The notes under the pieces are model-generated. The model saw only the letters and a program-made list of their open reading frames with translations, searched no databases and had not been told where the DNA came from. Of a stretch of 30,950 bases of DNA, positions 1 to 30,950 are shown one piece after another. The stretch spans positions 1-30,950 of IMG/VR virus record IMGVR_UViG_3300044949_001082. The stretch is one strand, 5' to 3'. Positions within the stretch are counted from its first letter, which is position 1; every line of letters begins with the position of its first letter. The position numbers were made by a program, and so were the translations under genes. The stretch is from a virus.

Positions 1-746
1 CCATTAAAGGTATCCATATTTAAAAGATCACCTCCAAATACATAGACTATTTTATCAAGTCTATGACTTTTATAAGCTCTTAAGACTAAATTACTTACAG
101 CTTCTCGGAAGTCTTTAACTACACCAATGTTACCTTCTTTACCAAAGTGGAGGTCTTGAATACTCAAAACCCCCACTGTAGGTAAAACGAATGTGTCGTT
201 TAAATGCACCTCTGCAACAGGTGTATAATTTGGTTGGAAGTTTTCAATAACTTCCTTCAGATAATCTTTTTCATCTAAAGTCTTTTGAGTGACCATGGCT
301 GAAATAAGCCAGTGATCTTTTTTTTGCTTATTCCAATAGGAACTAAGCTTCCATTTATTAGTGTCTATCCGTAAAATTCTAATTATTTCTTCAGGACTTT
401 TAGGTTCTGAAAATGCAACTCCTTTAATTTCAGCAGTGCACGCATCAAGATTTTCTTTAAACTCAATAACTTTTTCTTTTTGACTAGCCAATGCTTCTGC
501 TAAACTATCTTCTAAATCAGAAATATACTCATTCTTAATTCCTTCATCATCAATGAGTTCTAGCATTCTTTTACTAGCAAGTTCTACAAGACTAGCATCT
601 AGTTCTTTTTGTAGAAGATCTTTTGTTTGTAAAATTTGCTTTTTGATTTCTTGGTACTTTTGTAAAGAAATACCTAACTTTGTGGCACAGAACTCATCAG
701 TTTTTTTCCATCTGAGAGACCCATACACCTGATTGATTAAAGACAT
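1..746 (-). CDS. Metallophosphoesterase (calcineurin-like), 3' end outside window
   Basis: The gene starts at ATG 746-744 and reads open to the window edge, giving about 248 residues of its N-terminal part. Residues 1-110 are charged and helix-rich, possibly a DNA-binding or coiled-coil region. From about residue 188 the metallophosphoesterase core begins: SIQDLHFGKEGN carries the D-x-H metal-ligand motif (D198, H200) and VYVFGGDLLNMD carries the GD motif (G239, D240). The later GNH motif would lie beyond the edge. Proteins of this fold hydrolyse phosphodiester or phosphomonoester bonds with two metal ions; phage members are often SbcD-like nucleases, but the substrate here cannot be told. 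The gene lies beyond a terminator from the tail genes, so it is likely a separate transcription unit outside the virion block. No Shine-Dalgarno motif is seen; the leader is AT-rich. Confidence 0.8.
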   Translation of the reverse strand, partial: MSLINQVYGSLRWKKTDEFCATKLGISLQKYQEIKKQILQTKDLLQKELDASLVELASKRMLELIDDEGIKNEYISDLEDSLAEALASQKEKVIEFKENLDACTAEIKGVAFSEPKSPEEIIRILRIDTNKWKLSSYWNKQKKDHWLISAMVTQKTLDEKDYLKEVIENFQPNYTPVAEVHLNDTFVLPTVGVLSIQDLHFGKEGNIGVVKDFREAVSNLVLRAYKSHRLDKIVYVFGGDLLNMDTFN

Positions 747-833
747 AATATAAGGATTTGGTATATGGTGTATAAAGTTAGATGATATTAAACATCTTCA
801 CTATATTTTATACACACGTTATAAACATTTCTA

Positions 834-869
834 CAAAATTAAGGTCCCGGTGTAGAAACACTAGGACCT
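834..869 (-). terminator. Hairpin terminator at the end of the tail/adhesion gene block
   Basis: AGGTCC (842-847) pairs with GGACCT (864-869), and inside it GTGT (850-853) pairs with ACAC (858-861) around an AGAA tetraloop, with a 2x2 mismatch between the two helices. Read on the minus strand the hairpin is followed by a U-rich run (UUAAUUUUGU). It sits just after the stop of the last tail gene and about 95 bases before the phosphoesterase start, the right place for an intrinsic terminator. The U-tract is interrupted, so it may be leaky. Confidence 0.6.
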
Positions 870-907
870 GTCATGTGGGTAAACCAACAAAACCACGGAC
901 TTATATT

Positions 908-1825
908 TTAACTCTGTAACACAGCTATTTGTACAGATTGACTAGTGTTTACCACTACATTAGTAAAGGTGAGTGTTGAACTTGATGCTTGTGCCGTTTG
1001 TGTTTGAGCAACACCATTGCTACCAGTTAAGCGTATCACTCTTGGACTAGATAAAGCAGGATTGCTGTATGAAACAGTTATGTTAAATGTACCTATTTGA
1101 TTGGTTCTAAAATAGCCCAGTCCTGAGAATGATATTGGAAGATTAACACCGCTTTCATAAGTTACAGCTACACCATTAACACTTACAGCAGATATTGTTA
1201 CTCCTGAAAATGCAGCGTTACTAACAACTACAGATGGATTAGTAGATATACAACTACCAACAGTCATAGAACCCACTCCTGTTCCATTTGTACAATTTAC
1301 AGTATCAATTTGAAGTTTATATGTAACAGCACTTCCTGATGTATTTGTTAGTGTGTAAAAACTAGGACTAGTAACACCAGCACCAGCACCTGTTTGAGTG
1401 TAAGTAAAAGCTTGAATTACGCTATTACTATTATTTAATAAAGCACCTGTAATTGTTCTAGTTCCTGTTCCAGAATAATAAAATCCATATAAATTAACAG
1501 TAGTGGAAAATCCAGTGGCTAATGTAAATGTAGATGTTTGACCAGAAGAACAATTTGCAGTGGCAAGAGTAGTTCCGGAAGTGCAAGGATCTGCTATAAA
1601 ACTTGAAAAAGTTGTCAAAGATGAATAAAGACCTGCACCACAATCTGCTTCTATTGTACCTTGATATGCACTACCACTCAATCCTGTAATATTTACAGGA
1701 GAAGAAGAAGGATTGGGAGAAACAGTAAATATATTTGATGGATCTGAAGCAAGCCAATATATCACTCTATAACCATTTGCAGGCGGTGATACAGGAGGAG
1801 TAAATGATACAGTTAATGTAGCCAT
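908..1825 (-). CDS. Fibronectin-III/Ig-like virion surface or tail-tip protein (305 aa)
   Basis: The N-terminus (residues 1-72) looks like one fibronectin-III-type domain: a TLTVSFTPP strand, an NGYRVIYW strand, then a GTIEADCGAG motif. The same pattern begins the neighbouring gene at 1836-2264. The rest is Thr/Ser/Asn-rich predicted beta structure with scattered cysteines, including a segment around 'SNAAFSGVTISAVSVNGVAVTY' split over several strands that resembles an Ig-like fold. There is no signal peptide or membrane segment, as expected for a cytoplasmically assembled virion part. It is the last gene before a terminator and lies 10 bases after its upstream neighbour. A role in host-surface binding or tail-tip decoration is inferred from fold type and context; no catalytic motif is visible. 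Confidence 0.7.
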   Translation of the reverse strand: MATLTVSFTPPVSPPANGYRVIYWLASDPSNIFTVSPNPSSSPVNITGLSGSAYQGTIEADCGAGLYSSLTTFSSFIADPCTSGTTLATANCSSGQTSTFTLATGFSTTVNLYGFYYSGTGTRTITGALLNNSNSVIQAFTYTQTGAGAGVTSPSFYTLTNTSGSAVTYKLQIDTVNCTNGTGVGSMTVGSCISTNPSVVVSNAAFSGVTISAVSVNGVAVTYESGVNLPISFSGLGYFRTNQIGTFNITVSYSNPALSSPRVIRLTGSNGVAQTQTAQASSSTLTFTNVVVNTSQSVQIAVLQS

Positions 1826-1835
1826 AGCTATTTAG

Positions 1836-2264
1836 TTATGAAAGACAACTTGTATTTAAATCAGTGAATGTTCCACCAAGCAATGTACCATCTTTTATAC
1901 AGATACTTTGTGGTGTACTTGCATTATTTATAATCTGTAACTGTTCAGATCCACCACAAGCAACATAATAGTAAACAGCAGTTTGTAAAAGAGTAACTTG
2001 TCTACAATTATCAGAACTAGAAGAAACAGCAAAGTTAATAGGAGAACCAAAATTTCCTCCACCACAATCAGCTTGTATAGTACCTTCAATATTAAAACAA
2101 GTGGGTACACCAGCTATAATAATAGGATTCTGATTTTGAGTGACAGTATTCCAATTTACTTCTCCTACAACTCTCCATTTAACTAAGTATCCATTCACAG
2201 GAGCTATAGTAGGTGCTGTAAAACTAACTTGCAATGTTTTATATGTGTTACAAGGAAGAGACAT
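1836..2264 (-). CDS. Small fibronectin-III-like virion protein (142 aa)
   Basis: Residues about 8-80 repeat the fibronectin-III-like pattern of the adjacent 305-aa protein: LQVSFTAP, NGYLVKWR, then EGTIQADCGGG. The two are probably diverged copies of one domain. The remaining part has a Cys-containing beta-rich segment ending SCLS. It lies in a tight run of small secreted-looking but signal-less proteins that follow the fibre genes, so it is most likely a minor virion or tail-tip component. No enzymatic motif is visible. Its precise partner is unknown. Confidence 0.65.
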   Translation of the reverse strand: MSLPCNTYKTLQVSFTAPTIAPVNGYLVKWRVVGEVNWNTVTQNQNPIIIAGVPTCFNIEGTIQADCGGGNFGSPINFAVSSSSDNCRQVTLLQTAVYYYVACGGSEQLQIINNASTPQSICIKDGTLLGGTFTDLNTSCLS

Positions 2265-2281
2265 AGTAAATTTAGTTTATT

Positions 2282-2935
2282 TTATACAACAGTTCCTGTT
2301 CCAACAGTAACAACAGAACCCGTAAATGCTTTAAATGACTGAGGAATGTTTTTAGCAACAGCAATATTAAAAATTTCATGATTACTTCCTGTTGCTCTAA
2401 CTACAGTGGCTCCTCCTGAAAGAGCAGTGGTTGGAGCATTAGCAACTGTAAATGTAGTGTTGCCAGGAATACTTATAACAATAGCACCGTTACCAGCAAA
2501 AGCTCCTACACCTGCAATAACTTCTAATGTCATTCCTATTGCAAGATTGGTTGTAGAACCCACTGTTATTGTTGTACCAGAACTTGTAGCACCGGCTGTA
2601 GATACATAGACAGGACCCAATCCTAAATAACTAACATTAAAAGCAGGATTACCAACAGCAGTTGTAGTGTTAGTTGCAGTGTAAGTAGTTAAAGGAATAG
2701 TTGGTGTTATTACACCATTCAGCACTTTATGAAGTTTTGTTAGTATAGTGATAAGTCTATCATTATTACTTACACCAAGTGCAGGAAGATTAGGTCCTTT
2801 ATATAAAACACAAGGTGCTTCACTTATTTCTTCACAAGGTTCTCCACCAGGACAATCCGGAAGAACATAACTTACAGATGATCCGTAACTAGAGCAACAA
2901 GGTTCACAAGGTGTATGTGTGCATCCGCAAGACAT
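2282..2935 (-). CDS. Cys-rich virion protein with CVLYKGPNLP module (217 aa)
   Basis: The first 45 residues are strikingly rich in cysteine (MSCGCTHTPCEPCC and more). Residues 42-70 hold CVLYKGPNLPALGV followed by an amphipathic helix (NNDRLITILTKLHKVL). The gene at 3511-4740 has the matching CVVWQGPDIPCLNL plus helix near its own N-terminus, so this is a shared attachment-type module. The middle (about residues 112-185) is a beta-rich domain of the 'TTFTVANAPTTALSGGA' type often seen in phage tail proteins. The combination suggests an N-terminal virion-docking segment and an exposed beta domain. The cysteines could bind metal or form disulfides after release; the sequence does not decide. 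Function is inferred from context only. Confidence 0.65.
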   Translation of the reverse strand: MSCGCTHTPCEPCCSSYGSSVSYVLPDCPGGEPCEEISEAPCVLYKGPNLPALGVSNNDRLITILTKLHKVLNGVITPTIPLTTYTATNTTTAVGNPAFNVSYLGLGPVYVSTAGATSSGTTITVGSTTNLAIGMTLEVIAGVGAFAGNGAIVISIPGNTTFTVANAPTTALSGGATVVRATGSNHEIFNIAVAKNIPQSFKAFTGSVVTVGTGTVV

Positions 2936-2960
2936 AGTGTATATTATTTAATGTTTTTAA

Positions 2961-3509
2961 TTATGATAGGGTAGCTGTAACACCAGTGGGAGGATTACAT
3001 GTAGGATTTGCAGTGGTGGTAGCACTTACAAAAGAACAGTTTGTCTTACTAAAAGTTCCTGCAGTTATTTCTATACGTATTTTATAATTTGTACTTGCTG
3101 TAAGTCCTGTAAAAGAACCCGTTCTTGTTGTTGTTCCAGAGGGTGTTTGAGAAGATATTAATGTAGTTCCTGTAGTATCAAATATTTTAGCCGTATAAGC
3201 AGTTATGGAAGAGGTCGTATCATGAGAAAATGAGTAACCAATAGTAGTACTTGATGGATTGGTATTGACAGTTGGACAAAGTATATTAATTTGTTGTGTA
3301 GCGGCAGATGTTGATATACCTCCTGCACAGTTTGTAACCACTCTAAAATCATATATTCTATTATCTAACAAACCATTTATAGTTGCTGTAGCAACACCAG
3401 CAGCTACATTAGAATGTGTAGTCCAAATAGTTGGCTCAGTAGATAACTTATACTGAACATCTTGATTTGATGCACTAGCTCCAGGTGTCCATGTTAATGT
3501 AATATTCAT
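2961..3509 (-). CDS. Tandem fibronectin-III protein (182 aa)
   Basis: Two fibronectin-III-type domains are visible: residues 1-75 (ITLTWTPG, DVQYKLS, then the Y-DFRVVTNCAGG strand) and residues 80-165 (IGYSFSHD, AYTAKIFD, NYKIRIEI). The C-terminus is CNPPTGVTATLS, which looks like the first strand of a third domain that then stops. The ATG lies one base after the stop of the upstream gene (3511-4740), whose C-terminus also ends in TGVTATL. That upstream ending plus this N-terminus would make one continuous FN3 domain, so the genes may be a split or co-assembling pair. Likely an exposed tail or capsid decoration that contacts carbohydrate or protein. Assignment to FN3 is by pattern, not by search. 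Confidence 0.75.
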   Translation of the reverse strand: MNITLTWTPGASASNQDVQYKLSTEPTIWTTHSNVAAGVATATINGLLDNRIYDFRVVTNCAGGISTSAATQQINILCPTVNTNPSSTTIGYSFSHDTTSSITAYTAKIFDTTGTTLISSQTPSGTTTRTGSFTGLTASTNYKIRIEITAGTFSKTNCSFVSATTTANPTCNPPTGVTATLS

Positions 3510-3510
3510 A

Positions 3511-4740
3511 TTATACTAAAGTTGCGGTTACACCAGTCACAATAGGACAAGGTACAGAAATATTTTTAACAATAGACTTGTTACATACATTACTGTTTTT
3601 AGAAATAAATGCATTTACAGTGACTGTATAAGGCATTGATGTATTAAGAGGTGTTCCTACAACAGAACCACCAGCTACAATACATGTATAAGGAGTAGAG
3701 TTAGCAGCCTCTGTAACTATATTGATAGTGTATGTTTTACTATTTGTACCATCAGAAATAGTAATTGTAGTATTTTGTAAAGCTTGTATGAAACCAGAAG
3801 GTATAACTGTTGTAGGATTAAAGTCAAGATATACTTCTTGACGATTTGCATTAGCTGAGGCAGTGTATTCAAGAATAAATCCTGAACAATCAGATTGTCC
3901 ACAACAATTTTTAAGATCGGCTATAACTGCTCTCATATCACATACAGTAATCCAAAGATTCTGCATTGCTTGTGACATATTAGTAACAGTTGTGTTCCAA
4001 CCTGATATTGAAGACATTGTACTAGCTTGACTAAGAGCGTTTGCAGAACTTAAAGCTATACATTGTTGAGAAGCAGCAGCTGTAATCTGTGAGTTAGATC
4101 CTAAAGCAGTTCTAAGAAGACAATACTCTTCTTCTAGTTTATCCAATACAACAGACATTGCTGTTGGTGTAGAAGGAAGAATACAGTTAGGAGTAACTGT
4201 TGGTAGAGAAGGAGCTGTAATGTTTTCTAATGCTGTAATCCTTGCATTATGACTAGTAAGGGTTGTAGCATGAGAATCAACTGTTGCTTTTAAAGAACAA
4301 TATTGATTAGCAATACGTAAAGTGTATTGATTATGAATAAGTTGTGTTACTGTCAATCCAGTGCCGCCATCTACATATTGTAGACAAGTGGGTAATGGTA
4401 AGGTAGGTTCTGTATAAGGTGTACCACCAGCTGCAGGAATTAAATCTTCAAGACAACAAATCTTTCTTACAATAAAGTCCAATACAGCCGAGAGGGTTTT
4501 TGTAGTGGGTGCCGGATTTGCAGAAGAGCAAAATGTAACCAAACAAGCAAGGTCCAAATTGGTCAAATCCAGAGTAGACTTAATAGTGCACAAGTCTGTA
4601 GCTACCTTGTAAACTACATCAGAAACAGTGTCACCGTTGCAGAGGTTAAGACAGGGAATATCAGGACCCTGCCATACGACACAGTTAGAAGAAACAGGAA
4701 TACAACCCTGCTCGGCAGTATTGGATTTCACAGGTAACAT
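3511..4740 (-). CDS. Cys-rich virion protein with coiled coil and FN3 edge strand (409 aa)
   Basis: The N-terminus carries CVVWQGPDIPCLNL (from C20) followed by helices, matching the module in the gene at 2282-2935. Residues about 40-110 are helical and Cys-rich (SAVLDFIVRKICCLEDL). A middle segment around residues 145-175 (SLKATVDSHATTL, NARITALENI) has heptad spacing typical of a trimeric coiled coil. The C-terminal third is beta-rich and ends VTGVTATLV, an FN3 first strand with no domain after it. The architecture of docking module, trimeric stalk and beta domain fits a tail-tip or fibre protein. It begins 20 bases after the 100-aa gene. I know of similar uncharacterised structural proteins in Bacteroidota phages but cannot name a family. 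Confidence 0.65.
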   Translation of the reverse strand: MLPVKSNTAEQGCIPVSSNCVVWQGPDIPCLNLCNGDTVSDVVYKVATDLCTIKSTLDLTNLDLACLVTFCSSANPAPTTKTLSAVLDFIVRKICCLEDLIPAAGGTPYTEPTLPLPTCLQYVDGGTGLTVTQLIHNQYTLRIANQYCSLKATVDSHATTLTSHNARITALENITAPSLPTVTPNCILPSTPTAMSVVLDKLEEEYCLLRTALGSNSQITAAASQQCIALSSANALSQASTMSSISGWNTTVTNMSQAMQNLWITVCDMRAVIADLKNCCGQSDCSGFILEYTASANANRQEVYLDFNPTTVIPSGFIQALQNTTITISDGTNSKTYTINIVTEAANSTPYTCIVAGGSVVGTPLNTSMPYTVTVNAFISKNSNVCNKSIVKNISVPCPIVTGVTATLV

Positions 4741-4760
4741 AGTATATAGGATATATTAAA

Positions 4761-5063
4761 TTAAATAAATGTACCACCCACTTCGTCTAAAAACAGTTCT
4801 TCTGCTTTAACAAAAGCTTCATCAAATTCATTACATAAATAAGTTTTAGAAATAACATCTACAGGTTGTCCACCAGCATCTTTAGAATCAAGTGATGCAT
4901 ATATATTAAAATTTGCATATAAGTTTGCTTGTCCTTGAGCAGGTGGTTGAGAAAGAGGTGGCATCATACCTCCTATTTTAGACTTTGTAACAGATGTTAC
5001 TGAAGCTACTGCTTCGGGAAAAAGATATTTATATCTGTCTGAATTAAATGAAAATTGTACCAT
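4761..5063 (-). CDS. Unrecognised small protein (100 aa)
   Basis: I do not recognise this protein. It starts with an aromatic/basic segment (VQFSFNSDRYKYLFPEA), has a Pro/Gln/Gly-rich linker around residues 33-45, and ends with an acidic, probably helical stretch (EFDEAFVKAEELFLDE). No membrane segment, signal peptide or enzymatic motif is visible. It is the first gene after a strong bidirectional terminator and lies 20 bases before the 409-aa virion protein, so it may lead the operon of Cys-rich and FN3 proteins and could be a small virion or assembly factor. Confidence 0.6.
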   Translation of the reverse strand: MVQFSFNSDRYKYLFPEAVASVTSVTKSKIGGMMPPLSQPPAQGQANLYANFNIYASLDSKDAGGQPVDVISKTYLCNEFDEAFVKAEELFLDEVGGTFI

Positions 5064-5130
5064 ATATTGTAGTTTAAATTAGATGTAGTCTACACTATAA
5101 TATACAAAATTCTAAAGACAGTACCAAAAT

Positions 5131-5162
5131 AAAAAACACTCTCATTTCTGAGAGTGTTTTTT
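5131..5162. terminator. Bidirectional intrinsic terminator
   Basis: A near-ideal palindrome: six A, CACTCTCA (5137-5144), a TTTC loop, TGAGAGTG (5149-5156), six T. The 8-bp core stem extends through the A/T tracts, giving a U-tract after the hairpin on either strand. On the minus strand it ends the transcript of the 173-aa gene (5189-5710) and insulates the downstream genes. This is the clearest perfect-stem terminator in the window. Confidence 0.9.
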
Positions 5163-5188
5163 ACTAAACACTAAGAAGCACACACTAA

Positions 5189-5710
5189 TTACCTTGGGGT
5201 CATTGGCACAACATTATCCGTAGTTTCGGTAGCAACAAGTTTAAAAAATACAGTGTAATTTTCAGAAGTTTCTACTTTTTCTAGCTCAGAAAGCTTAATA
5301 GGTTTGTATTCCACATCTTTTTCTGTTTGTAAAAACTCATTAAATTCTTTCTCAAACTGCTGAAAGTCGGGGTTAAATTTTCTACGTACAGTTTCTTTAC
5401 CTTCAGAATTTACATCTTTGTAAGGAACACCTTCTTCATCTAAGTCTTCTACTAACATTGGAATAGTGATGGAGCCATTTTCATCTTCTTTTCCATACTT
5501 TTTAATAAGGTCATTTTTGATTTGTTCTATAGCTTGTTTTTCAGCAGCCACTTTTTTAGCAAGATCTGAAATCCAGTATTTTGTTACAAGAGAAAGTTTT
5601 TCTCCAAGTAATCCAGAAGAAAGTTTTTCACCAGTGCCCTGGTTAACAATACCGTTTAGTTCTGCATCTAAATTATAGAACTCGTGTAATTTTAATGTAA
5701 TTTTTTGCAT
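5189..5710 (-). CDS. Helical phage protein, DUF1617-like in character (173 aa)
   Basis: A mostly helical, highly charged protein. Residues about 1-70 (KITLKLHEFYNLDAELNG, GLLGEKLSLVTKYWISDLAKKV) lead into a Lys/Glu helix and a short strand (GSITIPMLVEDLDEEGVPY). Residues about 115-150 (NPDFQQFEKEFNEFLQTEK, VEYKPIKLSELE) resemble the small 'DUF1617' tail-operon proteins of siphoviruses, which have no settled function. This likeness is from memory and is moderate. The gene is set apart: a TATCTTTG box lies 22 bases upstream and a strong terminator 27 bases downstream, so it may be transcribed alone and differently timed from the fibre genes. An assembly chaperone or regulator is as plausible as a virion part. 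Confidence 0.6.
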   Translation of the reverse strand: MQKITLKLHEFYNLDAELNGIVNQGTGEKLSSGLLGEKLSLVTKYWISDLAKKVAAEKQAIEQIKNDLIKKYGKEDENGSITIPMLVEDLDEEGVPYKDVNSEGKETVRRKFNPDFQQFEKEFNEFLQTEKDVEYKPIKLSELEKVETSENYTVFFKLVATETTDNVVPMTPR

Positions 5711-5732
5711 AAAATAGGTTTAATGTGTATAC

Positions 5733-5740
5733 CAAAGATA
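5733..5740 (-). promoter_or_regulatory. Candidate Bacteroidota -7 promoter box for the 173-aa gene
   Basis: The minus strand reads TATCTTTG, an exact match to the Bacteroidota -7 consensus TAnnTTTG, 22 bases before the ATG at 5710. I do not find a TTTG -33 element at the usual distance, and an 8-base pattern with four fixed A/T positions will occur by chance in AT-rich DNA. The isolated, terminator-bounded gene makes it more credible. Confidence 0.3.
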
Positions 5741-5788
5741 AATATTATCTAGAATATTTATACTATATAAGTTTTCAACACATGTGAA

Positions 5789-6133
5789 TTAAAATTCATC
5801 CGAAGAAGCCGTAACATCAGTCGGACCTGTTGGATATAAAGCACCTGAACTTAAACTAGTACCAGGAGAACCAGTACTACTATTTGAATATAATGCACCA
5901 GTGTTATCTGTAACTGTAAGATCTACCAACGCTGTTAAAAATGTATTAGATGTTGCATCCAGTGTTATAATAATATAATCACCAGGAGAGTAACTAAAAT
6001 TACCACTTTGAGTTGATGATACATTTACAATATTGGTTCCGTTCTTAGATATTTGCATAGATCCGCTTAATGCAGTCATAGTGTATGACCATGAAACATT
6101 ATAGGATTCAAAAACTTTTACTTGTATTGCCAT
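5789..6133 (-). CDS. Small Ig-like beta protein (114 aa)
   Basis: A short protein of alternating hydrophobic/polar strands (AIQVKVFESYNVSWSYTMT, SGSMQISKNGTNIVNVSS, GDYIIITLDA, ALVDLTVTDN) with a Ser/Thr/Gly-rich tail ending SSDEF. The pattern fits a single Ig-like sandwich. It is 9 bases after the 197-aa gene and so belongs to the group made with the large S74 fibre. Probably a small fibre-tip or decoration protein; no catalytic residues are evident. The protein could equally be a fibre chaperone. Confidence 0.6.
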   Translation of the reverse strand: MAIQVKVFESYNVSWSYTMTALSGSMQISKNGTNIVNVSSTQSGNFSYSPGDYIIITLDATSNTFLTALVDLTVTDNTGALYSNSSTGSPGTSLSSGALYPTGPTDVTASSDEF

Positions 6134-6142
6134 TTTATATAG

Positions 6143-6736
6143 TTAAGTACAACTTTTATGAATTACAACATAAAGATACTGACCTTTTGAACTATCATAA
6201 ATATAATTGTAGTTAAAACTAACTGTAAGAGATGTACCAAAAGTAGTTCTATCGTTTTCATAAACTTTAGTAGCACCACCTGTACCACCATTGCCATTAC
6301 TACTCCAAGGTTTACCATACCATACAAAAATGATTTGAACACCATTAAAATCTGTACTATTACCTGTTATTGAAATAGTATAATTTTTATTTGATGTTCC
6401 TACATCAAATACAATCATTGAACTATCATAGCAGGAACACGCACTTCCTCCACCTGATGAAAAAAATAAATCACGATCTGTTCCATCACTAGCATAGGAT
6501 AAAGTGTGGTTATAACCATACCAACTTGACATTTGAATATTTGTACAGGTTGTTGTGTATTTTCCTGTATTAGAAGAATGTACATTTATAGGAGCATAAT
6601 AAGGATTACTTGTTGGAGTTGGATAAAAAGCATTGCCAAAAGCCCATGATCCAAATTTGTAATCTGTCATTGTTGACTGAGCCATTTCAACCCTAACGTC
6701 ATTAAAACTTATTTGTCCGCTAGCTGGTAGTGCCAT
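6143..6736 (-). CDS. Tail-fibre-associated protein with LPASGQISFNDV N-terminus (197 aa)
   Basis: The N-terminus ALPASGQISFNDVRVEMAQS is a recurrent opening of phage tail and fibre proteins (pattern LP-SG-IS-xxV-xE). The rest is beta-rich, with many Tyr, Asn, Gly and Ser, several cysteines and a Gly-rich loop near residues 145-155 (SNGNGGTGGA). The start overlaps the last 17 bases of the 1434-aa fibre gene in another frame, which suggests translational coupling to the fibre. A tip adhesin that caps or decorates that fibre is the natural inference, but receptor and location are unknown. Confidence 0.65.
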   Translation of the reverse strand: MALPASGQISFNDVRVEMAQSTMTDYKFGSWAFGNAFYPTPTSNPYYAPINVHSSNTGKYTTTCTNIQMSSWYGYNHTLSYASDGTDRDLFFSSGGGSACSCYDSSMIVFDVGTSNKNYTISITGNSTDFNGVQIIFVWYGKPWSSNGNGGTGGATKVYENDRTTFGTSLTVSFNYNYIYDSSKGQYLYVVIHKSCT

Positions 6737-9700
6737 AAACTTTTATTTTCAGTTCTTCAATTATAGTTTGTTGCTCTTTTATTGCCTCTATTAATAATGG
6801 AACTATTTTTTCGTATTGTACAGTTAAATAGTTTTGTCCTGAAATTGAATTATCATATCCATCATTGTCAAATGGTGCCAACTTAACAGCTTCTGGTAAT
6901 ATTGATTGAACTTCTTGTGCATATACTCCAACATGTTTAACTACTACATCAAAACCAGCTAACTTATTTGCTCTGTCGTTCCAATTATATATAAAGCCTG
7001 TTAGAGACTTAACTTTTTCTAATGGATTTGAAATTTTTTTTATATTTGTTTTAAGACGCATATCTGAAGAATATGCTACAATATCATTTGAAGCATCAAT
7101 TCTTCCATCTGTTGCATTTGGATTAACATTAACACCTAAAGCACCAGATGTTATTTTTTGGTCTCCAACTATTTCTAACTTATAAGCAGGACTTGCCGTT
7201 CCGATACCTACGTTGCCCGCAGAAGGTTGTAAAATTAAACCGTTGTTATTATAAATATATCTTAAAAAGTTATTACCAGCAGTACCATAAAAATTTATAG
7301 TGTTTCCAGAATCGTATCTTGATTCTATATCAAAATAATAAATACTTGGATCTGATTCTGTAGATAATCTAAGCTTAACTCCATTTCCTTGTACATTTAA
7401 TTTTGTAGCTGGACTTGTCGTACCTATACCTACGTTGCCTAATTCTCCAATAGTCAGTTTAGCATCACTAAGTGTAGCAGAAGCTGCACCAGTTGAAGGT
7501 CCGTTTAAAATATGAACTTTTCCTGCTGCATTTCCCCCTCCACCACTATTATCAGTTCTTTCAAAAACTATAGCCGACTTTCTATAAAGTGTATTGTTTT
7601 CTCTATAACCAAAATGAATTCCCGACCAATTACCTACACCCATTAGAGAAGCAAAACTTGCATAGCCATTAGTTGGAGTAACCACATCTAAAATACTTTG
7701 GGGACTTGTCGTACCTATTCCAAAATTACCGGCATTTATATAACTATTAGAAGTATTATTGGCATTTAATTGTATATTACTTGTACCTCCTTTATATAAA
7801 TCCAAAATACCATGTGCTGATACACTAGTACCACTAGCTGAAACTGTAAAAACAGTTGATGTATTATTATAATTAACATTTAGATATATAGAGTCATTAT
7901 ATCCAACAACGGTCGTAGCACCCGCAATGAATTTTTCATAACTTGTTCCTGGGTTATCTCTTACAGAAACTCTACCTGATGACTCCAATAAAATACTTGA
8001 AGCTACTACACCTCCCCAGTGGAATCCTAATTGTGGTGCATAAATCACATTTGTATTACCACTACCTCCTGAATTTTCTCTTATTTGCCAGTTTTGTGTG
8101 TAAGCAATTCCTGTTGATGTGGATTGTATATATGAACCTCCAGTTCCAAGTATAATAGGAGTAGAAATAGCACCTACAGTAGCTGTTCCACTTAGGTTTA
8201 AAGTGACTGCTTCTAATGTAGTGATATTTGTAATATTCCATGCACCCATGTTTATATGACCTCCCATAGTGCCACCACTTAAGGGTAAAGCATAAGAACT
8301 GTAATTACCACTATCTAATACAGTTCTCCATGATTGCCATGTCCCATTATTTTTACCTCTAATAGCTATCTGCCCTGTTCTATAATCACCATATATTTGA
8401 TGTTGCCAAACTGAACTGTAAGCTTGGGAAAATAATGCACCATCTGATTGTCCAAATAATGATATATTAGTTCCAACATAACTAATACCATTACTATTAA
8501 TGCTATCTGCAGCAGTCGCGGAGTTTGATCCGGTATTAACAAAACTCCATCCATCTATATTATCTGCTGAAGTAGCAGTTGCAGCATTACCTGTAATGTT
8601 TATACTCCATGTACCACTTGCACCAGTACCTGTTAAGGTTGGAGAATATGAGTTATAATTAGCTGAATGTAAAACATCTACAAAATTAGAATAAGCAGTA
8701 GCAGATCCAAAAGACTGCTGGTATATTCTCATACCAATAGCATCTTTGCGGAACAAGACTAAATTATCATTACCTCCAGAACCATCTAAATAAGATCTTA
8801 GATGTAAAAAGTCAGCATATGGTGCTGTATTATTATTAGCCCATGAGGTAAATCCAAATCTTAATTCAGAAGCACTTTCAGAGTTTGGAGCTATTGTTCT
8901 TATGTCTCTAGAAGTAAGTCTAGCAGCAGCTCCAGTAATACTAGCAGATGATGTAATGTAACCAGGACCGTTAGTTAACTGATTAAGATTAGTTAGATTA
9001 CCGGAATCCCAAATTGTATTACCTAATGCAGTTGGCCGGCTTCTTACAAAATTTACTACACCTCCATTAGATATGCTAATAGCTGTTTTAGAACCACTAA
9101 CATATGCATCTGTAGTAGCAATGTACATTATTGTACCAAAATTACCTCCTGATATTACATATATTCCAGCTTGGGCAGTAGTTCCAGAAGAACTGTCTCT
9201 TGCACCAAATGTAATTGCAGGTCCAAAATCTGTTGTAACACTAGCAGCTCCTAAATGCAAACCACCATTAGCTGTACCTGGAGTAGTAGCATTCCATGCT
9301 GCTAAACTTCCTTGTAAAACAATAGGCGTAGAAGTAGTAGCCCCACGCCCAGTTACTGTTGCTAAAGTATCAGACTCAGCAGTTAAAAATGCAGGAGCAC
9401 CAGTAATTTTAGACCATCCAAGAGAAGTTATCCATGCTGGGTTTGCATAAGATCCAGTAGTATAAACTCCATCAGTGACAGTTCCAGAATTTCCATCTAT
9501 GGAAACACCTGTTAATGTTTGTGCTGCACTGGCTCGTCCAAGTGATATTGAGGTAGTACCTATATTAAAAGAGCTGTTTACTAACATTGCGTTAGTAACC
9601 ACACCATTTGCAATTGTTGTTACTATAGATGTAGTACCAGATCCAGTCACATTTCCAGTTAATGTAATAGTTTGGTTGCCTGTTATATAACCTGCCCCAT

Positions 9701-11024
9701 TAACAAGTTGACTAGTATTAGTAGGTATGGTAATAACTCCTGTAGAAGAGTTGTATGCACCACTACCCGCTACAAAACTTAAAGCTGCACGTGCACGCGT
9801 GTCTGTGTAATAAAGATTTGTACCCTCACTTACATTTGTTGTAGATAGAGAAGGAAGATCTGCTAAAAGTAAAGCTCTAAATGTAGGAACTCCTGCTGAT
9901 CCGTTTGGAGCAATAAATACTGTATTAGCTGTTTGTGAAGCTAATGTAACTGTAAATGTACCAGATGTAGTGATGGGAGAACCACTGAGTCCAAATATTC
10001 CAGGTAGAGCAATGGCTACAGATGTAACTGTACCTGTATTATTTGTATAACCTGATGGGTTGGAAGCTAGATAATAAGTGGCAGTGTCAAGAGAAAATGT
10101 TCCAGCACCAGTCATTTTTACAAACGGTGTACCTGAAGTCCAAGAAAGAGCAGCTAATCCTGATAGCACAGAACTAGCTTGTTGGGCTCCTATAGTATTA
10201 TAGCTTATAGTAACTGCTGAAGATCCATCAAATGTAATACCTGATGAGTTACCACTACCGGAATTATTAAATGTAACAGGATTTGTTGTTGTACCAGAAC
10301 TACCACCACCTCCACCTGAAGGGGCTGCCCATGTACCGTCTGCTCTAAGGAAGTTTGTAGTACCTCCCGTTGAAACAGGAACTAATCCTTTTGCAGTAGT
10401 TGAGAATAGATCTAATAAAGCTGTAGCTTGAGTAGCTGTTAATGATTCAACATTCCCAGTACCACCTGTCACTCTACCTAATATAGTGGACGTAGATACT
10501 TGAGCAAGTTTTGCTAATGTTACAACATTATTAGAAATAACGGTAGATAGGGCTGTATTACCAGAGCCTGTAATATCACCTGAGAGTGTAATAGTCTGAT
10601 TAGCAGTGAGATAGGTAGTTGTATCTAATGCAAACGTATTTGCACCAGTCATCTTTACAAAAGGAGTGCCTCCTGAATAAACTAAATTAGTTAGTGCTGT
10701 AAGAATAGGTGACTGACCCTGTGCACCAATAGTGTTATAACTTACTGTTATAGACTGAGATCCATTATAACTAGCACCAGAACTATTACCAGAACCAGTG
10801 TTGTTAAATAATACTACATTTGGGTTAGGACTTGAAGAGGATGGAACATAACTTATTGTAACATCTCCTGTACCAGGATCTATCCCAGTGTATGATATTT
10901 CTATATTGGAACCAGCAATGATTTTTCTAATCACAGCATGACCAGGACTTATTACGTTTAAGTCCTGTCTAAGTATACCCTGCTCAGGTTGTACTGGTTG
11001 TCTTGTTAAAGAAAATATTGACAC
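6720..11024 (-). CDS. Long tail fibre with C-terminal S74 intramolecular chaperone (1434 aa)
   Basis: The largest gene in the window. The C-terminus is a peptidase S74 (endosialidase-type) chaperone domain, from about residue 1318: SDMRLKTNI holds the Ser-Lys pair (S1320, K1325) used for self-cleavage, followed by the family's WNDRANKLAG, HVGVYAQEVQ and final long helix. The domain helps trimerisation and is then cut off. Before it lie three GIGTTSP-type fibre repeats (for example GNVGIGTTSPATKLNVQG). The N-terminal half has Gly/Ser/Thr beta repeats, including a 75-residue internal duplication (residues 69-143 and 248-322) and a block shared with the 800-aa fibre. The start is GTG (11024-11022), chosen because it lies 10 bases after the stop of the 53-aa gene. 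Likely a trimeric receptor-binding fibre. Confidence 0.88.
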   Translation of the reverse strand: MSIFSLTRQPVQPEQGILRQDLNVISPGHAVIRKIIAGSNIEISYTGIDPGTGDVTISYVPSSSSPNPNVVLFNNTGSGNSSGASYNGSQSITVSYNTIGAQGQSPILTALTNLVYSGGTPFVKMTGANTFALDTTTYLTANQTITLSGDITGSGNTALSTVISNNVVTLAKLAQVSTSTILGRVTGGTGNVESLTATQATALLDLFSTTAKGLVPVSTGGTTNFLRADGTWAAPSGGGGGSSGTTTNPVTFNNSGSGNSSGITFDGSSAVTISYNTIGAQQASSVLSGLAALSWTSGTPFVKMTGAGTFSLDTATYYLASNPSGYTNNTGTVTSVAIALPGIFGLSGSPITTSGTFTVTLASQTANTVFIAPNGSAGVPTFRALLLADLPSLSTTNVSEGTNLYYTDTRARAALSFVAGSGAYNSSTGVITIPTNTSQLVNGAGYITGNQTITLTGNVTGSGTTSIVTTIANGVVTNAMLVNSSFNIGTTSISLGRASAAQTLTGVSIDGNSGTVTDGVYTTGSYANPAWITSLGWSKITGAPAFLTAESDTLATVTGRGATTSTPIVLQGSLAAWNATTPGTANGGLHLGAASVTTDFGPAITFGARDSSSGTTAQAGIYVISGGNFGTIMYIATTDAYVSGSKTAISISNGGVVNFVRSRPTALGNTIWDSGNLTNLNQLTNGPGYITSSASITGAAARLTSRDIRTIAPNSESASELRFGFTSWANNNTAPYADFLHLRSYLDGSGGNDNLVLFRKDAIGMRIYQQSFGSATAYSNFVDVLHSANYNSYSPTLTGTGASGTWSINITGNAATATSADNIDGWSFVNTGSNSATAADSINSNGISYVGTNISLFGQSDGALFSQAYSSVWQHQIYGDYRTGQIAIRGKNNGTWQSWRTVLDSGNYSSYALPLSGGTMGGHINMGAWNITNITTLEAVTLNLSGTATVGAISTPIILGTGGSYIQSTSTGIAYTQNWQIRENSGGSGNTNVIYAPQLGFHWGGVVASSILLESSGRVSVRDNPGTSYEKFIAGATTVVGYNDSIYLNVNYNNTSTVFTVSASGTSVSAHGILDLYKGGTSNIQLNANNTSNSYINAGNFGIGTTSPQSILDVVTPTNGYASFASLMGVGNWSGIHFGYRENNTLYRKSAIVFERTDNSGGGGNAAGKVHILNGPSTGAASATLSDAKLTIGELGNVGIGTTSPATKLNVQGNGVKLRLSTESDPSIYYFDIESRYDSGNTINFYGTAGNNFLRYIYNNNGLILQPSAGNVGIGTASPAYKLEIVGDQKITSGALGVNVNPNATDGRIDASNDIVAYSSDMRLKTNIKKISNPLEKVKSLTGFIYNWNDRANKLAGFDVVVKHVGVYAQEVQSILPEAVKLAPFDNDGYDNSISGQNYLTVQYEKIVPLLIEAIKEQQTIIEELKIKVYGTTS
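10059..10820 (-). repeat. Internal duplication in the long fibre
   Basis: Residues 69-143 (10820 to 10596) and 248-322 (10283 to 10059) of the 1434-aa fibre align without large gaps. Both run FNN-[TS]-GSGNSSG, then SYNTIGAQ, then SGTPFVKMTGA-[NG]-TF-[AS]-LDT. The copies are about 180 residues apart and are clearly diverged, so the duplication is old enough to be under selection for fold rather than recent slippage. Confidence 0.8.
10305..10610 (-). repeat. Fibre module shared with the 800-aa fibre
   Basis: Residues 139-240 of the 1434-aa fibre (LTANQTITLSGDITGSG through GLVPVSTGGTTNFLRADGTW to GGGGG) match residues 307-409 of the 800-aa fibre (about 15959-16267), which has ITANQTITLSGNVTGSG, GLVPVSVGGTTNFLRADGVW and GGGGG. 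The order of all sub-motifs is the same. This suggests duplication or exchange between the two fibre genes and offers a site for homologous recombination between them. Confidence 0.8.
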
Positions 11025-11034
11025 GTTAAATTAG

Positions 11035-11196
11035 TTATTTCCAGATTCCACTCACATTAAGCTTTGGTGTAGTGGTTTTCCAAGTACCACTCACCTTAAC
11101 AAACATAGTTGCTTGTTTCCAAGTACCAGCAACCTTAATCCATACGACTACCGGTGTAGGTGGAGCACCACTATTCTGTAATAGTGTAAGAAACAT
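11035..11196 (-). CDS. 53-aa protein of three WK repeats
   Basis: ATG at 11196-11194, stop TAA at 11037-11035, 53 residues. After a short N-terminus (MFLTLLQNSGAPPTPVV) come three copies of a short unit: WIKVAGTWKQAT, FVKVSGTWKTTT and LNVSGIWK. Such V-x-GTWK-x repeats occur within phage tail proteins, where they form small beta units; here they stand alone as a complete small gene. It is 2 bases after the 54-aa gene and 10 before the long fibre's GTG start, so the three are probably translated together. A fibre-joint or tail-tip peptide is possible; function is not known. Confidence 0.75.
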   Translation of the reverse strand: MFLTLLQNSGAPPTPVVVWIKVAGTWKQATMFVKVSGTWKTTTPKLNVSGIWK

Positions 11197-11198
11197 GG

Positions 11199-11363
11199 TT
11201 AGTTAGTATTCTTAAGTTTATCTATAGTTTCTTGCAATTCTAATATTTCAATATCAAGTTTATTAACAAGTTGATTGTTATCTAATTGAATATTAGAAAT
11301 TCTAGATTGTTTTAAATACTCTAGTCTAATTTCACATTGTTCTATAAGTTTAAGAATTGTCAT
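11199..11363 (-). CDS. 54-aa coiled-coil protein
   Basis: ATG at 11363-11361, stop TAA at 11201-11199, 54 residues. The sequence is almost entirely amphipathic helix with Leu/Ile in heptad positions (ILKLIEQCEIRLEYLKQS, VNKLDIEILELQETIDKL), predicting a short coiled coil. It starts 19 bases after the 879-aa gene's stop and is followed at 2 bases by the 53-aa gene. Tight spacing in a virion operon supports it being real despite its size. It could be an oligomerisation or assembly helper for the flanking large proteins; I recognise no family. Confidence 0.7.
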   Translation of the reverse strand: MTILKLIEQCEIRLEYLKQSRISNIQLDNNQLVNKLDIEILELQETIDKLKNTN

Positions 11364-11382
11364 TTTATATATATTAAATTAA

Positions 11383-14022
11383 TTATAAAATCCAAAATAC
11401 AAGTACCTTATAGCACTCCTGGAAAGATGCTCGATTAAGCCAAACATATTTCAAACCATCTTTTGTTTGAATAACTTCCATTCTGTTTCCAATAATAGCA
11501 GTTGGAGCGGCATATGGATACATAGAAGCTCCGTTTACCTTTCCTGTCACTACATTTAACGCCATAATTCTTTGAGTGTTATCTTTATGATAAAAGATTC
11601 TATCCTCTCCATCATAAGCTGCCATTGTTCCTGTAGTGAGGGTTTCTGTTAATGGTACAGTAAACATAAGATTAAATCTATCCGTAGTTAAATCCCATCT
11701 ATCAAATCCGATAGCAGCTCCTCCTCTTATAATAAAAGCATATCTTCCTCTCATATTCAAATCACTTGTTCCAAATGCCCAGTTTATACTTGTTCCTGTT
11801 CCTTTTACACCTTGTTCAAGAATAGTGTACCCAGTAACAGCAGTTGTTGGTGCGGTAATAGTACCACAAGTGATAGTATTTGATGTATTACTTGTAATTG
11901 CCACCTCTATAGGACCACCTGTTGTTGTAAGAATCCTTAATCTTTTACCTGCCCATATATTTACTGCCCAAGATTTAGACGTATCTTGAAGAGTAGTGGT
12001 AGAACCTGTACCGGTTGCAACACCAAAATCTGCTGCACCAATAGCTGATGATGTACATATACTATACCTACTAACACCGTTTAATGGTGCTGTAGCTACT
12101 GCCGCAAGTGTTAATGTGGTTGCTGTATTAGATGTAATACGGAATATCTGTGATGCAACACTACCGGTTCCTGCAGTAATAGCGCCTGTGTACATATAAA
12201 CTGTAAACCCTGCCCATTGGTTGGTAGTCCAGTTTTTGCTAAAATCCGTAAGCGTAGTTGTTGATTGAGTTCCAACAATCGTTGTAGCAGCAGGAGTTCC
12301 TGCCATTGTGTAAGTGAATGTAGTTGCAGATGGTACAGTGGCAATAGCTACGTTTGTTACGTTAAAGTTAGCATCAGTAGCACCTCTTACTGTTACCAAA
12401 TCTCCAACTTTAAATTGATGTGCATGAACAGTAGTTACAGTAGCTGTAGTTGTGGCATTTGCTAATGTAGAAATGGCAATAGGTTGATGTCCTGCTACAG
12501 TTGCTGCTGCATTTCTTGCTATACCAAAATCTTGTTGTCTACCAAATGAAGTTACTAATGAATCTATATTGTAGATACCCATTGCAGCAATACCTCCTAA
12601 TTGAATGTACGCTTTATTCGGGTCTCCTTGTATTGCAAATACTGATGTACTATCAGGATTTGTATCCCAAGTACCTACAATAGTAAGTGCGGTGGCTGTA
12701 TTACTTGCTATTGGTCTTATTTGACCTGCTCCTGTTCCTGCCAAAATTCTTACAGCATAGTTTGACCATCTATTTACGGCCCAAGATTTTGTTGAATCAG
12801 TAATAGTTGTTGCTGCACCAGATGTAGCTGTTCCGGCATCAAAGCCAAGAATGAAATATCTACTTGTTGCATTAGGATGTGGATTAATATGAGTATTCCA
12901 AGTTAATGTAGTGGAAGTATTTGAAGCAATTTGTCTAATCTGACCTGCACCTGTACCTGAATAAATATACACCCAATATCCTGCCCATTGGTTTACTTTC
13001 CAGGCTGCTCTATCAACACCAAGAGAAGCATCAACTAATGTAGTTACTGTGCTACTTGCAGAAGATATTCCCCTGTACCAATATGTAGCATTTTCAGTAG
13101 TTCTTTCAATGCTACAATCTGTACCTACTGCTGTAAAAATGTTTTGACTGGCAGGTAAAACATACCAAGTATCTGAAATTATATCATAAGACTGCATTGT
13201 AAAAAATGGAGCTGCTGCAGCACTTGATACTAACCCAATCAAGCCTGTTTGAATACGATAAACAGATGTCGTGTCTGGTTGAACAGTCCAAGCAGAATCT
13301 AGAGTGATCACTTGTGATTCTATTGCGTATGTAGATTGAGAACCTGCTGTTGCTGAAATAGCAGGAGTAAATACAGCAGGATTGTTCCAGGGTTTATTCA
13401 TTTGAGTAGTATCACCCAAAGTAATTATGTTTGCTGCATTAGAAAGTATTCTTCTAATTTGGCTTACACCAGCGTTACCTGTAATACGAAGTGTATAACC
13501 TTCATATTGATTTACAGCCCAAGTTTTTAAAGTGTCTGTAATGTTTAAAGCTCCAGCGGTGTTTGATACAGCTGTAACTATCCCACTATCCGCAATTACT
13601 GGCTCTGCCACACCTGTAATGGTTCTACGCTGTCCTGCTCCTGTTCCAGATAAAATAACAATATCATATCCAATTAATGATTGTTGTGTAATTGCAGCAA
13701 CTTGTAATGTACTTGCTCCTGCAGAAATCACCTTACCATCAATACCTAATGCTGCATTATACTTCATTGAACTAAATGTAATGGGAGCAATAGCAGGAGG
13801 TGAAAGCTGTTGGAACATATCAGTCCAAGTATCATAACGAAAAAACTGAGTAGCTGATATTAAGTAATAAATATATCTACCGTGTTCATCTGGTAGAAAG
13901 TCAGAATTATCTGCTGAACAAGTTGAAGAAATAGCACTACTTACAGCTGGTGCAAAACGTGTCCATTCCCATACTGGCATATCTACCTGTCTTGTAAGTG
14001 TATTTGAAGTTAAAGCTGGCAT
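11383..14022 (-). CDS. Large repeat virion protein, probable tail-tip/fibre component (879 aa)
   Basis: At least six copies of a 45-70 residue beta repeat are visible, at about residues 101-140, 155-215, 323-392, 402-466, 584-655 and 670-735. The unit runs T-x-L-x-D-x-SKSWAVNQWAGY, then VRI-SGTGAGQIR-IASNTATTL, then a closing T-S-Y-I strand. Between and around them are Kelch-like blade signatures (FRYDTWTDMFQQLS near 61, YDIISDTWYVLP near 279, FDRWDLTTDRFNLM near 773), so a beta-propeller may be interrupted by the repeats. A TTFTYTMAGTPAAT-type beta domain lies near 520-580. No enzyme motif is seen. Its size and place between fibre genes point to a tail-tip, baseplate or fibre-network protein. 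Start ATG lies 18 bases after the 145-aa gene. Confidence 0.8.
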   Translation of the reverse strand: MPALTSNTLTRQVDMPVWEWTRFAPAVSSAISSTCSADNSDFLPDEHGRYIYYLISATQFFRYDTWTDMFQQLSPPAIAPITFSSMKYNAALGIDGKVISAGASTLQVAAITQQSLIGYDIVILSGTGAGQRRTITGVAEPVIADSGIVTAVSNTAGALNITDTLKTWAVNQYEGYTLRITGNAGVSQIRRILSNAANIITLGDTTQMNKPWNNPAVFTPAISATAGSQSTYAIESQVITLDSAWTVQPDTTSVYRIQTGLIGLVSSAAAAPFFTMQSYDIISDTWYVLPASQNIFTAVGTDCSIERTTENATYWYRGISSASSTVTTLVDASLGVDRAAWKVNQWAGYWVYIYSGTGAGQIRQIASNTSTTLTWNTHINPHPNATSRYFILGFDAGTATSGAATTITDSTKSWAVNRWSNYAVRILAGTGAGQIRPIASNTATALTIVGTWDTNPDSTSVFAIQGDPNKAYIQLGGIAAMGIYNIDSLVTSFGRQQDFGIARNAAATVAGHQPIAISTLANATTTATVTTVHAHQFKVGDLVTVRGATDANFNVTNVAIATVPSATTFTYTMAGTPAATTIVGTQSTTTLTDFSKNWTTNQWAGFTVYMYTGAITAGTGSVASQIFRITSNTATTLTLAAVATAPLNGVSRYSICTSSAIGAADFGVATGTGSTTTLQDTSKSWAVNIWAGKRLRILTTTGGPIEVAITSNTSNTITCGTITAPTTAVTGYTILEQGVKGTGTSINWAFGTSDLNMRGRYAFIIRGGAAIGFDRWDLTTDRFNLMFTVPLTETLTTGTMAAYDGEDRIFYHKDNTQRIMALNVVTGKVNGASMYPYAAPTAIIGNRMEVIQTKDGLKYVWLNRASFQECYKVLVFWIL
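11818..13722 (-). repeat. Six-fold protein-level repeat array in the 879-aa gene
   Basis: The repeated core is SKSWAVN-x-W-x-x-Y/K followed by a GTGAGQIR-x-IASNTATTL half. Copies three and four (about residues 323-466) are adjacent and most alike; copies five and six (584-735) form another adjacent pair, separated from the first by about 120 residues. The spacing suggests repeat pairs added as units. Confidence 0.8.
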
Positions 14023-14040
14023 AAAATATAATTTAAATTA

Positions 14041-14478
14041 TTATTGTATTTTTAAGTTTGCACGAATAGCTTGTGCATATGTTTGTCTGGATATATTTAT
14101 ATACATCTCTCTGTCCATACCTGCAAGTGCAGTTTGAGCAGCTACGTTGGTCACAGATGAGACAGTTGAAACGGTGGTAACAGTTGATACAGTTCCTAAA
14201 GTTAAACCTGTTGTAATATCATCAATTCTTATTCTTTGTCTTTGAGCAGAGTCTACAACTTGAAGAGTTTCTGAAATTTTTACTAATCTTTCTAATAAAC
14301 TAAGTAAATCTTCTACTCTCACTGCTTTAGCAGGTAGAGGGTTACTAGCACTAACATCACCATCAGAAACACCATCTGCACCAAGAACCATTTTTATTCT
14401 TTGATGCTGTATTCCACCAATATCATCAGATGCTATGTTTGCACCCGAACCTGGCGTATATCCTAAATTATCTGGCAT
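14041..14478 (-). CDS. Small virion-operon protein with YTPGSGANIASDDIGG N-terminus (145 aa)
   Basis: The N-terminus (GYTPGSGANIASDDIGG, then QRIKMVLGADGVSDGDVS and NPLP) is a conserved opening that I know from many phage tail-region proteins of unknown role. Residues about 55-75 form a leucine-rich helix (VEDLLSLLERLVKISETL). Residues about 95-115 are a Thr/Ser/Val repeat (TVSTVTTVSTVSSVTNVA), which could be a thin fibrous strand or a trimer linker. The C-terminal 30 residues are helical. It sits between the 91-aa gene and the 879-aa repeat protein. Probably a tail-tip or fibre-connector protein; molecular role unknown. Confidence 0.7.
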   Translation of the reverse strand: MPDNLGYTPGSGANIASDDIGGIQHQRIKMVLGADGVSDGDVSASNPLPAKAVRVEDLLSLLERLVKISETLQVVDSAQRQRIRIDDITTGLTLGTVSTVTTVSTVSSVTNVAAQTALAGMDREMYINISRQTYAQAIRANLKIQ

Positions 14479-14496
14479 ATGTTTTAATTTTAAGTG

Positions 14497-14772
14497 TTAT
14501 ATAATAGTTACTCCAAGTGTTTGGGCAGCCCAACTCCATGCTTGTGGGTTTGTTTCCCAAGAATCATAAGCTGCACCTAACATTGTGATGTTTCCATCAG
14601 TTAGTATATTTCCAGATATTTCTTTACCATCTTTGTCTAATGTAGCTTCATGCAAAGAGTAATAAAATATTGCTGAATCTTGTAAATTATCTGTTCCACA
14701 TCTAAGAAACATATACTTTGCTGATTTTATTTGTCCGTTTACCCAAATGTTAAATGGTTGTATCTTTTTCAT
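14497..14772 (-). CDS. Conserved-looking small tail-region protein (91 aa)
   Basis: A compact protein, IQPFNIWVNGQIKSAKYMFLRCGTDNLQD in outline, with a W/A-rich C-terminus (TNPQAWSWAAQTLGVTII). It looks like one small alpha/beta domain without cofactors or a membrane segment. The first gene after the 800-aa fibre (10 bases from its stop... the fibre lies upstream in transcription only at a lower coordinate, so this gene is in fact translated after the fibre at 14783-17185). Fibre-adjacent placement suggests a fibre-assembly or connector protein. I recall similar short proteins in other phage tail operons but cannot name a family. Confidence 0.6.
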   Translation of the reverse strand: MKKIQPFNIWVNGQIKSAKYMFLRCGTDNLQDSAIFYYSLHEATLDKDGKEISGNILTDGNITMLGAAYDSWETNPQAWSWAAQTLGVTII

Positions 14773-14782
14773 TCTTTATAGC

Positions 14783-17185
14783 TTAAACATATTGTAAATA
14801 AATATCTCCGTCATTACCTCCACTTGGTGCTGCTGTTCCACTTGTTATCTGTTTAACACCACCATCTGCATAAAGAACTTGTGAACTTGTTCCACCCGAC
14901 CTTACAAAAGAACCACCCGTAACAGTTCCACGAAGTAGTGTTTGAGTTATAGAACTATTTCCTAATGTTACTGTGTTGCTTCCTTGTCCTATTGCATTGT
15001 GACCTATTACTATTTCATTGGTATTCGTTGCTGCTGATGGTCTTGCATCTTCTCCAATAAATATACTTTGAGAACTTCCTGTGTTATTGCCTCCTCCGCT
15101 AATGTATCTTCCTGCATCAACTCCAATAGCGATGTTACTTGATTGAGTAGTAATATTGTATAATGTTCTTGGACCTATACCAACATTGTTGTTTCCTTCT
15201 GTCAGGGAAACTAACGAAAGAGTACCTATTCCTGTATTAAAGTTACCTGTAGTATTGTTATATAATGAACTACTACCAAAACCGGTATTACTATTACCGG
15301 TTGTATTCGACCTTAATGAACTTTGCCCAAAAGCATCATTGCAACATCCTGTTGTTGTAAGTCTTAATGTTTCATGACCAATAGCGGTATTTTGATACCC
15401 TGATGTAGTACTTAATAACGCATTAATACCGAAAGAAGTATTTTGACCTCCATTAGTGGCACTTTGCCCTCCACCACCTGCCCATAAATTCTCAAATCCA
15501 CTCCCTGCATTTCGTGTGCTTATTAAAGCAGTTTGTCCATTTGTATTTACTTTTAATTCAGTAGCTATTGCAGAGCCGTTTACTTGTAGTTTATCTACTC
15601 CGTTGTCGGTAGTTGAGTTTACTACTAACACAGCGCCATTACCAGGATTATTTGTAACAAAAACCCTATCAGTAAGATACGTTTGACCAACTCCCGAATT
15701 GGCATTAAAATATAAACATGTTGTCCATGATGCAGAATCGTTTCTGTGCTGAATATAAAACTGTCCTGTTGTGTATTGTCCAAAAAGCCTGCCACCCCAT
15801 CCATTAGAAATATTTCTTGCAAAAATCTCTATAGAAGCGTCAGCAGCACCCGTTCCAATATTTAGTATTTGACTTGAGTTATTCCAAGTAAAAGCACTGC
15901 TTCCTGCAAAAGCCCCCGAATTGTTGTACTGAACTTGTGTATTTGAACCACCGGGAGTTCCTCCACCACCACCTGCTGGTACTGCCCAAACTCCATCTGC
16001 ACGAAGGAAATTAGTTGTACCACCTACACTAACAGGAACTAAACCTTTTATACTACCTGCAAATGAATCTAATAGGGTAGTTACTTGTGTTCCCGTTAAA
16101 TCTTCAACGTTGCCAGTTGCTGCCGTTACTCTACCTTTTATTCTTGCAGTTGCTATTTGAGCAAGCATAGCATTGGTAACTACGTTATTGGCTATTGTAG
16201 TTGTTATGGAAGTAGTTCCTGAACCTGTTACGTTTCCGCTTAGTGTTATGGTTTGATTGGCAGTGATGTATACACTAGTATCAAACACCCATGTATTAGT
16301 ACCTGTTCCTGTATATCTCAAAAATCCTGCAGATGCTCCTAATGTAGGTAGAGTCACACCTCTTAATGCTACAACAGTTAATGTTGTTGCACCTGTAGCA
16401 TCACCCGTGTGTGTAGCATTAGATACCAATCCTGAATATAAAGAGTTTACAGCATTGTCTCCACTATTGGTACCACTTAAGTTAGCTACAGCTCCATTAG
16501 CTAACATAGCATTTGTAATAGCTCCGTTAGCAATAGCTGTTGTAATAGATGTTGCACCTGATCCTGTCACCACTCCTGTAAGAGTGATTGTTTGGTTAGC
16601 TGTGAGGAATGTTGACGTAAAATATTCTAAAGCTGTACCACCTGCATTAACTCTTATAAGTTGATTTGCTGAACCAAGTGAACCAAGACCTGTACCTCCT
16701 CTAGAAACTGCAAGTGTACCTGTCCATCCTAATGTCAAAGAAGCTGCTCTAAGTAAAGAAGTAGCTGGAGTTCCACCTAAAGTTAATGTTACGTTAGTAT
16801 CATTACTACTAGTGAGTGCAGCTCCTGTTATATCAGATCCTGTTATTGTTGCCCAAGTTGGAGCAGCAGAAGCAGATCCTGTACCAGTTTGTGATAGAAA
16901 CTGTCTAGTAGTTGTTATATTACCAGCTAGTCTTGTAACAGCACCAGAAGCTCCACCATATATAATGTCACCTAATGCAGTCATTGGGTTTGTTAGTCCA
17001 GCCCCAGCTATTGCTTGCCATAAAGTGGTTGTTCCATTATAATAAAAAAACTGCTTTGATGCATTATTATAATAAATCTGCCCATCCACTCCAGAAGCAG
17101 GAGCAGATGATCTACTATCTAAAACAGCATTTAATAGCTGATTTTGAACTAAGTCAATATCGTGTAGATATTTTTTAGATGGCAT
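14783..17185 (-). CDS. Second tail fibre with YadA-like head repeats (800 aa)
   Basis: N-terminus: a helix (HDIDLVQNQLLNAVLDS) then APASGVDGQIYYN and FFYYNGTTTLWQAI, the collar-type start common in phage fibres and likely the virion-docking end. Residues about 65-410 are Gly/Thr/Asn beta repeats; residues 307-409 match a block of the 1434-aa fibre. Residues about 578-745 (15454 to 14951) hold serial 14-16 residue repeats such as NTAIGHETLRL, NTGFGSSSLYNNTTG and NVGIGPRTL, the NxxxG-hydrophobic-G pattern of trimeric autotransporter (YadA/Hep_Hag) beta-roll heads. The C-terminus ends GTAAPSGGNDGDIYLQYV and has no S74 chaperone. Likely a trimeric receptor-binding fibre. It begins one base after the 196-aa gene's stop. 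Confidence 0.85.
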   Translation of the reverse strand: MPSKKYLHDIDLVQNQLLNAVLDSRSSAPASGVDGQIYYNNASKQFFYYNGTTTLWQAIAGAGLTNPMTALGDIIYGGASGAVTRLAGNITTTRQFLSQTGTGSASAAPTWATITGSDITGAALTSSNDTNVTLTLGGTPATSLLRAASLTLGWTGTLAVSRGGTGLGSLGSANQLIRVNAGGTALEYFTSTFLTANQTITLTGVVTGSGATSITTAIANGAITNAMLANGAVANLSGTNSGDNAVNSLYSGLVSNATHTGDATGATTLTVVALRGVTLPTLGASAGFLRYTGTGTNTWVFDTSVYITANQTITLSGNVTGSGTTSITTTIANNVVTNAMLAQIATARIKGRVTAATGNVEDLTGTQVTTLLDSFAGSIKGLVPVSVGGTTNFLRADGVWAVPAGGGGGTPGGSNTQVQYNNSGAFAGSSAFTWNNSSQILNIGTGAADASIEIFARNISNGWGGRLFGQYTTGQFYIQHRNDSASWTTCLYFNANSGVGQTYLTDRVFVTNNPGNGAVLVVNSTTDNGVDKLQVNGSAIATELKVNTNGQTALISTRNAGSGFENLWAGGGGQSATNGGQNTSFGINALLSTTSGYQNTAIGHETLRLTTTGCCNDAFGQSSLRSNTTGNSNTGFGSSSLYNNTTGNFNTGIGTLSLVSLTEGNNNVGIGPRTLYNITTQSSNIAIGVDAGRYISGGGNNTGSSQSIFIGEDARPSAATNTNEIVIGHNAIGQGSNTVTLGNSSITQTLLRGTVTGGSFVRSGGTSSQVLYADGGVKQITSGTAAPSGGNDGDIYLQYV

Positions 17186-17186
17186 C

Positions 17187-17777
17187 TTAAGTTAAATATG
17201 CTGTTCCAGTGACAGGCAGTGAAAAAGTTAATACCAAGGTTGTTGTATTAGCAGATGTTACAGAGCCAATCAATTCTACACCTCCTCCATCTAAAACAAA
17301 TACATTTGGAATAAACCCTAAGTTGTGAGTTATAGTCCAAGTGGTTGCAGCAACAGATTGTGTATGAATATAATCAGCTGTTCCTCCACCAATATTTACA
17401 GTGGGGTTTAGATTAATTCTAGTTATACAACCACCGCTATTAACATCAATAATATTCTGTGTTCCACCTGGATAGGTATATCCTAAAGATAATGCTGCAG
17501 GAGAACACTGAGAAGATGTTCCGGACTCAATTGTTCCAGAAGTATTCACTTCATAAATAACAGGAAGCCAAGTGTTATATTGTATAGAAGCAGTTGTTAA
17601 AGCATCATTATCTTCATTAAGCTGCCAATCAACAATATGCTTTCTAATAACAGCTTGATCATAAGAAGACTTTGTTTTACAACTGTTAATACCATAACGT
17701 ATGGATTTAAACAATTGCTCTACAGCACCTGCAAACGTCTTATTATGTTCCACTATATTAGGAAGTAAGTTTCTCAT
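17187..17777 (-). CDS. Fibre-type protein with THNLGF C-terminal domain (196 aa)
   Basis: The C-terminal 65 residues are a recognisable phage tail-fibre unit: YIHTQSVAATTWTITHNLGF, then PNVFVLDGGGVELIGSV, and a closing LTFSLPVTGTAYL. This module recurs in many fibre and tail-tip proteins. The N-terminal half (MRNLLPNIVEHNKTFAGAVEQLFKSIRYG, then IRKHIVDWQL) is helical and probably docks to the virion. The gene lies directly before the 800-aa fibre (one base apart) and 5 bases after the zinc-ribbon gene, so these are translated together. A short fibre or fibre adaptor is likely. Confidence 0.75.
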   Translation of the reverse strand: MRNLLPNIVEHNKTFAGAVEQLFKSIRYGINSCKTKSSYDQAVIRKHIVDWQLNEDNDALTTASIQYNTWLPVIYEVNTSGTIESGTSSQCSPAALSLGYTYPGGTQNIIDVNSGGCITRINLNPTVNIGGGTADYIHTQSVAATTWTITHNLGFIPNVFVLDGGGVELIGSVTSANTTTLVLTFSLPVTGTAYLT

Positions 17778-17782
17778 TTTTA

Positions 17783-17926
17783 TTATTGTTGCAATGCGTT
17801 TATGTTATTTTGTAACATTTGTTCATAAACAGGAATACAGTTTGAACAAACTTTTACTCCATTAGAAGCAGTTCTTATTTGACAAGAACAAGTAAAAGGA
17901 GATCCGCAATTTGAGCATTGTCCCAT
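17783..17926 (-). CDS. 47-aa zinc-ribbon protein
   Basis: ATG at 17926-17924, stop TAA at 17785-17783, 47 residues. Six cysteines are arranged as C4-x2-C7, C13-x-C15 and C27-x2-C30 (for example QCSNCGSP and KVCSNCIP). Two CxxC knuckles 20 residues apart are typical of a small zinc ribbon; C13 and C15 could add a second site. A short polar helix follows (YEQMLQNNINALQQ). It sits 18 bases after the 180-aa gene and 5 bases before the 196-aa fibre-type gene, so it is expressed with virion genes. It could be a structural zinc protein of the tail or a regulator of late functions. Confidence 0.75.
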   Translation of the reverse strand: MGQCSNCGSPFTCSCQIRTASNGVKVCSNCIPVYEQMLQNNINALQQ

Positions 17927-17944
17927 AAAATTGGTTTTTATTTA

Positions 17945-18487
17945 TTAATTACAAGAATCAGCAAGTTTTAAAAGTCTTTTTTGACCATATATAAGTATAT
18001 CCATACCAGCTTGCAAATCATGACAGTACTCCACTTTTGCTTTAGCACCATCAATGAAATTTTTTATCAAAGACAATTCTTTAAGTTGTTCTTTTACATC
18101 TGCATCAGGCTCACAAGCTGACATCTCAAGTTTACACAACTCTTTATAATAAAGATTATTTGTTTGAGTTATTCTTAAATGATTATACTCAACATACACT
18201 GAAGAGTTGGGAGAAACAGAGAATCTAATAATATAAATACCATCAGGTAAAACTTGAGAATTTTCACATCCCGATGTTTGTATACCAAGAGTGCATGCAT
18301 TTAATATCAAATTAAATCCACTCTGAACATCTATATTAACAGGTTGACTAAAACCAGGAGAAGTGATTTGTAAAAGACCACAATCTACAGGAAGATTTTC
18401 ACTATAAGTACTAGTATCAGCCACTCTAAACACCTTAGTGTTGTTAGTGTCTAGTATTTCTAAACTTAACTGATGTTTACTAGGCAT
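17945..18487 (-). CDS. Unrecognised tail-region protein (180 aa)
   Basis: The N-terminal 115 residues are beta-rich (QLSLEILDTNNTKVFRVAD, GLLQITSPGFSQPVNIDV, GIYIIRFSVSPNSSVYVEYN), fitting an Ig- or FN3-like sandwich. The C-terminal 65 residues are helical (KEQLKELSLIKNFIDGAKAKV, LIYGQKRLLKLADSC) with several cysteines through the protein. No enzymatic motif is seen. It is the first gene after a strong terminator that closes the 502-aa gene, so a promoter should lie in the roughly 80 AT-rich bases upstream, but I cannot see a clear one. Probably a tail or connector protein. Confidence 0.65.
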   Translation of the reverse strand: MPSKHQLSLEILDTNNTKVFRVADTSTYSENLPVDCGLLQITSPGFSQPVNIDVQSGFNLILNACTLGIQTSGCENSQVLPDGIYIIRFSVSPNSSVYVEYNHLRITQTNNLYYKELCKLEMSACEPDADVKEQLKELSLIKNFIDGAKAKVEYCHDLQAGMDILIYGQKRLLKLADSCN

Positions 18488-18566
18488 TGATATAAACTTT
18501 AATAATTTATTGTAATTTTAGACAGAACTCTTCAATAATAATTTACTGAATTTTTATGACTTCTCC

Positions 18567-18607
18567 AAAAACAAAAAGGGAGGTGTACAACAAGTGTACA
18601 CACTCCC
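18567..18607 (-). terminator. Strong intrinsic terminator after the 502-aa gene
   Basis: GGGAG plus GTGTACA (18578-18589) pairs with TGTACAC plus CTCCC on the other side of an ACAAG loop, a 12-bp stem with one bulged A. Read on the minus strand it is followed by UUUUUGUUUUUGG. This is a GC-containing stem with a good U-tract, placed 24 bases after the stop codon. It should define the 3' end of the transcript carrying the head genes and the 502-aa gene. Confidence 0.9.
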
Positions 18608-18631
18608 AAATTGTCATAGGGTATAAATTGC

Positions 18632-20140
18632 TTAGTAAGTTTCCAAAGCAATGCTGTTAGCACCCTGAGCAGCGTTAGCAGCAGTAACGAAATAGTTAGT
18701 AATAGCAGTGGTAGCTACACCGTTAAGTACGTTGAATACCAAAGCATACTGATCATTATCAAAAGTTCCATTAGGATTGCTCCAACGAGGAACGTTGTGA
18801 AGAACAATTACTTTTTCATATAGAGATGCACGTGTAACTTGAGCCAGCATAGGATCTGCTTCAATCTCACGCATACGCAAATGATCTACACGGCTACTAT
18901 CAGGATAGGCATTCTGAAGATAACGTCCGTCAAGAATCAATTCACGCAGTAAGGTTTCACCCAATCCAGAAGCTTGCTGGATAGCTTGAATTTCAATACC
19001 GTGGCTAGACAAATAAGGATTGGCTGTAGAGATTGCAGCAGTATTTGCTACAAAAGGAGCAGAAATACATACATCGCCACTCTCATCCACTACAGAAGCA
19101 TAACCTACTAAAGGCTCAAGCTCATATTTGTCAGTGGGAGTGAAAGTGCAGTTACCAAAGGTAGTTTCAACAAAACCAAGTGTCAGTTCAATGTGAGGGT
19201 TACCATTTGCATAAGTAAAGCTAGCAGCATCAGCATCTGCAGTATAAACTACAGCACCATTACCGGAAGCAGCAACTGAAGCATCAGAAACTACAGTGGT
19301 ACCAGGAATAAATACTGAACCAGATACTGCCTCAGAATAAAGGTCATTCCAGAAGCTTACAGATACAGTACCAGCAATAGTTGGAGCTACAAGCTGAGTA
19401 GGATAGTTAACAGTTGCAGTGTTAGTAACAATGTTAGTAATAAAGGCGTTGGCAGGAATACCAGTACCACTTACTTTTTGACCAATGGCAGCATAAGCTG
19501 GAATTGTACCCCAAGTGATAGAACAGCTAGTAGTCGTGATAGAAGCTACAGAAGTAGCAGCAGCAGCTGCACCGGCAGCTTTATACACACGAGCTTTTAC
19601 CATTTGGTCAAACAAAGGATAGGTGTTAATTTGATCTCTCCATGCCAACAAAGCCAAAACTGGATCCTTTCTAAAGGCAGGGTTGGTAGCGTTTACACAA
19701 CCAGACCAAAAGTCTACAGTTCTGTATAGCTGATGGCTCAAATAACGCAAAGCTGGAGAACCTTTAATGTCTACACGAAGTCTGTAAGTTTCATCAGAAA
19801 GAAGACCAGTACCGTTTGCACTTACACGTACAACTTGGTTTTGAGCAGCTCTTGCTGGAATACGAAGAACACGACTAATAAACCGAGGATTTACAAGCTT
19901 AGACTTCATAGATTCTCTGTAGCCACCATGAGAACCGATCCTGTCATTTGTGTAATAAGATCCCTGAATGACAAAAAAGGGAGTTACACCAGCAGCAACA
20001 GTTGCAAGTGTAGAGTTAGTAGCACTAGTGGGAGCATACATACCAATCTGTCCTGCAGTGAGGGCAGTAGTAGCTACGCCTGATGCTAGAGTACCAGAGG
20101 AAACCAAGAAAGATTTCCTAAACGCGTGTGGAAAATACAT
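18632..20140 (-). CDS. Abundant virion protein, probable major tail protein (502 aa)
   Basis: The N-terminus (YFPHAFRKSFLVSSGTLASG, then ALTAGQIGMY and TPFFVIQGSYYTNDRIG with HGGYRES) resembles a structural protein I know from several marine and Bacteroidota phages, usually given only as a structural or tail protein. Residues about 190-263 look like an inserted beta domain with an alanine-rich entry and the motif KVSGTGIPANAFITNI. The body has LRVDIKGSPALRYL and, later, a helical part (IQAIQQASGLGETLLREL). The gene is less AT-rich in codon choice than its neighbours, as the capsid gene is, and ends at a strong terminator, both consistent with high expression. Tail tube or sheath are the leading options; a second capsid protein is not excluded. 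Confidence 0.7.
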   Translation of the reverse strand: MYFPHAFRKSFLVSSGTLASGVATTALTAGQIGMYAPTSATNSTLATVAAGVTPFFVIQGSYYTNDRIGSHGGYRESMKSKLVNPRFISRVLRIPARAAQNQVVRVSANGTGLLSDETYRLRVDIKGSPALRYLSHQLYRTVDFWSGCVNATNPAFRKDPVLALLAWRDQINTYPLFDQMVKARVYKAAGAAAAATSVASITTTSCSITWGTIPAYAAIGQKVSGTGIPANAFITNIVTNTATVNYPTQLVAPTIAGTVSVSFWNDLYSEAVSGSVFIPGTTVVSDASVAASGNGAVVYTADADAASFTYANGNPHIELTLGFVETTFGNCTFTPTDKYELEPLVGYASVVDESGDVCISAPFVANTAAISTANPYLSSHGIEIQAIQQASGLGETLLRELILDGRYLQNAYPDSSRVDHLRMREIEADPMLAQVTRASLYEKVIVLHNVPRWSNPNGTFDNDQYALVFNVLNGVATTAITNYFVTAANAAQGANSIALETY

Positions 20141-20178
20141 AGGATTTGAATTTTGGGGTTATAAAATATACAAAAAAA

Positions 20179-20604
20179 TTATTTAAGAAATAGTAATTTA
20201 TATTTAATACTGTTAATAGTGCTTTTTATATTGTCAAGATCATTACTTATTTCACTATATGGCATAACTGCTTGTAAAGAGTTCACCATTGTTGTAATGG
20301 TTCTTAAATATGAAAGAGCATCTTGTACAGAATTTAGGTTTGTAGGAGCAGAATCAGCATATTCTAAAAGCTTTTCACAAGCACCTTGAAACCCTTCAGC
20401 AATCGCATCAGCATGTCCTGGAAGTTCATCATAAAGTTCATTTAAAGCTTTATGACTTGCAAATGAACCAATACCTGTCACTTTTAAGTGAAGTTTATGA
20501 AAACTTGTAGATGCATTCATAAGCTCTGTAACCAAAGCAGCAGTTTTTGATTCTACTGATGCTCCTGCTGCAGCTGATGTTCCAGGTCTTTGTAACTTTT
20601 GCAT
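20179..20604 (-). CDS. Dps-like mini-ferritin (141 aa)
   Basis: Residues 36-70 read like a Dps/ferritin-like core: H39, H51 (HKALNELYDEL), D66 and E70 (HADAIAEGFQG). The spacings of 12, 15 and 4 residues are exactly those of the ferroxidase ligands of Dps proteins (Listeria H31, H43, D58, E62; E. coli H51, H63, D78, E82). The LY between the second His and the Asp, and the D-x-x-AE ending, also match. The length is slightly short of the usual 150-165, and the whole protein can be read as four helices, the last two at about 93-115 and 118-138. Dps dodecamers oxidise Fe(II) and often protect DNA. The gene overlaps its upstream neighbour in a TAATG, so it is made with head and neck proteins. Family link is by pattern, not by search. 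Confidence 0.75.
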   Translation of the reverse strand: MQKLQRPGTSAAAGASVESKTAALVTELMNASTSFHKLHLKVTGIGSFASHKALNELYDELPGHADAIAEGFQGACEKLLEYADSAPTNLNSVQDALSYLRTITTMVNSLQAVMPYSEISNDLDNIKSTINSIKYKLLFLK

Positions 20605-21305
20605 TAACTATTTTTTATACTATTCTGTAAGTTACGTTGATACTGATTAATATTTTCAAGGTCACCTGCTAATATTGAAGCAGCATCATCAACAAGTATT
20701 TCACAAATATCTTCTTTTAGCTCACAAACAACATCTGCTGTATAAATACTTCCTGTACTAGGATTTACACAACCTAAAAATTGTACATCTTTAGGTCTTC
20801 TATAATAGACAAGACTGATATTTTCTACATCAAATTCGTCATTTGTATACACTCTCACTTTATCACTAGCCACTGTACAAAAAGTTTCTGCCCATTCAAA
20901 AGAAGGACTCTTAAACTCATCTGATAAAAGAATGTCTACATTAGCTTCTTCAACCTGATATATTGAAAGATCTACACTTGGACAGCAATCTGTCTTTGCT
21001 AAACCACTCACTCTAATAAAATGCAAATAGTCAGAAGGAATAACAACCGTTTCATAATACTTGCTTTTTTTCTCAGAAGATAAAGGAACACTACTTAAAA
21101 GAACTTGTAAGTCATCTATTGTGTTAACACTTTGTTCTGCTGCCTCTTTTTTAGAGTTTAATCCATGCAATTGTCTACGAACCCACTCAATTTGTGCTTT
21201 GTTAAAAGCTTCTTGCACCTGCCAACATTCTATGTTATCATAATCAAGACTTGCAAGTTTATTTAAACGTTGCTTTATTTTAATTTGTAACAGGTTATTG
21301 TTCAT
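20604..21305 (-). CDS. Head-tail connector (neck) type protein (233 aa)
   Basis: The N-terminal 60 residues are helical (IKQRLNKLASLDYDNIECWQVQEAFNKAQIEWVRRQLHG, in outline), followed by an insertion domain with beta strands (YETVVIPSDYLHFIRVSG; DKVRVYTNDEFDVENISLVYYRRPKDV) and a C-terminal helix (KEDICEILVDDAASILAG). This helix-sandwich-helix layout, and the 'VIPxDYLHF' style strand, fit the P22 gp4/T7 gp11-like adaptor proteins that sit under the portal, and I recall similar sequences in Bacteroidota phages. It follows the 338-aa gene by 2 bases and overlaps the Dps-like gene by one. Position after portal, scaffold and capsid genes supports a neck role. Confidence 0.6.
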   Translation of the reverse strand: MNNNLLQIKIKQRLNKLASLDYDNIECWQVQEAFNKAQIEWVRRQLHGLNSKKEAAEQSVNTIDDLQVLLSSVPLSSEKKSKYYETVVIPSDYLHFIRVSGLAKTDCCPSVDLSIYQVEEANVDILLSDEFKSPSFEWAETFCTVASDKVRVYTNDEFDVENISLVYYRRPKDVQFLGCVNPSTGSIYTADVVCELKEDICEILVDDAASILAGDLENINQYQRNLQNSIKNS

Positions 21306-21307
21306 AG

Positions 21308-22324
21308 TTATTGATTCCAGTATTTCTCTACGTTCTTAGTAAGATCCATTAGAATTTCTTCATTTAGAGGGTTTTTAAGATATTCAACCACATCTAAAGT
21401 GTTTCTTCCTAACATAGTAGAACTTTGCATATGATAAATAAAGCCATCACTTTTTGTAGAAATAAACTTATACCAAGAACTATCTTTTACAATGGCTCTA
21501 ATTTTTAGAGTTTCCATATCCAAAGCAGCGGCATCTAAAAATCTCTGTGCAGTTTTAGTTTTATCTTTTTCAAAAAGATCACCATTAATATATTTATCCA
21601 TGTTGTCATAGAAAATATCATGAGGTGTTGACCTTTTATATTGAGTACTATTAGGATCTAATAATTTAGTTACATAAAAAAGCTTGTTCTGATTTTTATT
21701 AAACAGCTTTTCAAGTTCACCAAGAGCTTTATTACGCAACTTCTTAACTTCTGTTTGTAAAGAAGCTGTTTCTTCTAGTTTATCAAGATAGAATTTAGGT
21801 GATACAGCCATTTTACGTGCTTCTTCTAAACTCTTTGCCACAATTGAAAAACCACCAGCTTCAATAGCATAAAGACGAATTAGATCATAAGGGTCTTTGT
21901 CAGGTTCTAGAAAAACAGGTTCATTACCACATCTAATTTTAATCTTTTCCCAAAAATCAAAATTATCAGGTTTCAGAAGTTTTATCTTATTCCAGAACTG
22001 ATCATCATTAGGATCCACTACATTAGCTGCAAGTTCTTTCTCAAGTTGTGATACAATAAGACGAATATGTTTAATCTTTGCTTCTTGCTCATCTATTGGT
22101 AACTGCTTCACTTCAGGTGCAAATTCATTAAGACCTGTTAAGTAACGCTTGATACCATTAATCTCTAAACAAGCAAGTTGCTCTTCATGAAAGGCTCCAT
22201 CAAAAAGACTAAGTCCATACTTCTGAAGTCCCATATTTTCAACTGAAGAGTTGAAATAAGGACGAATAGCAATACTAGATTTCTTGTTTTGTGGGTATTT
22301 TTCCACAATAGTCACACTACTCAT
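21308..22324 (-). CDS. Unrecognised head-module protein (338 aa)
   Basis: I do not recognise a named family. The N-terminus (VTIVEKYPQNKKSSIAIRPYFNSSVENMGLQKYG, in outline) is basic and polar; residues about 75-100 and 165-220 are long charged helices that may form coiled coil (DKLEETASLQTEVKKLRNKALGELEKLF). The C-terminal third is mixed. No catalytic or membrane motif is visible. Its start follows the 179-base structured gap after the capsid gene, and a poly-A/T stretch (AAAATAAAAAAAACC on the minus strand) directly precedes the ATG, which may serve as an A-rich translation enhancer in place of a Shine-Dalgarno site. Likely a minor head or head-completion protein. Confidence 0.65.
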   Translation of the reverse strand: MSSVTIVEKYPQNKKSSIAIRPYFNSSVENMGLQKYGLSLFDGAFHEEQLACLEINGIKRYLTGLNEFAPEVKQLPIDEQEAKIKHIRLIVSQLEKELAANVVDPNDDQFWNKIKLLKPDNFDFWEKIKIRCGNEPVFLEPDKDPYDLIRLYAIEAGGFSIVAKSLEEARKMAVSPKFYLDKLEETASLQTEVKKLRNKALGELEKLFNKNQNKLFYVTKLLDPNSTQYKRSTPHDIFYDNMDKYINGDLFEKDKTKTAQRFLDAAALDMETLKIRAIVKDSSWYKFISTKSDGFIYHMQSSTMLGRNTLDVVEYLKNPLNEEILMDLTKNVEKYWNQ

Positions 22325-22503
22325 GTTTGGTTTTTTTTATTTTAAACTGTGCGGAATTTCCGAACAATTGAACCTGTTGAGAGTTGCAAACTCCCCGTGT
22401 GATCAGTCACGGTGTGCGTACAACAGGTGATCTTAGGATACTATCCTAAGAGGGGGTATCTTTACCCCCGGGTTTGATAAGTCAGGGACCCGGGGGAATC
22501 AGA
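22325..22503 (-). ncRNA. Highly structured intergenic RNA element after the capsid gene
   Basis: In transcription order: CCCCCGGGT/ACCCGGGGG (22496-22488 with 22473-22465); GGGGGTA/TACCCCC (22469-22463 with 22458-22452), which reuses the same five G; CTTAGGATA/TATCCTAAG (22450-22442 with 22440-22432); then an 8-bp outer stem ACCTGTTG/CAACAGGT (22428-22421 with 22379-22372) closing two inner hairpins, CCGTG/CACGG (22412-22408 with 22399-22395) and GAGTT/AACTC (22393-22389 with 22385-22381); finally CGGAA/TTCCG (22362-22358 with 22356-22352). The GC-rich arms stand out in AT-rich DNA. There is no U-tract after them, so it is not a plain terminator. Capsid mRNA 3' stabiliser, RNA processing site, cis-regulatory RNA or DNA-level packaging/replication site are all open. 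Confidence 0.6.
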
Positions 22504-24123
22504 TTAGAATGATCCACCAGTTACAGGGTTTCTCATAACGATCTTCAACACCTTAGTTGGGTCTTTAACCCAGATGGCTGGCATTGTTTGAGTCATGAAT
22601 ACACGGTAACCATTAAAGTTTCCAGAACTTTGGAATCCTTGGGTACGACCCATATAGTCCATAGTACCGTTCTGATAGAACCATTTCAGTTGATTATCCC
22701 AAGAAAGTTTCAACAAGAAAATGTTGTCGTTAGTATTCTCAGTGATATCAAAGATAATGAAATTGTAGCTAGACAGAGGGAAACCATCAATAATAGGATT
22801 CTCAATGTCATTAGTATTAATGTTATCAAATGCAGGATTCAATACAAACTTAACGTTAGCCAAGAAAGGAATAACATATTGAGTGTAAGCAAAACCAAAG
22901 TTGAGATCCATTCCTTTACCAGTGATAGCACCAACTTCAGAAGCATTAATAACAAGACCAGAGTTAACAGCTTCACGTCTAATAGCTTCATTTACAAGAC
23001 GCATACCACCCATACCGGTTTGTACAACCAGTGAACGTTTGGGATCTGGTCCTTGAAACTCCACCTTACCATTGAAGAAGTTAAAGATTTCAGATTTAAA
23101 AAGATCTAGGTTGAAAGAAGCTTTATTGTAAACACGCTTGAAAGAGTTATCAAGCTGCTTCCAAAGACCTACAGACAAACGGATATCATCTGGACCGTCT
23201 TGCTTCACCTTACCACCTTGTCCCCACATCAAGTAGTTCTCAATGTCATTGGCAATTTTAGTGAGGTGAGCAGCTTCAAGAGCTGTAAGGAAAGAACGAG
23301 TAAGTTGACCAGACTGATAAGCTTTCTTTACATAGTCTTTACCCATTTTAGCAGCCATGGTCTCAAGAGAATGAACAGAAGGATCTACATTCTTGTCAAA
23401 GTTACGCCACAGTTCAATTACTGGTACAGTACCATCAGCACGAAGACCACCTTTCAACATCAAATCTGCACGACTAGAAATGCTATAATGTACGTGTGCT
23501 TCTGCACCACCTACATAGTTATAAAACTCACGGAAACCAGCAGATACGTTACCAAGATCGGAAAAACGCTCACCATATTCTCCACGAGCAGAACTCTTAC
23601 GGAACAGTTTGGTACCAACCTTCAAATAACGGTTGTCTAAGAAACGAGTAGTATCACTGTTAACAAGTTGTACAGTGTAAATGAAACCATCACCAGCGGG
23701 AATAATCTCATCTTGTACAATGTACATTTCCACACCGTTGTATTTGTCATAAGTGATGATGTCACCATGTCCAAAAGAACGTTTGTTAATTTTGATTTTA
23801 AATGTTTGACCGTCAACACCTTTGGTAGTGTTAGCAGATTCTACATCTTCTACAATGTAGGGAAGATCCTGAGCTACAGGAACTTGCCATTTGTACTCAC
23901 CACGTGCGTTATCTACAGAAATAACGTTCTTTCCACCAAAGCTAGACATTTGGTACAGAGGCATTTCTACCTTCTGTGCCATAGCCCAAAGATCCACCGG
24001 ACCAAGGTCGGTAGGCTCTGCACTCTTCAGCAGATTAGAAAGGTGGTAAGAATCTACGTGTGAGCTAGTTTGATAGCTGGTATCCCGCAGAAAAATACCG
24101 TTGTTTAAACTCGGAGTAGGCAT
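22504..24123 (-). CDS. Major capsid protein (539 aa)
   Basis: Called from gene order (TerL, portal, scaffold-like, then this), size, and the run of the sequence. The N-terminus (PTPSLNNGIFLRDTSYQ) is followed by helices and an extended segment; residues about 245-300 (SLETMAAKMGKDYVKKAYQ, TALEAAHLTKIANDIENYLMWGQGG) fit a spine-helix region of an HK97-type fold; later strands (SLVVQTGMGGMRLVNEAIRREA; KVLKIVMRNPVTGG) fit the P and A domains. HK97 fold is inferred, not shown. Codon choice appears richer in G/C than in neighbours, as for a highly expressed gene. It lies 32 bases after the scaffold-like gene and is followed by a structured RNA region. No delta-domain protease motif is seen in the window. 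Confidence 0.82.
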   Translation of the reverse strand: MPTPSLNNGIFLRDTSYQTSSHVDSYHLSNLLKSAEPTDLGPVDLWAMAQKVEMPLYQMSSFGGKNVISVDNARGEYKWQVPVAQDLPYIVEDVESANTTKGVDGQTFKIKINKRSFGHGDIITYDKYNGVEMYIVQDEIIPAGDGFIYTVQLVNSDTTRFLDNRYLKVGTKLFRKSSARGEYGERFSDLGNVSAGFREFYNYVGGAEAHVHYSISSRADLMLKGGLRADGTVPVIELWRNFDKNVDPSVHSLETMAAKMGKDYVKKAYQSGQLTRSFLTALEAAHLTKIANDIENYLMWGQGGKVKQDGPDDIRLSVGLWKQLDNSFKRVYNKASFNLDLFKSEIFNFFNGKVEFQGPDPKRSLVVQTGMGGMRLVNEAIRREAVNSGLVINASEVGAITGKGMDLNFGFAYTQYVIPFLANVKFVLNPAFDNINTNDIENPIIDGFPLSSYNFIIFDITENTNDNIFLLKLSWDNQLKWFYQNGTMDYMGRTQGFQSSGNFNGYRVFMTQTMPAIWVKDPTKVLKIVMRNPVTGGSF

Positions 24124-24155
24124 AGTAAATTGGATTTTAGATTAAATAAAATATT

Positions 24156-25442
24156 TTAACGTTTAAATATATTTGTAGGTCTAGCTATTTTGCGTGTTTT
24201 TGTTTCTTGTTCATCTTCTTGATATGAAGAAACATTTTTACGACTTTGTTCTGTTTTTAGCTGACGTACTGTTTGTTCAACTGCTTGATTCTTACCCTGT
24301 TTTACTAGATTTTGTCTATATTCATCAGGATTGGAAAGCAACCATAAAGCTTCAGCAATCAGAGGATAGTTGGGTTCTACAAACTGATATTTCTCTAAGA
24401 GATGTCCTAATAAGTTTGTAGGACGACCGCTTATAGAAGGATATTGAGGCTGAACAAGACCACTATAAAGCTGAGCCTGAGTTTTTTTATCAAGTTTTAA
24501 CCCATTAATCTCAGCCGGTCTCAAAGCTTCAAACACATTTTGCATGTAAGCCTGAGCAGCTTGTTCTTGTTGTTGTTTTCTTGATTCTTGTTCTGCAAGT
24601 TGAGACTGAACAATCTCTTCTTGCATCTGATCTAGCTTTGGTTTGAACTGCTTGGCTTTCTTTTCTAGTACACCAAGGTCTTTCCAAGTGGTAATTTCTT
24701 CTTCTATTTCTTCCTCATTACCAAAACCGGTAGCTTGTAAATACGATTTAACAATACCTTCTTGGTCATTTTCATCTGCTGGATTTAAAGATCTCACTTG
24801 TTCTACCTGAGCTAGAGCTTGGAAAAGACCTTTAAGATCTTGTCCTCCATCCATTACATATTTAGCAGCATATTGAAGTTCATCAGGTAATGACTCAAAA
24901 AACTCTTTAGGAGTTTTAGCAGCTACCTCTTGCTTAAGATTATCTATGTTAGCTTGCCAAAGTTCTTCTACGTCTTTTTCTCCTAGACCACTTAAATAGT
25001 CATCAAGAGTTTGTTTACTTTCATCATAATCATCAAAAGCAAACATTTCCTTTGACTCTATACGCTTCTTAAGAAACTCAACTAAACCAGATTTTTCTGT
25101 TTTAGGACGTCCACCTTTAGGTTTATTATCTTCTTCAGCATCTTCTTCAGTGATCTCATCAAATACACTTGTAGATGATGTTCCACGTGGAACGTTTTTC
25201 TCTTTGTCTTTGTCTTTGTCAGCTTGATCATCTTCACTAGAATCTGCTCCAACTTGATCATCATTGTCAATAAAACTAAGATCAACATCTTTCTTAGAAA
25301 AAATACTTGGTCTGGCTTCTGGTTTACTTGCATCAACTGCTGTAGGTGTTACAACACTTTCTGCACCAGGTGCTCCTAACCAACTGTCAATGTCAACGTC
25401 TACTTGTTGTACATTGGTCTGTACATTTGATTGATTATCCAT
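24156..25442 (-). CDS. Scaffold-like acidic protein (428 aa)
   Basis: The first 110 residues are acidic and probably disordered (SSEDDQADKDKDKEKNV; FDEITEEDAEEDNKPK). An AT-hook-like core lies at about 108-117 (PKGGRPKTEK, with the GRP centre). The middle is helical (EFFESLPDELQYAAKYVM), and residues about 250-310 are a Gln-rich coiled coil (EEIVQSQLAEQESRKQQQEQ). The C-terminus is basic (KIARPTNIFKR). Placement between portal and capsid genes, an acidic N-terminus, coiled coil and a basic C-terminus are typical of phage scaffolding proteins, which shape the procapsid and then leave. A capsid-bound DNA contact is possible from the AT-hook. Confidence 0.72.
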   Translation of the reverse strand: MDNQSNVQTNVQQVDVDIDSWLGAPGAESVVTPTAVDASKPEARPSIFSKKDVDLSFIDNDDQVGADSSEDDQADKDKDKEKNVPRGTSSTSVFDEITEEDAEEDNKPKGGRPKTEKSGLVEFLKKRIESKEMFAFDDYDESKQTLDDYLSGLGEKDVEELWQANIDNLKQEVAAKTPKEFFESLPDELQYAAKYVMDGGQDLKGLFQALAQVEQVRSLNPADENDQEGIVKSYLQATGFGNEEEIEEEITTWKDLGVLEKKAKQFKPKLDQMQEEIVQSQLAEQESRKQQQEQAAQAYMQNVFEALRPAEINGLKLDKKTQAQLYSGLVQPQYPSISGRPTNLLGHLLEKYQFVEPNYPLIAEALWLLSNPDEYRQNLVKQGKNQAVEQTVRQLKTEQSRKNVSSYQEDEQETKTRKIARPTNIFKR

Positions 25443-25557
25443 AAGTTATTTGGTTTTTTATGGGGGTTCTTCTACATTAAAAATATACGATTTTAAACTC
25501 TTAAAATTTAAAATGTATTATAAAAAAATACCTGAAGTATGGATAATAGAGCTATAA

Positions 25558-28311
25558 CTATTTATCCTTTTTCTTCGAAGAAGACTTTACGTCATACTTG
25601 TTCTTATTTTCCCGAGCTATCTGCAGTTGTTTATCTGCTATTTGCTTTTGGGTCTGTAACTTTTCTCTATCTAACTGAAGCTTTTGATTACCAAGTTCTT
25701 TTTTAGAAAGTTCAGACTCTCTTTTTAAATTCATTTGATCTTGATATCGTTGCTCACTTCTAATTCCTTCTAAAACGTCTTGATAGTCAGACTGCTTATT
25801 TTCATTTATATCTACTGCTGAACCATAACCAGCTGCACGTATTTCAGCTACAGTGATGTCTTTTTGTATCATCTTATCATCACGATCAGACTGGGCTTGA
25901 AGATCCATTTGTTTTTGACGCTCTTGACTTTCTAGCATTTCTTGCTGCATTTGTTGCTGAGCTTGCTGCTCTTGTTGTTTCTGAGCAAGCATTTTTTCCT
26001 CAGCAGCTTTAAGAACACCAGTAAGTTCAGCTATAGACTCGGATTTAATAACATTTCCAAGATCATAAATAGAAGCACCAGTGGTGTTATTATTTATAGC
26101 AAGCTGTTTAAGCTGCTCCATTACAGCACGGGAATTAGTTTTAGTAGTGCAAAATATATTAAGATCTCTAAGAAGAAGGTCTGTACCATTCATCTCAAAG
26201 TTCATTTTTTCATCCTTAGATGTTATATATGTAAGTCTTACACTAGGTTTCTTAGAATGATAGTATTGAGCCAGGTCAGTTCTCATTTGGTGAACTCTTG
26301 GCATTAAGTTATCACTATGTTGTATAAAGTATTGTTCTGTCTGGGCATAACTAGCATTCATAGCTTGTTCTACAGCAGTGGCTGTTTGTTGCTGGGCTAT
26401 TTGTGCTCCCATACGTTGGGGATTTAGACCAATAACTTCAAATGCTTGATTTTTAAAATATGTAGCAAGCTGAATACGAGAAAGAAGACGGTTTGTTTGC
26501 TCAAGATTAAGCACTTGATAATGCTGAAAGTTTAATGCATTCTCAGTGTTAGTAATAGATGTATCTAAGGGTAACATCTGAAAGTTCTTCATTGCTACAT
26601 ATGCTTTAGACAAATTATTCTTTCCCCAATCTTCACCCATAGAATGACGCGGTAAAGAGTTTTGGTCCAAAAGAATAACAGTTCCAAGCTCATCTACTAA
26701 TATATCAGCTATTTGGTTATTCACTATATTAAAACTAATTTGGTAGGGTTTCATAAGATCTACCATAGATGTACTACGGGAGTTTCTGTCTCCAAATACA
26801 GCTCCTTCTACAGGAAGTTTGCAACCATAGAGTGTACTATCACCTTTAAATTGAAACGGAATACGCCCTGGTTTACCTCCATTGAGTCCAAGATAAATAG
26901 GATTTATACCACCTGGATTATTCATGCCCCAAAATGCTGGACGGTTTGGACCAATCTTAACACCACCCCAAGTTTCATTAATCCATATCCAATCAATATG
27001 TTCACCAAAGATTAAATTATCTTTAGTTTTCTGCTTATATAAAGCTGTGTTATACAGTGGTTTATCTGTAACCTTATAGTTTTCAGATATTATATCTTGT
27101 ATAATCTCACCTTCTTCAGTGATTTTAGTAAGATGACCAAGCTTACGCTGTGATTTCCAATAGATTGTAGATACTCTAAGCATATGAGATTTTCCAAAAT
27201 CTACAGTGTCTTCAGAGTCTGAAAGAATCCATTCCACTATATCACCAGTACCAAACTGATTATCATATACAGACATGTATTGTCTATAAGCTAAAGAAGG
27301 CATCTGGGTATTCCAGTCATGTGGTTTTGTAGCATCATAGTATGACCCATCATTTTGATAACCTTGTATAGCATAACCTGCTGAACGTATAGGATAAACA
27401 GCTTCTAAAGATTCTAGTTGTTCCTGAGTCATCATCCATCCGTATTTATCAATAACGTCTGATACAGATAGAAGATCCATTTTACCCACCCAATTACCCT
27501 GGCTAATATAACGTACATCTGGACTTTTATGATAGAAAGTCAAAAGAGGATTCCAAAGTTCAAGCTCATAATCATCTTCCATCATTCTAAAATGCCAAAA
27601 CTCACGATCTGTAATTAACATATCTCTAAAAGCACGCTCTTCAAGTTCTTGCATTTTAAATCTTTCCTCATCCACACTCATTTGATGAGAAGCCCACTCC
27701 TCAATCATTGACCGGTAGTCTTTACGAAAAAAAGATTCTATTTCAGGAAGTTGTTTTAGATTTTCGGGAGCTGTTGCTTTTTGCATTTCTTCACTATCTA
27801 ACTCCACTCCCATATTGAGCATTTGCATCATGATCTTACGCTCAGCATCCTCTAAAAGGACATTTTCAAGCATAGATCTCTTTTCTTCTAACATTTCATT
27901 ATAAGAAATGTCATCCACTGCTTTAAACATTATACGGGAAGAACGCTTAGAAAACTCATTACATAGAACGTTCACTACATTAGGAATAATAGGATAAAAC
28001 TTAAGTTCTAAGGCAGAAGCATCCTCTTTTGTAAGAGTATCTATCAAATCTGCCATTTCGTTATCTTCTTCTACAATATAATCAGTCTTATCTATAATAC
28101 CCTTTGCAAGCTTGTAGTTTTTCATTAACCTACGAGCATTACGTCTGAGTTGCTTCATTCCCTGAAACTCTAACCAATCAAGATTGTGAGCTCTCCATTC
28201 ATCGTCTTTCTCTTTTTCTAGTAAAAACTGAATGGGTTGCGTTAACGTACCCATCTTTTTATATTCAGCTTTTTTACCAGCTTTGAGATCTAGAGCATTA
28301 TATAACTGCAT
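25558..28311 (-). CDS. Portal protein (917 aa)
   Basis: Follows TerL, with one small gene between. Residues about 52-80 (KQLRRNARRLMKNYKLAKGII) and 103-120 (LKFYPIIPNVVNVLCNEF) match the opening of portal proteins of crAss-like and related Bacteroidota phages, where a FYPII-type helix start precedes a [GN]E-[FE] segment. Later, TATAVEQAMNASYAQTEQYF and an NRLLSRIQLATYFKNQ helix fit the portal crown/stem region. Residues about 770-917 are a long Gln/Lys/Glu-rich tail (KQQEQQAQQQMQQEM through REKLQTQKQIADKQ), an unusual extension that may form a coiled coil or barrel inside the head. The portal is the 12-mer vertex channel for DNA. Stop is TAG, while the neighbours I read end in TAA. The length exceeds typical portals of 500-750. 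Confidence 0.85.
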   Translation of the reverse strand: MQLYNALDLKAGKKAEYKKMGTLTQPIQFLLEKEKDDEWRAHNLDWLEFQGMKQLRRNARRLMKNYKLAKGIIDKTDYIVEEDNEMADLIDTLTKEDASALELKFYPIIPNVVNVLCNEFSKRSSRIMFKAVDDISYNEMLEEKRSMLENVLLEDAERKIMMQMLNMGVELDSEEMQKATAPENLKQLPEIESFFRKDYRSMIEEWASHQMSVDEERFKMQELEERAFRDMLITDREFWHFRMMEDDYELELWNPLLTFYHKSPDVRYISQGNWVGKMDLLSVSDVIDKYGWMMTQEQLESLEAVYPIRSAGYAIQGYQNDGSYYDATKPHDWNTQMPSLAYRQYMSVYDNQFGTGDIVEWILSDSEDTVDFGKSHMLRVSTIYWKSQRKLGHLTKITEEGEIIQDIISENYKVTDKPLYNTALYKQKTKDNLIFGEHIDWIWINETWGGVKIGPNRPAFWGMNNPGGINPIYLGLNGGKPGRIPFQFKGDSTLYGCKLPVEGAVFGDRNSRSTSMVDLMKPYQISFNIVNNQIADILVDELGTVILLDQNSLPRHSMGEDWGKNNLSKAYVAMKNFQMLPLDTSITNTENALNFQHYQVLNLEQTNRLLSRIQLATYFKNQAFEVIGLNPQRMGAQIAQQQTATAVEQAMNASYAQTEQYFIQHSDNLMPRVHQMRTDLAQYYHSKKPSVRLTYITSKDEKMNFEMNGTDLLLRDLNIFCTTKTNSRAVMEQLKQLAINNNTTGASIYDLGNVIKSESIAELTGVLKAAEEKMLAQKQQEQQAQQQMQQEMLESQERQKQMDLQAQSDRDDKMIQKDITVAEIRAAGYGSAVDINENKQSDYQDVLEGIRSEQRYQDQMNLKRESELSKKELGNQKLQLDREKLQTQKQIADKQLQIARENKNKYDVKSSSKKKDK

Positions 28312-28316
28312 GATTA

Positions 28317-28643
28317 TTAATTATTTAGATCAACTGTAAGAAACGTAGTGGTGGTGTAACCTCCTAAATTTGTATTACTAACAGTGGTACAACTTCCTGA
28401 ACCGGTTCCTGCAGTACCACTAGTATAAATAATTGGTAATCTACCAATTAATTGATTAGGAGTAATATACGAATTGTGCCAACCAGGAACGTGTTTAATT
28501 GGAGATTCTGCAACAGCTTCTTCTTTCTCTTCTTCCAGGTCTTCTTCTTTTAAAAGCAATAAAGCTTCCTCTAGTGTAAGGGAGCTTTCTTTTATTAATC
28601 TACTTAGAATACCTACTTTCTCTTTATATAGTGGATTTTCCAT
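28317..28643 (-). CDS. Unrecognised small protein between TerL and portal (108 aa)
   Basis: The first 45 residues are helical and acidic (LSRLIKESSLTLEEALLLLKE, EDLEEEKEEAV); the rest contains a Trp/Pro turn (KHVPGWHNSYI) and a Gly/Ser/Thr beta tail (TSGTAGTGSGSC, GGYTTTTFLTVDL). It overlaps the TerL stop by one base in a TAATG and ends 5 bases before the portal start, so translation is coupled. The size and place might suit a small packaging factor, but I see no helix-turn-helix of a small terminase. The two-part make-up, a helix and a beta tail, is odd for its length. Confidence 0.65.
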   Translation of the reverse strand: MENPLYKEKVGILSRLIKESSLTLEEALLLLKEEDLEEEKEEAVAESPIKHVPGWHNSYITPNQLIGRLPIIYTSGTAGTGSGSCTTVSNTNLGGYTTTTFLTVDLNN

Positions 28644-30850
28644 TATTTTAAGTTTTTAAAGGGTGAACGAGCTATTTTCATACCGTTAGAATTTCTCCCT
28701 GAAGAACCAATATGTCTAAAAGGTCCCCAATTTAATTTACTAAATTTTTTTGAGTTATCCAACTTTTTATCTCCATGCTCTATACGTTTAGTCAAACCTC
28801 TATTGGATTGCTGCACCTTAGCAAAAGCTACAAGTGCACAAAAAGCTACAAGCCGGTCAACGTTTACACCATCTCTGTATGCTTGCATTTCTTTTAGAAG
28901 CATAATATCTGGAATACGTTCCACTCCATATATAGTTTTAACTATTTCCCCATCTGGTTTAGTTTCATGATCTAGTTCTTCTTTAAGAAATTCTATTCCG
29001 TAAGATAGAATAGTGCCTTTAAAAAGTGTACCCACGTTCTTCCATCCATACTCTTGGAATACATTTCTATTAGCTCCAATGTCTTTTAAGAATAAAATCA
29101 TGTCTTTAGGAACTAGATAACGCTGCTTTTTCTTAGAAATCATGTATTGTATAAAAAGAGCTACGTTGTTTTCCACTATCGTCCAGGCGTTATACCATTC
29201 TATAAGAAGTTCTAAACGTTCATGTGTTTTGTTTATATCATCAAAACGTCCACACCAAGAAGCCACTATCTTATCACGTTCTATGGAGTTTTTCACCTTA
29301 CCATCTCCTTCATCCTTAATTACTTCTACAGGATTCTTATAGACATACATAGCACACAAAGAATCTGATGTTGTTGTTTTACCTTCTCCTACAGGATCCA
29401 CAGAAGCATAATACATTCCAAAAGGAGCATCTTTTGCAGGACGTTCATAAATACATATAACACCCTCTTTATTTTCTAGTTTTTTAGAAATAGGAAATTC
29501 CATTATAGGAATTTTACGAGAAGGCTTATCTATAATTTTACCTTCTGCATCACGTGAAAGTTCTAAATATTCTACAGAGTATTCTTTATCAGATATACGT
29601 TGCATTTGTTTAGAAACTAGATAAGGAGGAAATACACTCACCTTACGTGTAGCAAAAGCTTCTTCTATATTTCTTGGACTTTGAGAAAGTTCTAACTGAT
29701 ATGCATCTGGTGCTAAATCACGTTTGGCTTTTTCAAATCTACGTTCCAAAGCTTCTAGTGCTTCCTCCACTAAAGAATTACCATACTGGTCTATGTAAGG
29801 AGGCATGCTCCACTGCTCAGGTATAAAAAGACCAGTGATTCCTATTGCACCATCTTTGTCTAATAGATTAGATTCTACACCAAAAAATCCATTTTCTTCT
29901 GGATGTAAAACATATTCTTTCATGGGCTCACACTGATCAAGATCACCCACAGAACCTGCAGCAATAAACTGTCCTGTAATAATATCACCTGATTTTAATG
30001 CTGGCTTAATAAATCCGTATGTGTCATACATTTTTGGAGCAATACCTCCTTCTTCATGAAAGAAATAAGTTACTGGTCCACCAACACCATTTGTAGGATC
30101 TTTCTCAAATGAATAACCTGCTATAGTGGATTTTAATCCTTTATAAGTGTCTCTTCCATTAATCCTCACTTTAATACGTTGTTGCCAAGCAAACACTTTA
30201 TCAGGTTCAGAAGGTCTGTACCAAGCTGTATGCTCATTTAAGAAATTTCTATATTCTTCTAAAAACTTCCAAGAACCTTTTTCATTTATGTAGTCTTTAA
30301 GAGATGCACCAATTTTACATATACTACCTTCTTCAAACCAATAGGTATTTATAATTTTTGCCATGTGGAAATAAGAAGAAGCAATCTGACGTTTTTTTAA
30401 AATAATAGCATGCTTGTAATTTAGTTCTGCTAGAATTTCATAAAGAGCTAAATGATATTGTGCATCTCTCACCTTTGCAAAATCAAACTTCTTTTCTTCC
30501 TTGTCATATATAGGAAGAAAGTTAAGCCACATATAATAGTCTCTTGTTAAATACCAAGAATTTCCATTACTTTTAACTATTATTCCTTTTCTGCATTTAA
30601 GTTTTTGGTCATCCCAATAAACTTTAAAATCTTTTGATTTAAAAGGAGCAGAACAATAAAATCCTTGTTGTCTAAACTTACGTGCCTCAGCATTAAATAT
30701 TAAAAAAGATTCGTCAAATTGATATTTACCAGGTTCTTTAAATATAGAAACTAAATAGTTTTTAAAATCATTTCTTGTAGAAAAAGAAGTGGTGGTCCAT
30801 TGACCGTTTTCATATGTAGGCACTTCAATAAACATATTATTAGTGTCCAT
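28643..30850 (-). CDS. terL: Terminase large subunit (735 aa)
   Basis: ATPase half: Walker-A-like ILKKRQIASSYF (K152, K153, R154, S158, S159), Walker B VTYFFHEEGG (E266, E267), and a coupling motif IAAGS (297-300). Nuclease half: ASVDPVGEG (D485), TIVENN (E560) and NVDRLVAF (D665) are the three acidic residues expected of the RNase-H-like fold. The protein cuts concatemeric DNA and pumps it through the portal. The Walker A lacks the classical GK[ST]; lambda-type terminases have a related deviant loop with the Lys at the start. The ATG overlaps the end of the upstream gene by 11 bases, and the stop overlaps the 108-aa gene by one. The C-terminal 60 residues are basic. Confidence 0.93.
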   Translation of the reverse strand: MDTNNMFIEVPTYENGQWTTTSFSTRNDFKNYLVSIFKEPGKYQFDESFLIFNAEARKFRQQGFYCSAPFKSKDFKVYWDDQKLKCRKGIIVKSNGNSWYLTRDYYMWLNFLPIYDKEEKKFDFAKVRDAQYHLALYEILAELNYKHAIILKKRQIASSYFHMAKIINTYWFEEGSICKIGASLKDYINEKGSWKFLEEYRNFLNEHTAWYRPSEPDKVFAWQQRIKVRINGRDTYKGLKSTIAGYSFEKDPTNGVGGPVTYFFHEEGGIAPKMYDTYGFIKPALKSGDIITGQFIAAGSVGDLDQCEPMKEYVLHPEENGFFGVESNLLDKDGAIGITGLFIPEQWSMPPYIDQYGNSLVEEALEALERRFEKAKRDLAPDAYQLELSQSPRNIEEAFATRKVSVFPPYLVSKQMQRISDKEYSVEYLELSRDAEGKIIDKPSRKIPIMEFPISKKLENKEGVICIYERPAKDAPFGMYYASVDPVGEGKTTTSDSLCAMYVYKNPVEVIKDEGDGKVKNSIERDKIVASWCGRFDDINKTHERLELLIEWYNAWTIVENNVALFIQYMISKKKQRYLVPKDMILFLKDIGANRNVFQEYGWKNVGTLFKGTILSYGIEFLKEELDHETKPDGEIVKTIYGVERIPDIMLLKEMQAYRDGVNVDRLVAFCALVAFAKVQQSNRGLTKRIEHGDKKLDNSKKFSKLNWGPFRHIGSSGRNSNGMKIARSPFKNLK

Positions 30851-30950
30851 GTATAAGTAAAGAAACCCATATTCCTACAAAAGAGCCGGCTAGTCCACCT
30901 AGTGCGTAACCTAACCAAAGATGCACACTGTCATCACTCTTTGCTATCTT
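30840..30950 (-). CDS. C-terminal end of a small membrane protein, 5' end outside window
   Basis: The frame is open from the window edge (first codon AAG at 30950-30948) to TAA at 30842-30840, showing the last 36 residues. They contain one hydrophobic segment of about 20 residues with Gly spacing (LWLGYALGGLAGSFVG, then IWVSLLIHGH), a typical single membrane span. It overlaps the TerL start by 11 bases, so it is cotranscribed and perhaps coupled. A holin-like or other small membrane role is possible; too little is visible to say. Confidence 0.6.
   Translation of the reverse strand, partial: KIAKSDDSVHLWLGYALGGLAGSFVGIWVSLLIHGH

Follow-up and report, generated by a model that had tools for sequence, protein, structure and literature searches.

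The gap that follows the major capsid gene in this phage DNA encodes a compact RNA of about 57 nt, here called core D, and it is near certain that D is an RNA with a pseudoknot. Its stems and its pseudoknot covary among relatives, it lies on the transcribed strand at one fixed place, it is restricted to a single phage clade and its presence is anticorrelated with that of terminators. D is a new RNA family outside Rfam, of a known kind, and was met in crAss-like phages, which are abundant. Searches of the open-access literature yielded no description of D and no paper describing a structured RNA of crAss-like phages.

The gap and its modules

The window, the whole stretch of 30,950 nucleotides that was analysed, has nearly all its ORFs on the minus strand, with crAss-like head genes for terminase, portal and capsid. 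Close relatives of it were found among IMG/VR viral contigs. Leptolyngbya phage Lbo-JY46 is the nearest phage with annotation, and its capsid protein shares only 29% identity with that of the window; a DNA-level search of phage GenBank records returned only a weak 32-nt match. The gap (22325-22503, 179 bases, minus strand) fills precisely the space from the crAss-type capsid gene to ORF 21308-22324, starting where the capsid gene ends, as the first-pass annotation had placed it.

That annotation had described a GC-rich, strongly structured element without U-tract or tRNA shape, and the description was borne out. On the transcribed strand the gap folds at -61.1 kcal/mol against a shuffled mean of -39.2 (sd 4.0, z -5.5), with 0 of 200 shuffles reaching so low an energy, and its GC content is 0.46 compared with 0.12-0.42 in the other gaps tested. 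It has the lowest z among the tested coding-strand gaps of the window, and of the 342 minus-strand stretches that were scanned it ranks in the top three for structure. The seven inverted repeats counted earlier are a fair account of the predicted fold, which has about seven helices; an exact search gave four true inverted-repeat pairs and six short palindromes. The gaps 18488-18631 and 5064-5188 are also highly structured, and both contain terminator-like hairpins. Positions 82-260 are strongly structured on the minus strand too (z about -5.9, 20 shuffles). No U-tract terminator was found in the gap under study, a terminator-like site with U-tract standing elsewhere in the window at 18583-18601, and ARAGORN reported 0 tRNA or tmRNA genes. 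Rfam 15 (4227 families, curated cut-offs) gave no match in the window, the best sub-threshold scores being far below cut-off, and none in ten relatives.

Over 80 related contigs resolve the gap into modules, which follow the capsid stop in the order hairpin A, optional module B, hairpin C, core D, hairpin E and A-rich leader. The cis-acting phage RNA proposed earlier is strongly supported by covariation, as several modules (A, C, core D and E) and not as the one element that had been described. The features of the window are listed below.

22504..24123, minus strand: major capsid protein gene, crAss-like (Pfam PF23898, Crass_capsid, E 1e-31; PHROG 11589)
22465..22496, minus strand: module A, GC-rich hairpin closely following the capsid stop, without U-tract (fold, inverted repeats, relatives)
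22431..22451, minus strand: module C, hairpin TCTTAGGAT-AGT-ATCCTAAGA (covariation)
22372..22428, minus strand: core module D, three-stem RNA of about 57 nt with loop-junction pseudoknot (covarying alignment; cmsearch 79.7 bits in the window)
22422..22428, minus strand: P1 5' strand ACCTGTT, forming 7 bp with 22372-22378 (covariation)
22415..22417, minus strand: pseudoknot strand GCA in the P1/P2 junction, pairing with TGC 22386-22388 of the P3 loop (covariation)
22396..22411, minus strand: P2 arm, CGTG/CACG stem with apical loop ACTGATCA and self-complementary core GATC (stem covaries)
22379..22395, minus strand: P3, 5-bp stem GGGAG/CTCTC with 7-nt loop TTTGCAA, abutting P1 directly (covariation)
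22372..22378, minus strand: P1 3' strand AACAGGT (covariation)
22345..22369, minus strand: module E, hairpin 3' of D and ahead of the start codon that follows (fold, relatives' sequences)
22325..22344, minus strand: A-rich leader of the AAAACCAAAC type, preceding the 338-aa gene and common to relatives (sequence comparison)
21308..22324, minus strand: next head-block gene, 338 aa (gp338), no family or PDB match

Module C stands 2 nt 5' of D, with a C-tract preceding the hairpin, and covaries in its own right (17 relatives, with double changes in 8 of 9 pairs); module E was found in some relatives only. At 22452-22469 a perfect pairing (GGGGGTA/TACCCCC) can form between the C-tract and the 3' arm of hairpin A, which might act as a switch. 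Module B, absent from the window, is a second structured RNA of about 65 nt that occupies the same gap in about a dozen relatives as a single copy, with conserved GGATAG and TAAAACACCC and a covarying outer stem, and had no match in Rfam. Its loci include L004:7876-7944, L007:7674-7742, L010:7640-7706, L019:8860-8928, L038:7682-7750, L059:7952-8020 and L155:3560-3628.

Fold of core D

The case for core D rests on covariation and not on energy. The extreme energy of the gap comes mostly from the hairpins that flank the core, and D alone is only modestly more stable than its shuffles (median z -1.3, 64 variants). In an alignment of 33 variants from relatives, built without structural input, the stems and pseudoknot keep 96.1% of their pair cells and 14 of 19 pairs are double-changed; double-change cells number 88 in the alignment and 23 in its shuffles, and slid controls were 34-41% paired. 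Of the two outcomes that were to have refuted the earlier proposal, absence of covariation in homologues and a fold no more stable than shuffled sequence, neither was seen. P1 is paired in 93.9% of cells with 4 of 7 pairs double-changed, P3 in 99.4% with all 5 pairs double-changed, and P2 has 4 bp in this alignment. On the coding strand G-U cells outnumber A-C cells by 33 to 4, and selection therefore appears to act on the transcript and not on the DNA.

The pseudoknot pairs, formed by GCN of the junction and N'GC of the loop, are 99% paired in the same alignment, which was made without the pseudoknot, and its third pair appears as A-U, G-C or C-G in 32 of 33 variants. The two pairs that are invariant in this set change in divergent members, from C-G to U-A and from G-C to A-U, giving GUA/UAC in L003, L010, L019 and L052 and ACG/CGU in L001 and L069, so that all three pairs are compensated across relatives. 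Among 64 variants the types GCA/UGC, GCG/CGC, GCC/GGC, GUA/UAC and ACG/CGU occur, a count that is biased because pseudoknot pairing had a part in the choice of rows, the 33-variant alignment being the unbiased test. On the capsid-gene tree the three pairs require at least 12, at least 5 and at least 4 state changes, numbers that recombination in the gap could inflate.

The P3 and P1 3' strands form one unbroken 12-nt paired strand, and in the model of the fold P1 and P3 stack without a break over 12 bp, closed by a 7-nt loop. P2 is lost in L069, L077 and L027 and UUCG-capped in L073, with the rest of the fold kept; P2 is therefore dispensable in some lineages, and the essential part is P1-P3 plus the pseudoknot. 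The conserved nucleotides are GUAY in the junction and YUNRYAA in the loop.

Distribution, neighbours and sister phages

When 2.9 million viral contigs were scanned by pattern only, without reliance on the capsid query, 83 stretches were returned. Strong matches were confined to this phage clade and to the same place, the well-scoring stretches lying between the clade capsid gene and the 338-aa homologue wherever both ends were on the contig. Four pattern matches outside the clade (L105, L106, L116 and L119) were rejected, their model scores equalling chance. Of 12 long phage records searched, 10 contain one copy of D, and in none was a second copy found; in the other two, L019 and L077, no D scored above threshold, but each has a divergent copy that the model does not reach. 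None was found in 296 Bacteroidota genomes, in a search with stricter filters and without positive control.

D was always on the same strand as its neighbours in 45 relatives, and its orientation relative to the capsid gene was constant in the contigs read. The neighbours themselves change. The nearest upstream ORF is the capsid gene in 19 of 45 and another ORF in 26 of 45, which weakens the earlier suggestion of a 3' stabiliser strictly for the capsid gene; downstream, gp338 follows in 25 of 45 and another ORF in 20 of 45, by which the proposed regulator of the 338-aa gene lost ground and a leader for that gene alone was rejected as a general rule. Whichever gene follows, the median distance from the end of D to its start codon is 33 nt (range 3 to 118 nt), and in most genomes D is nearer to that codon than to the preceding stop.

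The gap resembles an insertion hotspot, with small ORFs and LAGLIDADG-type ORFs at several points, and D is usually kept despite them. Free-standing LAGLIDADG-like ORFs lie in the space between the capsid gene and D in L019 (7701-8657), L032 (7680-8624) and L069 (6302-7093), with similar-looking ORFs in L066 and L068. Many relatives have small Lys/Gly-rich ORFs with a MAGNPKTPKS-like start in this space (L033:7702-7929, L029:7032-7184), and the one tested had no Pfam match.

Some members of the wider group do without D. L065 and L072 seemingly have only a simple hairpin in its place and phages of the L079/L080 type lack D, which makes the fold dispensable when the wider group is considered. 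The hairpin of L065 (7633-7668) and L072 (7632-7667) has 12 bp and a loop, CTCGTAA, identical to that of the divergent L001 D; judged by this sequence, it may possibly be a collapsed form of D.

In a sister clade of 80 contigs, with capsids about 79-83% identical to that of the window, D is absent and the gap, mostly 68-102 nt, nearly always has a U-tract terminator. A U-tract hairpin was present in 16 of 55 gaps with D and 78 of 85 without, under a loose terminator definition and in a comparison that is largely between clades and not phylogenetically independent. L045 and L046, which lack D, also have the U-tract hairpin. It is at the position of module A that the sister phages carry their intrinsic (Rho-independent) terminator; the post-capsid place and the hairpin-like module A recall such a terminator, whereas the window gap has no U-tract and D is a pseudoknotted junction.

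Possible roles and related RNAs

The contrast with the sister clade suggests that D is part of a different way of setting the post-capsid transcript boundary. The reading ranked first, held tentatively and at somewhat less than an even chance, is that D is a cis-acting late-mRNA element that took over this boundary. The late structural-gene transcript would carry a modular cis-acting RNA in which D occupies the place of the sister phages' U-tract terminator. We infer that transcription reads through the gap, that the compact D with hairpins A and C would then set an RNA boundary, the fold blocking or directing RNases as a nuclease barrier or processing site, and that the abundant capsid mRNA and the structural mRNAs downstream of it may thereby gain separate fates in expression. 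With its model, pseudoknot, natural variants and terminator-bearing sisters, D is defined well enough for capsid dosage setting in crAss-like phages to be tested.

Second in rank and rather unlikely is a leader of the following gene, a protein- or ligand-binding RNA that would control translation or elongation by autoregulation, as a riboswitch or in a put-like manner. The closeness of D to the next start codon, whichever gene that is, fits a leader role equally well, and the conserved junction and loop nucleotides also speak for it. Direct action of a nascent phage RNA on transcription is exemplified by the putRNA of HK022 (PMC9378689), which, like other processive antitermination RNAs, is structured and acts in cis; no match of D to these RNAs was found in sequence or structure, and D lies in the late structural block, not among early genes. 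The leader reading is at odds with the variable following gene and the varying spacing to its start codon, and no conserved alternative pairing was found: the pairing of the A arm with the C-tract was only slightly better than its swapped controls (own -6.6 against -6.1, 16 of 300 as low) and is not clearly conserved.

Ranked third, and unlikely, is an excised, trans-acting small RNA that would homodimerise through the GAUC of P2, for example as part of a particle or of assembly machinery, in the manner of phi29 pRNA or of the RNA cages of phages. A self-complementary tetranucleotide forms the apex of P2 in each of the 42 distinct full-length segments (38 GAUC, 2 GGCC, 1 UUAA and 1 GUAC); the probability that a random 7-nt loop contains one at some position is 0.23 per segment. 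D is single-copy where found in the long records and sits in the head-gene block. In OLE RNA the identical GGCC/GAUC exchange was taken as evidence of an intermolecular kissing loop (PMC12286853), because neighbouring bases of one loop cannot pair together. The formal pair count for the P2 loop on the alignment is weak, and GAUC is mostly inherited with only four departures; the self-complementarity is thus suggestive of a kissing-loop homodimer and not proof. Homodimerisation through P2 may be put, from these sequences, at about even, and D allows testing whether a phage mRNA element dimerises. That D represents a family of small phage RNAs combining a kissing-loop homodimer, a half-tRNA-like pseudoknotted core and a role of its own late in crAss-like infection is doubtful. 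The trans-acting reading has to contend with the UUCG-capped and P2-less variants, in which the fold is kept and a dimer would not be essential everywhere, with promoter-like sites in the gap region that are no more frequent than chance, and with a TerL of the ordinary terminase type.

The phi29 pRNA assembles into a ring on the packaging motor by means of two different loops that are complementary to each other. Like D, it is a phage-encoded three-way-junction RNA with loops able to pair intermolecularly, the D stems P1, P2 and P3 covarying. In contrast, D has one self-complementary loop (P2), its P3 loop pairing with the junction, and is a 57-nt core inside a late transcript of a phage with crAss-type TerL; what is shown of a common topology is the three-way junction. 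GOLLD, ROOL and OLE are likewise structured and have symmetric kissing loops that covariation supports; OLE shows the exchange described above (PMC12286853), and GOLLD and ROOL are phage-encoded as is D. They differ in being hundreds of nt long, GOLLD and ROOL often near tRNA islands, while D has no Rfam match.

It is improbable that P1 and P3 act as a tRNA mimic, a half-tRNA substrate of RNase P or RNase Z type at which the polycistronic transcript would be cut. The 7-bp P1 abuts a 5-bp stem in a coaxial stack whose 7-nt loop touches the 5' junction, as in an acceptor and T-arm with D-loop contact, and this geometry is kept where P2 is lost (L069, L077). Unlike tRNA-like structures, D has neither CCA nor T-loop consensus, its anticodon-side arm is variable, three Watson-Crick loop pairs replace the G18/G19 contact, and ARAGORN sees no tRNA. 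A DNA-level element for packaging or replication, as also raised earlier, or for protein binding would agree with the several short DNA palindromes and the location among packaging and head genes, and is very improbable given the strand-asymmetric tolerance of G-U, the constant orientation relative to the capsid gene and the non-palindromic covariation of the pseudoknot.
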